Source of the DNA: Leminorella grimontii ATCC 33999 = DSM 5078
Lineage (GTDB): Bacteria; Pseudomonadota; Gammaproteobacteria; Enterobacterales; Enterobacteriaceae
NCBI RefSeq assembly: GCF_000439085.1
Contig: NZ_AUUA01000011.1
Span: forward strand, 1 to 64,000
Length of the DNA stretch: 64,000 nucleotides
Direction: 5' to 3'
Numbering within the stretch: the first letter of the stretch is position 1; each line of letters opens with the position of its first letter. The position numbers and the translations under genes are program-made. Under the pieces are notes generated by a model, which was not told the origin of the DNA, did not search any database, and saw only the letters and a program-made list of their open reading frames with translations. This document shows, in pieces, positions 1 through 64,000 of the stretch.

Positions 1-67
1 GTTCGACTTGCATGTGTTAGGCCTGCCGCCAGCGTTCAATCTGAGCCATGATCAAACTCTTCAATTA
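1..67 (-). rRNA. rrs: 16S rRNA, 5' end only (partial)
   Basis: Read on the minus strand, the first bases of the window give the universally conserved 5' end of bacterial 16S rRNA, including AGAGTTTGATCATGGCTCAG. The mature 5' end is placed near 67 by comparison with E. coli. The rest of the gene lies beyond position 1. An rrn operon next to gmhB is also the E. coli arrangement (rrnH). Confidence 0.97.
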
Positions 68-208
68 AAGTTTGATGCTCAAAGAATCTTTACTGTTAGT
101 TCGTAATGAATTAACTGATGTTCACTCTTCAAGACTTTTATCTATCGTTTGCGCCGAAGCGCTGTTGGATAGCGTCCTGTGAGTGCCCACACAGATTGTC
201 TGATAAAT

Positions 209-220
209 TGTTAAAGAGCG
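209..220 (-). promoter_or_regulatory. rrn leader boxA antitermination site
   Basis: On the minus strand, CGCTCTTTAACA followed by AATTTATCAGACAATC matches the boxA region of the E. coli rRNA leader almost base for base. This is the site where the Nus-factor complex loads to prevent premature termination of the rRNA transcript. It lies between promoter P2 and the start of 16S, as expected. Confidence 0.85.
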
Positions 221-258
221 TGCGTCAGGGGAAAAACTTCCCGTGACGCGGGCTGCGT

Positions 259-286
259 ATATTACGTCATCCCGTTTCAGAGTCAA
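259..286 (-). promoter_or_regulatory. rRNA operon promoter P2
   Basis: On the minus strand there is a -35 TTGACT at 286-281 and a -10 TAATAT at 264-259, separated by 16 bp, upstream of boxA. Position and spacing match rrn P2. Confidence 0.8.
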
Positions 287-354
287 GCGGTAAATCACCG
301 ATTTGCGCATTTGCTTCTGAGGCTAACCGGCTTGTGCCGTGTCAGTGGAGGCGC

Positions 355-382
355 ATTATAGAGTGATTATTGCCAATGGCAA
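355..382 (-). promoter_or_regulatory. rRNA operon promoter P1
   Basis: On the minus strand there is a -35 TTGCCA at 382-377 and a perfect -10 TATAAT at 360-355 with a 16-bp spacer. A GCGCC discriminator follows, as in E. coli rrn P1 promoters, which are sensitive to ppGpp and the initiating nucleotide. An A/T-rich stretch upstream (390-415) could act as an UP element. No Fis sites were assigned. Confidence 0.85.
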
Positions 383-433
383 GCATTAATTAAACTTTCT
401 TTCTGCCTATTTTAAACATCCGCCGATAATCGA

Positions 434-1000
434 CTAAACTTTGCCCGTTTTAATAGCATTTGGTAGCGCAGCAAGGGAGTCAATAACGATATCCGCCGCT
501 TTCTCTCCCTCTTCCGTTATGGATTTACCGCTTCGGACTAGAACCTTATGACCGACGCCGGCTTTTTGAGCCGCCAGCATGTCTTCAACTTTATCACCCA
601 CCATATAGGAAGCGGCCATATCGATGTTTAGCTCATCTTTGGCCGATAAAAACATGCCGGGTTCCGGTTTACGGCAGTCGCACTGCTGACGATACTCATC
701 GACGCTTCCTTCCGGGTGATGGGGGCAGTAATAAATGCCGTCCAGATCCACGTCTCTGTCAGCTAAAGACCAATCCATCCACTCCGTCAGGGATATAAAC
801 TGATCTTCTGTAAACATGCCTCTGGCGATACCTGACTGGTTCGTAACAACCACCAGCGCAAACCCCATCTTCTTCAATTCCTGACAGGCTTCAATGACGC
901 CATCAATAAACTGAAACCGATCTATTTCATAGACGTAGCCGTGATCGACATTAATGGTGCCATCCCGGTCTAGAAAAATTGCAGGAACAAGATTTGCCAC
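434..1000 (-). CDS. gmhB: D-glycero-beta-D-manno-heptose 1,7-bisphosphate 7-phosphatase
   Basis: This cytoplasmic HAD-superfamily phosphatase removes the C7 phosphate from heptose 1,7-bisphosphate during synthesis of ADP-heptose for the LPS inner core. The HAD motif I is FLDRDGT near residues 9-15, where the first Asp is the nucleophile. VVTNQSG supplies motif II, and the zinc-binding loop CPHHPEG...CDCRKP is intact. MVGDKVEDM is motif IV. The 188-residue length is normal. The start is GTG at 1000, with GAGGGGG just upstream. HldE, which acts before and after this step, is encoded at 60890-62317. It sits beside an rRNA operon and diverges from metN, as in E. coli. Confidence 0.97.
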
Positions 1001-1085
1001 GGGTCCCCCTCTGATGGCCTATAACTTACTGTGATTGTGCTCGATTTTACCCCCTGAGGGCGCTTTCCGATAGATCTAAAATTGT

Positions 1086-1116
1086 TTGACTTAGACGTCT
1101 AGACGCCTTAACATCC
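1086..1116 (+). promoter_or_regulatory. metN promoter with embedded MetJ operator (met boxes)
   Basis: There is a -35 TTGACT at 1086-1091 and a weak -10 TAACAT at 1109-1114, with a 17-bp spacer. The spacer is occupied by two tandem met boxes: AGACGTCT (1093-1100, perfect consensus) and AGACGCCT (1101-1108, 7/8). A poorer third box may lie at 1109-1116. MetJ with S-adenosylmethionine bound here would directly occlude RNA polymerase, repressing methionine import when methionine is plentiful. MetJ binding is inferred from the boxes. Confidence 0.85.
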
Positions 1117-1202
1117 GTTCAATCACTCGGCCGATGCCGGGTTCTCTTTTATTGTCAATCGCCCGACGTTATAGCGATTGTAATGGCAGCTACAAATAGA
1201 AA

Positions 1203-2234
1203 ATGATTAAACTTCATAATATTACAAAGGTTTTTCACTTAAAGGATAGAGCCGTCAGCGCGCTTTCCGACGTGAGCCTGCACGTCCCTGCCGGACAAAT
1301 ATACGGCGTTATCGGTGAATCCGGTGCTGGTAAGAGTACGCTTATCCGCTGCGTTAACCTGCTCGAGCGGCCGACGTCAGGTCAGGTTTTAGTAGACAAT
1401 CAGGATCTCACCAAGCTGCTCCCCGGCGAATTAACAAAAGCGCGTCGGCAAATCGGCATGATTTTCCAACACTTTAACCTGCTCTCTTCGCGTACCGTTT
1501 TTGGCAACGTCTCTTTGCCGCTGGAATTAGACAATACTCCGGTAGAGGCGAGGAATAAGCGCGTAGAAGAGCTGCTGGCTCTGGTCGGGCTGTCGGACAA
1601 ACGCGACGCCTATCCAGCCAACCTGTCCGGTGGCCAGAAGCAGCGTGTCGCTATCGCCCGCGCGCTGGCGAGTAATCCTAAAGTTCTGCTGTGCGATGAA
1701 GCCACCAGCGCGCTGGATCCGGCAACGACGCGTTCTATATTAGAGCTGTTGAAAGACATCAATCGTCGCCTTGGATTGACTATTTTGCTCATCACCCACG
1801 AGATGGACGTCGTTAAGCGCATCTGCGATCAGGTCGCGGTTATCAGCGGCGGCAAGCTGATAGAGCAGGATACCGTCAGCGCCATGTTCTCGCATCCCAA
1901 GACGCCGTTGGCGCAGCAGTTTATCCAATCAACGCTGCACTTAGACATTCCGGACGACTACTCTGCCCGCCTACAGCCTGAACAGCAGGAAAACACGCAT
2001 CCTCTACTGCGTTTGGAGTTTACTGGCCAGTCGGTTGACGCGCCGCTGCTGTCGGAAGTGGCCCGCCGCTACGGCATTAACAACAATATCATCAGCGCCC
2101 AGATGGACTACGCCGGCGGCGTAAAGTTTGGCATCATGCTGACCGAAATCCACGGCACCAAGGAAAACACTGAGGACGCCGTTAAGTTTCTCCAAGAACA
2201 CCACGTAAAAGTTGAGGTACTAGGCTATGTCTGA
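1203..2234 (+). CDS. metN: Methionine ABC transporter ATP-binding protein MetN
   Basis: This is the cytoplasmic ATPase subunit of the MetNIQ importer for D- and L-methionine. Walker A is GESGAGKS at about residues 38-45, followed by the signature LSGGQKQR and Walker [13 protein letters not shown]. The C-terminal 90 or so residues form the ACT-like regulatory domain that binds methionine and inhibits transport in the E. coli protein. The 343-residue length is the same as in E. coli. The gene overlaps metI by 8 bp, and the operon is preceded by MetJ boxes. Confidence 0.97.
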
Positions 2235-2880
2235 AGCAATGATTTGGATGATGCTGCAGGCGACCGGCGAAACCATCGTCATGACCTTCGCCTCCGGCTT
2301 TTTTGGTTTCCTGATTGGGCTCCCCGCCGGTGTGCTGCTATACGTCACCAGGCCAGGGCAAATACTTGAAAACGCCACGCTCTATCGCGGACTGTCCGCC
2401 GTTATCAACGTACTGCGTTCAATCCCATTCATTATTTTAATCGTGTGGATTATCCCCTTCACGACGATCATCGTCGGCACCTTTATCGGCCTTAAGGCCG
2501 CACTGGTGCCGCTGAGCATCGGCGCCGCGCCGTTTATCGCCCGCATGGTGGAAAACTCGCTTCTCGAGATCCCGACCGGGCTAATTGAAGCCGCACGCGC
2601 CATGGGCGCCACGCCAATGCAAATTGTCAATAAAGTGCTGCTGCCGGAAGCCCTGCCGGGCCTCATCAACAGCGCGACCATTACGCTGATTACCCTTCTG
2701 GGCTACTCGGCAATGGCGGGCGCCGTTGGCGCTGGCGGCCTTGGTCAGCTAGGCTATCAGTACGGCTACGTTAGATATGACGCTACGGTAATGAATACCG
2801 TTCTGATCCTGCTGGTTATTTTGGTGTATATCATTCAGTTTAGTGGCGATCGCATCGTTAAGTCCGTTACTCACAAGTAA
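2227..2880 (+). CDS. metI: Methionine ABC transporter permease MetI
   Basis: This is the inner-membrane permease of the MetNIQ importer. The 217 residues contain about five hydrophobic membrane segments. The EAA-type coupling loop, [25 protein letters not shown] split around residues 120-145, docks onto MetN. The first codons overlap the end of metN, indicating translational coupling. A gap of 52 bp separates it from metQ. Confidence 0.97.
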
Positions 2881-2932
2881 CGGGTCTAAATTAAGGCTGC
2901 TTGCAGCATACTGTTAACAGAGAGAGAAATTT

Positions 2933-3748
2933 ATGTCATTTAAGTTCAAAACGTTTGCCGCCGTCGGCGCCCTCATTGGATCTCTCGCGCTGGCGGGATG
3001 TGGGCAAGAAGAGAAGAACCCGAACCACGTTAAAGTCGGCGTGATCGTCGGCTCCGAGCTGAAAGTCGCTGAAGTCGCCAAGCAGGTGGCTAAAGACAAA
3101 TACGGTCTGGACGTTGAGCTGGTCACCTTCAACGACTACGTGCTGCCCAACGAAGCGCTGAGCAAAGGCAATATCGACATCAACGCCTTCCAGCACAAGC
3201 CCTATCTGGATCAGCAGATGAAAGAGCGCGGCTATAAGCTGGCCGTAGTCGGCAACACCTTCGTTTACCCGATTGCCGCCTATTCCAAGAAGATCAAAAG
3301 CATTGACGAACTGAAGGACGGCGCGCAAATCGCTATCCCTAACGATCCGACCAACATGGGCCGCTCACTGCTGCTGCTGCAAAAGCAGGGCTTTATCAAG
3401 CTCAAGGACGGCGTTGGCCTGATGCCGACCCCGCTGGACATCGTCGACAATCCGAGAAACTTCAAAATCGTTGAGTTGGAAGCGCCCCAGCTGCCGCGCG
3501 CGCTGGATGACAACCAAATCACGTTGGCCATCATCAATACCGCCTATTCCAGCCAGATCGGCCTGACGCCGACCAAAGACGGCATCTTCGTTGAGGATAA
3601 AAACTCGCCTTACGTCAACATCATCGTTTCACGTGAAGACAACAAGGACTCAGAGGCGGTGAAGAAGTTTGTTCAAGCCTTCCAGTCTGACGAAGTCGCT
3701 CAGGCCGCCAATACCGAATTCAAAGGTGGCGCGGTTAAAGGCTGGTAA
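2933..3748 (+). CDS. metQ: Methionine-binding lipoprotein MetQ
   Basis: This periplasmic substrate-binding protein is lipid-anchored and delivers methionine to MetNI. It has a lipoprotein signal peptide with the lipobox LAGC, lipidated Cys at about residue 23, followed by the NlpA/MetQ fold. The conserved NTFVYPIAAYSKK and IAIPNDPTN segments are visible. The length of 271 residues equals that of E. coli MetQ. A good Shine-Dalgarno (AGAGAG) lies upstream of the ATG. It is the last gene of the operon and is followed by an intrinsic terminator. Confidence 0.97.
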   Translation: MSFKFKTFAAVGALIGSLALAGCGQEEKNPNHVKVGVIVGSELKVAEVAKQVAKDKYGLDVELVTFNDYVLPNEALSKGNIDINAFQHKPYLDQQMKERGYKLAVVGNTFVYPIAAYSKKIKSIDELKDGAQIAIPNDPTNMGRSLLLLQKQGFIKLKDGVGLMPTPLDIVDNPRNFKIVELEAPQLPRALDDNQITLAIINTAYSSQIGLTPTKDGIFVEDKNSPYVNIIVSREDNKDSEAVKKFVQAFQSDEVAQAANTEFKGGAVKGW

Positions 3749-3784
3749 TAAATTACCTGACTGAGGCCCGTTCTCAGATATACT

Positions 3785-3813
3785 AAGGCAGATTGATTAA
3801 TCTGCCTTTTTTA
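3785..3813 (+). terminator. Intrinsic terminator after metNIQ
   Basis: The 10-bp stem AAGGCAGATT / AATCTGCCTT (3785-3794 and 3799-3808) has a 4-nt loop and is followed by a run of T. Confidence 0.9.
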
Positions 3814-3887
3814 TTATCCGCTCGCCCTGTTTACGACGGCGAAGCTGAGGCCCTTACGGCCCATTATTAACGATTTAAGGACAAGCT

Positions 3888-4226
3888 ATGCGAACTCTCT
3901 CTTTCTGCCTGCTGGCGCTGCTGCTGGGCGGGTGCGCTCAGCAAACCTCGCTTTCGCACGTTGAGCCGGTAAAGCTCTATAAAACCGAAGCAGAGCTTTC
4001 CGGCGCAAAGTTTCAGGAGCTGGGCACAGTATCCGGCGACGCCTGCCAGTTTAGCGCTCAGGATTCCCCGCCCAGCATCACCGCGGCGATGCTGGACATG
4101 CAAAAGCGCGCGGCCTATAAGGATGCCAACGCCGTATTGCTACACCGCTGCGAGATGATGTCTTCCGCGCCGGGATGCTATCAGGTTGCCGTCTGCGAAG
4201 GCACGGCGCTGCGCGTTGCGTTTTAA
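3888..4226 (+). CDS. rcsF: Rcs stress sensor lipoprotein RcsF, short-linker form
   Basis: RcsF is the outer-membrane lipoprotein that senses envelope damage and relieves IgaA inhibition of the Rcs phosphorelay. The signal peptide ends in the lipobox LGGC (Cys16). The globular domain keeps the four disulfide cysteines (GDAC, HRC, PGC, AVC) and the QDSPPSI motif. The protein has 112 residues against 134 in E. coli. The difference is the proline-rich disordered linker after the lipid anchor: only about 12 residues separate Cys16 from the folded domain. An in-frame TAA lies 9 bases before the ATG, and AAGGA precedes it, so no longer start is possible. The stop codon abuts the trmO start. Confidence 0.93.
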   Translation: MRTLSFCLLALLLGGCAQQTSLSHVEPVKLYKTEAELSGAKFQELGTVSGDACQFSAQDSPPSITAAMLDMQKRAAYKDANAVLLHRCEMMSSAPGCYQVAVCEGTALRVAF

Positions 4227-4934
4227 ATGAATTCGCTGTCGCTACAGCCTATTGGCGTTATCCGCTCGCCCTACCGTGAAAAGTTCGCCGTGCCGCGCCA
4301 ACCGGGCCTGGTGGAAGACGGTACGGGCGAACTGCTCCTGCTGCCGCCCTACTCTCAGCCTGAGGCGGTACGCGGTCTGGAACAGTTTAGCCACGTCTGG
4401 GTCCTGTTTATCTTTCATCAGACCAAAGACGGCGGCTGGCGCCCTACCGTTCGCCCGCCCAGGCTGGGCGGCAATGCCCGCATGGGCGTTTTCGCGACTC
4501 GTTCCACCTTCCGCCCCAATCCTATCGGCATGTCACTGGTCGAGCTTAAGGGGATCCGCCTGAAAGGAGCAGAGGTTGTCCTTGAGCTCGGCAGCCTCGA
4601 TCTGGTTGACGGTACGCCGGTCATTGACATCAAGCCCTACCTTCCCTTTGCTGAAAGCTTACCCCACGCGCGAGCGGGCTTTGCGCAGGATGCGCCCTCA
4701 GCCAACATGCCCGTCACGTTTTCACCCGACGCGCGGCAAACGCTGCTGCGAGAAGCGGTAAAATACCCTCATCTTGAGCGATTCATTACCCAAGTATTGG
4801 CGCAGGATCCTCGCCCCGCCTACCGCCAAAAAGAGCAGGAAGCACGGGAGTTTGCCGTCCACCTGCTGGACTTCAACGTCGTCTGGCGGGTTGAAAACGA
4901 TGAAACCTGCGTTGTCGCTATTGATAAAAGATAG
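4227..4934 (+). CDS. trmO: tRNA (adenine(37)-N6)-methyltransferase TrmO
   Basis: TrmO methylates the N6 of t6A37 in threonine tRNAs using S-adenosylmethionine. The N-terminal UPF0066/TsaA beta-barrel domain shows PIGVIRSPY, FSHVWVLFIFH and the signature ATRSTFRPNPIGMSLVEL near residues 90-108, then DLVDGTPVIDIKPYLP. The C-terminal third is the small domain found in the enterobacterial form. The length of 235 residues is normal. Its ATG directly follows the rcsF stop, so the two are very likely cotranscribed and translationally coupled. Confidence 0.95.
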   Translation: MNSLSLQPIGVIRSPYREKFAVPRQPGLVEDGTGELLLLPPYSQPEAVRGLEQFSHVWVLFIFHQTKDGGWRPTVRPPRLGGNARMGVFATRSTFRPNPIGMSLVELKGIRLKGAEVVLELGSLDLVDGTPVIDIKPYLPFAESLPHARAGFAQDAPSANMPVTFSPDARQTLLREAVKYPHLERFITQVLAQDPRPAYRQKEQEAREFAVHLLDFNVVWRVENDETCVVAIDKR

Positions 4935-5083
4935 AAATTCCCGCTTCTCTCTTTTGGCAAGCCTTCGTCGCTGATACACTAAACCCCTTTTAAAAATCGG
5001 GCCGATTTCCTTTCGCCGCCGGTCTTCGGCCGGTGGAAGCAATCTCATGCCGTAACCTGACGTTTATATGGAAGCACTACACC

Positions 5084-6805
5084 ATGCGCACTAGTCAATA
5101 CCTGCTCTCGACACTCAAAGAGACGCCTGCCGATGCGGAAGTTATCAGCCACCAGCTCATGCTGCGCGCCGGGATGATCCGTAAACTGGCCTCCGGTCTT
5201 TACACCTGGTTACCCACTGGCTTACGCGTTCTGCACAAGGTAGAAACCATCGTTCGTGAAGAAATGAATAACGCCGGCGCGATTGAGGTTTCCATGCCGG
5301 TAGTTCAGCCAGCGGATCTGTGGCAAGAGAGTGGACGCTGGGAGCAGTACGGCCCCGAGCTGTTGCGCCTTGTCGATCGCGGCGATCGTCCCTTCGTACT
5401 GGGCCCGACGCATGAAGAGGTCATCACCGATCTGGTGCGTAACGAAATCAGCTCCTACAAGCAGCTGCCGCTGAACTTCTATCAGATTCAGACCAAGTTC
5501 CGTGATGAAGTGCGCCCGCGCTTCGGCGTTATGCGCTCTCGCGAATTCATCATGAAGGACGCCTACTCCTTCCACACCACGCAGGAGTCGCTGCAGGTGA
5601 CCTACGACAAAATGTACGACGCCTACAGCAAGATCTTTACCCGCATGGGCTTGGACTTCCGTCCCGTGCTGGCCGATACCGGTTCTATCGGCGGTAGTTC
5701 TTCCCACGAGTTTCAGGTACTGGCCAGCAGCGGTGAAGACGACATCGTCTTTTCTACCGATTCCGACTACGCGGCCAATATCGAACTGGCCGAAGCGGTT
5801 GCGCCAAGCGCCCCCCGTGCGGAACCAACGCAGGAGATGCGCCTGGTTGATACGCCTAACGCAAAAACCATCGCCGAGCTGGTTGAGCAGTTCAGCCTGC
5901 CGGTAGAAAAAACCGTAAAAACGCTGATCGTTCACGCGGCCGAAGAGAGCGGCCACAAGCTTGTCGCCCTGCTCGTTCGCGGCGACCACGAGCTCAACGA
6001 AGTCAAAGCGCAAAACCTGCCGATGGTGGCAAGCCCGCTCGAGTTCGCAGGCGAAGAAGAAATTCGCGCGGCGATTGGCGCAGGCCCCGGCTCTCTCGGC
6101 CCGGTCAACATGCCGCTGCCGATTGTCGCTGACCGCGCCGTCGCCGCCATGAGCGACTTTGGCGCAGGCGCTAACGTTGACGGTAAGCACTACTTCGGCA
6201 TCAACTGGTTACGCGACCTGCCGCTGCCGACCGTTGCCGACATCCGTAACGTCGTCATCGGTGACGCCAGCCCTGACGGCAAAGGTACGCTGCTTATCAA
6301 ACGCGGCATCGAAGTGGGCCATATTTTCCAACTGGGCACCAAATACTCTGAGGCCATGAAGGCTACCGTTCAGGGCGAAGACGGCCGCAATATCACTATG
6401 ACCATGGGCTGTTACGGCATCGGCGTGACCCGCGTCGTCGCGGCGGCCATTGAGCAAAATCACGATGAACGCGGCATCATTTGGCCTGACGCCATCGCGC
6501 CGTTCGAAGTGGTTATCATTCCGATGAACATGAGCAAGTCTTTCCGCGTACAGGAAGCCGCTGAGTCACTGTATGAAACCCTGAAGGCTAACGGCGTCGA
6601 CGTGCTGCTAGACGATCGCAAAGAGCGCCCGGGCGTGATGTTTGCCGACATGGAACTCATCGGCGTTCCTCACACCGTTGTCATTGGCGATCGCAACCTC
6701 GATAACGACGAGCTGGAATATAAAAACCGCCGCGTTGGCGAGAAGCAGATGATTAAGAGCGACGACATCGTCTCTTTCCTGCTGTCTCAAATCAAACGCG
6801 CGTAA
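5084..6805 (+). CDS. proS: Prolyl-tRNA synthetase
   Basis: ProS charges tRNA-Pro in the cytoplasm. The protein is 573 residues from the ATG at 5084, where the conserved start [20 protein letters not shown] begins; an upstream in-frame start at 5033 adds 17 residues absent from homologues. Class II motif 2 ([17 protein letters not shown]), the INS editing domain (about 225-405, which deacylates Ala-tRNA-Pro), motif 3 (GCYGIGVTR) and the anticodon-binding domain follow in order. The spacing is that of bacterial-type ProS. A strong hairpin terminator follows. Confidence 0.97.
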
Positions 6806-6824
6806 TTCCAACGCTCACATAGAC

Positions 6825-6849
6825 AAAGCGCGCCAAATGGCGCGCTTTT
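6825..6849. terminator. Bidirectional terminator between proS and the fimbrial operon
   Basis: The 10-bp perfect stem AAAGCGCGCC / GGCGCGCTTT (6825-6834 and 6839-6848) has a 4-nt loop and A/T flanks on both sides. It can end proS from the left and the converging fimbrial operon from the right. Confidence 0.8.
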
Positions 6850-6888
6850 GCTTTATGGTCTTTACACGATTATCTCTGAGAGAATGCT

Positions 6889-7443
6889 TTACTGATAGGT
6901 AAAAGACACCATCATCGAGCTGGAAAATGTTCCCGCCACTATATTTTCGGTCGTACCTTGCGGCCGGCTGTCAAACGAGAAAGTCACAGAACGAGTATCG
7001 CTGGAAATCGCCTTGGTAATCGTTGGCCCCCCTGCTGGGATAATGCTGTTGTCGCTCCATCCCATTTCCGCCAGTTTTACCTTAATGCCAACCCCCGAGT
7101 AGGTACTTCCAATATAAGCGCCAAACAACGCAGGAGAGCGAGGATCGGCCGTACCCGTGACGGCCATAATTGCCGACGTTGTCGTTTCCGGGCAGTCGGT
7201 CAATCGAATAGAAAAGGATTTTGACACCCCGGCCGAACCTACGTAGGAAAGGCTGTTAGCAGGGATTTTGCCGAAGTCTACCGTCTGCATTTTATCATTC
7301 ACATCAACAACGCATGGAGAAGCTAACACCTTCCCCGTGATGTTAACCGTTACCGTATCCGCTCGGCTATAAAGGCTACAAACGGTCAAAAGCGATAACA
7401 GGCAGTGGCGCCAAGCGCCAGACATGCTCGTCTTATTCATCAT
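6889..7443 (-). CDS. Minor fimbrial subunit (type 1 pilin fold)
   Basis: This secreted pilin-domain protein is the last gene of the fimbrial operon and is likely a tip or adaptor subunit. After a signal peptide ending near SRA-D, the mature protein begins with a donor-strand-like VTVNITGKV segment. It then has the pilin Cys pair (SPCVVDV and LTDCPE) and the C-terminal beta-zipper motif ending SFTYQ. ATG at 7443 is preceded by GAGAGGG at good spacing. A GTG at 7458 that overlaps the adhesin stop is the alternative. The assignment as FimF/FimG-like is by position and fold. The exact role cannot be read from sequence. Confidence 0.88.
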   Translation of the reverse strand: MMNKTSMSGAWRHCLLSLLTVCSLYSRADTVTVNITGKVLASPCVVDVNDKMQTVDFGKIPANSLSYVGSAGVSKSFSIRLTDCPETTTSAIMAVTGTADPRSPALFGAYIGSTYSGVGIKVKLAEMGWSDNSIIPAGGPTITKAISSDTRSVTFSFDSRPQGTTENIVAGTFSSSMMVSFTYQ

Positions 7444-7454
7444 CTTGCGCCCTC

Positions 7455-8438
7455 TCACTGATAAACCATAGTAAGCAGTGCCGTCGTGTTGGCGCTGCCG
7501 GGCGTTACTTTAGGGCGGGTCTGGTAGTAACGAGCGGTAAAATTAAGCAGCTCTGACGTGTTGGCAGAACTCACGACCATACGGGTTTCACCTATATGCA
7601 GCGGCTGTGAATCTTGTAGGATCTGAACCCCCAGTCCCGTCGCTACGCCGCTTTGCCCAGCATTGGTCAAAGCCAGCACGCTGTCGTCGGACGTATCGCC
7701 GTTTTGAGTACCCGTCATAGCAACGCTAACGATAGTTCCGCTTTCACAGGTCAAGCCAATCTGGAAATCTTTGGAAACGGTCGTTGCCCCTACCTGCGTC
7801 AGGCTGTTGGACTGAACGTCCCCAAGAGGCACCTGAAGCTGCGTCGTGTTGACCTGGCAGGAGAGCGACTGGGGATAAATATTTATCGGATTAGAGGCGT
7901 ATGCTTCAGTTGTAGTCACAGGATCGTATGTCGTAAGGGCAAGCGGCGAATACATCGTTATTGTCCCTTCCCTGACGGTATCCACTAGCACAAGCTCCAT
8001 ACGATAGTAAGCGGCCGGCGTATAGGTATTCGCAATAAGGCCATCATAAAACGAACTGCTTGAGCGCTCGGACGGAACAACCTGCCCATAGCTTGTATCA
8101 TTAGAATTGGAATAATAAAGCCTGATTCCCACAGAGCTGTTAGTACTGGTGATAACGCCGTTTCCATAGGGAGACGCGGGCGTTGCACCGTAGTATCCTA
8201 CAGTGGTTGTACTTGTCCACGAACAGCTAACTTTCGAGTTGCCCCCGCTAACCCATCCGCTATCGAAAAGTATGGTGCCCGGTTCAGCGTTGCGCTTAAC
8301 ATAAATGACCGAAGGGGTATTAATCGTTGTTTTTATTGTTCCACTGCCCCCGGAAAACGAGCAGTTAGCGAACGCTTTTCCCATTGGCAGCAGCGCCAAC
8401 GCGATAAACAAGGCATATGCAATGCGCGCTTTTTTCAT
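7455..8438 (-). CDS. Two-domain fimbrial tip adhesin (FimH-like)
   Basis: Of 327 residues, about the first 185 after the signal peptide (cleavage near KAFA-N) form a domain unlike the pilins, with NCSFSGG at its start and two further cysteines. The last 150 or so residues form a pilin domain: SCQVNTTQLQVPLGDV, DFQIGLTCESG, and terminal LTMVYQ. This lectin-plus-pilin architecture is that of FimH-type adhesins at the fimbrial tip. The receptor cannot be inferred. The start at 8438 has AGGAAAG upstream. A longer in-frame reading from 8540 would overlap the usher and lacks a signal peptide at its N terminus. Its stop overlaps or abuts the next gene. Confidence 0.88.
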   Translation of the reverse strand: MKKARIAYALFIALALLPMGKAFANCSFSGGSGTIKTTINTPSVIYVKRNAEPGTILFDSGWVSGGNSKVSCSWTSTTTVGYYGATPASPYGNGVITSTNSSVGIRLYYSNSNDTSYGQVVPSERSSSSFYDGLIANTYTPAAYYRMELVLVDTVREGTITMYSPLALTTYDPVTTTEAYASNPINIYPQSLSCQVNTTQLQVPLGDVQSNSLTQVGATTVSKDFQIGLTCESGTIVSVAMTGTQNGDTSDDSVLALTNAGQSGVATGLGVQILQDSQPLHIGETRMVVSSANTSELLNFTARYYQTRPKVTPGSANTTALLTMVYQ

Positions 8439-8451
8439 AGTCTTTCCTTTC

Positions 8452-10989
8452 CTATAAACAAACCGTTGACAGGCGATAAATCCCGGCAGCTTCCTGCGCC
8501 TGGCTCGCTTGATAAACGACGTTACACTGCTGCGAAGCATCGTTGCCCCATTTCACAATAAAGCGCCCTTGTTCAGGCATCCCCGTCATAAAAACGTCGC
8601 CGCCGTCGCCAACAATCGCCGAATTGGCCTTTTCGCTTTGCAAGCTGGCTACGCTGCCAAAAGGCACCGCATCGCCATTTTCCCTCGTGAGTGAAATCAG
8701 CATACGAAGTCCCACGTTAGGCGAGAACTCGGCGCGAACCATCGCGCCGCGCGTTGGAATGACCATTTGGCTGGTCAATGTCATATCGACATTATCCTTT
8801 AACGACGCCGTATCCAGAGTTATAGGCGTCTTACGGTATGGCGATACGTAGGGAACCACCGTGTAACCCCGCCAGTCAGTGCTGATGCCCACGCCGTTCA
8901 TCACGCGAACGTCGCTTGCCAGCGGCGCCTTAACCAGCACGGCCGTTTCGCCAAACGCCTGAGAAAGCGTAATCCCGTCAGCGTGCGCAACGACACCGCC
9001 GCGCAGGCCGTAATTTACGCGCTGCATGTTTTGATCGTAGCTATAGGCCACGCTGGCTTCGCCGTATCCGCCCTTAAAGTTCAGACCGGCGTTACCCGTC
9101 GCGCCATCGCCGCCGTCGGTGTACCCTTGGCTAACGCTGTAGCTCAAGTTGTTCCTCGCCAACATCGTGCCGTTTATCCCAACGGTGTTTACCGTTTTTC
9201 CGTTGCGGCTGCTGTTTAAGCTGTAGTTGGCATAGCTGTTGGACAGCAGGCTGTCGATCGGGATACTCACGTTAAAAGAGAAAAGGTGATCATCCGTTGA
9301 ATCGTCCGTTGTCGTATCGCTGCGGTTTTGGCTATAGGTATAGTTAATCCCATAGTTAGCGCTCTTCCAGCTATTGTTGTAGCCAAGGCTTGCAGAACGA
9401 ACGTGTCGACCGTTATTCCAATATTCCTCATTACTGAGGCTCACCGAAAGACTGCCGCCGTTGTCCCAAAGCCTCTGGCTTAGCAGCAGCTCAGAGCGGC
9501 TTTTCTTGTGGTCGTAGCTTGAATCGTTGATGTCATACCTGTTGTTATAGCTATCCAACCCTTCCTGTAAGGTATAGAAGCCGGAGGTTGAGTAGCGATA
9601 TCCCGCCAGTGAAAAGTTTGTCCCCGTGTCGACAAAATTCTTGCTGTAGCGCAACCGCCATGACTGCCCTCTTTCCGACGCACGATCTCTAAGCTCGGCT
9701 TTCGCATCCGTCATATCAACAGAAACGGCGCCGACCCATCCCATGTTTTTCCCCAGGCCAAGCGCCATTGAGCTATACCTGTCACCCGCAGACTGAAACC
9801 CACCGTACGCCGTCAGTCCCCAGGGTAAGCCATAAATCGCGGTTCCCTGAATGAACGACTTCTTCTCTATGTCACCGTTTGAAGGGCGATACTTCCCGCC
9901 CGTCACGCTGAACTTAAGGCGCCCCTCGCGCTGCAAAACGGGTACCGAAGCATACGGAACGGTGAAACTGCGCTCGCTACCGTCCGCTTCTTTCACTGTC
10001 ACGGTAAGGTCGCCGCTGCCCGCGGTAGGATAAAGGTCTGATATCTCAAACGCGCCCGGCGGCACATAGTTCTGATAAATCTGGTAGCCGTTTTGATAAA
10101 TCGTCACCTGCGCGTTGGTGTTGGCAATGCCTTTAACTACGGGGGAATATCCTTTCATGCTCTCCGGCAGCATGTCATCGTCGGAGGCAAGCTGGGCGCC
10201 GCGAAACGGTACGCTGTCGAACACGTCGCTGGGAGAAGTACTGTCGCCCAAGGTGAACTGACTTTTTAATGGAATAACGTCACGCTGCAGGTAAGTATTG
10301 ATCGAGTCCCAGCGGTCTTCGCCGCCAGAATCTCTGCTCCAGGTGGAATAGTTACGCAAACGCCATGCGCCGACGTTTAACCCGGAACGTAAATTCAAAT
10401 AGTAGTCATCGCTGTCCTGGTCGTTGCCCTGGCGCCCTTTAGAGTGTGCGCCGCTAAAGTTGTAGTTTAAAAGCAGCGCGTTAATGCCCTGTTCAAACTT
10501 ATCGGGTGAAACATAGCCCCGAGCCTGAGAGTAAAGCGCCGCCTGAGGAATAGTGAGGTTCAACCGCTGTTGATTGAACTCAAACTTCACTGACGACATG
10601 GCGACCGCCTTCGTCAGGTCCACGCATTCTTCACTGTCACTTTGAGAAGAGAGCTCCGTTAGCCTAACGCCCAGAGACTCAAGCAGCGCTTTGCTCAGGC
10701 AGGGCTGTAGAAACGCATTTCCTGCAGTATCTTTTTCCAAAGTGAAGTCAATATCACGAGACTCAACGCTCTCGCCGTTTAAATACAGATCGACATGGTA
10801 TGTACCGGGAGCCTGTACGTCCCCCTGCTCGAACAAAGAAAGATCCGCACCTTCTAACGACGGATTGTCTAGCGAGAGAAGCGCCGGGTTAAAGTATTCA
10901 TCCGCTCTGGCGCTTGCGCCAAGCGCCAGCGCAACGTGAACTGAAAGAATCGCATATATAAACGGGCGGCAAGCCTTACGTCTGGCCAT
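8452..10989 (-). CDS. Fimbrial outer-membrane usher (FimD family)
   Basis: The 845-residue usher forms the outer-membrane pore that secretes and polymerises pilins handed over by the chaperone. A signal peptide (ending ARA-D) precedes the N-terminal chaperone-binding domain (FNPALLS...LFEQG...PGTYHVDLYLNG). The conserved SDDDMLPESMKGYSPVVKGI region and FEISDLYPTAGSGDLTV lead into the 24-stranded barrel with its plug. The C-terminal domain carries the Cys pair (QQCNVVY and STVCL). Length and order match FimD-type ushers. It lies 89 bp after the chaperone gene and 13 bp before the adhesin start. Confidence 0.95.
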   Translation of the reverse strand: MARRKACRPFIYAILSVHVALALGASARADEYFNPALLSLDNPSLEGADLSLFEQGDVQAPGTYHVDLYLNGESVESRDIDFTLEKDTAGNAFLQPCLSKALLESLGVRLTELSSQSDSEECVDLTKAVAMSSVKFEFNQQRLNLTIPQAALYSQARGYVSPDKFEQGINALLLNYNFSGAHSKGRQGNDQDSDDYYLNLRSGLNVGAWRLRNYSTWSRDSGGEDRWDSINTYLQRDVIPLKSQFTLGDSTSPSDVFDSVPFRGAQLASDDDMLPESMKGYSPVVKGIANTNAQVTIYQNGYQIYQNYVPPGAFEISDLYPTAGSGDLTVTVKEADGSERSFTVPYASVPVLQREGRLKFSVTGGKYRPSNGDIEKKSFIQGTAIYGLPWGLTAYGGFQSAGDRYSSMALGLGKNMGWVGAVSVDMTDAKAELRDRASERGQSWRLRYSKNFVDTGTNFSLAGYRYSTSGFYTLQEGLDSYNNRYDINDSSYDHKKSRSELLLSQRLWDNGGSLSVSLSNEEYWNNGRHVRSASLGYNNSWKSANYGINYTYSQNRSDTTTDDSTDDHLFSFNVSIPIDSLLSNSYANYSLNSSRNGKTVNTVGINGTMLARNNLSYSVSQGYTDGGDGATGNAGLNFKGGYGEASVAYSYDQNMQRVNYGLRGGVVAHADGITLSQAFGETAVLVKAPLASDVRVMNGVGISTDWRGYTVVPYVSPYRKTPITLDTASLKDNVDMTLTSQMVIPTRGAMVRAEFSPNVGLRMLISLTRENGDAVPFGSVASLQSEKANSAIVGDGGDVFMTGMPEQGRFIVKWGNDASQQCNVVYQASQAQEAAGIYRLSTVCL

Positions 10990-11078
10990 ACTCTTTATTA
11001 CTCCGGATGTCCTTGCCCCAACGGTGATGGCTCCTTTACCCCTGACTGTTTTTAGCCTGTCGGGCCATTACCTATAAC

Positions 11079-11756
11079 TTATAAAGAGGTCGAATAAACT
11101 TTACTGATGCCGCCGTAGTCGTTAATGATTTTCCAACTCAGCGTTCCACTGCGCGCGCCTGCAGGTAGCTTAAACGTCATGTTGCCACCCGGAGGGAGCA
11201 TCGTTGCTTCAGAAACCTTGGCGCCGTTGAGCGTTACGGAAAAAAACGTGATGTAAAAAGGAGACGCGTTTGTTGCGACTAACGAACTTCCTTCTTTTCG
11301 CCATTTCATCCCTTCTGCCGCTGCCTCCAACGTTTGGCCGAGGCCTGCGGGGCGATAAATCAGCTTGATGCGGGTTTTAACCGCGATCTGTAGTGAATTT
11401 TCAGCCTTCTTCGAAGAGGGGATTGACTTGATGTTTAGCCAAAACAAAGACTCTTTGTCTTCTGGCAGGTTTCCCCCGGTACGAACGACGCGCAGAACGT
11501 TCTCTCGTCCATCACCGTCCAGACGAAACAGCGGCGGCGTTACCGTAAAGGGCGCCTTTCCCGATACGCCGTCAGGGTTATCCACCCATGACTGAATCAG
11601 ATACGACAAACTGTCAGGATTGGCTACGCTGATAGAGGACTCTTTACTCCCCCCGTCATAAATCAGGCGAGTACCGCCGATAACAACGCCGGCCTGGGCA
11701 TAGGCGCATATCATCAGTAAAAAGGAAGTAACGGCTATCTTTATCATGGTTTTCAT
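11079..11756 (-). CDS. Periplasmic fimbrial chaperone (FimC/PapD family)
   Basis: This two-domain immunoglobulin-like chaperone folds pilins by donor-strand complementation and delivers them to the usher. A signal peptide ends at AQA-G. The two invariant subunit-anchoring residues are present: the Arg in GGTRLIYDG and the Lys in AVKTRIKLIYRP. The G1-strand motif is NSLQIAVKTRIKLIYRP, and the C-terminal domain has the NASPFYITF motif. It is 225 residues long. Start ATG at 11756, with an in-frame ATG three codons later as alternative. Confidence 0.95.
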   Translation of the reverse strand: MKTMIKIAVTSFLLMICAYAQAGVVIGGTRLIYDGGSKESSISVANPDSLSYLIQSWVDNPDGVSGKAPFTVTPPLFRLDGDGRENVLRVVRTGGNLPEDKESLFWLNIKSIPSSKKAENSLQIAVKTRIKLIYRPAGLGQTLEAAAEGMKWRKEGSSLVATNASPFYITFFSVTLNGAKVSEATMLPPGGNMTFKLPAGARSGTLSWKIINDYGGISKVYSTSL

Positions 11757-11782
11757 TTCGGTATTCCAACGAAAATGGAATA

Positions 11783-11817
11783 GCCAAGACAGGAACGTAT
11801 AGACTTTCCCTCTTGGC
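11783..11817 (-). promoter_or_regulatory. Stem-loop between major pilin and chaperone genes
   Basis: Arms GCCAAGA (11783-11789) and TCTTGGC (11811-11817), extended by GGAA/TTCC inside a small internal loop, form a hairpin in the 96-bp gap after the pilin gene. Such processing or attenuation hairpins are common after major pilin genes and keep pilin mRNA more abundant than downstream messages. There is no T run, so it is more likely an mRNA-stabilising structure than a full terminator. Confidence 0.5.
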
Positions 11818-11852
11818 CGTTCCAGACGGTTGACTAAATGAATTAGGTAATA

Positions 11853-12374
11853 TTACGGATAGACAACGGTAAAGTTGGCTACTGCGTTTGCTGAACCAGA
11901 AACGATAGCTGTGTTGGTTGAAATATAATAAGCGGTGAAATCCAGAGAGTTCGCGCCTTCACTCAGAGGATATTTGGAGGAATCAGAACCAAAGACGATC
12001 TTCTGACCGGCATTGTCCTTAATCTGAACGCCTACGCCAGTCGCTACGCTGCCGCTAGCCAGATCGAGGACGTCCGTTTTACCAGCAACGGTTGTTCCTT
12101 CAAAGCGAATTTTTGCTCCGTCGGTCGTTACTGCCGCAGGGCATCCGGTTAATTTGAGGCTAAACGGCATTGCCGTAGAAACATCACCCACGCTGGTGAA
12201 TACCGTTTTAGCCACCCGCCCCAAGTTTACGTCCAGGTTCTTAGAATTAATATCAACCGTACAGGCAGTATCTAAAATCGTGCCCTTAAAGTTAACCTGT
12301 CCGTCATAAGCCTGAGCGGATGAAACCAGAGAAGCGCCCACACAAAGCGCAGAAATAAGCAGATACTTATTCAT
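11853..12374 (-). CDS. Major fimbrial subunit (FimA-like pilin)
   Basis: This 173-residue pilin is the first gene of the fimbrial operon and likely forms the shaft. The signal peptide ends at AQA-Y. The mature N terminus holds the alternating donor strand GQVNFKGTILDTAC. The pilin disulfide links DTACTVD and LTGCPA, and the C terminus ends ANFTVVYP with the penultimate-Tyr motif. AAAGGAAAAG gives a strong ribosome-binding site. Gene order pilin-chaperone-usher-adhesin-minor subunit resembles compact type 1-like operons. No recombinase gene of the FimB/FimE type lies nearby. Confidence 0.93.
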   Translation of the reverse strand: MNKYLLISALCVGASLVSSAQAYDGQVNFKGTILDTACTVDINSKNLDVNLGRVAKTVFTSVGDVSTAMPFSLKLTGCPAAVTTDGAKIRFEGTTVAGKTDVLDLASGSVATGVGVQIKDNAGQKIVFGSDSSKYPLSEGANSLDFTAYYISTNTAIVSGSANAVANFTVVYP

Positions 12375-13167
12375 ATCTTTTCCTTTATCGAATATATCTT
12401 TGTGGCGTAGATCCCAGCCACTCCTTTCCTAAAAACAAAAAACCATCATCCCGTTATGTTTCAACGGGTTTTAGATGACAGGGGTTTTGTTTGATTTATA
12501 TATTATAAAAAAAGCTTAGAACGCGTTATCCAAAAAGCGAAATCAGAACTAAAAATATTGAAATGGGCTCAATCATCTAAATATGAATAACAGGCTATCC
12601 TATGAAGATCAAATAAATAGGAAAATCAAAAGTCCAACAATAGACAATTGATATTTTGACGCAGAATCTCTCTGGCGGCATTTTCTTGGCCAAAAATAAG
12701 CCCTCCGAGGCAATACTCATACAAATCTCCAGCAAAGCTCAGCCAATAAATTACGCCAATCGCAATAATAAGGCTTACCTTATTTAAAACTAAACCAACC
12801 CCCAAATACAGGAGGCGAGCAATCGTTAAAAATCCTTAATATAGAAAAAATTACGTCACCCATTTACCTCTAAATGGGTGGCCCATTCATATTTATTACT
12901 CCCAAAAATGTTGCTGATTAATATATTCATAGAAAATACAACTTTTATAATATGTCCATCCTTCGTAATTAAGAAAACTATTTCTATAATAACAGTTAGT
13001 TATCCTAGAATTTTACTTCTCTATAGAGGGCCAACCCGCGTAGCGAAGCAGTAATAAAAGCGCCTCATGAAGGCGGCAAACAGCAAAGCCATTGACGCCC
13101 GTTGTTGGCCATCGCGGGCAGCGCTAAAATAGCGGCCAATCGCACACCACAAAAAGAGAGTTCGCCT
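12375..13167. other. Long AT-rich control region upstream of the fimbrial operon
   Basis: About 650-790 bp without a convincing gene, markedly richer in A and T than its surroundings. It presumably holds the pilin promoter and regulator sites (H-NS-type silencing is plausible). Two perfect inverted repeats stand out. CCCGTT/AACGGG at 12450-12468 has a 7-nt loop and TTTT on the plus side. The 10-bp repeat CACCCATTTA/TAAATGGGTG at 12857-12880 has a 4-nt loop. I found no pair of long inverted repeats that would clearly mark an invertible promoter switch. Confidence 0.6.
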
Positions 13168-13686
13168 TTGGCCAAGAAGTTTCAGGCGCTGATCCCCGCT
13201 CTGTTTCCAGAGGAAGAAGCTCAGTTTTGGCAACGATTATTTGACTCTGCGCCCCTGAGCATTTTCATCAGCCAACTTATTTTGGTCTTCCGGGAAGAAC
13301 AGCGCTACTTGCCCAGAGAGGCCGCTCCGCTGTTTGAGGAAGCCGCCAGGTGCAGCCATCTGGATGCTGCCTATCGGGAAATTACGCCAGAATATCGCAT
13401 TGAACGATGCGAATTTTCGCCCTGCCCCCATCCCTCAAAAGAGCTGAAAGAGGCAGGCTATCGCCACCTGCAGGAAAGGGAAAGAGAAGAGGATCGGGCT
13501 ATCCCCTTTGAGGAGTACGATATTGAAGTTTTTCTCGATGAAGAGGCGGATGTGGCAAGGCTGGACTTTCTGCCTAAAATTCCGCCGGGCCTGAGCTGGA
13601 TGGATATCGGTATGGGCGGGCCAGGTATGACTATCTATATAACGCTGACCCAACACGATCTGATTCAATACTGGGGCTATCGCTAA
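13168..13686 (+). CDS. Hypothetical protein, unknown family
   Basis: I do not recognise this protein. From TTG at 13168 it has 172 residues beginning MAKKFQALIPALFPEEE, with GAGAG eight bases upstream. An in-frame ATG at 13102 would add 22 residues but has no visible ribosome-binding site. There is no signal peptide or membrane segment. The middle is charged and rich in Glu and Arg, and the end carries a PPGLSWMDIGMGGPGMTIYITLT stretch (residues about 137-159) that looks like a conserved core. The protein is probably cytoplasmic and mostly acidic. It ends 2 bp before the stop of the converging NlpC/P60 gene. Confidence 0.7.
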   Translation: MAKKFQALIPALFPEEEAQFWQRLFDSAPLSIFISQLILVFREEQRYLPREAAPLFEEAARCSHLDAAYREITPEYRIERCEFSPCPHPSKELKEAGYRHLQEREREEDRAIPFEEYDIEVFLDEEADVARLDFLPKIPPGLSWMDIGMGGPGMTIYITLTQHDLIQYWGYR

Positions 13687-13688
13687 CC

Positions 13689-14369
13689 TCAGCGAACGGC
13701 GTAGGCCAAAAGCACTCGACGAGCGCCGATGTAGTGGTCCTGCCAATAGTCATCGTCGAGTCGGCTAATCTGGATGTCTTTTCCCGTACGCGGCGCCTGA
13801 ATAAACTCGCCGTCGCCCAGATAAACGCCCACGTGGTCGGCATGCTGATTGCTGCGGCCGTGGGTGCGGAAGAAGACCAGATCGCCCACGCGCAGTTCCC
13901 CTCTATCAACCCGCTTAGCCTGCGAAGAAGACATGTGATACATGCTGTTTGCCGTACGCGGCAGCGTCGACTTTAGCTTATCCCGATAGGCATAGTTGAC
14001 CAACCCGCTGCAGTCAAAGCCGGTTATCGGCGACATGCCGCCATAGCGATAAGGCTTACCCAGCTGATTCATCAATTTGGATATCACGATGTGCCTTGCT
14101 GACTGGATTTTACTCTTTTCCTGAGCGGTCAACATGGGGGCGGCGCCTTTTGGCTCACCTGAAGCAAAGGGGTTTTTTCCTACCGGAGCGCGGTACTGTG
14201 ACGTAAGCGACGCAGAGCTGCTGCCCCCTGCCTGCCCTGACGCGCTTTTCTTACGCTTATAGCCGCTCTTGTTTTGAACCTTGGTTGCGACTGGAGTCTT
14301 AATATACTTGTGATGCCCCGTAGCATGGGCGCAGGAAGAAAAAAGCAGCAATATCGCTACAAATGCCAT
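13689..14369 (-). CDS. NlpC/P60-family cell-wall endopeptidase (YafL-like)
   Basis: This is a probable periplasmic or lipid-anchored cysteine peptidase that cleaves peptide stems in peptidoglycan. The C-terminal NlpC/P60 domain has catalytic Cys in GFDCSGLV and catalytic His in HADHVGVYLG. The expected third residue position reads FIQAPRTG, with Gln where many family members have His. A Lys/Ser-rich linker follows the N terminus. The start at 14369 gives MAFVAILLLFSSCAHA, either a plain signal peptide or a poor lipobox. In-frame starts at 14429 and 14477 give longer N regions. The catalytic half resembles E. coli YafL. Confidence 0.88.
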   Translation of the reverse strand: MAFVAILLLFSSCAHATGHHKYIKTPVATKVQNKSGYKRKKSASGQAGGSSSASLTSQYRAPVGKNPFASGEPKGAAPMLTAQEKSKIQSARHIVISKLMNQLGKPYRYGGMSPITGFDCSGLVNYAYRDKLKSTLPRTANSMYHMSSSQAKRVDRGELRVGDLVFFRTHGRSNQHADHVGVYLGDGEFIQAPRTGKDIQISRLDDDYWQDHYIGARRVLLAYAVR

Positions 14370-14631
14370 CGTCTCCCAGGAAAAATTGAATAAAGCATCG
14401 AGTCTTGTTTGTAAGTAAGTCGTCATCATAAGCCAATTTGGATCTGTCTGTTTTCGATTAGCCAGCGGCGGCGACATTTAGTCTATTCAGGAAATCCTCG
14501 TTGGGAATGGCTTTTTTGTAACGTAACAGCAGATAAAAATGACAGGATATTTCAGCATGAAACATGATTCGCAAAATGCGAGTCGTATTATCAATGCGAA
14601 AAAGCGATGGTGCAGCCAAAAAAACGAGTGT

Positions 14632-14660
14632 AAAAACGCCGGGAAATCCCCGGCGTTTTC
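14632..14660 (-). terminator. Terminator after the MHS transporter gene
   Basis: Stem CGCCGGG/CCCGGCG (14637-14643, 14649-14655) is flanked by A and T runs on both sides, directly downstream of the minus-strand transporter gene. On the minus strand it is followed by TTTTTA. Confidence 0.85.
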
Positions 14661-14681
14661 AATCATAAAGCGAAAGTCAGC

Positions 14682-16037
14682 TTACTCAGCGACAACGCCC
14701 GCCGGCGATGCCTCACTCTGCCTGCGTTTTGCCGTCCAGCCCTTATAGGACAGCGGCAGAAACGCCACGGCAACGGCCAGCAGCGATACGAAGCCCACAT
14801 AGTAGGCCGGCGCCATGTGGCTTTGCTGCAGCCATGCGCCGGTAATCATCGGCGTCAGGCCGCCAAAGACGGCGTAAGACAGGTTATAGGCAAAGGACAG
14901 CCCGGAGAAACGGATCGCCGGAGGGAATGCGCGGGCGCCGACAATAGGCGTCGTCGCGATAGCCCCGGAGAACAGCCCCATCAGGCCGTAGTTAAACATC
15001 AGTTCGCCTGCGCCGATGCCCGTATGCAGCGCGCTATAGAAGTGGAAGGCGCTCAAGGCCAGGCCGCCCCACGACGCTACCATGCAGACGCGGGTTCCCA
15101 GCTTATCGCTAATCCATCCCCAAAAAATACAGCCCAAAGTCAGCATTAGCGTCGCAACGCAGTTCGCCTGTAGCGAAACGGTGCGATCGATCTGATACAT
15201 TTTTTCCACTACCACTGCCGGCGTCATCAGTACCGTCACGACCACCGCGGTTGACAGAGACCAGGTTAATATCGCCGTAATGATACAGGCCTCTTTATGG
15301 CTCCTCATGACGGTTTTCACCGGCATCTCTTTAGCCAGCGCGTGCTTGGCGGCCATTTCCTTAAAGATCGGCGTTTCCTGCAGGAACTTGCGCAGATAAA
15401 CGGAAATAAAGCCGAATATGCCGCCAAGAACGAAGGGAATACGCCAGGCATAGTCATTGATTTCAGCCGCGCTGTAGCTGCGTTGGATAAAAATAGCCAC
15501 GATAGAACCCAGCAGAATGCCGCCGGTAATACCGGAGGTCAGCGTACCAACGCCCAGGCCATAGCGCTGAGCAGGCGTATGCTCTGCGATAAACACCCAT
15601 GCGCCAGGCATTTCGCCGCCGATGGCCGCGCCCTGAAGAATGCGCATTAACAGCAGCAGAGCCGGAGCCAGCATGCCGATCGTTTCGTAAGTCGGCAGGA
15701 GGCCAATCACCAGCGTAGGCAATGCCATAAGGAAAATACTTAGCGTGAACATGCGCTTACGGCCAATTTTATCGCCGTAGTGCGCCATAATAATCCCGCC
15801 GATGGGGCGAGCGAGGTAACCCGCAGCGAAAATGCCCAGCGTTTTCATCTGAGCGATAAACTCATTGTCGCCCGGGAAAAACAGATGGGTTAACGTTCCC
15901 GTGAAGAATACGAAAATAACGAAATCATAAAACTCTAAAGTTCCCCCCAAAGAAGACAACCCTAAAGTTTTATAATCATTTTTATCTAACGGTCTAGCCT
16001 GGGGCTGGCCCGCCTGCGGATCTGAAGACGCTGTCAT
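14682..16037 (-). CDS. MFS transporter, metabolite:H+ symporter (MHS) family
   Basis: This is an inner-membrane carrier with about 12 membrane segments. The signature loop DKIGRKRMFTLSIFLMA between helices 2 and 3, and RILQGAAIGGEMPGAWVFIAEH in helix 4-5, place it in the metabolite:H+ symporter branch (ProP, KgtP, ShiA, YdfJ relatives). The substrate cannot be read from the sequence. ATG at 16037 gives 451 residues and is preceded by GCAGG. Upstream in-frame starts to 16115 add a poorly conserved extension. It is monocistronic, with a terminator behind it. Confidence 0.85.
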   Translation of the reverse strand: MTASSDPQAGQPQARPLDKNDYKTLGLSSLGGTLEFYDFVIFVFFTGTLTHLFFPGDNEFIAQMKTLGIFAAGYLARPIGGIIMAHYGDKIGRKRMFTLSIFLMALPTLVIGLLPTYETIGMLAPALLLLMRILQGAAIGGEMPGAWVFIAEHTPAQRYGLGVGTLTSGITGGILLGSIVAIFIQRSYSAAEINDYAWRIPFVLGGIFGFISVYLRKFLQETPIFKEMAAKHALAKEMPVKTVMRSHKEACIITAILTWSLSTAVVVTVLMTPAVVVEKMYQIDRTVSLQANCVATLMLTLGCIFWGWISDKLGTRVCMVASWGGLALSAFHFYSALHTGIGAGELMFNYGLMGLFSGAIATTPIVGARAFPPAIRFSGLSFAYNLSYAVFGGLTPMITGAWLQQSHMAPAYYVGFVSLLAVAVAFLPLSYKGWTAKRRQSEASPAGVVAE

Positions 16038-16480
16038 TGCCTTATAACCTGCCATTAAAACTGTCGTTTTTAAAACGTCGCCTAAAACACTGTCGGTTAA
16101 TGCAACCGACGCCAAACGCGCCCGCTCAATAAAAAGCGAGGCCGGAATTTATCATTCAAAAATGGTCTATCGCTGAAGTCGTTCAATCCGTTGAAACGCG
16201 GTTGGTACTACGCAGCTGTGATGAATGGGTTCGTCTTAATGTTATAGCAGTATGTTCGAATCTCTGTAAACCTTTTAGTTCAAAATAGGGTTATCTGCTT
16301 TAAGCATCAGCGAAATATGGAACAAACCACCAAACAAAACGCATTTAGCACGTTTATTGTTGTTGAAGGCGGGGTTCACTCCGGTGCATGCGTTAGTCTT
16401 TTAGTGCTATTTTTATTAAAAATGCCCGATTAGCGCCGTTCGACAGGCTAATAATTCGCCCCTACCGATAAAAAATCGCT
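16038..16480. other. Intergenic region upstream of the MHS transporter
   Basis: About 440 bp between the autotransporter terminator and the transporter start. It must contain the transporter promoter on the minus strand. I see no gene, and no repeat or operator that I can name. Confidence 0.4.
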
Positions 16481-16516
16481 GAAAAAAAGCCGACGCCCCA
16501 TAAAAAAGCGTCGGCC
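16481..16516 (-). terminator. Terminator after the AIDA-type autotransporter gene
   Basis: Stem GCCGACGC/GCGTCGGC (16489-16496, 16508-16515) with an 11-nt loop. On the minus strand it is followed by seven T residues. Confidence 0.9.
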
Positions 16517-16543
16517 TTAATCGCCTCAAGTTAAACCTTCGGC

Positions 16544-19081
16544 TTAGAAATTATAGCGAATGCCCAGATTGCCCTGCATCGGTTCTTCCATCTTGCTGCC
16601 CTTTGCGTAGTTCACTTCGGCAAACACGGAAACCTCTTTATTAACCGTTGCGCTGACGCCTAAACCATACTTACCCATATCGCCGGAGAGATCGGTTTTA
16701 AAGGTATTCAAATCGTTAATCGTCGTACGGTTATCGTCAATATACTCATGAACCCAGGCGGCCTTCACGTACGGCGTTAACGTGCTATTGGCGCCGACGT
16801 TAAAAGTGCGCCCCAGATTCATACCAAGCTCGGTCGTAAAGGAGTCCTGATCGTCAATGCTGCCCCTCATTCCGTTGCTCAGTCTGACGTCTTTGCCTTC
16901 TACCTGAACGTAGGTCAGCTTGGCATAGGGTTCCGCCCAAACGCCGTAGGCAACGTCAACGTTGTAGCCTGACTCCAGCGAACCGCCGATCGCATTCTGG
17001 CTATAGTCGCCGCGGATGCCGTCGCCGTTGGTCGATACGGCTTTCACATCGTTGCTGAAGTGGTTGTACTTCAACACTCCGTCGACATACCAGCCGGTAT
17101 TGTCAAAGTAGGTGGCGTATGCGCCCACGCTGTAGCTGTCAATGTTACTGTTACCGCCCCGGTCGTGTTTGACCTTAGCCGTACCGTAGCTGGTAAAGCC
17201 GCCGAAGAACGCCCTGCCGTTTGCATAGTCAACGATACGATCGGCGCCAACCTCAAGGCCAGACTGTTCCAGCTTGAAGTTGGTGTGTCCGGTATTCAGG
17301 CGGTTTGTTCCATCGGTCAGCCTTACCCACGCGCCGGCGCTGCCTTCGTTTTGTTCCAACATGCCTTTTCTAAAGCGCAGGTTTTGCAGCTCGTTGTTAA
17401 AAATCAGCGTCGGAGCGACGGCCATCGACAGCACCGCATCGGTGCTCGGCGTCGTTTCCGGCCGCGTTACCGGCGGCGTGACTTCTCCCGGCCCAGGGTT
17501 AGGCGCTGAAGGATCGTCTTTTGTCGCGCTCAGATACCAGATCTCGCTGCCGGCCTCTTCGCGATGATTCAGGCTGTACATATAGGTACCACCGTCGACC
17601 GCGTTGATATTCGTCCCGCTCAGGCTCGCCAGCGTGAAGTTGGCGCCACGGCTCTCGTCGGTAATCAAGTCCAGGCTGCGCTGACCGGGCTGCGTGATTT
17701 CCGTTCCGGAATCGGCCACGGAAACCTTATGGCTCCCGCTGCCGCTGCTTACCGTCAGATAGTCACCGCGGCCATTCTCAATCGACGTATTGAATAAGAA
17801 GTGCAGATTTCCCGACAGGCTGTCAACCTGAAGACGGGAATAGATCGGTTCTCCCGTCACGCTATCAGCGCCGCTAATAAAGCGAACCTTACCGGAACCG
17901 CTAAGCGCGCCGACGCGGGCCGTATCCGTATCTGCCGCGTTAGCGATCGCCAGCAGCACGGCGTTTTCACCGTTTAAGGTAACGTCCTGCGCATAAGCGC
18001 CGCCGGTTCCCGCCGCGGACGTTAGCTGCAGTTGACCATTGTCATAAACCTGCGTGACGCCTTCCAAGCGAGCGCCTGCGGCCAGCCAGGATTTAGCGCT
18101 ATCGCGAACGGTGACGTTATCGGCAAACGAATTGCTGTAAATACTTTGAGTCGCGCTATCAAACAGCGCTACGTTGGACGCGCGGCCGCCCTGCTGAACC
18201 TTCTGGGCGCCGGTGCCGTAAATCTTGGTATCGTCAGAAACGCCAGCGACGGCGGACGGGTCGGAACCGCTGATATACAGATACTGAACGCCGCCGCTGT
18301 TGATTGTCGTAGCGTTGGCGATGCCGCCGTTGAAGACATACTGCAGGCCGCCGTTGTTGATAGCCGCGCCGTCAGACACGCCGTCGGAGGTTACGTACTG
18401 ATAGCCGCCTTCATTAACTATGGTGCCGTTCGCCAGCCCTTGCAGACGAACGTACTGGATACCGCCTGCGTTAACCGTTGTGCCAGAAGCGCTCCCCTCC
18501 TCCTGCACGTACTCATAGCCGCCCTGATTGACGACGGTTCCTTCACTTTTGCCGCCCAGATAAACATAAAGCTTACCGCCGCTGTTGACCTGATTGTTGA
18601 CAGACAGCCCCGGATCGTTCGCGTCTCCGGTATTAGAAACGTATACCGTCCCGCCGTTCAGGAAAGAGTCTTTGAGCGTACCGCCATCAAAAACGCGAAC
18701 CAGGCCTCCGTTGACGTTGATGTTTGTCCCCAGTGCGGGAACCGTCGCATCGTAGTCGCCCACCGCGATTCTGGCATCTTTGGTAATGTAGACTTCTGCG
18801 CCGGTATTCACCGTTGAGTCTCGCATAAAGCCGATAACGCTCAGCTTGCTTCCGCTAAGCATATTAAGATTGATGGCCTCACCGGCGTAGCCGTTTTCTC
18901 CACCGTAATTCCAGGCGCCGATTTCTAAGCAGCTGTCGCCGTCCAGATCGCCGGAAAACGTTACGTCACCACCGTAGGTAACATGGGGCCTGCTGCCGCA
19001 AAAAGTGTCCGCATAAGCTGACTGAGATAAAGAGAGCGCTGTAAACAGTGCAATAGAGGAAAGCGTGGTTTTTAGTTGCAT
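16544..19081 (-). CDS. AIDA-repeat self-associating autotransporter (type Va adhesin)
   Basis: 845 residues. A signal peptide (cleavage near AYA-D) is followed by a passenger of about 545 residues and a C-terminal autotransporter beta-barrel of about 270 residues ending IRYNF, the terminal aromatic being the Bam recognition signal. Passenger residues about 140-290 hold roughly seven repeats of about 19 residues of the form GGxQYVxxxGxAxxTTVN, as in AIDA-I, TibA and Ag43, which build a beta-helix and mediate cell-cell aggregation and adhesion. A proline-rich hinge (PSAPNPGPGEVTPPV) precedes the barrel. Two Cys lie near the passenger N terminus. No heptosyltransferase gene is adjacent. The gene is monocistronic. 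Confidence 0.9.
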   Translation of the reverse strand: MQLKTTLSSIALFTALSLSQSAYADTFCGSRPHVTYGGDVTFSGDLDGDSCLEIGAWNYGGENGYAGEAINLNMLSGSKLSVIGFMRDSTVNTGAEVYITKDARIAVGDYDATVPALGTNINVNGGLVRVFDGGTLKDSFLNGGTVYVSNTGDANDPGLSVNNQVNSGGKLYVYLGGKSEGTVVNQGGYEYVQEEGSASGTTVNAGGIQYVRLQGLANGTIVNEGGYQYVTSDGVSDGAAINNGGLQYVFNGGIANATTINSGGVQYLYISGSDPSAVAGVSDDTKIYGTGAQKVQQGGRASNVALFDSATQSIYSNSFADNVTVRDSAKSWLAAGARLEGVTQVYDNGQLQLTSAAGTGGAYAQDVTLNGENAVLLAIANAADTDTARVGALSGSGKVRFISGADSVTGEPIYSRLQVDSLSGNLHFLFNTSIENGRGDYLTVSSGSGSHKVSVADSGTEITQPGQRSLDLITDESRGANFTLASLSGTNINAVDGGTYMYSLNHREEAGSEIWYLSATKDDPSAPNPGPGEVTPPVTRPETTPSTDAVLSMAVAPTLIFNNELQNLRFRKGMLEQNEGSAGAWVRLTDGTNRLNTGHTNFKLEQSGLEVGADRIVDYANGRAFFGGFTSYGTAKVKHDRGGNSNIDSYSVGAYATYFDNTGWYVDGVLKYNHFSNDVKAVSTNGDGIRGDYSQNAIGGSLESGYNVDVAYGVWAEPYAKLTYVQVEGKDVRLSNGMRGSIDDQDSFTTELGMNLGRTFNVGANSTLTPYVKAAWVHEYIDDNRTTINDLNTFKTDLSGDMGKYGLGVSATVNKEVSVFAEVNYAKGSKMEEPMQGNLGIRYNF

Positions 19082-19407
19082 GGTGCCAAAATCTCCCTAT
19101 AAAACAACAACCCTAAGAATTAACGATGGGTAAGATACCAAAATAGGGAAATAAAACAACACATTTAAATAATAAAAATAACAAATAAACAACACTTATA
19201 TTTTTATTCATTACTATGATATTAAAGTGATTTAATTAAAAACAGCCCCACAAGATAAAAATAACAAATTGATAATAAAGGAAAAATAAATTCAATTAAA
19301 GAGACATAATAACAACGAGAAATAAATACAACCTTAAGGTTATTTATTCCCTCTATTTTAGTCAGGGAAATATATCGTATTAATGATAGCTGTCGTCTAC
19401 ATAGATA
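19082..19407. other. AT-rich region upstream of the autotransporter
   Basis: About 330 bp of strongly A/T-biased sequence holding the autotransporter promoter on the minus strand. No gene, hairpin or recognised operator is visible, apart from the terminator that follows at 19413. Confidence 0.4.
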
Positions 19408-19440
19408 AAGTTGGGCCGTGTTCTATAAAGAACGCGGCCC
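19408..19440 (-). terminator. Terminator after the glycerate kinase gene
   Basis: Arms 19413-19424 and 19429-19440 (GGGCCG...CGGCCC) pair over 12 bp with one G-U pair and a 4-nt loop. On the minus strand it is followed by the A/T-rich AACTTTAT. The T run is imperfect. Confidence 0.7.
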
Positions 19441-19466
19441 GTGTACATAAACGCGCTTAGGAGAGA

Positions 19467-20612
19467 TTATCCCGCGTGTGCCTGTGCCATCTTCCAGACG
19501 CTCGCCACATTGCGCGCAGTGACGCGCAAATTGTACTCAGCTTCCTGTAGCGCGTCAGGCAGCGTAACCACTCGAGTGAGAATCGAGAATGCCGCATCCA
19601 AGCCGTGCTCATGGACAACCGGGTAGTCTGGCAGCAGCCCTCCCGCTAAAGCGACAACCGGCTTGCCGTAGCGCTTAGCCGCTCGCGCAACGCCGATAGG
19701 CGTTTTACCGCAAATGCTTTGGCTATCAAGCCGCCCTTCTCCGGTGATCACCAGATCGGCATCCGCAACCAGATTCTCTAATCCCAACGTTTGGATAACG
19801 ATATCAACGCCAGGCTTAAGCTCTGCGTTAAGCACGCCAAGCAGAGCCGCGCCCATGCCGCCCGCTGCGCCTGCGCCCGGTACGTTTATTACGTCCCGGC
19901 CGGTAGCCTGAAGGATAAGCTTGCCGTAGGCCGACAGAGCGCCGTCCAGCGTTTTAACCATTTCAGGCGTGGCGCCTTTTTGAGGGCCGAAAATAGCCGA
20001 AGCGCCGTTAGGGCCGCAAAGCGGGTTATTTACGTCGCAGGCAACGGTAATAGAAACGCCGTTTAACTTAGGATTCAACGCCTGCAGGCCTATCGCCGCC
20101 AGCGAAGTCAGCGCGCCGCCGTTAAGCGCAAGCGGCTTTGCGTCAGCGTCGAGCAAAGAAACGCCCAGCGCCTGCAGCATGCCCGCACCGCCGTCGTTAG
20201 TAGCGCTACCGCCGATGCCCAGCAAAATGCGCTCTACGCCGTGTTCCAGCGCGGCTAAAATCAGCTCGCCGGTGCCAAAGCTGGTGGTCATCAACGGGTT
20301 ACGCAACTCCGGAGCGACGTGATGAAGGCCGGACGCGGAGGCCATTTCGATGATGGCGGTTTTGCCGTCGCCCAAAAGTCCCCAGCGCGCCATTACCGGC
20401 GTTCCCAGCGGCCCCATGACTTCCTGATGTACATAGCGCCCGTTCGTTGCCTCAACCATGGACTCAACGGTGCCTTCGCCGCCGTCCGCCATCGGCAGCT
20501 TCACGTACTGCGCATCGGGGTAGATCTCGCGAAATCCCTGCTCGATGGCGGTAGCAACCGCCATCGCAGACAGGCTTTCTTTAAAGGAATCCGGAGCAAT
20601 AACTATCTTCAT
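19467..20612 (-). CDS. garK: Glycerate 2-kinase (GarK/GlxK family)
   Basis: This cytoplasmic kinase converts D-glycerate to 2-phosphoglycerate, feeding sugar-diacid or glyoxylate breakdown products into glycolysis. It has 381 residues, the same as E. coli GarK. The family hallmarks are MKIVIAPDSFKESLSA at the start, ADGGEGTVE, GIGGSATNDGGAGMLQALG, PGAGAAGGMGAAL and ITGEGRLDSQSICGKTP. It lies 5 bp after the GntP permease gene and downstream of cdaR, so regulation by CdaR is likely. The choice between the names garK and glxK is arbitrary. Confidence 0.93.
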   Translation of the reverse strand: MKIVIAPDSFKESLSAMAVATAIEQGFREIYPDAQYVKLPMADGGEGTVESMVEATNGRYVHQEVMGPLGTPVMARWGLLGDGKTAIIEMASASGLHHVAPELRNPLMTTSFGTGELILAALEHGVERILLGIGGSATNDGGAGMLQALGVSLLDADAKPLALNGGALTSLAAIGLQALNPKLNGVSITVACDVNNPLCGPNGASAIFGPQKGATPEMVKTLDGALSAYGKLILQATGRDVINVPGAGAAGGMGAALLGVLNAELKPGVDIVIQTLGLENLVADADLVITGEGRLDSQSICGKTPIGVARAAKRYGKPVVALAGGLLPDYPVVHEHGLDAAFSILTRVVTLPDALQEAEYNLRVTARNVASVWKMAQAHAG

Positions 20613-20617
20613 TTTTA

Positions 20618-21886
20618 CTACCCCGCCAATCCAAATACGCCGAACATCAGCGTCGACACTGCGGCGATAACGAAGCCAACGATCGTTTCATAAGGCAGAA
20701 GGCCAAGGCGCTCGCGGATCTGCATGTTAACGCTGCCGCCAGTCGCGTGGAAGAAGCTGCCGTGGGGCAAGTGGTCCAGCACGGTCGCACCGGCGTGGAT
20801 CATGGCCGCACCGGCCAGCGCCGTTACGCCAAGATCGAGCAGCGTCTGGCTAAATACGCCCGCAGCAACCGCCGTACCGGCAGTGGTAGACGCCGTCGCC
20901 ATTGACATAATCGCACCGGAAATCGGCGCCAGCAGATAAGGCGGCAGGCCGGAAGCGGTCAGGCCTTCAATCAGCACCTCTTTCAGCGCAGAGTTGGCGA
21001 TAATACCCGCCAGCGTCCCCGTGCCAAGCAGCATGATGGCAACGGGCGCCATACGAGACAGGCCCGCCATCATAAAGGAGTTACTTTGCTTGATGCGTCC
21101 CATCATCAGTGCGCCTACCAGGCCGCCGACGGGCAGCGCGATCAGCGGATCGATAGCAATGCCCGCAATCGGACGCAGCGCCAGCAGCACGATGGCGACC
21201 AACGGCGCGCTAATCGCAGCGAGGAAACCGGGCTGCGCTACCGACGTATCGTGCGAAATCACCTCTTCTGCACTCACCTTGCTGCCTTTATTGGTCAAAC
21301 GCTTTGCCAGGAAGTAGGCTACGACCAGTCCGAAAAGCCCGGGAACGATACCGGCCATCATGACGGACGTCAGCGGGACGTGGAATGCATCAGAGGCGGC
21401 AATGGCGTTAGGGTTAGGAGACATCACGTTCCCCGCCTTGCCGCCGCCAATCATGGCGAGCAGGATGGCGGTTTTGGAAAGATCTGCGCGACGGGCAATG
21501 GACAGCGCGATCGGCGCTACGGTAATAACCGCAACGTCAATGAATACGCCAACGGCGGTCAGAATCATCGTCGCAATCGCCAGCGCCAGCAGCGCACGGG
21601 TTTCCCCAACCTTCTTGACGACCGTTTCGGCGATCGTATTCGCCGCGCCGGATTCAATCAGTACGCCCGCCAGCACGCCTGCGGCAAGGATGCGCAGCAC
21701 CGCGTTGGTGATGCCCTGTGCGCCGGTCACCATCAGCGTGACAGTTTGAACCAGATCAGCGCCGCCGATAAGCCCCCCCACCAGTGCGCCGACCATCATG
21801 CCGTACGCAGGTGAAACTTTCCTTAATATTAAAACAATGGCTACCACCAGTGCGGCGATCGCGCCAACAGCGGATACAGTCGTCAT
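20618..21886 (-). CDS. GntP-family H+ symporter, probable glycerate/sugar-acid permease
   Basis: This is an inner-membrane carrier of 422 residues with about 12-14 hydrophobic segments. Family motifs include GGGKAGNVMSPNPNAIAASDAFHVPL and TASTTAGTAVAAGVF, with HAGATVLDHLPHGSFFHATGG near the C terminus. The start at 21886 (MTTVSAVGA) is preceded by GGAGAG; a longer reading to 21937 has no such site. Being between cdaR and glycerate kinase suggests uptake of glycerate or a related sugar acid, but the substrate is inferred from context. Confidence 0.88.
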   Translation of the reverse strand: MTTVSAVGAIAALVVAIVLILRKVSPAYGMMVGALVGGLIGGADLVQTVTLMVTGAQGITNAVLRILAAGVLAGVLIESGAANTIAETVVKKVGETRALLALAIATMILTAVGVFIDVAVITVAPIALSIARRADLSKTAILLAMIGGGKAGNVMSPNPNAIAASDAFHVPLTSVMMAGIVPGLFGLVVAYFLAKRLTNKGSKVSAEEVISHDTSVAQPGFLAAISAPLVAIVLLALRPIAGIAIDPLIALPVGGLVGALMMGRIKQSNSFMMAGLSRMAPVAIMLLGTGTLAGIIANSALKEVLIEGLTASGLPPYLLAPISGAIMSMATASTTAGTAVAAGVFSQTLLDLGVTALAGAAMIHAGATVLDHLPHGSFFHATGGSVNMQIRERLGLLPYETIVGFVIAAVSTLMFGVFGLAG

Positions 21887-22004
21887 ACTTTCACTCTCCA
21901 TAAAAAAGACTGAGTGAAGTATGAAAAACGCCGCCAAAAAAGGATTGAGCGTATTGACGAAAGATCTGGCCGTTTTAGAGAGAAAAATTGTAGAAACAGA
22001 CAGT

Positions 22005-23141
22005 CTAGCGCTGAAGCTCCATGCCGATATACAGCCAAAACAGTTGTCTCAAATTATTGATCTTTATATTGGTTATATCCTCGATTCGCTGTAGGCGGTA
22101 GCGCAGCGTATTCACGTGGATATGCAAACCGGTGGCGGTTTGAGAAAGATCACAATTCTGCTCAAAATAGTGGCGCAGGGTGGTTTGCAAAACGCCCTTG
22201 GGATCCTGCTCGATCAGGCGCAGCCAAATTTTGGACAGCTCTTCCGCCTGCCAGGTGTCGGACAGCCCGCCAAGCAGCGAAGCCAGCGCATAGTCGTCAT
22301 AAAATACGTACTGATTTTTCAGCCGAAGCCTCTTAACCATCGCCTGCACGGCCCTAGCCGTTTGATAGGAGCGCCGAAGCCCCGCTTCGCCGGGGAAATA
22401 GCCGCCGACGATAATGCGAGAAAATCCGGAGGATTGCGCATAATGCTTAAACCGCTGAAGCTCGCTCAGCTCTTGCTGCGTATCCCACTCTCCCTGACGC
22501 AGGGTGATAGGCTTGAGAATAATCAGTTCGTTAAAGTCGGTGAAGGTCACCAGGTGATCGCGCGCGCTGTATTCAAAATAATCCATCAGGTTACGTAACG
22601 CATCGCGATCGGGCTGCTGCAGCTCAAGGATAAGAACGACTCTGGGCTGCAGCAGGTTGACGCCGAGATAAGACACCATCGCATCGAGAGACGCAGGACG
22701 GCTTTCCCTCAGTATCAGCTGATGGACAAGCTCTTCGCGGTAGCGTTTATCCCACTGCTTTTGCTCCAACAGCGCCGTTTGTTCGATAATGAGCTCCGAC
22801 GCCATTTTAACCAATTCGGCATAGGCCCTGACTTCGTCCGGCTCGCCGGTAATACCCAACACGCCGATTAGCCGATCGCGAAAGTTTATGGGCAGATTAA
22901 TGCCGGGCCTGACGCCCTTAAGCCGATTGGCCGTAGCGGAATCAATTTCCACTACGCGGTTTTCCGTCAGCGCCAGCACGGCCCCCTCATGGCGCTGGTG
23001 AATGCGAGAGGCTTCCCCTGAGGCGATAATCATTCCGAACTCGTCCATCACGTTAACGGAGTAGGGGATTATGCTCATCGTGCGCTGCACTATTTGACGG
23101 GCCGTCGTGTCTTTTAAATAGCTGGTCTGGGTAGTATTCAT
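22005..23141 (-). CDS. cdaR: Carbohydrate diacid regulator CdaR
   Basis: This transcriptional activator responds to D-glycerate in E. coli, where it switches on the galactarate/glucarate genes. The N-terminal putative sugar-diacid recognition domain covers about residues 5-140 (MDEFGMIIASGE, IHQRHEGA, INLPINFRDRLIGVLGITG). The C-terminal PucR-type helix-turn-helix is around residues 320-378 (LSQTATGLHIHVNTLRYRLQRIEDIT). The 378-residue length is close to that of E. coli CdaR. It is transcribed in the same direction as the permease and kinase, 118 bp upstream, so all three probably form one regulon. No galactarate or glucarate dehydratase genes lie in the window. Confidence 0.93.
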   Translation of the reverse strand: MNTTQTSYLKDTTARQIVQRTMSIIPYSVNVMDEFGMIIASGEASRIHQRHEGAVLALTENRVVEIDSATANRLKGVRPGINLPINFRDRLIGVLGITGEPDEVRAYAELVKMASELIIEQTALLEQKQWDKRYREELVHQLILRESRPASLDAMVSYLGVNLLQPRVVLILELQQPDRDALRNLMDYFEYSARDHLVTFTDFNELIILKPITLRQGEWDTQQELSELQRFKHYAQSSGFSRIIVGGYFPGEAGLRRSYQTARAVQAMVKRLRLKNQYVFYDDYALASLLGGLSDTWQAEELSKIWLRLIEQDPKGVLQTTLRHYFEQNCDLSQTATGLHIHVNTLRYRLQRIEDITNIKINNLRQLFWLYIGMELQR

Positions 23142-23547
23142 CGGTATATCTCAAAACGGCACAAAAAGAGTTCTTTAGCCCCGTATTTTAAACGGCTAAA
23201 ATATCGACACTTATTAGCGAATTTATACAGAAAATGTCTCAGAGAAAGAGACAAAGAAAGGCTAATTGTGAGGTAGTATTTTGTATTTACATACAAATCC
23301 AGTCGGGTTCCTATTGTGAAACATATTACGGTTTATTAATAATTTCAACACATTGAAAACACTTAAGCTTGGCGAGACGCGTGTTTTTACCCTTCGGAAG
23401 GGTACTATGACGCCGTTCACGATTTATGACTTAAAAACGCGGGCATGACCGCCTTAAAAAATCGTTGAATATTGCCAATTCTCGTTGATTACCTGCCGTA
23501 AGTTGGAATAAATTATACGCCTCTCTGGAGGGCTAAGATCGCTATCG
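23142..23547. other. Divergent intergenic region between cdaR and patA
   Basis: About 400 bp of A/T-rich sequence with promoters for both directions. A 7-bp inverted repeat, TTTAGCC...GGCTAAA (23174-23200), lies just upstream of cdaR and could be a regulator site. GGAGG at 23527 is too far from the patA ATG to serve it. Nothing else is recognisable. Confidence 0.4.
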
Positions 23548-23559
23548 TTGGATCGAAGA

Positions 23560-24966
23560 ATGAATTTTTTTTCGTTAGGCTTTGCTTACTGTTTTTTATT
23601 ATTTTTCTTATTGTACTGGTCCTTTCGCCCTTCAGTTTCTATACAAAATGGCCTGCTGTTGGGGGCGAGCTATCTGTTTATCGGCTCGTTTTCCCTTGGC
23701 TCAGCCGCTGTTCTGCTGATTTACAGCCTGCTGATTTACGGGCTGGCGCGATTTGCCCACCGAACGGAAAGTAAAAAAACCGGCTATATACTGCTGGCGC
23801 TGCTCGTATGCGCCTTTTTCGTCGTTTTCAAATACTACCCATTCTTTAGGGAAAGCCTCCAGCTACGCTTAAGCCAGCTCGGCCTACGGGGAAGCCTTCC
23901 CACGTTGGACATTCTGGTGCCCCTTGGGCTTTCTTTTTACGCCTTTCACTCCGTCAGCTACGTTGTGTCCGTCGCTAAAAAGGAAATAGAACCGGCGCGC
24001 TTTCCCGACCTGCTTCTCTATTTGAGCTTTTTTCCCAGCGTCGTCGCAGGGCCTATCAATCGGGCGATAGTTTTCCTACCGCAAATCCGCCCGCCCCATT
24101 TGCGCGAGCTTCGCTTCACCAATCGCGCAATTGGCCTGATAGCGTTGGCCATCGCCAAACTGTTTTTATGCAGCGCTTTTTTAGCGGAAAACTACGTCAA
24201 CGGCGTATTCGACGCGCCGGACGGCTACACGCCGCTGCAAATGCTGGCGGCGGTTTATGCCTACGCCTGGCAGATCTATTTTAATTTCTCCGGCTACACC
24301 AATCTGGTCACCGGCCTGGCGCTGCTGCTCGGTTTCTACGTTCCCAAAAACTTCGATGCGCCCTATGTGTCTCTTAATCTACAGGAATTCTGGAAACGCT
24401 GGCACATCAGCCTGTCGACCTTCATCCGCGACTATATCTATATTCCCTTAGGCGGCAATCGCCACGGCTTCATCCGTAAAAACGCCAACCTGATGGTGGC
24501 GATGGTGCTTTCCGGCATATGGCACGGTGCGGGCGTTAACTTCATTATCTGGGGCGCGCTTCACGGGCTTGGGCTGGTGCTGTTTAACTGCCGGAACAGG
24601 CTGTTTCCTTCCGCGCCTTCAGGCGTAGCGGTAAGCTTTCTGGCGCGCCTGCTAACGTTTCACTACGTTTGCTTTGCCTGGATATTCTTTAGAGCGAACG
24701 ATCTGGACACCGCAATGGCTATCGTTCGCGGCATATCGTCTCTTTCTTTGTCTTCGTTAACTTCCGGCGCGGGCGCAGGAGCGGTTTGGTCGTTCCTACT
24801 GTTTTTTATCGCCTACCCTCTGCTGGTTCGGTTCAAGACAAAGTTTTCAGCCGCCGTTAACGCGCTGCCCTGGTACGCCTATCCCGTACCGCTTGTTGTC
24901 TTTTTGACGTTGATTTTTATTTTTACCCCTGCGGGAATACCGGGATTTATTTATGCGAACTTCTGA
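23560..24966 (+). CDS. patA: MBOAT-family peptidoglycan O-acetyltransferase PatA
   Basis: This polytopic inner-membrane protein (468 residues, about 11 hydrophobic segments) is predicted to move acetyl groups from a cytoplasmic donor across the membrane for O-acetylation of MurNAc C6-OH. MBOAT hallmarks are FWKRWHISLSTFIRDYIYIPLGG (His282) and GIWHGAGVNF, with the invariant His322. ATG at 23560 is chosen; an in-frame TTG at 23548 is possible. AlgI (alginate) and DltB are related. The two SGNH genes that follow with overlaps, in the order patA-patB-ape1 known from Neisseria and some Enterobacterales, argue for peptidoglycan rather than alginate. No alginate genes are nearby. Confidence 0.85.
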   Translation: MNFFSLGFAYCFLLFFLLYWSFRPSVSIQNGLLLGASYLFIGSFSLGSAAVLLIYSLLIYGLARFAHRTESKKTGYILLALLVCAFFVVFKYYPFFRESLQLRLSQLGLRGSLPTLDILVPLGLSFYAFHSVSYVVSVAKKEIEPARFPDLLLYLSFFPSVVAGPINRAIVFLPQIRPPHLRELRFTNRAIGLIALAIAKLFLCSAFLAENYVNGVFDAPDGYTPLQMLAAVYAYAWQIYFNFSGYTNLVTGLALLLGFYVPKNFDAPYVSLNLQEFWKRWHISLSTFIRDYIYIPLGGNRHGFIRKNANLMVAMVLSGIWHGAGVNFIIWGALHGLGLVLFNCRNRLFPSAPSGVAVSFLARLLTFHYVCFAWIFFRANDLDTAMAIVRGISSLSLSSLTSGAGAGAVWSFLLFFIAYPLLVRFKTKFSAAVNALPWYAYPVPLVVFLTLIFIFTPAGIPGFIYANF

Positions 24967-26056
24967 CGGCAGCACAGCGCTGACAAGGATGTACCAGGTC
25001 GTCTATATTCTGCTGTTAAGCTCCCTGGGCCTGGTTTGGCTGAACCAGCGCTCGCTGTCTCTTTACTGGCAACAGGAGTTTCATCAGGAAAGCCCGTGGG
25101 CAACTTTTGACAATCCGCTATGGCTCGCCGGCGGGCGCTTTGTTCCCGCGCTGGAGGCCGGCAAGGAAGCCTTTGTCGCCTCATTGAACGCCGAGAGTGA
25201 AACCTCCGTAGAGTTCGCTCCAACGTTGGACGTATCGGCGCTGGCCCTGCCGCAGTGGGGGTGGAAGGGTGTCCACCGTCTGCCTCATTCCAGCGCGCAC
25301 CCCGGCGATCGCGCGCCGGAGGGTAGCACGCAGGAAGCCTCGTCTCGGACGCATTCCGACGCGGCTATCGTACTCTCGCCGCAAAGTAAGGTTCTCCTCG
25401 TTGGAGATTCCATGATGCAGGGCGTCGCCCCCCACATGATGAAGGCGCTGTCCAAAGACTACGGCATAAAAAGCATCAACCTGAGTAAACAAAGCACCGG
25501 CCTCTCCTATCCGGGCTTTTTCAACTGGCCTAAAACGATCGACGAAGCGCTGGAAAAAGATGAGAACGTCGATCTGCTGGTCGTCTTTCTCGGCCCTAAC
25601 GACCCTTGGGACATGCCGCCGTCAAAGGGCGCTCGCTTTCTCAAGTTCAAAAGCCCGGAATGGGAAGCGCTGTACCGCAGTCGGATCGAGACTATATTAG
25701 AAAGCGCCCAGCGTCACCACAGCCGCGTCATCTGGGTCGGGCCGCCAAATATGCGTAAACCTGCGCTGTCAGATGGAGTAAACTATCTGGACACGCTGTA
25801 TCGTGCCGAAGTGACCGCCGCCTCGCAGCTCTATATCTCCGTCAACGACGTGTTCGGCTATCAGGGCGCGGACTACTCTGACTATCTGGAGGAAAACGGC
25901 AAGAAGGTTAAGCTTCGCAGCGATGACGGCACCCACTTTACCCCTACGGGGCAAAGGCTGATTGCGCAGCGCATACTTTCCGCAATCAGCGTTACCGCGC
26001 CGGAAAATCCGGAAAGCCCAAAAGGCCCGGAGCACGTTGAAATGGCGCATAACTGA
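24953..26056 (+). CDS. patB: Peptidoglycan O-acetyltransferase PatB (SGNH/DUF459)
   Basis: This periplasmic SGNH-fold enzyme is anchored by an N-terminal signal-anchor at about residues 15-31. In Neisseria gonorrhoeae PatB takes acetyl from PatA and places it on MurNAc. Visible catalytic elements are the nucleophile Ser153 in GDSMMQG, Asn216 in LGPNDPWD, and Asp325/His328 in DDGTHFTP. The Ser-to-Asp spacing and the Asp-x-x-His pair fit the triad described for PatB. A variable Ser/Pro-rich linker (about 105-138) separates anchor and catalytic domain. It overlaps patA by 14 bp and touches ape1 by 1 bp (TGATG), so the three are translationally coupled. Confidence 0.85.
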   Translation: MRTSDGSTALTRMYQVVYILLLSSLGLVWLNQRSLSLYWQQEFHQESPWATFDNPLWLAGGRFVPALEAGKEAFVASLNAESETSVEFAPTLDVSALALPQWGWKGVHRLPHSSAHPGDRAPEGSTQEASSRTHSDAAIVLSPQSKVLLVGDSMMQGVAPHMMKALSKDYGIKSINLSKQSTGLSYPGFFNWPKTIDEALEKDENVDLLVVFLGPNDPWDMPPSKGARFLKFKSPEWEALYRSRIETILESAQRHHSRVIWVGPPNMRKPALSDGVNYLDTLYRAEVTAASQLYISVNDVFGYQGADYSDYLEENGKKVKLRSDDGTHFTPTGQRLIAQRILSAISVTAPENPESPKGPEHVEMAHN

Positions 26057-27273
26057 TGAAGAAAAACGCAATGAATGCACGACAATTAAAGATTTTTCTG
26101 CCCGTAGCCGGCCTTCTCTGCGCGCTTTCTCTGGTCTCTTGCCATACCACGAGAGAAGACGGCGCGCCGTTAGAGAAAAAGAGCGACGGCATCCACTATG
26201 GGCAGTTAACCAACTACGGCGAAAAGCGCATCGCAGGCTTCGCCAATCGGCTGACCCACGCACGCAGCCAGAGCGTACACATCGTTCAACTAGGCGACTC
26301 CCATACGGCGGCAGACTTCTTCAGCGGCCAGCTTAGATCGCGGCTACAGCAGCGCTTCGGCAACGGCGGCCCAGGATTCGTCAACCCGCTGTCCGTTCCC
26401 GGCCAGCGTCACGGCCTTGTCGGCTTTAGCCAGGAAAAAAAGGCCTGGAATTTTTATACCAGCCGTAAAGACGACCGCGCCGACTTTCCGCTCGGCGGTT
26501 TTATCGCCCAACCCAATGCGGACCAGGCTTCCGCAACAATAAGGCTCTTTAGTAAAGACGGCGCCCCCTATTTGGTCAGCGCGCTTTATCGCGCTTCAGG
26601 CGACGCCCGCCTCTCGCTCAATGGCCGCGCCTTATCGCTTGGCGATACCCAGGGCCAGTGGAAATTCTCGGCCCAAGAGCAGGTTACCTTCCCCGCTGAG
26701 ATCGCCGCTTCCCGCCAAAATAACCTGATGCTGGGAGGCTGGCTGATACAGCGCCCCGAGCACGGCGTCATGCTGACGCCGCTGGGAATCAACGGCGCCA
26801 CCCTGACCATGGTGGACAAATGGCAGCCCGGCTGGATGGATACGCTAATTTCCCTCAAGCCTGACATGGTGATTTTGGCCTACGGCACCAACGAAGCGTT
26901 TAACGACAGGCTGGATCCTGCGCAGTACCGCAACCAGCTAGAACAAAAGATCGCGGCAATACGCCAGGCGCTGCCGGACGCACCCATCCTGCTGGTGGGG
27001 CCATCGGACAGCATCAAAAACAAGAAAGGCGAAAGCTGTGCAGAGATGCAGCCGGCTCAGCTCAACGCGGTTGTCGCTATCCAAAAAGAGGTGTCCCAGT
27101 CGCAGCACACCCTGTTCTGGGACTGGCGAGCGTTTATGGGCGGCGAGTGCGCCATCCAACGCTGGGCTGACGCCGGCGACGCGCGGCCAGATCTGGTTCA
27201 CCTGTCGCAAAACGGCTATAAGAAAAGCGCAGACGCGCTGTTTGAACAGCTGATGGCCCTTATCGGGCGCTAA
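26056..27273 (+). CDS. ape1: O-acetylpeptidoglycan esterase Ape1, lipoprotein
   Basis: This is a predicted periplasmic esterase that removes O-acetyl groups from MurNAc so that lytic transglycosylases can act. A lipoprotein signal (LSLVSC, Cys29) is followed by an SGNH hydrolase domain split by an insertion. Ser82 is in GDSHTAAD, then about 130 residues of beta-rich insert (120-250), then Gly247, Asn279 in YGTNEA, and Asp379/His382 in DLVHLSQNGY. The insert and residue spacing match Ape1-type enzymes. The 405-residue length is typical. It ends at a bidirectional terminator shared with bax. Confidence 0.87.
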   Translation: MKKNAMNARQLKIFLPVAGLLCALSLVSCHTTREDGAPLEKKSDGIHYGQLTNYGEKRIAGFANRLTHARSQSVHIVQLGDSHTAADFFSGQLRSRLQQRFGNGGPGFVNPLSVPGQRHGLVGFSQEKKAWNFYTSRKDDRADFPLGGFIAQPNADQASATIRLFSKDGAPYLVSALYRASGDARLSLNGRALSLGDTQGQWKFSAQEQVTFPAEIAASRQNNLMLGGWLIQRPEHGVMLTPLGINGATLTMVDKWQPGWMDTLISLKPDMVILAYGTNEAFNDRLDPAQYRNQLEQKIAAIRQALPDAPILLVGPSDSIKNKKGESCAEMQPAQLNAVVAIQKEVSQSQHTLFWDWRAFMGGECAIQRWADAGDARPDLVHLSQNGYKKSADALFEQLMALIGR

Positions 27274-27284
27274 GCGAAGCGCAC

Positions 27285-27315
27285 AAAAAAGCCGGAGATT
27301 ATCTCCGGCTTTTTT
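27285..27315. terminator. Bidirectional terminator between ape1 and bax
   Basis: GCCGGAGA/TCTCCGGC (27291-27298, 27302-27309) with a 3-nt loop, flanked by six A on the left and six T on the right, serves both converging genes. Confidence 0.93.
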
Positions 27316-27334
27316 CTTTACTCATCTATATCAA

Positions 27335-28132
27335 TCAAAACTCGTCCCGAATGCTGGCGGTTTCAACGTCGTTTTGCGCCTGAATGATCAGATGCTCGTT
27401 GTTATCCAACACGCGCTGCAAAAACCGACTGTAGGATGCGCCTCTTTCAGAGTAGCGCCCCAGCTTGTTCACCAAATGATCGGCGGTCACCGTATCGCCC
27501 TGGCTTCTTAGCTCTGCCCGAGACTCACGCAGTTTGCCGTAGGCTCCGTGGCTATTCATATTCAGCATATAGGCGCGAACGGAATCATCGACCGTATCGT
27601 AGGCGGAATAGCCCTTTATGTTGCCGGGCTCGCCGCAGGTCTTACTTCCGCACCGCATGCCAAACAGGTTATTGTTAACCTGAGCAAGCTTAGAGGTTCC
27701 CCAGCCGGACTCCGCCGCCGCCTGCGCAACGACCAGGTGGGTCGGAAGCGTATCGACGCGTTTTAGCAACTCGGTCCACTTCACCTTTTCAGGATTAGAG
27801 GAACACTGCATCCGATAGTTTGAACAAATCTGCTGCAGACGGGCTATCTCTTTAGAGCTCCAGGCCTGCGACAGGCGTTTTCTCAACAGCCATTCCCTAT
27901 CCTGGCGAATGAGCGCGTTTTGTTTGTCTATAATAGGAACTACGGCGTTTAAAAAGGCCTTCTTCCGTTGAGTGCCCGAAGGGTATTTTCTCAAATCGGG
28001 TAGGCTTTCCAGCTTATCATTGAGAGAATACTCTTGATGATTCATCGTACCCGTTGAAGCCCAGGCGCTCGAGAATCCTATGCTCATAACGAGCACTGCC
28101 GATCCTATTATTTTAAAAACAAGTGAAGTCAT
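27335..28132 (-). CDS. bax: Bax-like glucosaminidase-domain protein
   Basis: This predicted exported peptidoglycan glucosaminidase has 265 residues, with a signal peptide ending near AWA-S. The glucosaminidase domain shows the catalytic Glu region QAAAESGWGTSKLAQVNNNLFGMRC and the GYSAYDTVDDSVRAYMLNMN motif. C-terminal YSERGASYSRFLQRVL is typical of Bax. Four Cys may form two disulfides. GGAGT precedes the start at a good distance. It faces the PatA/PatB/Ape1 operon, a sensible partner since O-acetylation controls glycan hydrolases, though a direct link is inference. Confidence 0.9.
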   Translation of the reverse strand: MTSLVFKIIGSAVLVMSIGFSSAWASTGTMNHQEYSLNDKLESLPDLRKYPSGTQRKKAFLNAVVPIIDKQNALIRQDREWLLRKRLSQAWSSKEIARLQQICSNYRMQCSSNPEKVKWTELLKRVDTLPTHLVVAQAAAESGWGTSKLAQVNNNLFGMRCGSKTCGEPGNIKGYSAYDTVDDSVRAYMLNMNSHGAYGKLRESRAELRSQGDTVTADHLVNKLGRYSERGASYSRFLQRVLDNNEHLIIQAQNDVETASIRDEF

Positions 28133-28447
28133 AGTACTCCTGCAGGTTTTAAAATAACTCAGATTACTTGCGGACAGATGGTCAATGATGCCCGACTAAA
28201 ATGAAAGCTGCAAGATGTAACAAAAAACGACTATCTTATAAATTTACTGACATTCAGCATAAAACGTGATGAATAATAATGTTTTTAGCTGGTTATGCTA
28301 GTTCAGTTTGAGAGTTCTAAGAGAAAAAAAATACAGGCGTGGCACCTTTAAGCCGCCTCTTACGATCGTCCATGCCAGAAAAATTGAGAAAACGCAGCAG
28401 CCGTGTTATTACCTTGACGACGGTAAGTAAGGACAGGCGAACTCATC
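28133..28447. other. Divergent intergenic region between bax and the SDR operon
   Basis: About 315 bp holding promoters for bax (minus) and for the three-gene operon (plus). A/T-rich around 28200-28330. I see no operator, hairpin or small gene that I can support. Confidence 0.4.
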
Positions 28448-28945
28448 ATGGAAATTGAAGAACTATGGGGCCTTATCGCGCTGGGTAAAGACGCGCCGCG
28501 TGACTATACCGACTGGGCTGAGCATCGTATGGCGCAAGAAGAATCGGATACGCTGGTTATTCTGGCTTCGCTGGGCTTGGATAAAGAGCCGATAAGAGAA
28601 GATGTCGTTCACTATTTTCATCGATATCTTAACGAGCGCTTAATCACACAGCCGACAAAAGAAGAGAGCCTCTCGCGCTACGTTAATCATCTATGTCGGC
28701 AAACGATCGACAAGGCGCTCGATCCTGACTGCGCCGTTCTGTTGCTGGCTGACCTCCATCGAAATACGGGTTTTGAAGGCGGATGGGATAATCCGTGGTC
28801 CCAGCTCTCTTACGATTTGACGCTGCTGGATATGGGGGAGAAAGTTCGTTTCTTTCATCCTGAGCTAAAACAAAGCAACCGGAATGACTATATTATGTCT
28901 TTTGCTTCGTCTTATCTTTCCCTGCGAACAATTTCCGTATGTTAA
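28448..28945 (+). CDS. Hypothetical protein, first gene of the SDR/acyl-CoA synthetase operon
   Basis: I do not recognise this 165-residue protein. It has no signal peptide or membrane segment, is mildly acidic and looks mostly helical. Notable stretches are DWAEHRMAQEESDTLVILASLGL (about 22-44), VVHYFHRYLNERL, and a Cys-containing region LCRQTIDKALDPDCAVLLLADLHR. The last 7 bp overlap the start of the dehydrogenase gene, so it is translationally coupled to it. That coupling suggests a shared pathway, but no function can be stated. Confidence 0.75.
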   Translation: MEIEELWGLIALGKDAPRDYTDWAEHRMAQEESDTLVILASLGLDKEPIREDVVHYFHRYLNERLITQPTKEESLSRYVNHLCRQTIDKALDPDCAVLLLADLHRNTGFEGGWDNPWSQLSYDLTLLDMGEKVRFFHPELKQSNRNDYIMSFASSYLSLRTISVC

Positions 28946-29781
28946 ACAAACTCGCCTCACGCCTGCTGTTCCCCTGCCTCCCAGTGGATAAAAGCGCCCT
29001 TCGCCGTCGGCTTAAAAATAAAACTGTTCTTATTACCGGCGCCAGCTATGGCATCGGCGAAGCGCTGGCTTACGCACTGGCAGACCTTCCGGTACGGCTT
29101 ATTCTGGTCGCTCGCACGCAGGAAAAGCTACAGCAGATACAAAGCGACTTTACCGCGCGCAAAGCCGACTGCCAAACGTTCGCCGCCGACCTGTCGAAGC
29201 CCGACGAATGCCAAACGCTGGCAGAAGCGATCGACGCGCTGCCCTACCCCGTCGACATCTTCGTCAACAATGCCGGCAAGTCTATCCGTCGTCCCCTGAT
29301 GGCGTCGTTAGATCGCCTGCACGACGCCGAGCGGACGATGAGCCTGAACTACTTCGCTCCGGTGCGGCTATGCCTTCACCTTCTAAAGGGACACAGGCCA
29401 AGATTTACGCACATCGTCAACGTTTCGGCGGCGAACGTGCTTCTGGCGCCCACGCCCCACTGGGCGGCCTATCAGGCCTCAAAAACCGCGTTCGACCAGT
29501 GGCTGCGCTGCGGGGAACCTGAGCTTAGGGCAGGCGACGTGCGCGTAAGCTCCGTCTACTTTCCCCTCGTCGGCACCCGTATGATTGAACCAACCTACGC
29601 CAACAGATCCGTCCCGGTTTTGCCGGTTGAAAAAGCGGCCAACATTCTCTGTCGGGCGTTGCTTACGCAAAAAAGCGCCTTCAAACCCTGGTGGCTACCG
29701 CTGGGCCAGCTGTGTTCCGTCCTGTTTAATTCCCCGTGGCGGCGGGGATGGATCCGCTATCTAAAAGCGTCAACAAAATGA
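28939..29781 (+). CDS. Short-chain dehydrogenase/reductase (SDR)
   Basis: 280 residues. A classical SDR core starts near residue 28: the NAD(P)-binding TGASYGIGEA, DLS at the end of a later strand, NNAG, the catalytic Ser in VNVSAANVLL and the YQASK motif (Tyr-x-x-x-Lys). An N-terminal extension of about 27 residues, MLNKLASRLLFPCLP..., and a hydrophobic C-terminal tail (LPLGQLCSVLFNSPW) suggest peripheral membrane association and a lipid-like substrate. The Arg in LVARTQEK after the second strand would suit NADPH. It overlaps genes on both sides. Partnered with an acyl-CoA synthetase, a role in reducing an acyl or ketoacyl intermediate is plausible but inferred. Confidence 0.88.
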   Translation: MLNKLASRLLFPCLPVDKSALRRRLKNKTVLITGASYGIGEALAYALADLPVRLILVARTQEKLQQIQSDFTARKADCQTFAADLSKPDECQTLAEAIDALPYPVDIFVNNAGKSIRRPLMASLDRLHDAERTMSLNYFAPVRLCLHLLKGHRPRFTHIVNVSAANVLLAPTPHWAAYQASKTAFDQWLRCGEPELRAGDVRVSSVYFPLVGTRMIEPTYANRSVPVLPVEKAANILCRALLTQKSAFKPWWLPLGQLCSVLFNSPWRRGWIRYLKASTK

Positions 29782-31307
29782 ATAAACTGCAACTGCTAAG
29801 ACAAACGGGCGTTCTGTCCGCCAAAGGGCTGCTGGCGTTAATCAAGTCCATCATGGCCAACGGCATCAGCCTGACGGCGCTTCTTGGCTATGCCGCAGCA
29901 CGATACCCGGAACGCACTGCGGTTCACGATGACGATGAAGCGCTCACTTACGCCGAGCTTTACTCCCGCACGCGCCGCCTTGCCGCTGCGCTGAAGTATC
30001 GCCACGGCCTTGGGCCCGGCCAGAAGGTCGCACTGTGCTGCCGCAATCACAAAGGCCTGCTAACCGCCCTGTTTGCCTGCGCCTATACCGGGGCCGATCT
30101 CTTTCTTATCAATACCGAAATCGCACCGGAAAAGCTGGGCGCGCTGGCGGGCAAGCACGCCTTTAACCTGATGATTTACGACAGCGAGCTGAAACCGCTC
30201 ATCGCAGCCTGCGGCTATCGGGGAAATCAGCTTCCCGTTGACGACGCGCATTTCAACGCCTGCTCCTCTGTTCAAGGGGCTGATTCACTGCCTGCACGCG
30301 TAGCCTACGGGCCAGGAAGCATCACCGTATTGACCGGCGGCAGCACCGGCGCGTTTAAAAGCGCCTCACGTAAACCTTCTCTATCGGCATTTCTTAACCC
30401 GTTATTCACCCTGTTGGACAAGCTAAGGCTTAGCCAATACCGGAAGCTTTACATCGCAACGCCAATTTACCATGGCTTTGGCCTCGCGGCCCTGTGTCTG
30501 GCTACTCTGCTTGGCGCGACCGTTTACCTTAGCAAGCGCTTCGACGCCGAGCGGGCGTCAACGCTGATATCCCATCATCGGGTGGAAGTTATCGCGCTCG
30601 TCCCCTTAATGCTTAGCCGGATGCTCCAGCTGGATCCCGAACGTTTGACGCCCCTGCGCTGCATTATTTCGGGCGGCGCGCATCTCACGCCTGCGCTGGC
30701 CGAACAAGCCCAAACCCGACTGCCCGGCGGGCTGTTTAATCTGTATGGCACGTCCGAAGCGGGCGTCTGCACAATAGCAACGCCAAAAGAGCTCCATGAG
30801 TCTCCCGGCACCATCGGCCGCCCGATTGAAGGCCTCAATTTACGCCTGTTGAATTTACGCGGCGGGCAGCCGATAGCCGACGGCAGCGTCGTTGGTGAAA
30901 TCATCGTGCGCTGCGCCTGGTCGGCGCAGGGCGCTGACAGTGACGTCGCCACCGGCGATCTGGCCTACCGCGATAAAAATGGGAACTATTTTCTGTGTGG
31001 TCGAATTGACGACATGATCGTATCAGGCGGTGAGAACGTCTATCCCATCGAACTGGAAAACGTGCTGATAACGCACCCCGCCGTCAGGGAATGTCTGGTC
31101 GCCGGCGTTGAAGACGCTGAATTTGGTCAGCGCCTGAAGGCATGGGTGACGATTACCCCCGCCGAACGCATCGATAAGTTTGAACTGCTGTCGTGGCTTA
31201 AGCCCCGCGTGGCCCGCTACGCTATGCCGGTAGACGTCGTTTTAGTAGAAGAAATTCCGCTCACCGCCGTCGGTAAGCCGGACGTCCGACGCCTATTGCA
31301 ACAATAG
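29778..31307 (+). CDS. Acyl-CoA synthetase / AMP-dependent ligase
   Basis: 509 residues of the ANL superfamily, which activates a carboxylic acid with ATP and transfers it to CoA. The start at 29778 gives ATGA overlap with the SDR stop. The P-loop motif reads TGGSTGAFKSASRK, less canonical than TSGTTGxPK. A5 is YGTSEAG; A7/A8 are TGDLAYRDKNGNYFLCGRIDDMIVSGGENVYP; and the C-terminal catalytic Lys is in PLTAVGKPD. The N terminus resembles long-chain fatty-acid ligases. No fatty-acid oxidation genes are adjacent. Substrate unknown, and a hairpin without a T run follows near 31336-31366. Confidence 0.87.
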   Translation: MNKLQLLRQTGVLSAKGLLALIKSIMANGISLTALLGYAAARYPERTAVHDDDEALTYAELYSRTRRLAAALKYRHGLGPGQKVALCCRNHKGLLTALFACAYTGADLFLINTEIAPEKLGALAGKHAFNLMIYDSELKPLIAACGYRGNQLPVDDAHFNACSSVQGADSLPARVAYGPGSITVLTGGSTGAFKSASRKPSLSAFLNPLFTLLDKLRLSQYRKLYIATPIYHGFGLAALCLATLLGATVYLSKRFDAERASTLISHHRVEVIALVPLMLSRMLQLDPERLTPLRCIISGGAHLTPALAEQAQTRLPGGLFNLYGTSEAGVCTIATPKELHESPGTIGRPIEGLNLRLLNLRGGQPIADGSVVGEIIVRCAWSAQGADSDVATGDLAYRDKNGNYFLCGRIDDMIVSGGENVYPIELENVLITHPAVRECLVAGVEDAEFGQRLKAWVTITPAERIDKFELLSWLKPRVARYAMPVDVVLVEEIPLTAVGKPDVRRLLQQ

Positions 31308-31528
31308 GCCGAATTTAAAACAGAGCCCGTTCCTCCGCATGCTCGGAAAGACGGGCGGTTCATCTCTCTCTTCCTTCTTTAGCCTCCAACGCATATTGGC
31401 CCTTCTTCACACTTCGATAATGTTAATAATATGTTGCTAATTTTTTATGTTATCTTTAATAAAAGAAAGAAGCGTCAATAAATACGCGCCGGCTCACGCC
31501 GGAGTACTTGATGAATACTGGAGGAGCC

Positions 31529-34201
31529 ATGTCAGCTGATTTACGTAAAAGTTATGAAGATGTCCTCGCAGTCGACGGTCAAACGTTTAGCTACTATAGC
31601 CTGCCCAAGGCCGCCGAAGCGTTAGGAGACATCCAACGCCTGCCTAAATCCCTAAAAATTTTACTGGAAAACCTGCTCCGCTTTCTGGACGACGACACGG
31701 TGAAAGAAGCCGATCTGAAGGCCATTGTTGAGTGGCTGGCGCAGGGGCACGCCGACCGTGAGATCGCCTATCGCCCGGCACGCGTGCTGATGCAGGACTT
31801 TACCGGCGTGCCCGCCATCGTCGATCTGGCGGCCATGCGCGAGGCCGTTCGACGATTGGGCGGAGATCCCGCCAGCGTAAACCCGCTTTCACCGGTCGAT
31901 CTGGTTATTGACCACTCGGTCACCGTGGACGACTACGCCAACGCTGACGCATTTTCTACCAACGTCGGCTTGGAGATGCAGCGAAACCGCGAACGCTACG
32001 CCTTTCTTCGCTGGGGACAAAACGCCTTTAGCCGCTTTCGCGTCGTGCCGCCCGGAACCGGCATCTGCCATCAGGTCAACTTGGAGTATCTGGGCCAGAC
32101 GGTCTGGCGGGAAAACAAAGAGGGTAAAACCTGGGTCTACCCGGATACGCTGGTAGGCACTGACTCACACACCACCATGATAAACGGGCTGGGCATCCTC
32201 GGCTGGGGCGTCGGCGGCATTGAGGCTGAGGCCGCCATGCTTGGTCAGCCCGTATCGATGCTTATTCCGGACGTCGTTGGATTTAAGCTCGTCGGCAAGC
32301 TGCGTGAAGGCATTACCGCGACGGATCTGGTGCTTACCGTAACGCAAATGCTGCGTCAGCACGGCGTAGTGGGCAAATTCGTCGAATTCTACGGCGACGG
32401 GCTGGCACAGCTTCCTCTGGCCGATAGGGCGACTATCGGCAACATGTCGCCGGAGTTCGGCGCCACCTGCGGTTTCTTTCCTGTCGATGAAGAGACGCTG
32501 CGCTACATGCGCCTAACCGGGCGCGATGAAGATCAAATCGCGCTGGTAGAAGCCTACAGCAAGGCGCAGGGCCTGTGGCGCAATCAGGGCGACGAGCCGG
32601 TCTTCACCAGCTCGCTATCGCTCGATTTGTCAAAAGTAGAAACCAGCCTGGCCGGCCCCAAGCGGCCACAGGACCGCGTTCTGCTGGCAATGGTCAAGCA
32701 GGCGTTCGCAGACTATCAGGCGCTGGACGTCGCCTCGCGCACCGCGCGTCAGGAACAGGTTCCTGTCACTATCGACGGAAAAACCTATCCCCTCAAGCAG
32801 GGTGCCGTCGCCATTGCCGCCATCACCTCCTGTACCAACACCTCCAACCCCGGCGTGATGCTGGCGGCGGGCCTGTTGGCCAAAAAGGCAGTAGAAAAAG
32901 GCCTATCGCGCCAACCGTGGGTCAAGTCGTCACTCGCTCCCGGTTCAAAGGTGGTCACCGACTACCTGAATGCGGCCGGTTTAACGCCCTATCTTGAACG
33001 GCTCGGCTTTAATCTGGTCGGCTACGGCTGTACGACCTGTATCGGCAACTCCGGCCCGCTTCTGCCGCAAATTGAGGAGGCTATCAGGCACGGTGACCTG
33101 ACGGTAGGCGCCGTGCTGTCCGGCAACCGTAACTTTGAAGGGCGCATCCATCCGCTGGTAAAAACCAACTGGCTCGCCTCGCCGCCGCTGGTCGTCGCCT
33201 ACGCGTTAGCCGGTAATATGAGCATAGACCTTACTCAAGAGCCGCTAGGAAACGATAAAAACGGTCAACCCGTTTACCTGAGCGATATCTGGCCGACAAC
33301 GCAGGAAATTGCACGAGCCGTAGAAGAAGTAAACGCCGGCATGTACCGCAAAGAGTATGCCGAAGTCTTCACCGGCGATCGGGAGTGGCAAAGCATTGCC
33401 ATAGAGCCCTCCCTGACCTATGGCTGGCAGCAGGACTCCACTTACATTCGCCAGCCGCCTTTTTTCACCACCATGAAGAAAGCGCCCGAACCGGTTGAAG
33501 ATATCCATCACGCCCGCATTTTAGTGCTGTTAGGCGACTCGGTAACCACGGACCACATCTCGCCGGCCGGCAGCATTAAGGTAGACAGCCCCGCGGGCCT
33601 CTATCTCAGCGAGCACGGCATTGAACGGCAGGACTTCAACTCTTACGGTTCAAGGCGCGGCAACCATGAGGTCATGATGCGCGGCACGTTTGCTAACGTA
33701 CGCATCCGTAATGAGATGGCGCCCGGCGTGGAAGGCGGATTTACCCGCCACGTTCCGTCGCAGGAGATTATGCCCATTTACGACGCGGCGATGCGCTACC
33801 AAAAAGAAGGCGTGCCGCTGGCGGCCATAGTCGGCAAAGAGTATGGTTCCGGTTCGAGCCGCGACTGGGCGGCAAAGGGGCCAATGCTGCTTGGCGTTCG
33901 CGTCGTTATTGCTGAGTCTTTTGAACGGATCCACCGCTCAAACCTTATCGGCATGGGCATTCTTCCTCTGGAATTTCCTCAGGGCGTTAGCCGCAAAACC
34001 TTAGGATTGCGCGGCGATGAGACCATCACCGTTACGGGTTTGAATGCGCTATCGCCGGGACAAACGGTGCCCGTCACGCTGACGCACGCCGACGGCCAAA
34101 GCGTCACGATAGAGACGCTTTGCCGAATCGATACCGGCAACGAGCTGGCCTATTATCAAAACGGCGGCATTTTGCACTACGTCATTCGCAAGATGCTATA
34201 A
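31529..34201 (+). CDS. acnA: Aconitate hydratase A
   Basis: This cytoplasmic 4Fe-4S enzyme interconverts citrate and isocitrate in the TCA cycle. AcnA is the stress-tolerant isozyme in E. coli. It has 890 residues from the ATG at 31529, chosen by homology (MSADLRK aligns with MSSTLRE) and preceded by GGAGGAG. Upstream in-frame ATG 31511 and TTG 31508 are alternatives. Cluster ligands are in SCTNTSNP and [12 protein letters not shown]. The swivel domain is recognisable by [17 protein letters not shown] and [15 protein letters not shown]. Monocistronic. Confidence 0.97.
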
Positions 34202-34214
34202 CTGTAAAAAAAGA

Positions 34215-34250
34215 ATAGGCCCCATTTTGTGCTAAAAAATAGGGGCCTAT
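34215..34250. terminator. Hairpin between acnA and the luxR-type gene
   Basis: ATAGGCCCC (34215-34223) pairs with GGGGCCTAT (34242-34250), with T and A runs inside the loop that can extend the stem. The next T run (34261-34266) is 10 nt further, so termination of acnA is likely but not textbook. Confidence 0.55.
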
Positions 34251-34383
34251 CTGCATAAAGTTTTTTATTACCGCAAGTTATCAGCGACAAAAGTAACAAG
34301 AAAAAGCGATAAATATGTTATTTGTCATCATAAAATTACATATCTGAATTATCGATTCCCTCTGAACTTGTGAGACTGAATTC

Positions 34384-35079
34384 TCAATTAAGCAGGTTCA
34401 ATTCTATCGCTTTCTTTATCGCGTGCTTAGCGTTTGATACGTTAAGCTTATTAACGATATTCTTCATATGAAATTTAATCGTTCTCTCACGGATGCCTAG
34501 AATTATTGCCGATTCTATATAGGTTTTACCCATACTCACCCACTTCAATATTTCCAACTCACGGGAAGACAATAGGAATTCCTCTCTTTCCTCAACAAGT
34601 TCATCATTAATATAGCGTATGACTTTATCATGAGTGTTAATAAGAAGAAGCTGCAATTCGGCCTGATATAATCTTATATTTTCATGGAAATTTTGATTTC
34701 CATCATAATTACAGAAACTCAACAGTGCGATTCGATTACTCGCATCATGAACTGGAAAGGTAAATCCGTCAAAAAGCCGGTTTCGATGCCTAAACTCTGC
34801 GATGCCCTCAAGCGGATAGCTCCGCTTCTTCATGTCGAGTTCACGCCAAGAGAAGGGAACAATCGTTTGTTTCGCATGAAGAATAACCGGATCGGTAAGA
34901 TAGTATTCCGCCGCAATATACTCATCTATCCATTCCTGCGGATAGTTAGAAATAATGGTGGTTGCATTGCCGCTATACTTGGAAAATAAGAAATAGCAAT
35001 ACTCCTTGAGACCATAGTGCGATAACCGTTTCTCAAGGAATGAACGAATACTTTTATCCCTTTTTAAAGGTTTCATCAT
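34384..35079 (-). CDS. LuxR-family quorum-sensing regulator (AHL-binding type)
   Basis: 231 residues. The N-terminal autoinducer-binding domain keeps all six residues conserved in TraR/LuxR proteins: Trp50, Tyr54, Asp63, Pro64, Trp78 and Gly105, at nearly identical spacing. The C-terminal GerE-type helix-turn-helix is SSRELEILKWVSMGKTYIESA...ERTIKFHMKNIVNKLNV. It can therefore be expected to bind an acyl-homoserine lactone. No luxI homologue is in the window, so here it is a solo. The gene and its flanks are clearly more A/T-rich than neighbours, suggesting acquisition. Nearest relatives are probably the EsaR/ExpR/SdiA group. Two adjacent ATG codons allow a one-residue ambiguity. Confidence 0.9.
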   Translation of the reverse strand: MMKPLKRDKSIRSFLEKRLSHYGLKEYCYFLFSKYSGNATTIISNYPQEWIDEYIAAEYYLTDPVILHAKQTIVPFSWRELDMKKRSYPLEGIAEFRHRNRLFDGFTFPVHDASNRIALLSFCNYDGNQNFHENIRLYQAELQLLLINTHDKVIRYINDELVEEREEFLLSSRELEILKWVSMGKTYIESAIILGIRERTIKFHMKNIVNKLNVSNAKHAIKKAIELNLLN

Positions 35080-35592
35080 TACACTGCCTCATCATATACC
35101 TAATTCCCTTTTATTCTATATAGCATAATCTGATATCGCCGTCGGCGAAACTGTCATAATTACCAATATTGAAAAAAGTAGCGAAGGATAAAAGTCTATC
35201 CTTGGAAGTTATCTATACAAAGATAAAGACTAAGAACCCGTTTATAATTTATTATTCTGTCAGACTCGCATGATTCACTGAATTTATCAAAAATTATTAA
35301 ACAAAAATCGACACTTATCGCCAATTAGCGATCAAATCCGATCTAAAAATACACATTTACGATCTAAAATATAAATTTATTCTGGTAAGAAGAGCGTAAA
35401 AGAGATCTTATTTTTTCAAATGAATAAACTCTACGCGCGATTTTTCGTTGACTTTCAGACCATCCTTCTGCACTCTCCGCATCGTCCAGTATATAGCTCC
35501 AAAATCTGCTATATTTATCCATAACTACGTTAACGGTTGCAGGCCAGATGAGACGTATCTACGCCTATGCGCAACAACAAAAGGAAAATGAT
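35080..35592. other. AT-rich region between the luxR-type gene and doxX
   Basis: About 510 bp, strongly A/T-rich, containing the regulator's promoter and the doxX promoter. I searched by eye for a lux-box-like 18-20-bp palindrome and did not find a convincing one. No gene seen. The 45 bases before 35593 are open in the doxX frame but lack a ribosome-binding site. Confidence 0.4.
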
Positions 35593-36027
35593 ATGGTTAT
35601 CAAACTTAACCAAATGTTTACACGATTGACCGACCATCAAGACGGCGGGAAGCTTCTACTGAGAGTTATGGTTGCCGGGTTGATGCTGTTTCACGGCATT
35701 GCCAAAGCGCAAAACGGCGTGGGCTGGATAGGCGATTCCTTGGTCAATATGGGCTTTCCCTACTTTATTGCCTACGGCGCCTACGTGGGTGAAATCATCG
35801 CGCCAGTCATGATCATCCTAGGAGTGCTCACGCGACCGGCAGCGCTGGTCGTCGCCATTAATATGGTCGTGGCCGTTCTGATGGTCGGCGCTACCGGTAA
35901 GTTTTTCACTCTAACCAAAGTTGGCGCCTGGGGGCTCGAAACCGAAGCCTTTTTCATCATCGGCGCCGTTATTGTCATGCTGCTGGGCAGCGGTAAATAC
36001 TCTATCGTTTCCGCCGATTACAGATAA
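35593..36027 (+). CDS. DoxX-family inner-membrane protein
   Basis: 144 residues with four hydrophobic segments and the DoxX signature (LLRVMVAGLMLFHGIAKA, then MGFPYFIAYGAYVGEIIAPVMIILG). The ATG at 35593 is preceded by AAAAGGAAAATG; a reading from 35548 adds 15 residues without support. DoxX proteins are linked to respiratory or oxidative-stress roles in various bacteria, but the enzyme activity of this branch is unknown. Monocistronic. Confidence 0.85.
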   Translation: MVIKLNQMFTRLTDHQDGGKLLLRVMVAGLMLFHGIAKAQNGVGWIGDSLVNMGFPYFIAYGAYVGEIIAPVMIILGVLTRPAALVVAINMVVAVLMVGATGKFFTLTKVGAWGLETEAFFIIGAVIVMLLGSGKYSIVSADYR

Positions 36028-36035
36028 CCGCCGTC

Positions 36036-36056
36036 GGCCCCGAGTCGCTCGGGGCC
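36036..36056 (+). terminator. GC-rich hairpin after doxX
   Basis: Perfect 9-bp stem GGCCCCGAG/CTCGGGGCC with a 3-nt loop, 9 bp after the doxX stop. It is not followed by a T run on the plus strand, so termination would be weak or factor-assisted. Confidence 0.45.
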
Positions 36057-36194
36057 ACGGTTAAAAAAATCCCGCTTTTTACCACGCTTTATATATACGT
36101 ATCTAAGTCAACGTTAATAAAAAAATCAATACGTTCCGCTTGAGTGTTTATGCTAGGCTGTGAAAAGTAGTTACCGCGATGGAAACGACAGCCT

Positions 36195-37181
36195 ATGAAA
36201 AAGAAACCGCTTTTCGTTCTTTTAGCAATCGTAGTTTGCGTTATCGGCGCATTTTTGGGCTGGCAGCGCTATGCCGACAGCCATCAACCTGCCCTCACCC
36301 TGTATGGCAACGTGGATATCCGAACCGTTAACCTCAATTTCCGCGTTGGCGGCCGTCTGGCTGAGCTTCGCGTCGACGAGGGCGATAAGATCAAGGCAGG
36401 AGACGTTCTCGGCCGCCTTGACGATGCGCCTTATCGCATTGCCGTCGCGCAAGCCAGAGCCAACGTGGACGCCCTGAAGGCTCGGCTGGCGCTGATGCAG
36501 GAAGGCTACCGCGCGGAAGAGATAGCCCAAGCCAAAGCCGCCGTTGCACAAAGCCAGTCGGCCTACCAGTATGCAGAAAGCTTTTATCGCCGCCAGCAGG
36601 GCCTCTGGCAAAGCCGCTCCATTTCCGCAAACGCGCTGGATGACGCCCGCAGCGCCAAAGATCAGGCCTACGCTACGCTGCAATCGGCCAAGCAAAAGTT
36701 AACGCAGTTCGAAACCGGCAATCGCCCTCAGGAGATAGCAGAAGCCAGCGCCAACTATGAGCAGGCGAAAGCCGCGCTGGAAAAGGCAGAGCTGGACCTG
36801 TCCGATACGACCCTTGTCGCGCCTTCCGCCGGCACCATCCTGACCCGCGCCGTTGAGCCCGGCAGCATGGTTAACGCAGCGAACTCCGTATTCAGCGTTT
36901 CTTTAACCAGCCCGGTTTGGGTAAGAGCCTACGTCAGCGAAGTCAATCTGGCCAAGGCGGTTCCCGGCACGGAACTTGAAATTTATATCGACGCTCGTCC
37001 AGATAAGCCCTATCGAGGCACAGTCGGCTTTGTCTCGCCTAACGCGGAATTTACGCCCAAAAGCGTCGAAACGCCGGAACTGCGCACCGATCTGGTGTAT
37101 CGCCTGAGAGTTATCGTTTCCGACCCTGACGAAAGCCTGCGTCAGGGAATGCCGGTCACTATCCGGTTTCCTTCCCGCTAA
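36195..37181 (+). CDS. ybhG: Periplasmic adaptor of the YbhGFSR exporter
   Basis: HlyD/membrane-fusion-type protein, 328 residues, which bridges the inner-membrane ABC exporter to an outer-membrane duct such as TolC (tolC is at 52779). One N-terminal membrane segment is followed by the [19 protein letters not shown] biotinyl-lipoyl half-motif. A long coiled-coil hairpin (about 75-210, [17 protein letters not shown]... [15 protein letters not shown]) precedes the second lipoyl half and beta-barrel ([19 protein letters not shown]). It is first of four closely spaced genes, 9 bp before ybhF. E. coli cecR, which precedes ybhG there, is absent. Confidence 0.92.
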
Positions 37182-37190
37182 GGCCTGCCT

Positions 37191-38948
37191 ATGACGGACG
37201 GCGCAATCGATCGAGAACGCTGCATCGTGCTGGAGAACGTCATTAAACGCTTTCCAGGCATGGCGCAGCCCGCCGTCGCCAGCCTGACGACTCGAATTGA
37301 AAGCGGCGCGGTTATGGGGTTGGTCGGCCCAGACGGCGCAGGGAAAACCACGCTGATACGCATGCTTGCCGGCCTGCTTACGCCCGACGACGGCGCAATA
37401 CGCGTCGTCGGACTCGATCCCGTTACGGACGATAAGGCGCTGCACGCGGTGCTGGGCTACATGCCACAGAAGTTCGGCCTGTATGAAGACCTGTCGGTAA
37501 TGGAAAACTTAAGCCTGTACGCCGACCTTCGCAGCGTGGTGGGAGAGGAGCGAGAGGCGACGTTTAAGAGGCTTTTGGCCTTTACCGATTTGTCCCGCTT
37601 TACCGACCGCCTGGCGGGTAAGCTCTCCGGCGGCATGAAGCAAAAGCTGGGGCTGGCCTGCACGCTTATCGGCCAACCGAAGGTTTTGCTGCTCGACGAA
37701 CCGGGCGTCGGCGTTGACCCCATATCCCGCCGAGAACTGTGGAAAATGGTGCACGAATTGGCAAGCGAAGGCATGCTAATCCTTTGGAGCACCTCTTATC
37801 TCGACGAAGCCGAACAGTGCCGCAGCGTGCTGTTAATGAACGAAGGCCAGCTGCTCTTCAACGGCCCGCCCGGCGAGTTGACCCAACGCATGGCCGGGCG
37901 CAGCGTGCTTATTTCGGCGACGCGCGGCACCAACCGCAGAATGTTGCAAAAAGCGCTCACTTTACCGCAGGTTACCGATGGCGTTATACAGGGGAGATCC
38001 GTTCGCCTTATTCTGCGTGAGGGCGAAGATCATTCGCGCCTTCCTGAACTGCTGGATCAGCCATCGGCTCCGGTCACCGAAGCTGAACCTCGCTTTGAGG
38101 ACGCGTTTATCGATCTGCTCGGCGGCAATCCCGCCAACGAGTCCGCACTCAGCCGAATTATGACGCGCGTTGAGGGAAACCCGGAAGATGTGGTGATCGA
38201 AGCCGTAACGCTGACAAAAAGGTTCGGCAGCTTCGCCGCCACGGACAACGTCAGCTTCCAGGTCAAACGGGGAGAAATCTTCGGCCTCCTCGGCCCGAAC
38301 GGCGCGGGGAAATCAACGACGTTTAAAATGATGTGCGGCCTGCTTAAGCCCACGGCGGGTAAAGCGCTGGTGCTGGATCTCGATCTAAAAACCAGCTCGG
38401 GAGAAGCACGCCAGCGGTTAGGCTACATGGCGCAGAAATTCTCGCTCTACGGCAACCTGACGGTAGAACAGAACCTGAAGTTCTTCTCCGGCGCTTACGG
38501 GCTGTACGGTAAGCCGCAGCGCAAGAAGATGGACGACATGATAGAGGCCTTCGGTTTTACGCCAATTCTCAACCAGGAACCCAACGCCCTGCCGCTCGGG
38601 TTCAAACAGCGTCTGGCGCTTTCCTGCGCATTAATGCACGAGCCTGACATCCTGTTTCTCGACGAGCCGACCTCGGGCGTCGACCCGCTGACCCGCCGGG
38701 AGTTCTGGCTGCACATTAACGGCATGGTGGAAAAAGGCGTTACCGTGATGGTAACCACTCACTTTATGGACGAAGCGGAGTACTGCGATCGCATCGGGCT
38801 GGTCTATCGCGGCAAAATCATCGCCGCAGGTTCGCCGGATGCGCTCAAGCAGCAGGCGGCCAGCGACGACGCCCCTAACCCAACGATGGAGCAGGCGTTT
38901 ATCTCGTTAGTGCTCGGCTATGATAAAGAGGAGGCGGCGCGTGGCTAA
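37191..38948 (+). CDS. ybhF: ABC exporter ATPase with two nucleotide-binding domains, YbhF
   Basis: 585 residues carrying two ATPase domains in tandem. Domain 1 has Walker A GPDGAGKT, signature LSGGMKQK and Walker [14 protein letters not shown]. Domain 2 has Walker A GPNGAGKS, the unusual signature LPLGFKQR in place of LSGGQ, and Walker [14 protein letters not shown]. The same degenerate second signature occurs in E. coli YbhF, so it is a family trait. It energises YbhS/YbhR. In E. coli the system exports tetracyclines and has been linked to cation/proton exchange. The end overlaps the start of ybhS. Confidence 0.93.
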
Positions 38949-40083
38949 TTCGCTGAGTACCTCATTCTCCCCGCGCAGGCTGCTGGCGCTGTGCCGCAAA
39001 GAGACCTACCAAATCCTGCGCGACCCCAGCAGCGGGCTTATCGCCTTCGTTATTCCCCTGATGCTGCTGTTTATCTTCGGCTACGGCATCAACCTAGACT
39101 CCAGCAGGCTCAACGTCGGTATCCTGATGGAGCAGCAAACGCCCGAAGCGCGCCGCCTGGTGGACGCATTCATCGGCTCGCCGTACATCAATCCGACTAT
39201 CGACACGGACAAAAAGCGGCTTATTCATAAGCTACAGGCGGGTGAAATTCGCGGCCTTATCGTCATTCCGGTCGACTTTTCCGAACGCCTGCTCAACGGG
39301 CAGGACGACGCCCCCGTTCAGGTCATCACCGACGGCAGCGAGCCCAATACCGCCAACTTCGCCCAAGGATATGCTGAAGGCGTGTGGCAAATCTGGCAGC
39401 GAAACCAACTTCAGGACAGCGCGCAGCAGGCCCACGGCCTGATTGACGTTCAGCTGCGCTACTGGTTTAACCCTTCGGCCATCAGCAGAAACTTCATTAT
39501 TCCCGGCGCCATCACCATTATCATGACCGTTATCGGCGCTATTCTGACGTCGCTCGTGATTGCTCGCGAGTGGGAACGCGGTACGATGGAAGCGCTGCTC
39601 TCTACCCAAGTCACGCGCGCGGAGCTGCTGCTGTCGAAGCTTGTCCCTTATTACTTCTTGGGGATGACCGCCATGACGCTGTGCGTAGCGGTTGCGGTGT
39701 TTGTGATGGACGTGCCGTACCGCGGCTCTCTGCCGATTCTGTTCGGCATGAGCAGCCTGTTTCTTGCCAGTACGCTCGGCATGGGGCTTTTGATATCAAC
39801 GCTGACCCGCAACCAGTTCAACGCCGCCATGGTAGCGCTGAACGCCGCGTTTTTACCGGCCATCATGCTATCGGGCTTTATCTTTGAAATCGACAGCATG
39901 CCGCAGGTGGTGCGAGCGGTCACTTACGTTATCCCCGCCCGCTACTTCGTCAGCACGCTGCAGACCCTGTTTCTGGCAGGGAACATCGCCCCGATTTTAA
40001 TTATCAACCTGCTGTTTATGGTGGTTTCCGCCATTTTCTTTATCGGATTGACGGCAATAAAAACCAGGCGGAGGCTGGACTAA
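38941..40083 (+). CDS. ybhS: ABC-2 type permease YbhS
   Basis: 380-residue ABC-2 permease with one N-terminal membrane helix, a periplasmic domain (about 50-170) and five more helices. Motifs shared with E. coli YbhS include [43 protein letters not shown] and [15 protein letters not shown]. The GTG start at 38941 has GAGGAGG five bases upstream, inside the end of ybhF, with 8 bp overlap. An upstream ATG at 38920 is a less likely start. It pairs with YbhR as a heterodimer. Confidence 0.92.
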
Positions 40084-40086
40084 GCA

Positions 40087-41214
40087 ATGAAGAACTCGAC
40101 GCTTACGACGCTGCACCGCCTGCTTTCGCTTATCTTAAAGGAGCTTCAGTCGCTGCTGCGCGATAAGCAAACGCGCTTTATTTTGATCATGCCGGTGCTG
40201 ATGCAGGTCATCCTGTTTCCCTTCGCCGCAACGCTTGAGGTGACCAACGCCACCGTCGCCGTTTACAGCGAGGACGCAGGGCAAGCCTCCGTTGAGCTAA
40301 CCCAGCGCTTCGCCAAGGCCAAGGCGTTTAGCAACGTGCTTTTGCTCAACGGCGCTCAGGAAATCGCCCCGACTATCGACGAGCAAAAGGCGCTGCTGCT
40401 GGTGCGCTTCCCAGCCGATTTCTCCCGCAGGCTGGCGGCCGGCGATACCGCCTCCCTACAAATTATTCTCGACGGTCGACGATCCAACAGCGCCCAGATC
40501 GCCGCCAACTACGTGCAGCAGATAGTCAGGCAGTATCAGTTAGAGATAACTCCAAAAGCGCAGGCGCAGAGCCAAAATCGTCTGGTTATTCGCAACTGGT
40601 ACAACCCTAATCTCGACTACAAGTGGTTCGTCGTACCTTCGCTTATCGCCATGATTGTGACCATCGGCGTGCTGATCGTCACCTCGCTGTCGGTGGCGCG
40701 CGAGAGAGAGCAGGGAACGCTGGAACAGCTGCTGGTTTCACCGCTGGCCACCTGGCAAATTTTTATCGGTAAGGCGGTGCCGGCGATGATTATCGCCATC
40801 TTTCAGGCCTCAATCGTGCTGGCTATCGGCATCTTCTTTTACCAGATCCCCTTTGCCGGATCGCTGGCGCTGTTCTACGGCACGATGTTGATTTATACGC
40901 TGTCACTGGTGGGCTTCGGCCTGCTCATCTCTTCGGTGTGCGCTACGCAGCAGCAGGCGTTTATCGGCGTGTTCGTCTTTATGATGCCCGCCATATTGCT
41001 GTCGGGCTACGTCTCCCCGGTGGAAAACATGCCGGTGTGGCTGCAAAACCTGACCTGGGTGAATCCGATCCGCCACTTTACCGACATCACCAAGCAGATT
41101 TACCTCAAGGATGCGGACTTTTCCATCATCTGGGGCAGCCTGTGGCCGCTGCTGGCGATTACCGCCGTGACGGGGAGTTTGGCGTATGGGATGTTTAGGA
41201 GGAATATTGCCTGA
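40087..41214 (+). CDS. ybhR: ABC-2 type permease YbhR
   Basis: 375-residue second permease half of the YbhGFSR exporter, with the same six-helix ABC-2 layout as YbhS. Signature stretches are [49 protein letters not shown] and [27 protein letters not shown]. It begins 3 bp after ybhS, completing the operon. A GC-rich hairpin lies 13 bp after the stop. Confidence 0.92.
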
Positions 41215-41227
41215 TATTTTTACCATA

Positions 41228-41247
41228 GCGCGCGGTAATCCGCGCGC
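41228..41247. terminator. Hairpin between ybhR and the converging Sel1 gene
   Basis: Perfect 8-bp stem GCGCGCGG/CCGCGCGC with a TAAT loop, placed between two converging genes. There is no T run on either side, so it is a probable but non-canonical terminator. Confidence 0.5.
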
Positions 41248-41262
41248 CTTAAATCCATTGGC

Positions 41263-42252
41263 TTATGACGTATACTTTTCAATATACTCCTGAGCCAGGG
41301 CCTGTGCCGCTTTTAGCGTTTTTGCATCCAGTTCTTGCTCAATATCTTTTTTAGTTTCCAATGATGCTTTACTTCCTGATATCTCAGCTACACGAACCCA
41401 CGCGTAGGCAAGTAAATTATTTTTCTCTACGCCTTCTCCCTGAAAATACAAATACCCCAAATTGTTCTGGGCAGCAGCATTACCCAATTGAGCCGATTTT
41501 TGTGACCAATAAAAAACTTGTTCCATATCTCTTTCAATAATCTTGCCTTCAAAATACATGCCGGCAAGATCGCACTGAGCTGAGGCCTCATCCTGTTCCG
41601 CCGCCCGCAGCAGCCAATAATGAGCTAATTGGCCATTTTGCTCAACACCATTGCCTGTACGATAAGCTCCCCCCAACATGTGTTGAGCTTCAGCATTTCC
41701 TTGTTCAGCTGCTTTGCGGAACAAATCGCACGCTTTGACAGGATCCCTTTTAACCACTTCGCCGCTCTCATAATAGAGCCCAAGTGCATACTGCGCCGCT
41801 GCATAGTTTTGTTCCGCAGCTTTACGAAACCATTTAACCGCGGCCTCATCGTCTCGCTTTTTTATAGCATACACGCGAGCTACGCGATCCTGAGCCTCCA
41901 CAAGCCCCAGTTCCCCCGCTTGTTCATACCAATAAATGGCGAGATCCAAATTTTCTTCAATACCCTGGCCATTTTCATAAGAGACGGCAACATTATATTG
42001 CGCTTCAGGTATCCCCGCTTTCGCCAAATCCAGCGTATCCTGAAACTCTTCGTCACCCTGTTCATCTTCTGAATACGTGGGAATCGTTCCGCCTAATCGC
42101 GTAACCAGCTCTTCAAACGCGGCCGCGTCCCCCTGCTCTACTCTTTGCTGTAATTTTTCTATTTCAGCTTCGTTGAGTTCAGGCTGTGAAGGTTTCTTCG
42201 TACCCGCTTGCTGCATTAATTGACCAATAAAAGAAAAAATACCCTTTGCCAT
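41263..42252 (-). CDS. Sel1-repeat (tetratricopeptide-like) protein
   Basis: 329 residues without a signal peptide, so cytoplasmic or delivered by another route. From about residue 80 onward there are six Sel1-like helical repeats of about 36 residues, for example AEAQHMLGGAYRTGNGVEQN and AAAQNNLGYLYFQGEGVEKN. These form a superhelical protein-binding surface. The N-terminal 70 residues are acidic and repeat-free (AEIEKLQQRVEQGDAAAFEELV). GGGAG precedes the ATG. Similar proteins occur in signalling and in contact-dependent effector loci, but no such partners are adjacent. The function is unknown. Confidence 0.85.
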   Translation of the reverse strand: MAKGIFSFIGQLMQQAGTKKPSQPELNEAEIEKLQQRVEQGDAAAFEELVTRLGGTIPTYSEDEQGDEEFQDTLDLAKAGIPEAQYNVAVSYENGQGIEENLDLAIYWYEQAGELGLVEAQDRVARVYAIKKRDDEAAVKWFRKAAEQNYAAAQYALGLYYESGEVVKRDPVKACDLFRKAAEQGNAEAQHMLGGAYRTGNGVEQNGQLAHYWLLRAAEQDEASAQCDLAGMYFEGKIIERDMEQVFYWSQKSAQLGNAAAQNNLGYLYFQGEGVEKNNLLAYAWVRVAEISGSKASLETKKDIEQELDAKTLKAAQALAQEYIEKYTS

Positions 42253-42420
42253 GATTACTCCCTGTCTTATTCACTGCCAGCTATTATTGTTATCGAAGTT
42301 GAGCCAAACGGAACAACATGATAACGCTATAAATAATTTTAACCGTGATTATATCAAACAAAGAAAACCGCACAGCAACAATTCAGCATGTACTTTATTC
42401 AGGAAAATAGGATAAAGAGG

Positions 42421-42447
42421 TATTAAAACGGGCGGCCAACGCCGCCC
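42421..42447 (-). terminator. Terminator after ftsP
   Basis: Stem GGGCGGC/GCCGCCC (42430-42436, 42441-42447) with a 4-nt loop. On the minus strand it is followed by GTTTTAATA, ending the parC-plsC-ftsP direction. Confidence 0.85.
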
Positions 42448-42479
42448 TGTATGTGGTTGAGGATAAAAACAGCGTTTTG

Positions 42480-43922
42480 TCAGGCGTGCTCCTTCACCCA
42501 CAACTGCCCTACATTTCCCCGGTCCGCCATCTCCAGATTTTGGCTGTAGTACAAAAACGGGAAGTGTTCGGAAGAAGGCTGGGTAAACCGCACCAGCAGT
42601 TCGACCTTGCCGTCGACCCAGACGGTGTCCTTCCAGCCGCTGTCTTCCACCGACGGGGCCGCGCCGTTAACCGCGCTTACGAAGAACTGCGCGCCCTGAA
42701 CGTGGAAAGGCTGCGGCATCTCTGCGTTAATAATCCAGCGCTCCCAGGTACCCTGTAGGGATTCCGTATTGATGCGCATTGGATCCCAGATTGCGCCGCT
42801 GATGCCGGGAATAGCATCGCCTAGAACGAATTCACGAGAGCGGACGATGCTGCCGTCGAGGCGATCGACGCCCTTCAGATTAGCAGGTAAGGGCTGAGTA
42901 GAGAGCGCCATCAGCCCGGTTGGGCGCAGCGTCAGAACCAGCGACGAGTTAAGCAGGCTGGACGGTTCAAAGAAGCTGCGAAGGCGGTCGACAACGCCGG
43001 CCGAAGCGCCGGCGGTAATAGAAACTTCGTCCCCTTTAGAGACGTCGATCAGCACTTCCCGACGTTCGCCCGGCGCCAGATTAATCTGGGGCATGGCAAT
43101 CGGCGCAGGCAGCAGGCCGCCGTCGTTAGCCACCAAATGGAACGGACGTCCGTCGCTCAAAGACAGCGTGTAACGGCGAGCGTTTGACGCATTCAGCAGG
43201 CGAAGCCTCACCCAGCCTCGACCAACCTCAACGTAGGGCCCCTGAGCGCCGTTAGTTAGCAGCGTATCGCCAAGGAAGCCGGTCTCACCCGTCTGAGGGT
43301 ATTCCGGCTGGCCGAAGGAATCGAAGCGCTTGTCCTGAATAATGATGGGGAAATCGTCCACGCCGTAGCGGCCAGGGATAGTCAGACCGCGGCTGACGTC
43401 GTCCTCCACAATCCACATTCCCGCCAGACCGTTATAGATATGGGGCCCCATCTTATTAGGCGTAATGGCATGATACCAACAGGTCGCCGCCTGCTGGCGG
43501 ATCGGCACAATAGGCGACCAGTCAACGCCGGGAGACATCAGGCGAGCGCCGTTACCCGTCAAAACGCCCGGCGTTTGCAGGCCGCTTACGGTTACGGCGA
43601 CCGGCTCGCTCAACCGATTGCTGTAAACCATCTTGACGTCGTCGCCGTTGCGCACGCGCACCGTCGGTCCCAGGTATCGACCGTTAAAACCCCATACAGG
43701 CGCCTTAGAATCAGAAAACTGCCAATGGGTGCGCTGCATGGACAAATAGAGAGGCTGACCACGGCGCATTTCCAGCAGAGGAGGAACCGGCAGCGCCGGC
43801 TGCGGCGTAGCCGCCAGCGCAGCTTTTGAAGACAGCATGTTGGCGCCTAGCGCGACGCCCGCGGCCTGCAGCAGGCGGCGGCGGCTGATAGGCAGTACAT
43901 TCTTTTTCAGTTCAAAATCCAT
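42480..43922 (-). CDS. ftsP: Cell division protein FtsP (SufI), multicopper-oxidase fold
   Basis: This periplasmic protein is exported by the Tat system and stabilises the divisome under stress. The twin-arginine signal SRRRLLQAAGVALGANM is followed by three cupredoxin domains without copper ligands, as in E. coli SufI. Conserved segments include VWGFNGRYLGPT, YNGLAGMWIVEDD, GVDDFPIIIQDKR and GWKDTVWVDGKVELLVRF. It has 480 residues. ATG at 43922 is used (the preceding TTG codon is in frame). It lies downstream of plsC in the same direction, as in E. coli. Confidence 0.95.
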   Translation of the reverse strand: MDFELKKNVLPISRRRLLQAAGVALGANMLSSKAALAATPQPALPVPPLLEMRRGQPLYLSMQRTHWQFSDSKAPVWGFNGRYLGPTVRVRNGDDVKMVYSNRLSEPVAVTVSGLQTPGVLTGNGARLMSPGVDWSPIVPIRQQAATCWYHAITPNKMGPHIYNGLAGMWIVEDDVSRGLTIPGRYGVDDFPIIIQDKRFDSFGQPEYPQTGETGFLGDTLLTNGAQGPYVEVGRGWVRLRLLNASNARRYTLSLSDGRPFHLVANDGGLLPAPIAMPQINLAPGERREVLIDVSKGDEVSITAGASAGVVDRLRSFFEPSSLLNSSLVLTLRPTGLMALSTQPLPANLKGVDRLDGSIVRSREFVLGDAIPGISGAIWDPMRINTESLQGTWERWIINAEMPQPFHVQGAQFFVSAVNGAAPSVEDSGWKDTVWVDGKVELLVRFTQPSSEHFPFLYYSQNLEMADRGNVGQLWVKEHA

Positions 43923-43989
43923 CAAAACAGACCTTTGGCTATAGCGTCCCTATTTTATCGGCGTCCCATAATGACAACCCGATTCTGGG

Positions 43990-44736
43990 TTAGCTTCCGC
44001 GCTTTGCGTCCTGCGCTTCAAGCTCGGCCACTTCCCGATTAATCTCGTCCAGCTTCTCGACCATCACTTGATGGCAGTGAAGCGCCAGCTCGCGAACCTG
44101 GTCTTTGCCATACTGCGAGGTGTCAATCGGCGCCATCATCTCTACGATAACGCGGCCGTTGTTGCAGCGGTTCAAATCAATTTTGTTGTGGGTATTGGAA
44201 ACGCAAATCGGTACGATCGGTACGCCCGCCGCTATCGCCGCGTGAAACGCGCCGGTTTTAAACGGCAGCAGTCCGCGGCCCCGGCTGCGGGTACCTTCCG
44301 GGAACATCCAGATTGAAATATCGCGCTTTTTCATCTGATCGACGACCTGATATATCGTTCCGCGCGACTTGGTTTTGTTGTTGCGGTCAATCAGGATATT
44401 GCCCGTCAGCCAGTAAAACGGCCCAAAGAAGGGGATCCACAGCAGGCTTTTTTTGCCAACGGTAACCGTTCTTGGCTGAACGGCCTTAGCCGCCGTCACC
44501 ATATCGTAGTTGTTTTGATGGTTGGCAATATAAATACAGTTACCGATATCGCCCACGCCCGGATAGATCCGCGTTTCCACCTTCAGGCCAAACACCGGCG
44601 CCAGCCTGCCGAACAGGCGGCCAAAGGTATAGGAATGACGAGGATGCCGAGGGCTAAAAAGGCAATAGATTGACCCCAGCAGGCACACCAATATACAAAA
44701 CGGAATAACCACCAGAGCGCGCAAAATTAAAAGCAT
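43990..44736 (-). CDS. plsC: 1-acyl-sn-glycerol-3-phosphate acyltransferase
   Basis: PlsC acylates lysophosphatidic acid to phosphatidic acid in the inner membrane. The catalytic block is ANHQNNYDM (His-x4-Asp), and the substrate-binding block is FPEGTRSRG. PIVPICVSNT provides a later block. An N-terminal hydrophobic segment anchors the protein. 248 residues, close to the 245 of E. coli. AAGGGG precedes the ATG. It sits between parC and ftsP in the conserved order. Confidence 0.96.
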   Translation of the reverse strand: MLLILRALVVIPFCILVCLLGSIYCLFSPRHPRHSYTFGRLFGRLAPVFGLKVETRIYPGVGDIGNCIYIANHQNNYDMVTAAKAVQPRTVTVGKKSLLWIPFFGPFYWLTGNILIDRNNKTKSRGTIYQVVDQMKKRDISIWMFPEGTRSRGRGLLPFKTGAFHAAIAAGVPIVPICVSNTHNKIDLNRCNNGRVIVEMMAPIDTSQYGKDQVRELALHCHQVMVEKLDEINREVAELEAQDAKRGS

Positions 44737-44887
44737 ATGAACCCCTTTCGTTTATAGCCGAATAAGTATACCGACTTATAAAGAAAACGCACCGCCTCTC
44801 GGGGCAGTTATACAATAGAACCCGGCATTTAAGCCGATAAAAACGCGCGCTTATTCTACTCTACTCCACGCGTCCTGATGAGGTATT

Positions 44888-44927
44888 TAATAAAAAAACA
44901 GGCCGCCCCCTATCGGAAAGCGGCCCG
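44888..44927 (-). terminator. Terminator after parC
   Basis: Stem GGCCGC/GCGGCC (44901-44906, 44920-44925) with a 13-nt loop. On the minus strand it is followed by seven T, just after the parC stop. Confidence 0.88.
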
Positions 44928-44945
44928 TCGTTTACGCTATGCTTC

Positions 44946-47216
44946 TCAGCCGGCGTTCTCACTTCCCGCCGGAGGCGGCGTCTCGACGTCAATACTGTCG
45001 ATGCGCTGTAGCCCGCGGGGCAGAAGCGTTCCTTTGCGGCCCCGCTCGGCGCGGAACTTCTGCAAATCTTCGGGCCGCAGCAGCAGCTTGCGTTTACCTA
45101 CGTGCAGCGTCACCGATGAAGACGGCTGAAGCAGCAGCAGGTAGGCAATCTTGTCCTCTCCGCTGGCCGCCTGCGCTGCAGGGATAGAGACAATCTTGTT
45201 CCCTTTGCCTTTAGACAACTGAGGCAAATCCCCCACGGGGAACAGCAGCATTCTTCCCGCCGCGGTGATAGACAGCAGCAGTTCGTCTTCTGAATTCACC
45301 TCCAGCGGCTCCAGCACTTTTGCGTTTTCCGGCAGCGTAATCATCGCCTTACCGTTGCGGTTGCGCGCCACCAGATCTTCAAAGGTACAGATAAAACCAT
45401 AGCCCGCGTCGGACGCCATCAGGATCTTCTTATCGTCCGTAGCCATCAACACGCGGTCAACGCCCGCGCCCGGCGGCAGCTGGAGCTTGCCGGTGAGCGG
45501 CTCGCCCTGGCTTCGCGCCGACGGCAGCGCCTGCGGATCGAGCGCGTAGCTCCGGCCCGTAGAGTCAAGGAACACCACCGGCTGATTGCTCTTGCCGCGC
45601 GCAGCCGCTTTGAATGAGTCGCCCGCGCGATAGCTCAGGCCGGAAGGTTCGATATCGTGCCCCTTGGCGCAGCGCACCCAGCCCATATCGGACAACACGA
45701 CGGTCACCGGCTCGGACGGCACGAACTCGTGCTCGCTCATGGCTTTCGCCTCGGCGCGTTCAACGATTGGCGAACGGCGGTCGTCGCCGTAGGCCTGAGC
45801 ATCGGCCAGGATCTCTTTCTTAATCAGCGTGCCCATTTTGCGATCGGACGCCAGCAGCGCCTGAAGGCTGTCGCGCTCTTTCGCCAGTTCGTCCTGCTCG
45901 CCGCGGATCTTCATCTCTTCAAGCTTGGCCAGATGGCGCAGCTTCAGTTCCAGAATCGCTTCGGCCTGGGTGTCGGTAATGCCGAAACGCTGCATCAGAG
46001 CCGGCTTCGGCTCGTCTTCGGTACGGATGATTTCGATAACTTCATCGATATTCAGGAAGGCGACCAACAGGCCCTCAAGGATATGCAGACGCTTTAACAC
46101 TCTTTCTAGGCGATACTGTAAGCGTCGAGTCACCGTATCGCGGCGGAACGTCAGCCACTCCTTAAGGATTTCAATCAGCCCTTTCACCGCCGGTCGGCCG
46201 TCCAGCCCCAGCATGTTCAGGTTAATGCGGTAGCTCTTTTCCAGATCGGTGGTGGCGAACAGGTGGTTCATCACCTGCTCCAGATCCACGCGGTTAGAGC
46301 GAGGCACCAGCACCAGGCGCGTCGGATTCTCGTGGTCGGACTCGTCGCGCAGATCGTCTATCATCGGCAGCTTTTTCGCCCGCATCTGGTTGGCTATCTG
46401 CTCCATGACGCGCGCGCCGGAGGTTTGGTGCGGCAGCGCGGTGATGACAATCTCGCCGTCTTCCTTTTTCCACACCGCCCGCATGCGAACCGAGCCCTTG
46501 CCGGTCTGATAGATTTTTCTGATTTCATCGTGCGGAGTAATGAGCTCCGCTTCCGTCGGGTAGTCCGGCCCCTTGACTTCGCCCATCAGGTCATCAAGCG
46601 TCGCGTTGGGGTTGTCCAACAGCATAACCGCCGCGTTAGCCACTTCGCGCACGTTGTGGGGCGGAATGTCGGTCGCCATGCCGACCGCAATGCCGGTTGT
46701 GCCGTTAAGCAGGATGTTCGGCAGGCGGGCGGGCAGCGTTTTCGGCTCTGAGAGCGTGCCGTCAAAGTTGGGAATAAAGTCGACCGTGCCCTGCCCCAGC
46801 TCGCTCAGCAAAAGCTCTGCGTACTTGGACAGGCGCGATTCGGTGTAGCGCATGGCCGCAAACGACTTGGGATCGTCCGGCGCACCCCAGTTGCCCTGAC
46901 CGTCCACCAGCGGGTAACGGTAAGAGAACGGCTGCGCCATCAGCACCATCGCTTCATAACAGGCGCTGTCGCCGTGCGGATGGTATTTACCCAGCACGTC
47001 ACCCACGGTGCGCGCCGATTTTTTAAACTTCGCCTGAGCGTTGAGGCCCAGTTCAGACATGGCATAAACGATGCGGCGCTGTACCGGCTTCAGGCCGTCG
47101 CCGATAAACGGCAGCGCCCGGTCCATAATGACGTACATCGAATAGTTGAGGTACGCATTCTCGGTAAACTGGTGAAGCGGCTGCTGTTCTACGCCGTCGT
47201 GAGTAATATCACTCAT
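44946..47216 (-). CDS. parC: DNA topoisomerase IV subunit A
   Basis: The breakage-reunion subunit of topoisomerase IV, which decatenates daughter chromosomes. 756 residues. The active Tyr is at about 124 in [10 protein letters not shown]. The quinolone-determining region [12 protein letters not shown] is wild type at the positions equal to E. coli Ser80 and Glu84. The C-terminal beta-pinwheel follows from about residue 495. It is encoded 57 bp after parE in the same direction, so both subunits are probably cotranscribed. Confidence 0.97.
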
Positions 47217-47273
47217 AGTATAACTTTTCCTTGCTCGCTAAAGCGGCCTCTGTAGGCGGCCTTCGCGTTCAAA

Positions 47274-49163
47274 TTAAACCTCGATCTCCACCAGATCGCC
47301 CTTCTCCTGCAGCCAGTTGCGGCGATCTTCCGAACGCTTTTTGGCTAGCAGCATGTCCATCAGCGCCATAGTGGCGTCGCTGTCTTCCAGCGTCAGCTGC
47401 ACCAGGCGGCGAGTGTTTGGATCCATGGTGGTTTCGCGCAGCTGAAGCGGGTTCATTTCACCCAGCCCCTTAAAGCGCTGTACGTTGGGCTTGCCCTTTT
47501 TACGCTTAAGCTGTTCAAGGATGCCCGCTTTTTCTTCTTCATCCAGCGCGTAGTAAACCTCTTTTCCAAGGTCAATACGGTAGAGCGGCGGCATGGCGAC
47601 GTAAACGTGTCCTTCTTCCACCATCTTGCGGAAGTGGCGCACGAACAGCGCGCAGATAAGCGTTGCGATGTGCAAGCCGTCTGAGTCCGCATCCGCCAGA
47701 ATGCACACCTTGCCGTAGCGCAGCTGGCTGAGATCGTCGCTGTCGGGGTCGATGCCGATAGCGACCGAAATATCGTGAATTTCCTGCGAGGCCAACACTT
47801 CATCGGAAGAAACCTCCCAGGTGTTCAGGATCTTGCCCTTCAGCGGCATGATAGCCTGAAACTCGCGGCTGCGCGCCTGCTTGGCTGAACCGCCCGCCGA
47901 ATCCCCCTCGACGAGGAACAGCTCGGTCACGCTCAAGTCCTGCGAGGAGCAGTCCGCCAGCTTACCCGGCAGCGCGGGCCCGCTGACCAGCTTTTTACGC
48001 ACTACCTTTCTGGCGGCGCGCATACGCTGCTGGGCGCTGGAAATAGCAAGCTCGGCCAGCTGTTCCGCCGCCTGTACGTTCTGGTTAAGCCAGAGGCTAA
48101 AGGCGTCTTTGATAATGCCGGAAACGAACGCGGCGCTCTGACGAGAAGAGAGGCGCTCTTTGGTTTGCCCGGCAAACTGCGGATCCTGCATTTTTAAAGA
48201 CAGCACGTAGGCGCAGCGATCCCAAATATCTTCCGCGCTCAGCTTCACCCCGCGCGGCAGCAGGTTGCGAAATTCGCAGAACTCGCGCATGGCGTCCAGC
48301 AGCCCTTGGCGCAGGCCGTTAACGTGAGTGCCGCCCTGCGTCGTAGGAATAAGGTTGACGTAGCTTTCGCTCAGGGTTTCTCCCCCTTCAGGCAGCCACA
48401 GAAGCGCCCAATCCACCGCCTCAACGTCGCCGGAAAAGGCGCCGACGAACGGCGCTTCCGGCAGGGTAACCAATCCGTTGACCGCTTCCATCAGGTAGTC
48501 GGTCAGGCCGTCCTGGTAGCACCAGCGCTGTTCGGTCTGATTGACCTTATCGACAAAAACGATTTCCACGCCGGGGCAGAGCACAGCTTTGGCCTTCAGC
48601 ACGTGCACCAGACGAGAAACGGAAAAGCGCGGGTTGTCGAAGAAGCTGGCGTCAGGCCAAAAGTGGACGCTGGTACCGGTATTGCGGCGACCGCAGGTGC
48701 CGATGACCGTTAAATCCTGCACCTTGTCGCCGTTTTCAAAGGCGATGCTGTATACCTGCGCGTCCCGACGAACCGTAACTTCCACCCGCGTTGACAGGGC
48801 GTTAACGACGGAAATCCCCACGCCGTGCAGGCCGCCGGAAAACTGGTAGTTCTTGTTGGAAAACTTCCCGCCGGCGTGCAGGCGGCACATGATAAGCTCG
48901 ATAGCCGTCACGCCCTCTTCGGGGTGAATATCAACGGGCATCCCGCGACCGTCGTCAATCACTTCCAGCGACTGATCTTCGTGCAGGATAACCTCTATTT
49001 TATGCGCATGACCGGCCAGCGCTTCGTCAACGCTGTTATCGATAACCTCTTGCCCAAGGTGGTTGGGCCTGTCGGTTTCGGTGTACATGCCGGGGCGGCG
49101 ACGTACTGGTTCTAGTCCGCTGAGCACCTCAATGGAGTCAGCGTTATAACTGGATTGGCTCAT
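47274..49163 (-). CDS. parE: DNA topoisomerase IV subunit B
   Basis: The ATPase subunit of topoisomerase IV, 629 residues (E. coli 630). The GHKL ATP site shows QEVIDNSVDEALAGHA and DDGRGMPVDIHPEEG, then GGLHGVGISVVNALS. The TOPRIM domain has LVEGDSAGGSAKQARSREFQAIMPLKGKI and ADADSDGLHI. The quinolone-related region PLKGKILNTWEVSSDEVLAS is wild type. It is immediately upstream of parC, unlike E. coli where the two are separated. Confidence 0.97.
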   Translation of the reverse strand: MSQSSYNADSIEVLSGLEPVRRRPGMYTETDRPNHLGQEVIDNSVDEALAGHAHKIEVILHEDQSLEVIDDGRGMPVDIHPEEGVTAIELIMCRLHAGGKFSNKNYQFSGGLHGVGISVVNALSTRVEVTVRRDAQVYSIAFENGDKVQDLTVIGTCGRRNTGTSVHFWPDASFFDNPRFSVSRLVHVLKAKAVLCPGVEIVFVDKVNQTEQRWCYQDGLTDYLMEAVNGLVTLPEAPFVGAFSGDVEAVDWALLWLPEGGETLSESYVNLIPTTQGGTHVNGLRQGLLDAMREFCEFRNLLPRGVKLSAEDIWDRCAYVLSLKMQDPQFAGQTKERLSSRQSAAFVSGIIKDAFSLWLNQNVQAAEQLAELAISSAQQRMRAARKVVRKKLVSGPALPGKLADCSSQDLSVTELFLVEGDSAGGSAKQARSREFQAIMPLKGKILNTWEVSSDEVLASQEIHDISVAIGIDPDSDDLSQLRYGKVCILADADSDGLHIATLICALFVRHFRKMVEEGHVYVAMPPLYRIDLGKEVYYALDEEEKAGILEQLKRKKGKPNVQRFKGLGEMNPLQLRETTMDPNTRRLVQLTLEDSDATMALMDMLLAKKRSEDRRNWLQEKGDLVEIEV

Positions 49164-49336
49164 GATTTGGCTTTCTGGAATCTGATTTTATTCCTCGCCT
49201 TTCGCACCGCGACGCTGTCGCAGTGGGGAAACGAGAAGCATTGGATCTCTTTATTTATAGAGAATAAAAACGATCGCGACGCGCCTGTCGGCACATACCG
49301 GCGAACTTTCCCTGCCCGACCGACTGAGGATGACTA

Positions 49337-49918
49337 TTAAGCCGCACTAAGCCCTAAAAAATCAACAATAGCGGGAAAATAGTGTTCAAAACCGACAAAG
49401 CTGTGGTTCCCTCCGGACTCTACGGTCTGACGGCAGTGCGTGTAGTACGTCACCGCCTGACTGTAATCGAGCACTTCATCGCCGGTTTGCTGCAATAGCC
49501 ACAGCAGGTCCGGTGCTTCCAGCGGCTCTATCTGCATCACTTTAAGATCGTAAACGTGGCGAGACTCTATCACATATTGCTGGCCAGTGTAGGGATTCTC
49601 GTTGCTGCCGATATATTCCTGTAGCCATTCGAAGGGCTTCACTGCGGGGTTCACCAGCACGGCAGGGATCATAAAGCATTGAGAGAGCCAGGTCGCATAG
49701 TATCCCCCAAGAGAAGAGCCGACGATGCCCAAAGGCTCCCCTACGCGCTCCAGCACGATATCTTCCAGTACCGAGGCCGCATCTGACGGATAAGGGGGAA
49801 TAGCGGGGATCAGCATCTCGATATGAGGATGATGCTCAGCCAGCCACCGCTTGAAGTTGGTAGCCTTGGCCGACTGGGGAGAACTGTTAAAACCGTGTAT
49901 ATAAAGCAGCGTCGCCAT
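49337..49918 (-). CDS. yqiA: Esterase YqiA (alpha/beta hydrolase)
   Basis: Small alpha/beta-hydrolase of 193 residues (UPF0227). [16 protein letters not shown] at the N terminus carries the oxyanion region. The nucleophile Ser is in [13 protein letters not shown], and the catalytic His is near [13 protein letters not shown]. coli YqiA hydrolyses short acyl esters in vitro; its physiological substrate is unknown. ATG at 49918 overlaps the cpdA stop by one base (TGATG), giving translational coupling. The order cpdA-yqiA is standard. Confidence 0.95.
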
Positions 49919-50745
49919 CAATAACCGTCCGAGTTCATATCAGGACGGAACACATCGCTGTTTAAGCGGCATACCGTCGTTTCAACTGAACCATCCGCAT
50001 AAAGGTCAAGGTAGCGCCAGCCCGGCGCAAGGTCATCAATAGTAAAGTTAGTACAGTGCGGCTTAAACTGCACGCAGGTGGAAGGCGTAGCCAGTACGCG
50101 ACGGCCGTTCCAATCCAAAGAGAGATCCTGATGAATATGGCCGCACAGCAGCGTTTTCGCCTGAGGGTGCCGGTCTAACACCTCTGAAAGCACGTGCGCA
50201 TTACGAAGGCTGTGCTGATCGAGCCAGGTGCATCCGGAAGGCAGAGGATGGTGATGTAATAAAATAAGCGCATGGCGAGAGGCGTACTGCGTCAAAGATC
50301 GATCCAGCCACTCAAGCTGATATTCGCTCAGCTCGCCGTGAGGTACGCCAAGCACCTGGCTGTCCAACAGGATGACAAACCAGTCTTCGCCCAGCAGCGC
50401 CAGCTTGGAGGGAAGAATGCCGGCCTGCGCCATCGCGTCGACCATCGCCGGCTGGAAGTCGTGATTTCCCGGCAGCCATACGCACGGAGCGTGAAGTCTG
50501 GATATGCCGTCGGTGAAGCGTTGATAGGCGGCAAAGCTGCGGTCCTGCGCCAGGTCACCGGTTGCGACGATCAGGTCGTAATCGCACTCCCGTCCGGTAA
50601 TTTCGTCGAGGACAGCGTGAAAGCTCTGCAGCGTATTTACGCCTAAAAGCGTTTCATCCGCACCGGAAAACAGGTGGGTATCAGTAATCTGTAATACTCT
50701 CACTTTGGACCCACTCGCCAAAGGGAGTTGAAAAAGGCTTTCCAA
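49918..50745 (-). CDS. cpdA: 3',5'-cyclic-AMP phosphodiesterase
   Basis: A cytoplasmic metallophosphoesterase that hydrolyses cAMP and so tunes CRP control. The five metal-binding motifs are visible: [29 protein letters not shown] and CGHIHQD. It is 275 residues, the same as E. coli. The start is TTG at 50745, with AAGGAAA about six bases upstream; the resulting [10 protein letters not shown] matches the family N terminus. Confidence 0.96.
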
Positions 50746-50794
50746 GAGGTTTCCTTCAAAAAATTGAGTGAGTAAGCTCCTGCTTTCTACGTGT

Positions 50795-51208
50795 TTAACA
50801 AACGACAGCAGACCTTAGGCAAAAACGCAGCCAGTCCGCCAAAAATTGATTAATTTGGTGCTTTTCATCACGCTGGTGCAAATTTCTATTGGGATAATCA
50901 TAACTTGCTTTAAATCGAAAGATCTGTTGACTGGAACACACTTCTGCAACTAACGCGTCGTGATAAAGCCGAACGTTTAAACTCGGCATGCTCCAATAGC
51001 TGACTTTCGGCTGCACCTGCTTAATAGCAACCAGCGAGGTGTAACGAGTGGACTCAAGCGTTTCGATACTGTAAATCGCCCTATCGACCTGTAGCTCAAC
51101 GCGACTGCCTATTTTTTCATCGCGGGGGATCAGTCGGCGCAGCTGCGCATAGTTGACCTCGGTCAGGCGCATCATGGCGGGAAAATCAGGAGTATATCGC
51201 TTTTTCAT
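50795..51208 (-). CDS. yqiB: DUF1249 protein YqiB
   Basis: Conserved small cytoplasmic protein of unknown function (137 residues) found between nudF and cpdA across Enterobacterales. Recognised by [32 protein letters not shown]-like [14 protein letters not shown] and [21 protein letters not shown] near the C terminus. ATG at 51208 gives the family N terminus MKKRYTPDF; an earlier start at 51229 adds seven residues not seen in homologues. Confidence 0.92.
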
Positions 51209-51450
51209 ATTACATCGGTCGGACGCCAAACGTTCCTCTCTTCGTATCGACTCTGGTCTATTTTCGCCAGTAATAAATGTCTTGCGGTATTAATCGAACG
51301 GGCTTGCTAAATAGGCATTCCATTATGAAGGAAACTTTGACAAAAAATAAAGAAACAAATGCGAAAAGCCGAGGTTAATGGAGAAGTTTCTCCACCGAAA
51401 GGCCGATATAATACCCATGACAATATAAGGGAAAATAAATAAGCGAATGC

Positions 51451-51789
51451 TCAAACGTGCGTATAGTTCACTTCGCAATAAAAACCTTTCATATCGCTGC
51501 CGCCGGAAATCAGCCTGTAGCTAATAATATGATCGTTAGCCCGGCGGGAATAAAAGGTGAAATAGGAGTACTGCATTGCGGTAACAAAGGCCATAAAATG
51601 TTCTTTGATCTCGTGCAGTTCGGTACGTCGAAGGGATACGTCGATAATGTATTTATTTTCGATGACTTCGTAGCTGAACTCTAACACGGCCTCATGCTGA
51701 TGAAAGAAATCATAAATGGAAGAATCAATCCACGGATCGGTAATCAGCTCAATGCTGCTGATGATATTTTCAACAATTCGATTGGCCAC
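51451..51789 (-). CDS. Hypothetical protein between yqiB and nudF
   Basis: I do not recognise this 112-residue protein, and it is not part of the usual nudF-yqiB-cpdA neighbourhood. GTG at 51789 has GGGGAG seven bases upstream; an in-frame ATG at 51807 has no ribosome-binding site. The protein is soluble, with alternating strands (AVLEFSYEVIENKYIIDVSL) and an aromatic stretch (MQYSYFTFYSRRANDHIISYRLISGG), suggesting a small alpha/beta fold. There is no signal peptide. It lies on the same strand as nudF but is separated from it by a strong inverted repeat. Confidence 0.65.
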   Translation of the reverse strand: MANRIVENIISSIELITDPWIDSSIYDFFHQHEAVLEFSYEVIENKYIIDVSLRRTELHEIKEHFMAFVTAMQYSYFTFYSRRANDHIISYRLISGGSDMKGFYCEVNYTHV

Positions 51790-51845
51790 GGCGCGTCTCC
51801 CCGTCATTATTATTTTTATATTAGCAGCCCATTATCGCTTTTACA

Positions 51846-51875
51846 GACGCCGACGATAAAATTATCGTCGGCGTC
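51846..51875. repeat. Perfect 14-bp inverted repeat between nudF and the unknown gene
   Basis: GACGCCGACGATAA (51846-51859) is followed after two bases by its exact complement TTATCGTCGGCGTC (51862-51875). Outer arms ATCGC (51834-51838) and GCGAT (51881-51885) can extend it. No T run follows on either strand, so it may be an mRNA-stabilising or factor-dependent structure, or a remnant of a dispersed palindromic repeat. Confidence 0.7.
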
Positions 51876-51922
51876 CGAAGGCGATGATTAAGCGTTCAGG
51901 TTTTGTCCCCTGATGATGAAGC

Positions 51923-52555
51923 TCAGCCTACCCATTCTTTCTGCAATTTGCGATAGTTGAGCTGTAACCACTGAACGGCGATCACAGTTGCCGCGTTATC
52001 AATAACGCCCTCTTCTACCCATCGATAGGCCTGTTCGCGGCTAACGACGTGAACCCGAATGTCTTCATTCTCCTCGGGCAGTCCGTGAACGCCCTTGGCG
52101 TTTGACGCGTCAACTTCACCGACAATAATAGACATGCGTTCCGACGTTCCGCCCGGACTCGCCAAATAGCTCAGTACGGGTTTACAGCGCCCCACCTCAA
52201 TGCCGGCCTCTTCCTGCGCCTCGCGTCGAACGACGCTTTCTACGTCTTCACCGGGCTCGATCATTCCCGCAATCATTTCCAACAGCCACGGCGTTTCGCT
52301 GGTTTCCATCGCTGCAATGCGGATTTGTTCAACCAGCACAACTTCATCGCGCCGCGCGTCATAGGCCAGCAGCACGCCCGCGTGGCCTCTTTCAAAAATC
52401 TCACGAACGACTTCACCGCTCATCGAGCCGTCAAAGCGGCGGTGGCGAAAACGGTACTCCGTCAGCGAAAAGAAACCGCGGTAAAGCGGTTTCTGTGCAA
52501 TAATTTCAACATCGCGTTTGTCTAACGTTACCGGAGTCGGTTCATATAGCGGCAT
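51923..52555 (-). CDS. nudF: ADP-ribose diphosphatase
   Basis: A Nudix hydrolase that cleaves ADP-ribose to AMP and ribose 5-phosphate. 210 residues. The Nudix box is perfect: Gly at the start of GMIEPGEDVESVVRREAQ and the following EEAGI supply the G-x5-E-x7-REUxEExGU pattern (about residues 96-118). ATG at 52555 starts the conserved MPLYEPTPVTLDKRDVEII; a start at 52588 would add 11 unconserved residues. It diverges from tolC, as in E. coli. Confidence 0.95.
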   Translation of the reverse strand: MPLYEPTPVTLDKRDVEIIAQKPLYRGFFSLTEYRFRHRRFDGSMSGEVVREIFERGHAGVLLAYDARRDEVVLVEQIRIAAMETSETPWLLEMIAGMIEPGEDVESVVRREAQEEAGIEVGRCKPVLSYLASPGGTSERMSIIVGEVDASNAKGVHGLPEENEDIRVHVVSREQAYRWVEEGVIDNAATVIAVQWLQLNYRKLQKEWVG

Positions 52556-52668
52556 GGAGCATCTCTTTCTTAACGGATTTAGGAACATGCCCTATTTGAT
52601 GACCTATGGCCGCCGACTTCAACCAGGAAATGAAAAAAACGCGTAATTTTTCTGTAAATAATACAGTT

Positions 52669-52688
52669 ATGGCACATAAAGCTACCTT
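52669..52688 (+). promoter_or_regulatory. Candidate marbox (MarA/SoxS/Rob site) upstream of tolC
   Basis: ATGGCACATAAAGCTACCTT matches the marbox consensus AYnGCACnnWnnRYYAAAY at 12 of 14 defined positions. It lies 91 bp before the tolC start, in the nudF-tolC divergent region where E. coli also has a marbox. Activation of tolC by these regulators is inferred. Confidence 0.6.
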
Positions 52689-52778
52689 TATTATCATGAA
52701 TACTCTGGTAGAATTTGCGACTATATTTATGTCAGAGTCAGACAATACAACACGAGTGCTGTACAACAAGGATCGCCC

Positions 52779-54128
52779 ATGAAAAAACTGCTTCCTTTGA
52801 TTATTGGTCTTAGCCTGGGAGGCTTCAGTGCACTAGGTCACGCTGACGATCTCATGCAAGTCTATCAGCAGGCCAAAAGCAACAACCCCGATCTGCGCAA
52901 AGTAGAAACCGATCGCGATGCAGCATACGAAAAGATCAGCGAGTCCCGCGGCGCTCTGCTGCCTCAGTTAGGCTTGAACGCAGGCTATAACATCAACCGC
53001 GGCTATCGCGACAACAGCGGCAGCAAAAGCGACGTCAGCAGCGGCACGCTGCAGCTCAGTCAGACTATTTTTGACATGTCATTATGGCGTCAGCTCAACA
53101 TCACCGAGAAACAGGCCGGCGTTCAGGACGTCGCCTATCAGGCCCAGCAGCAAACGCTGATTCTGGATACCGCCACCGCCTATTTCAACGTGCTTCGCGG
53201 CCTCGACATTTTATCCACCACGGAAGCGCAGAAAGAGGCGCTGTACCGTCAGCTGGATCAGGCTCGCCAGCGCTTTAACGTAGGCCTGGTCGCCATCACC
53301 GACGTGCAGAACGCGCAGGCGCAGTACGACCAGACCCTCGCCGACGAAGTCGTTGCCCGCAACAATTTGGAAAACTACCTGGAAGTGCTCCGCCAGATTT
53401 CCGGCATGTTCTATCCAGAGCTAAGCTCGCTCGACACGCAGCGTTTTACTACTAAGCGCCCGAACGACGTCAACAGCCTGCTGAAAGAGGCGGAAAGCCG
53501 CAACCTGAACCTGTTGACCGCACGCCTGGCGCACGACGTCGCCCGCGAGCAGATTCGACTGGAACAAACCGGCCACATGCCGACCGTATCGCTCAACGCG
53601 TCAACCGGTATGTCTAACAACGACTATCGCGGCTCGGGCTCGATGAATAATCCCGATAGCATCAACGGCAACACCACCGCCGGCATTACGCTGAGCTTCC
53701 CGCTGTTTAGCGGCGGCCAAACCAGCTCCCGCGTAAAGCAGGCGCAGTATAGCTACGTCGGCGCTGGCGAAGCGTTGGAAAGCGCCCACCGCTCAATGAT
53801 TCAGATCGTGCGTTCGTCCTATAACAACGTATCTGCCTCCATCAGCTCCGTAAGCGCCTATAAGCAAACCGTCGTTTCGGCGGAAAGCTCATTGGAAGCG
53901 ACGCAGGCAGGGTATGACGTCGGTACTCGCACCATCGTTGACGTGCTGAATGCGACCACTACGCTGTATAACGCCAAGCAGCAGTTGGCCAATGCCCGCT
54001 ACGACTATCTGATCAACCAGCTCAACATCAAGTATGCGCTGGGTACGCTAAACGAAAACGATCTGGCGACGTTAAACCGTACGTTAGGCAAGCCGACCAC
54101 GACAATCCCAACGATCAAAACCAATTAA
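52779..54128 (+). CDS. tolC: Outer-membrane efflux channel TolC
   Basis: The trimeric outer-membrane duct for multidrug efflux and type I secretion. A signal peptide ends at GHA-D. Two tandem OEP repeats follow, with MQVYQQAKSNNPDLR at the mature start and the second-repeat motif RNLNLLTARLAHDVAREQIRLEQTGHMPTVSLNAS. The periplasmic entrance helices include YDVGTRTIVDVLNATTTLYNAKQQLANARYDYL. The length is 449 residues against 493 in E. coli; the missing part is mostly the dispensable C-terminal tail. AAGGA precedes the ATG. Likely partner of YbhGFSR and other exporters. Confidence 0.97.
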   Translation: MKKLLPLIIGLSLGGFSALGHADDLMQVYQQAKSNNPDLRKVETDRDAAYEKISESRGALLPQLGLNAGYNINRGYRDNSGSKSDVSSGTLQLSQTIFDMSLWRQLNITEKQAGVQDVAYQAQQQTLILDTATAYFNVLRGLDILSTTEAQKEALYRQLDQARQRFNVGLVAITDVQNAQAQYDQTLADEVVARNNLENYLEVLRQISGMFYPELSSLDTQRFTTKRPNDVNSLLKEAESRNLNLLTARLAHDVAREQIRLEQTGHMPTVSLNASTGMSNNDYRGSGSMNNPDSINGNTTAGITLSFPLFSGGQTSSRVKQAQYSYVGAGEALESAHRSMIQIVRSSYNNVSASISSVSAYKQTVVSAESSLEATQAGYDVGTRTIVDVLNATTTLYNAKQQLANARYDYLINQLNIKYALGTLNENDLATLNRTLGKPTTTIPTIKTN

Positions 54129-54159
54129 TCGATCGTTTCATCTCGTTTGGATAAACAAG

Positions 54160-54187
54160 ATCCCTGCTTCTAGCAGGGATTTTTTTA
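54160..54187 (+). terminator. Terminator after tolC
   Basis: Stem ATCCCTGC/GCAGGGAT (54160-54167, 54173-54180) with a 5-nt loop, followed by seven T. Confidence 0.95.
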
Positions 54188-54436
54188 TCCAGACGTAAAG
54201 CGAGAATTCGCGCACATTTTGCCAGATTGGGCATGAAAAAACGGCGAAAAAAAACATCTTTGCTTTAATTCATCAGCTATTTCGCCTATCCTACGGGGTG
54301 CTTAATTAAAGGGAATTTCCCCGCCATTTCCGCAGTGCTCGGCTAATGATGAATGCTTTTAAGCGCATTGTTAAAACGCCTTAATGGGTCGGCGTGGCGG
54401 TAATCAAACTTCGTATTTAACACCAGGATTGAAATC

Positions 54437-55108
54437 ATGAAGCGCACAAAACACATTAACCGTGACTCCTTTCGCAAATCATTTCGCACCTATCGCCTTG
54501 CGCCGGTTGCGTTAGCGGTTAGCGCCGTATTTATGCTGTCAGGCTGTGAGCAGGCTGACGAAAGCGTCTCTTTATTCAAAGACGCTGAAGAATGTAAGCA
54601 GGTCAATCCGTCTCTGGCGGAGCAGTGCACCACGGCCTATAACACCGCACAGGCCGAAGCGGTTAAAACCGCGCCCAAGTACGCCAGCAGAGAAGACTGC
54701 GTGGCCGAATTCGGCGAATCCCAGTGCGTAGAAACGCCTGCACAAGCAGGCGTTGGAGCAACCAGCCAGTCGTCTCACAGTACCTGGATGCCGCTGATGG
54801 CGGGCTACATGATGGGCCGCATGATGAGCGGCGGCTACGGTCAGTCACCGCTGTTTACCTCCAACTCGCCGAACAGCCCCGCGCGCGGCAAGTTCGTTGA
54901 CGCGACCGGCAAGAGCTTTGGTAACGCCACTACCGGCAGGACGATGAAGGTAGACAAGAGCGCTCTGGCGCCCAAGCCGGCCACCACGACTACGGTAACT
55001 CGCGGCGGCTTTGGTGAATCGGTTGCCAAGCAAAACGCGGCTACGCGCAGCACCAGCACCAGTTCAAGCTCCCGTTCAAGCAGCGGCAGCCGTTCTTTCG
55101 GTGGTTAA
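54437..55108 (+). CDS. ygiB: DUF1190 predicted lipoprotein YgiB
   Basis: Protein of unknown function, 223 residues as in E. coli. A long N region ([20 protein letters not shown]) leads to a hydrophobic segment ending FMLSGC, a probable lipobox (Cys37). Conserved features are [20 protein letters not shown], the [17 protein letters not shown] segment and a Ser-rich C-terminal tail beginning [17 protein letters not shown]. Lies 12 bp before ygiC; the tolC-ygiB-ygiC order is conserved. Confidence 0.93.
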
Positions 55109-55120
55109 GGTCAACGCCTA

Positions 55121-56281
55121 ATGATTCGTCAAACGATTAGCGAGCGCCCCAACTGGCGCGAGGTGGCTACCGAGTATGGCTTTAACTTTCACACCATGTA
55201 CGGCGAGCCCTACTGGTGTGAAGACGCCTACTACCAGTTTACGCTGGCGCAGGTAGAAGAGCTGGAAAGCGCAACCGCCGAGATACACGAAATGTGTCTG
55301 CAGGTGGTTGAAGAAGTCGTCGACAGCGAAGAGCTGCTGACGCGTTTTTGCATTCCGAAACACTGCTGGGAATTCGTGCGCAGCTCCTGGAAAACCCAGC
55401 AGCCTTCGCTCTATTCCCGCCTGGATTTGGCCTATGACGGAAAAAGTCCGGCCAAGCTTTTGGAAAACAACGCCGATACGCCTACTTCGCTGTACGAAAC
55501 GGCCTTTTTCCAGTGGATGTGGTTTGAAGACCAGGTCGCTGCGGGCAAACTGCCGCAAAACTCCGATCAGTTCAACAGCCTGCAGGACAAGCTGATTGAA
55601 CGCTTTGCCGAGCTGAAGTCTCGCCACGGCTTTAACCTGCTGCACTTTGCCTGCTGTCAGGATACCGAAGAAGACCGCGGCACCGTCCAGTATCTGCAGG
55701 ACTGCGCCGACGAAGCGGGGTTAGCCAACGAGTTCCTCTATATTGAAGACATCGGGCTTGGCGAGAAAGGCCAGTTTACCGATATGCAGGACCAGGTGAT
55801 CGGCAATCTGTTCAAACTGTACCCGTGGGAATTCATGTTCCGGGAAATGTTCTCCACCAAGCTGACGGACGCCGGCGTTCGCTGGCTGGAGCCGGCCTGG
55901 AAGAGCATCATTTCCAATAAGGCGCTGCTGCCGATGCTGTGGAAGATGTTCCCCAACCATCCGAACCTGCTGCCCTCCTACTTCAGCGACGAGCCGCACC
56001 CGGAGCTTTCCCACTACGTGGTTAAGCCGCTGTTCTCTCGCGAAGGCGCCAACATCCGCATCGTGGAGAACGGTAAAGATGTCTGCAGCGTTGACGGCCC
56101 GTACGGCGAAGAAGGCTTTATCATTCAGCAGTTCCAACCGCTGCCGCGCTTTAACGACAGCTACACGCTTATCGGCAGTTGGCTGGTAAACGATGAGCCC
56201 TGCGGCATGGGAATACGGGAAGACCACAGCCTGATTACTCAGGATCTTTCCCGCTATTATCCGCATATTATTTTGGACTAA
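55121..56281 (+). CDS. ygiC: ATP-grasp protein YgiC (glutathionylspermidine synthase-like)
   Basis: 386 residues, homologous to the C-terminal amide-ligase domain of glutathionylspermidine synthase but without the amidase domain. Motifs: [60 protein letters not shown] and the late nucleotide-binding [18 protein letters not shown]. coli YgiC did not make glutathionylspermidine in published tests, so the ligated substrates are unknown. It forms an operon with ygiB. Confidence 0.94.
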
Positions 56282-56299
56282 CGTCGGACTTAATATATC

Positions 56300-56332
56300 A
56301 GTACGCCCTGAACCTTCAGGGCGTACTCGTTT
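56300..56332 (+). terminator. Terminator between ygiC and ygiD
   Basis: An 11-bp perfect stem (AGTACGCCCTG/CAGGGCGTACT, 56300-56310 and 56317-56327), followed by CGTTTTT on the plus strand. Confidence 0.92.
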
Positions 56333-56338
56333 TTAAAC

Positions 56339-57121
56339 CTACCCAACCTGCACCGACAGCATGCTAATCGCCGCCATATCGATACCGTCCAGCGGCACGC
56401 TGACCGCTTCGCCTTCCTGACGCGCCCCTAAAACGTACAGCAGCGGTAAAAAGTGCTCGGGCGTAGGGTTAGCCATTTTTGCATCCGGATGCTGCATAAA
56501 GTTAACTAAAGGGTGAGGTTCTCCTTTTTCCACCAGTTGGCTGCGAACGAAGTCGTTAAATCGCACCGCCCAGTCATGGGGCTCGCCTTCGCCCTGCCAC
56601 TTCACCGCCCTCAGGTTGTGCACCACGTTGCCGCTGGCGACGATCATCACCCCTTCGCTGCGAAGCTTAGCCAGCCTTTGGCCAATCTGGTAGTGGTAAA
56701 GAGGAGGCTGCGTGCCGTCAACGCTCAGCTGCACGACGGGAATATCCGCATCGGGATACATTTTTATCAGCACGCCCCAAGCGCCGTGATCCAATCCCCA
56801 CTCGCTTCGGTCAAGGATCGTTTCGGCTGGCGCCAGCAGGTCCGCCACCCGCTCGGCCAGCGCGGGTGAACCGGCGGCCGGGTACTGCGTGTCAAACAGC
56901 GCCTGTGGAAAGCCGCCGAAGTCGTGGATCGTCCGGGGCTTTTCCATGGCCGTCACCGCCGTACCGCGCGTATACCAGTGAGCGGAAATCGCCAGCACCG
57001 CCTTAGGTTTAGGAAGGGTTTCTCCGAGTCGACGCCAGGCCTGCGTATACGCATTTTCTTCTAATACGTTCATCGGGCTGCCGTGTCCCAGAAAAAGAGC
57101 CGGCATTAAATAAGCATTCAT
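56339..57121 (-). CDS. ygiD: 4,5-DOPA-type extradiol dioxygenase YgiD
   Basis: Class III extradiol dioxygenase (LigB fold), 260 residues. The metal-binding histidines are in FLGHGSPMN, ISAHWYTRG, SGNVVHNLR and PTPEHFLPLL. The family includes E. coli YgiD, which can open 4,5-DOPA in vitro, but its cellular substrate is unknown. It converges on ygiC and diverges from zupT, as in E. coli. Confidence 0.94.
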   Translation of the reverse strand: MNAYLMPALFLGHGSPMNVLEENAYTQAWRRLGETLPKPKAVLAISAHWYTRGTAVTAMEKPRTIHDFGGFPQALFDTQYPAAGSPALAERVADLLAPAETILDRSEWGLDHGAWGVLIKMYPDADIPVVQLSVDGTQPPLYHYQIGQRLAKLRSEGVMIVASGNVVHNLRAVKWQGEGEPHDWAVRFNDFVRSQLVEKGEPHPLVNFMQHPDAKMANPTPEHFLPLLYVLGARQEGEAVSVPLDGIDMAAISMLSVQVG

Positions 57122-57381
57122 CGCTAGGCCTCCATGATGGGTTTATACCGTTCGGTTGCGCCATGCCGGATAATCGGCTTTACTCAGTAAGGCGGGCGTA
57201 CAACTCGGACATTCCGTACGCTCTCGTAATAGGGCTATTATTGGCCCTAATTGAACACTTTGATAGATAATAACTATGATGTTCTCTGTCAAAAAAAGTG
57301 AACAATCGGTTTTTAAATTCGCCTATTAAATAAATCGACTTCAACGTATTTGTTTTTGTTTATGGCTCTGTTAGATTTATG

Positions 57382-57400
57382 AATGATAATTATTATCATT
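57382..57400 (+). promoter_or_regulatory. Fur-box-like 19-bp palindrome upstream of zupT
   Basis: AATGATAAT-T-ATTATCATT is a perfect 9-1-9 inverted repeat containing GATAAT-T-ATTATC, the 6-1-6 Fur core. It ends two bases before the zupT ribosome-binding site, where a bound repressor would block transcription or elongation. Fur is the best fit; another metal regulator is possible. Confidence 0.65.
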
Positions 57401-57415
57401 TAAGGAAAGGTGTTT

Positions 57416-58180
57416 ATGTCGGTTCCACTTATACTTACCGTACTCGCCGGAGGCTCAACCTTTATAGGGGCCTTTCTGGGCATTATTGGCCAAAAGCCCT
57501 CTAATCGCCTGTTGGCTTTTGCGCTAGGCTTCGCCGCCGGCATTATGCTGCTGATCTCACTCATGGAAATGCTGCCCGCTTCATTAAGCACGCCAGGCAT
57601 GCCGCCGGTGCTAGGGTACAGCATGTTTATTCTGGGGCTGCTGGGGTATTTTTTACTGGACCGCCTGCTTCCGCACCAGCACGCTCACGACCTGATGCCG
57701 GGCCAGAGGCCCCCTCGCAACCTGAGGCGCACCGCCATTCTGCTGACGCTCGGCATTAGCCTGCACAACTTTCCCGAGGGGATCGCCACGTTCGTTACCG
57801 CCAGCACCAACTGGGAGCTGGGGCTCGGCATCGCGCTGGCGGTTGCCATACACAACATTCCTGAAGGCCTGGCCGTTGCCGGCCCGGTTTATGCCGCTAC
57901 CGGCTCAAAGTCGTCCGCTCTGCTGTGGGCCGGGCTGTCCGGCGTAGCGGAAATCGTCGGCGGCCTGTTTGCCTTTTTCCTGCTGGGGCCGAACGTTTCG
58001 CCGATTATCATGGCCGCAATAATGTCCGCCGTTGCGGGCATCATGGTCGCCCTGTCGGTCGATGAGCTAATGCCGCTGGCCAAGGAAATCGATCCCAACA
58101 ATAATCCAAGCTACGGCATCCTTTGCGGCATGTCGGTCATGGGCCTTAGCCTGATGATGCTGCAGATCTGGACGATATAG
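57416..58180 (+). CDS. zupT: ZIP-family divalent metal transporter ZupT
   Basis: Inner-membrane importer of zinc, iron and other divalent metals; 254 residues with eight membrane segments. The metal-binding helices carry [15 protein letters not shown] and [17 protein letters not shown] short His-rich loop (PHQHAHD) lies between helices 3 and 4. ATG at 57416 follows AAGGAAAGG at five bases; GTG at 57410 would begin inside that site. It is preceded by a Fur-like palindrome. Confidence 0.96.
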
Positions 58181-58203
58181 AAGATAACTCAGGGTATAGA
58201 TAG

Positions 58204-58231
58204 ACAAAAAGCCGCAGCTGCGGCTTTTTGT
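58204..58231. terminator. Bidirectional terminator between zupT and ribB
   Basis: A 28-bp perfect palindrome, ACAAAAAGCCGCAG and its complement, with T runs on both strands, between converging genes. Confidence 0.93.
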
Positions 58232-58246
58232 ATTTACAGCGCTCGC

Positions 58247-58900
58247 TTACCCTGCCTTTTTGGCATGCAGCGCGATATAGGCCACCAGGTCTTCAATCGT
58301 TACGACCGGCATGTTGTGCTTTTTACCAAACTCAACCACCTGCGAACCGTTAGCCATGCTGCCGTCGTCGTTGGTAAGCTCACACAGAACGCCCGCGGGC
58401 TTAAAGCCGGCCAGCGTTACCAGGTCGATAGTCGCTTCAGTATGGCCGCGACGGGTCAACACGCCGCCAGGACGAGCGCACAGCGGGAACATGTGGCCCG
58501 GGCTGTGCAGGCTGGCTGAGGTCGCGTCATCGGCAATCGCTGCTTTGATAGTCGTTACGCGGTCTTTGGCGGAAACGCCGGTAGTGACGCCTTCAGCGGC
58601 TTCAATGCTGATAGTGAACGCAGTTTGATAACGGCTGGAGTTGGCCGGCACCATCATCGGCAGCTTCAGGCGATCGCGCGTCTGTTCGTCAATGCAAAGG
58701 CACACGATACCGCTGCCATGGCGAATGGTCAGCGCCATTTGCTCAACGGTCATGGTTTGTGCGGCAAAAATCATGTCGCCTTCGTTTTCGCGGTTCTCGT
58801 CGTCAAGCACCATGACGCCGCGGCCTTCGCGCAGCGCGGCCAGCGCCGTTTCAACGCGCTCAATCGGAGTACCAAATTCGGAAAGTAGAGTCTGATTCAT
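58247..58900 (-). CDS. ribB: 3,4-dihydroxy-2-butanone 4-phosphate synthase
   Basis: Converts ribulose 5-phosphate to 3,4-dihydroxy-2-butanone 4-phosphate for riboflavin synthesis. 217 residues, as in E. coli. Motifs: [17 protein letters not shown] with the acidic metal-binding loop, the [11 protein letters not shown] strand, DRVTTIKAA and [18 protein letters not shown]. There is no GTP cyclohydrolase II fusion. Its leader carries an FMN riboswitch. Confidence 0.97.
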
Positions 58901-59008
58901 GGTAAAAATAACCTCTTAAAAATTGTGGATTACCAGAATCAGGGCAGCTTAGGAAGTCGGCAAATAGCCGAAATAACGAGAGGCAAGCGAACGCTTGACC
59001 CGTTACCG

Positions 59009-59171
59009 TTACTCTCTCCCATCCGGACTATAACCGTCGGCCCCGGAATTACACCGAGTCTGCTGACCTTTGGTTTGAATGAGCCAGGCTATACCAAACC
59101 AAAGCGCTCGCGGGCTTCCATAAAATCGACATTCTATGGTTTACCGCCGGTGGGGACTTTCACCCCGCCCT
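59009..59171 (-). ncRNA. FMN riboswitch (RFN element) upstream of ribB
   Basis: On the minus strand the RFN consensus runs from GGGCGGGGTGAAAGTCCCCA through CCGGCGGTAAA, the GCCCGCGAGCG block, GTCAGCAGACTCGGTGTAAT and TCCGGGGCCGAC, to GATGGGAGAGAG. About 110 bp then separate it from the ribB start, including a CAAGCG/CGCTTG hairpin that may belong to the expression platform. FMN binding would lower ribB expression. Confidence 0.95.
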
Positions 59172-59332
59172 GAGAATAAGCGAAGCTACTATAGCGCTTA
59201 TCACAGGCAGGAGCAACGTTTGCGAAAACGCAGACACCGAATCAGTAAATGGTTATACTCACATCAGGCCGCGTCCCGCCGCCGTTGAACGCTGAGAAAA
59301 GAGACGCCATCAACTTCATAAAGGATAGCCCG

Positions 59333-59584
59333 ATGATCGATCCGCAAAAAATTGAACAAATCGCCAAGCAGATTCACGAGTCCATGCCGAAAGGCATTCG
59401 CGAACTGGGCGATGAAGTCGAAAAGAAAATCCGTCAGGGACTACAAAACCAGCTCGCCAAGCTGGACGTGGTAAGCCGTGAAGAGTTCGATATTCAAACT
59501 CAGGTGCTGTTAAGAACCCGCGAAAAGCTAACCGCGCTGGAAAAGCGCCTTGCGGAACTGGAAGCAAAAAGCCGCGAAGAGTAA
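59333..59584 (+). CDS. ubiK: Ubiquinone biosynthesis accessory factor UbiK
   Basis: Accessory protein for the UbiJ/COQ9-type aerobic ubiquinone assembly. 83 residues starting [26 protein letters not shown], preceded by AAAGGATAG; an open frame upstream from 59249 lacks support. An N-terminal amphipathic part is followed by a C-terminal coiled coil ([22 protein letters not shown]). It lacks the roughly 13-residue tail of the 96-residue E. coli protein. Divergent from ribB. Confidence 0.93.
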
Positions 59585-59618
59585 CGCCTTTTTCGACGCC
59601 TAGCGAAGTCCTGCTCCG

Positions 59619-60878
59619 TTAGGCGTTCTTACGTTCGAAAGCCTTCTTGCCTCTCGGTAGAACAAGCCAGAGCGCCGCAAATACCGCTACCGCATACAGA
59701 ACCTTCCAGCCAATCATCGCTAAAAGCAGCAGGCACAGCACGCTGCCAAGTATCGACATCAGCCTGGCTCGCCCCTTCAAAAGCCGACAGCCCGACAGCA
59801 TGCACAGCAGATAGATAAAGACGAAGATGCCGTTGGCATAAACGATAAGGGCATCCAGAGGAAGCGCCAGCCAATGCGCCAGCAGAGAAGAAACCAGACA
59901 GCACGCCAAAACGACCGTTAAGGCATTGAGCGGGGAATGCGAGCGGGAAAGCTGCGCCAACCAGGCCTTGGGGCGATGCTCATAGCTCTGCGACCACACC
60001 AGCCGGGCGAAGCTCTGGGTGTAGATATTCAGGCTGGCGAAGCAGGCCAAATAGCCAATAATGCAGGCAATCCACAGCCCGTTGCTGCCGAACAGCTTCA
60101 CCACGATAGACGGTAGCGACGCCGCGGCGGCCATCTCGCCACCAAACGCGCCGAACGCCAGCACCGCCACGGTGCATCCCCAGTACACTGCGCCCGCCAG
60201 CAGCAGGCCAATAAGCAGCGCTCGGGGGAAGTCCCGCTCGGGGTGACGAAACTCCGCCGCAAGGTGAGCAAACGCCTCAAGCCCAACGAAGCACCAGAAC
60301 ATCACCGCCAGAGCGTCAAACAGAGCCCCGCCGGACATCGACGCGGGCGCCGGCCAGGCGACGGTGGTCGGCGTAATGCCGCCGCGCCACCAGATGGCGA
60401 CAATCATCGCCACGATCAAAACGGCAATCAGCACCTGGACGTTGGCGCTCGAGCCAGCGCTACGCATGCCGAGCAGCCAGATTATCAGAAGCGTAGCTAC
60501 CTGCACCATCAGCAGGCCGAACTCGCTAAAACCAAAGGCCGCCTGCCAGAAGCCGGAGGCTATTTGCAGCGCAGCGGGCAGGCCGACGGGAATGACGGAC
60601 AAAAACAGCCATCCGGTCACCTTGGCCATGTGCGGGCCAAACGCCAGGCTGACGAAATGCGCCGCGCCGCCGGCGTTAGGAAAGTGACGCCCCAAAGAGG
60701 CAAACGCGATGGCAATCGGAAATACCAAAACGATCAGAATCGGCCACGCCCACAGGCTGCCTCCGCCGGCGACCTGCGCCGCTAGCGCCGGAACGGCGAA
60801 CACGCCGGTCCCCAGTAAAGACGTAGACAGTAGCCCGATGCCCTGAACCAGCCCCAGTTCCTGCTTTAATCCGCTCAT
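59619..60878 (-). CDS. yjeH: L-methionine/branched-chain amino acid exporter YjeH
   Basis: APC-superfamily inner-membrane exporter, 419 residues (E. coli 418) with about 12 membrane segments. Near-identical stretches are MSGLKQELGLVQGIGLLSTSLLGTGVFAVPALAA, TGWLFLSVIPVGLPAALQIASGF, MFWCFVGLEAFAHLAAEFRHPERDFPRALLIGLLLAG and CIIGYLACFASLNIYTQSFARLVWSQS. It starts 11 bp after hldE, an unusual neighbour, and may be cotranscribed with it. With MetNIQ at the other end, the window carries both import and export of methionine. Confidence 0.93.
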   Translation of the reverse strand: MSGLKQELGLVQGIGLLSTSLLGTGVFAVPALAAQVAGGGSLWAWPILIVLVFPIAIAFASLGRHFPNAGGAAHFVSLAFGPHMAKVTGWLFLSVIPVGLPAALQIASGFWQAAFGFSEFGLLMVQVATLLIIWLLGMRSAGSSANVQVLIAVLIVAMIVAIWWRGGITPTTVAWPAPASMSGGALFDALAVMFWCFVGLEAFAHLAAEFRHPERDFPRALLIGLLLAGAVYWGCTVAVLAFGAFGGEMAAAASLPSIVVKLFGSNGLWIACIIGYLACFASLNIYTQSFARLVWSQSYEHRPKAWLAQLSRSHSPLNALTVVLACCLVSSLLAHWLALPLDALIVYANGIFVFIYLLCMLSGCRLLKGRARLMSILGSVLCLLLLAMIGWKVLYAVAVFAALWLVLPRGKKAFERKNA

Positions 60879-60889
60879 ATCGTGGCGTA

Positions 60890-62317
60890 CTAACCGCGCT
60901 CCCTGATAGTTTTAATAATGTTGCTGGTCGAACATCCATCCTCAAAGTTCAACACCCGAACGTCACCGCCTGCGGCCCAAACCTCTTTGCTGCCGGCAAT
61001 GTCTTCCGGCCTGTAGTCGCCGCCCTTCACTAGCAGATCGGGAAGAACGTCGGCGATCAGACGCTGCGGCGTATCCTCTTCAAAAGAGACCACCCAGTCA
61101 ACGGACTCCAGCGCGGCCAAGACGATCATTCGCTGCGCCAGCGGGTTGACCGGCCTGGTCTCCCCTTTAAGCCTGCGGGTCGACGCGTCGCTGTTAACCG
61201 CGACAATGAGCCTGTCCCCCAGCTTGCGGGCGTTAGCCAGATAGGAAACGTGCCCGGCGTGCAGAATGTCAAAACAGCCGTTGGTCATCACCACTCTTTC
61301 GCCGCGGCGGCGGGCGTTAGCGACCGCCTGCTTAAGCTGGGCCTCGTCCATAACGCCAAAGCCGGTGTCGGCGCGGCCGCGGATCGCGTTTTCCAACTCA
61401 ATAGGGGAAACGGTCGACGTCCCCAGCTTGCCGACTACCACGCCGGCCGCCGCATTGGCCATAAAACAGGCCTCTTCCAGAGAAAGTCCGGAAGCCAGGC
61501 TGGCGGCAAGTACGCCGATAACCGTATCGCCGGCGCCGGTAACGTCATACACTTCCTGCGCCTGCGTCGGCAGGTGGAACGGCTCTTTCCCCGGCTGCAA
61601 AAGCGTCATGCCGTTTTCCGAGCGGGTAACCAGCAGCGCGCTGAAATCAAACCGAGCAATCAGCTCCATACCGCGCGCCACCAGCTCTTCTTCGCTCTTG
61701 CAGTGCCCTACCACCGCCTCAAACTCCGACAGGTTCGGCGTCAGCAGCGTCGCGCCGCGGTAGCGTTCAAAATCAGAACCCTTCGGATCGATAAGCACCG
61801 GCACGCCCGCCTTGCGTCCCAGAGCAATCAGTGACTGGACGCAGTTCAGCGCGCCCTTGGCGTAGTCCGAAAGCACCAGTGCGCCCAGCTTAGGCAGCGC
61901 CTGCTGCACGCGATCGAGCATCGGCTGAGGGTCGACGTTCTCAAACCCTTCTTCAAAGTCCAGACGCAAAAGCTGCTGGTTGCGCGACAGCACGCGAAGC
62001 TTAGTGATGGTTGGGCACGAGGGCACCGTGACAAAGTCGCAGCGCACGTTGACGTCGCTCAGGCGCGTGCTCAGCACACGGGCCGCTTCGTCCATCCCGG
62101 TTAGCCCCACCAGGCGGGAACCGCCGCCCAGCGCCGCAATGTTCATCGCCACGTTCGCCGCGCCTCCGGGCCGGTCTTCCACCGTATTCACCTTAACGAC
62201 CGGTACCGGCGCTTCCGGCGATATGCGGCTGGTCGGCCCGTGCCAATAGCGGTCAAGCATAACGTCGCCCACCACCATAACGTTGGCGCGACTAAAATCG
62301 GGTAACATGACTTTCAT
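60890..62317 (-). CDS. hldE: Bifunctional heptose 7-phosphate kinase / heptose 1-phosphate adenylyltransferase
   Basis: 475 residues. The N-terminal ribokinase-like domain (1-320) has [15 protein letters not shown] and the catalytic [14 protein letters not shown]. The C-terminal nucleotidyltransferase domain (345-475) has [16 protein letters not shown]. It makes heptose 1,7-bisphosphate and later ADP-heptose, bracketing the GmhB step, for LPS inner core. ATG at 62317 ([13 protein letters not shown]) has GGAG upstream; a start at 62353 adds 12 unconserved residues. The E. coli neighbour glnE is absent upstream. Confidence 0.97.
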
Positions 62318-62513
62318 CCCAAACTCCAAAAACGAGGACAGCGTGAATGGCAAAAGTTTATCATAACCTCGCCTAACGCTGCGCTTCTTTAATTATTTGA
62401 ACGCGTCATGCTCAGATTCCGGGTGCGCCTAAACAATAATCAATTTGGCCCAAAATAGGCATTAAATGAAAATATAGTTACACTAAGCGGACTGTTTTCA
62501 ATAAACTTTCGTT

Positions 62514-63452
62514 ATGGCAAAGAATCACGTTCACCCACACTTTACTCGCGACCTTCTGCATCCGCGCTACTGGACTCTGTGGCTGGGCATCGGTGCGCTA
62601 TACGCCGTTACGCTATTGCCCTATCCGGTTATCAACGCCTTAGGCAGAAGAATTGGTCGTCTAGCTATGCGCCTGATGAAGCGAAGAAAGGCAATTTCGC
62701 GTCGTAATCTTGAGCTTTGTTTCCCTGACGACAGCGAGTCACAGCGGGAAGAATGGCTGATTCGAAACTTTGAATCGACGGGCATGGCCATTTTAGAAAC
62801 CGGCATGGCCTGGTTTTGGCCAGACTGGCGCATTAAGCGCTGGAGCAAAGTTCAGGGCTACGACTACCTGCTGAAAGCAGCGCAGGAAAAGCGCGGCGGC
62901 ATCGTTATCGGCATCCACTTTCTCACGCTGGAGCTGGGGGCGCGAATTATCGGCCTTTATACGCCAGGCGTCGGCGTTTACCGCCCGCACGACAACCGCC
63001 TGATGGACTGGCTGCAAACCTGGGGCAGGCTGCGCTCTAACAAATATATGCTCGACAGGCGCGACATTAAGGGCATGATCCGCTCGCTAAAGCAGGGCGA
63101 GCTGCTGTGGTACGCGCCGGATCACGACTACGGCCCGCGCAACAGCGTATTTGCGCCGTTTTTCGCCGTTGAAAAAGCGGCCACCACGATCGGCACCAGC
63201 ATTCTGATGCGCGCGGCAAATCCGCAGCTCATTCCCTTTACGCCAATGAGAAATCGCGACAACAGCGGCTATACGGTGGTTATTGACGCGCCGCTGGAAG
63301 GCTTCCCGATGGACGACCAAACGGCAGCGGCGGCCTTTATGAATCAGGCGATTGAAAAGCAGATCGCCATCGCGCCAGAGCAGTACATGTGGCTTCACCG
63401 CAGGTTCAAAACGCGCCCGGAGGGCGAGCCTTCGCTGTATAAGTGCGCCTGA
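62514..63452 (+). CDS. lpxL: Lipid A late acyltransferase (LpxL/LpxP family)
   Basis: Adds a secondary acyl chain to Kdo2-lipid IVA at the inner membrane. 312 residues. One N-terminal membrane anchor, then the catalytic [12 protein letters not shown] (His-x4-Glu), [22 protein letters not shown] and [15 protein letters not shown], ending [17 protein letters not shown]. The catalytic half is closer to LpxL (lauroyl), while the FAPFFAVE segment and C-terminal part lean to LpxP (cold-induced palmitoleoyl), so acyl specificity is unsure. No strong ribosome-binding site precedes the ATG. Divergent from hldE. Confidence 0.9.
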
Positions 63453-63458
63453 CTACCA

Positions 63459-63477
63459 GGGGACGGATACCGTCCCC
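63459..63477. terminator. Hairpin between lpxL and the converging autotransporter
   Basis: Perfect 8-bp stem GGGGACGG/CCGTCCCC with a 3-nt loop between converging genes. No T run on either side. Confidence 0.45.
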
Positions 63478-63491
63478 CTACCTCTTTCCGC

Positions 63492-64000
63492 CTAAAAACG
63501 GTACCTGACGGCCAACGACGCGGACGTGTCGCTATATCCATCGTCGCCCAACCGCTGTCCTATATTTCCCCATAAATCCCATCGGGCGCTCAATGCGCCC
63601 TTGACGCCGACTTTTAGCTCGCCAACGTTGCGATCGCCCTGCTGCCGAACCGCTACGCCGTCCAAGGCTACCGCCGTCGGTTTTCGGTTATACAACCAGT
63701 TGGCCTCGACATAGGCGGTAAACCGCGCCGCATCGCCTCTATCCTCACGGCTTACGCCTCGGCGAGAAAGCTCGACGCCGACCCGCGTCTGGAACGCATC
63801 ATCGTTCAGGCTCTTAACGACGGTGCCATTACTCTCCGTATGGTCGTCGGCCTTAATGCCGCTCCACACTGCCTGAAGCTGCGGCGTCAGCGCCAGCTCG
63901 CCGGTTGCGCTTTCGCTAACGACGTAGCGATAGCCGGATTCCACCGACGCGCTGTAGCCGTTAATGTTATAGCGCTCATCGGATAACCCCTGACCGCCCA
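63492..64000 (-). CDS. Autotransporter C-terminal beta-barrel (partial, runs off the window)
   Basis: The frame is open to position 64000, so only the last 169 or so residues are seen. They form amphipathic strands typical of the type V autotransporter barrel: LTPQLQAVWSGIKADD, FQTRVGVELSRRG, FTAYVEANWLYN and WDLWGNIGQRLGD, ending LAVRYRF with the terminal Phe. There is no in-window start; GTG at 63944 is an internal codon. The sequence differs from the AIDA-type protein at 16544, so it is a separate adhesin, pertactin- or AidA-like. The passenger lies outside the window. Confidence 0.85.
   Translation of the reverse strand, partial: GGQGLSDERYNINGYSASVESGYRYVVSESATGELALTPQLQAVWSGIKADDHTESNGTVVKSLNDDAFQTRVGVELSRRGVSREDRGDAARFTAYVEANWLYNRKPTAVALDGVAVRQQGDRNVGELKVGVKGALSARWDLWGNIGQRLGDDGYSDTSASLAVRYRF

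Follow-up and report, generated by a model that had tools for sequence, protein, structure and literature searches.

How a bacterium keeps remodelling a wall that it has itself shielded is the question raised by a locus in a 64,000-nt stretch of Leminorella grimontii ATCC 33999 DNA (the window). O-acetylation shields peptidoglycan both from lysozyme and from lytic transglycosylases of the cell itself (PMC6174289), so acetylating bacteria need a way to go on remodelling. The esterase Ape1 is the known answer, to which a glucosaminidase linked to the locus would add another. The less expected part of this locus is that the pat genes adjoin a wall-cutting gene, bax, which is their companion in many related bacteria. 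A first-pass annotation, made from the letters alone, had described a complete patA-patB-ape1 locus facing the glucosaminidase gene bax, and the open reading frames are present as listed in Table 1. The patA and patB genes share 14 bases (24953-24966), patB and ape1 share a single base (26056), and bax, on the minus strand, converges on the operon across a gap of 61 bases. A single strong terminator, proposed to be shared by ape1 and bax, was found in that gap as an inverted repeat (27285-27315), the outer pairs of its stem being an A-run opposite a T-run; the segment 27270-27340 has a folding energy of -22 kcal/mol (z -6.17), which 0 out of 200 shuffled sequences matched.

Table 1. Features of the pat-bax locus in window coordinates
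Feature	Position	Strand	Description
patA	23560..24966	+	MBOAT O-acyltransferase, 468 aa; H282, H322; C-terminal end GFIYANF
FXYXXF motif codons (F463-I-Y465-A-N-F468)	24946..24963	+	C-terminal seven residues identical to N. gonorrhoeae PatA
patB start codon	24953..24955	+	last two bases of Y465 codon and first base of A466 codon
patB	24953..26056	+	SGNH/DUF459 peptidoglycan O-acetyltransferase, 367 aa; S153, S181, N216, L272, D325, H328
ape1	26056..27273	+	lipoprotein SGNH O-acetylpeptidoglycan esterase, 405 aa; Ape1_N insert 104-207
bidirectional intrinsic terminator common to ape1 and bax	27285..27315	.	14-pair stem, loop of 3
bax	27335..28132	-	GH73-type glucosaminidase, predicted to be exported, 265 aa; E141 is the predicted catalytic residue

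The three operon proteins were compared with family models, solved structures and the N. gonorrhoeae locus. PatA matches Pfam MBOAT (87.7 bits, cut-off 27) and DltB structures (E 4e-26), has 44.6% identity with its N. gonorrhoeae counterpart across 451 aligned residues, and is the only MBOAT match in the genome. The two histidines named as catalytic, H282 and H322, are in place and correspond to H295 and H335 of the N. gonorrhoeae protein. Its C-terminal GFIYANF fits the FXYXXF motif, whose Tyr is given an acetyl-carrying role in section 4 of PMC12148441, and Y465 is the predicted acetyl carrier. The motif was found in 88 out of 89 aligned PatA rows, an alignment in which, as in that of the PatB residues, some genomes were entered more than once; the exception is locus L050, where patA matches in two pieces. 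PatB, the single DUF459 match in the genome, scores 231.8 bits against this Pfam model (cut-off 27.2), matches two structures titled PatB (PDB 7tjb, E 2.8e-60; 8tlb, E 5.6e-45) and shows 40.9% aligned identity to N. gonorrhoeae PatB, with S153, D325 and H328 as predicted and aligned with S133, D302 and H305. The SGNH triad is complete, the block III Asn is N216 and the block II residue is a non-Gly residue, S181; a block II Ser, a block III Asn and wall residues are among the PatB features in section 7 of PMC12148441. In the hydrophobic wall, N. gonorrhoeae L250 corresponds to L272 and I304 to T327. The I304 position is Ile in 75 out of 89 rows (genome repeats included), Val in 3 and Thr in 11, and these 11 Thr rows represent 6 genomes, the window itself being present three times. 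The N-terminus of PatB reads, by our inspection, as a membrane anchor. Ape1 carries the Pfam Ape1_N domain (57.4 bits, cut-off 27) as the expected insert (residues 104-207), which separates the Ser block from the remaining SGNH domain, and all of S82, G247, N279, D379 and H382 are where they had been placed. Its GDSH, GINGA, YGTNEAFN and DxVHxS blocks align with PDB 4k3u (E 1.5e-57), listed as a GDSL-like lipase, which we take to be N. meningitidis Ape1; the match to 8gld has E 2.4e-26, and identity to the third gene of the N. gonorrhoeae locus, located by tblastn, is 32.7% over 419 columns. We read LVSC in Ape1 as a probable lipobox.

The gene identities and predicted active sites of the operon are thus established at the level of sequence. 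The PatA-PatB-Ape1 reading passed nearly all of the sequence tests, the exceptions being the wall residue T327 and the NCBIfam PatB model NF045704, which scored 299.2 bits (residues 16-354) against a cut-off of 580. The latter score makes it less certain that the protein is equivalent to the PatB of that model, and the cut-off itself is probably narrow. MBOAT-SGNH pairs serve several polymers, according to part of PMC12148441, and the operon might instead acetylate another envelope polymer of the alginate, cellulose or teichoic acid type. No NCBIfam model naming PatA or Ape1 matched here, and the sole NCBIfam match of PatA is DltB (163 bits), but this is far under the cut-off of 375, and ALGX, at 18.4 bits, is also under its cut-off of 26.5 (the alginate-type comparison used the AlgX model). 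Against such a role also stand the matches of PatB to solved PatB and of Ape1, with its Ape1_N insert, to 4k3u. The neighboring genes are, by best match, a glycerate kinase, a GntP-like permease, a CdaR-like regulator, an SDR, an acyl-CoA ligase and an aconitase; no polysaccharide-synthesis gene was found among the best matches of the nearby genes, one ORF having no name. Best matches to exopolysaccharide acetylation proteins, the outcome that the first pass had named as refuting its reading, were not seen. On the family scores and structure matches we dropped the exopolysaccharide, DltB and AlgX readings, and acetylation of another polymer is very improbable. We concluded that the operon is, with high confidence, a Gram-negative peptidoglycan O-acetylation (OAP) cluster, a known kind of system; this confidence covers the operon and not the role of Bax. 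By analogy with Neisseria and Campylobacter, from which the reaction steps are carried over, PatA would take acetyl from cytoplasmic acetyl-CoA and, at the periplasmic face, become acetylated on its C-terminal Tyr465; PatB, anchored next to PatA, would use Ser153 to transfer the acetyl to sacculus MurNAc at the C-6 hydroxyl; and the lipoprotein Ape1 would remove it where lytic transglycosylases must act. Lysozyme resistance is likewise expected from studied relatives.

The cluster, which is defined by patA, patB and ape1 occurring together as they do in the window, is listed in part of PMC6174289 for Proteus, Providencia, Morganella, Photorhabdus and others. In line with the first-pass statements that most model Enterobacterales lack the system and that Proteus and Providencia have it, PatB was detected in 23 out of 295 sampled family genomes, neither DUF459 nor MBOAT had a match in the E. 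coli control genome, and both genera appear among the best 80 of 185 pat loci, a set weighted to near relatives that overlaps the 295-genome sample. The N. gonorrhoeae cluster is alike in gene order, the 14-base patA/patB overlap, the PatA and PatB active-site residues and the GFIYANF end; it differs in having Ile304 in PatB where the window has Thr327, and no bax match was found within its 12.9-kb locus. The closest pat relatives after the congener (G379) are the operons of Budvicia and Superficieibacter, which differ from the window in that bax lies elsewhere or, in G283, ape1 and bax each stand at the end of a separate contig. In Morganellaceae (Photorhabdus, Xenorhabdus, Providencia, Proteus, Morganella and Moellerella) the same four genes stand together, with identities to the window of 52-57% for PatA, 41-46% for PatB, 45-54% for Ape1 and 50-57% for Bax, but bax is upstream and codirectional there, whereas it is downstream and convergent in the window. 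The Gram-positive OatA also passes a tyrosine-carried acetyl to an SGNH domain (in part of PMC12148441), but its AT3 membrane domain is fused to the SGNH domain and it is not known to be paired with Ape according to section 10 of PMC6174289; OatA is not a member of the family.

Two points go beyond the known system, namely the recurrent bax linkage and a patB start nested in the Tyr codon. Bax itself matches the NCBIfam protein bax model (319 bits, cut-off 193) and Pfam Glucosaminidase (57.6 bits, cut-off 30.2), and its E141 is invariant in 19 out of 19 aligned sequences and also aligned to FlgJ; we read its N-terminus as a putative signal peptide. The AlphaFold model, used to look for the fold of solved GH73 enzymes, has a mean pLDDT of 71.2, and its best Foldseek matches, all weak, were the type VI effector complex 4kt3 followed by the autolysin Auto and LytB; none was at E <= 0.001. 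Bax may act as a glucosaminidase in the turnover of acetylated wall, to which it would contribute by cutting the bond left unprotected by C-6 acetylation. Among the 23 PatB genomes, bax is present in 21 (112/295 overall; Fisher p 4.9e-8, without correction for kinship) and adjacent to pat in 15. These bax counts supersede an order-wide bax search (129/247 matches, 9 over the cut-off) into which distant GH73 proteins were mixed; a phylum-wide PatB search, with 5 out of 398 genomes, was too sparse for linkage outside the order. The gene lies directly upstream of patA in 51/51 Morganellaceae loci of six genera, although the outer flanks (before bax and after ape1) vary between and within genera, and it is convergent downstream of ape1 in the window and in its congener. 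This conserved adjacency, the second arrangement, the GH73 domain and E141 speak for a reading in which bax would be the dedicated fourth gene of the system, its product still able to cut, as a glucosaminidase, acetylated wall that blocks lysozyme and lytic transglycosylases. On the other side, 91 of the 112 bax genomes have no pat; bax was not found in the Neisseria locus, near any of 22 Pseudomonas loci (in some of which the ORF caller, which keeps the longer ORF, displaced patB/ape1 by an opposite-strand ORF) or anywhere in the two PatB genomes of g176 (G440 and G510); and it is present but unlinked in B. aquatica (G412), G293, G415 and G490 (g135) and G486 (g12). Terminators also lie between bax and patA in 27/51 Morganellaceae loci (Photorhabdus 2/11, Morganella 0/4), by a strict scan in which the G-C demand was lowered so that AT-rich stems count. 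A dedicated partnership is a plausible reading that falls somewhat short of probable. Since the linkage is incomplete and terminators intervene, bax counts as linked to the operon and not as part of it.

The proximity could instead be an inherited neighborhood without function, in which bax and pat met once in an ancestor common to Morganellaceae and Budviciaceae, the order in the window arose when the pat operon was inverted in place, and the proximity was lost in some lineages. The bax tree follows families and Morganellaceae pat forms one clade, in a pat tree with 41 patA, 39 patB and 39 ape1 sequences for 43 rows, where three rows are less than half filled, Ape1 is missing from the N. gonorrhoeae row and the tool flagged long branches that meet. 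Inverting just the three-gene operon turns one order into the other, and since this single inversion suffices we dropped the claim of two independent origins for the two arrangements. Simple loss or gain of pat would fit G297 and G369, in which bax lies near relatives of the window's flank genes without pat, and the terminators between bax and patA point the same way. The constancy of bax-patA amid changing Morganellaceae flanks is harder to accommodate, and we regard shared ancestry without function as having close to an even chance. A further convergent case was considered in Budvicia diplopodorum (G283), where ape1 and bax end separate contigs, and it was counted neither as linked nor as unlinked because the genes upstream of its bax match those of B. 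aquatica, in which bax is mid-contig on a different contig from pat. The proposed modification/turnover module, an idea of the first pass, gains strength from the recurrent linkage. For Morganellaceae and the window's genus we put forward, tentatively and expecting that it could well be wrong, that Bax works as a fourth O-acetylation member, an acetyl-tolerant glucosaminidase that would permit continued growth under a wall shielded from lysozyme and lytic transglycosylases. If true, this would give a role to the little-studied bax gene.

The second point concerns the patA/patB junction. The patB ATG is nested in the TAT codon of the acetyl-carrying Tyr of patA in 83 out of 83 filtered loci; these rows were picked for the GFI end (83 out of 84 have it), known repeats and L050 were left out, and all 83 proteins are different. 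The nested start may help explain the Ala that follows the acetyl-carrying Tyr in the PatA of these bacteria.

We examined the locus that the first-pass annotation had read as PatA-PatB-Ape1, and family profiles, PatB structures, PDB 4k3u and the Neisseria gonorrhoeae gene order all agree with that reading. PatA is an MBOAT protein; across 451 aligned residues it is 44.6% identical to its N. gonorrhoeae counterpart. PatB scores 231.8 bits against DUF459 and matches the PatB structures 7tjb and 7trr (E about 3e-60) and 8tlb (E 5.6e-45); the NCBIfam PatB model covers it over nearly the whole model length at 299 bits, but its curated cut-off of 580 is not reached. In Ape1 the Ape1_N insert and the SGNH domain are both above cut-off, and the protein matches 4k3u (E 1.5e-57), an entry titled GDSL-like lipase that we take to be N. 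meningitidis Ape1. The active-site residues named earlier are present in all three proteins, and the N. gonorrhoeae locus has all three genes in the order found in the window. DUF459 and MBOAT have one match each in the window genome (4.22 Mb in 37 contigs). The table lists the locus and its flanks. The ape1/bax gap region (27270-27340) has a folding energy of -22 kcal/mol (z -6.17), and the single stem-loop inside the gap could serve both strands because of its outer pairs.

Features of the pat operon, the bax gene and the upstream flank in the window
Feature	Position	Strand	Remark
patA	23560-24966	+	overlaps patB
patB	24953-26056	+	overlaps patA and ape1
ape1	26056-27273	+	overlaps patB; last of three genes in a row
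Stem-loop in ape1/bax gap	27285-27315		outer pairs set an A-run against a T-run
bax	27335-28132	-	61 bases beyond ape1
CdaR-like regulator	22005-23141		first gene upstream of patA, divergent; 302 bits vs cut-off 612
GntP-like permease			next upstream past the CdaR-like regulator, divergent; score below cut-off
Glycerate kinase			upstream past the GntP-like permease, divergent; score above cut-off

With a presence threshold of E <= 1e-20, PatB was found in 23 of 295 genomes and 11 of 154 genera drawn evenly from the window's family. The peptidoglycan O-acetylation (OAP) cluster table in PMC6174289 lists Photorhabdus, Xenorhabdus, Proteus, Providencia and Morganella as well as Citrobacter youngae, Cronobacter sakazakii and Dickeya, with Budvicia and Leminorella absent from it, and for P. 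luminescens PMC1199599 gives an acetate level of 65.6%, taken relative to muramic acid. By these two sources, a system of this type and its occurrence in the order are already known; the finding at this locus is sound and the system a known one. The earlier statement that Proteus and Providencia have the system and E. coli does not holds: both genera have it, and a profile search of an E. coli control genome gave no DUF459 or MBOAT match. At the DNA level, 20,395 E. coli records gave no match either, which is weak evidence at such divergence. The three genes also occur on a 159-kb IncFIB/IncFII Citrobacter plasmid (NZ_CP134684; loci L106 and L124), followed past ape1 by two hypothetical genes, DUF2138, DUF1175, alpha-2-macroglobulin, DUF2300 and DUF2135; in a C. 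youngae record the cassette starts in the same way, as far as DUF1175. A 199.6-kb Acinetobacter junii plasmid (L107, CP077416) carries patA-patB-ape1 at about 37% identity, and in an Enterobacter asburiae contig (L043) the pat operon and a VgrG-like type VI secretion gene are one small ORF apart.

PMC12148441 shows that in Campylobacter jejuni PatA puts an acetyl group on the Tyr of its C-terminal FXYXXF motif. By the same paper, an acetyl-Tyr hexapeptide can serve PatB in acetylating a peptidoglycan mimetic, and transferase-linked features include a Ser at the block II position and a Leu that aligns with L272 of the window. PatA in the window ends in GFIYANF (Y465), the same seven residues as in N. 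gonorrhoeae, and by alignment PatB has S181 at the block II position, L272, and N216 of the oxyanion hole. The second wall residue is Ile304 in N. gonorrhoeae PatB whereas it is Thr327 in the window; Thr at this position occurs in 11 of 89 rows, representing six genomes (the window, its congener G379, two Budvicia, an Enterobacter and G486). The patB ATG consists of the last two bases of the PatA Tyr465 codon and the first base of the following codon (24952-24957). Of the 83 loci whose PatA has a GFI-type end, all 83 have TAT as the Tyr codon and this ATG in the patB frame; the loci are related by descent and do not represent 83 independent events. TAT accounts for 1278 of 2069 Tyr codons in the rest of these patA genes. 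The start is nested likewise in N. gonorrhoeae, whereas the C. jejuni PatA end, FIYSSF, makes such nesting impossible by its protein sequence. The one locus omitted from the count, L050 of Pseudomonas aegrilactucae, matches patA in two pieces with an ORF lacking the FXYXXF end, and its patA reads as a broken gene in that record.

Next to the operon, the neighbourhood survey proposed in the first-pass annotation bears out a recurring adjacency of bax, and the bax-pat neighbour pattern is real. Of 185 loci, the 80 nearest by PatB were compared; 52 of these have bax, namely all 51 Morganellaceae loci and that of one MAG. The 28 loci without it comprise 22 Pseudomonas, one each of Citrobacter, Enterobacter, Superficieibacter and an unnamed gammaproteobacterium, and two Budvicia in which the contig ends less than 280 bases past ape1. 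With genes shorter than 150 aa set aside, bax is the nearest gene upstream of patA, on the same strand, in all 51 Morganellaceae loci, 57 to 739 bases away by called ORF starts. For the gene before bax, Photorhabdus and Morganella share one family, most Providencia share a second with Proteus, Xenorhabdus has several and Moellerella has a different one; what follows ape1 varies as well. In the genome sample, bax is found in 21 of the 23 genomes with PatB (all except G440 and G510) versus 112 of 295 overall (Fisher p 4.9e-8 by genome and 8e-5 by genus, kinship ignored in both). By coordinates it is adjacent in 15 of the 21, upstream and codirectional in 13 and downstream and convergent in two (the window and G379); it is not adjacent in G293, G415, G490, G486 and G412, and G283 was placed in neither group. 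A search of open-licence papers, mostly titles and abstract openings, found none that joins bacterial Bax with O-acetylation, and an earlier description elsewhere is possible. OAP cluster neighbours are named for Campylobacter, Bacteroides and Zymomonas in one section of PMC1199599, bax not among them (the Zymomonas neighbour is a cell wall hydrolase), and the word "bax" is absent from its main text.

Such adjacency may mean that bax is a member of a tight module with the pat operon; however, in many genomes the two are found apart, and by a strict scan the interval from bax to patA holds a terminator in 27 of the 51 Morganellaceae loci versus 0 of 1020 shuffles (Providencia 10/11, Proteus 6/6, Xenorhabdus 8/18, Photorhabdus 2/11, Moellerella 1/1, Morganella 0/4). 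In the Morganellaceae loci where none was found, bax and patA may be co-transcribed. Bax could keep cutting acetylated strands, since it is a GH73-type protein whose N-terminus reads as a signal peptide and whose E141, invariant in 19 of 19 sequences, aligns with FlgJ.

The history of the two parts was approached with trees. In the pat tree (three proteins, 43 rows, quick method with SH-aLRT only, three rows less than half filled, long-branch warnings) the window and G379 group with Superficieibacter and then Budvicia, and the Morganellaceae and the MAG form their own clade, the deeper clade order not being fixed by the tree. Budvicia are the closest named pat relatives in this tree and the 80 best of 185 loci. 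In the midpoint-rooted bax tree the window, G379, G297, G369 and Budvicia stand together, apart from Morganellaceae; bax of the Superficieibacter-type genomes (genus g135) lies far from that group, with G486. Given so distant a bax, the pat operon of g135 seems to derive from a Budviciaceae-like source. Neither G297 nor G369 belongs to the 23 PatB genomes, yet in both of them bax sits close to relatives of the genes that flank the window's operon upstream, which suggests a probable gain or loss of pat between that flank block and bax. Two independent origins of the bax-pat arrangements are not claimed, as one in-place operon inversion interconverts both orders. Locus L114 (G476, genus g11) retains bax and a small upstream ORF family, but its genome falls outside the PatB-positive set and seems to have lost pat. 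Between bax and aconitase (28448-31307) the window has an unnamed 165-aa ORF, an SDR and an acyl-CoA ligase; G379 (L117) is without these three, the next listed ORFs after bax being aconitase in two overlapping pieces. A BafA-family autotransporter lies at 16544-19081 of the window (NCBIfam 702 bits, cut-off 700).
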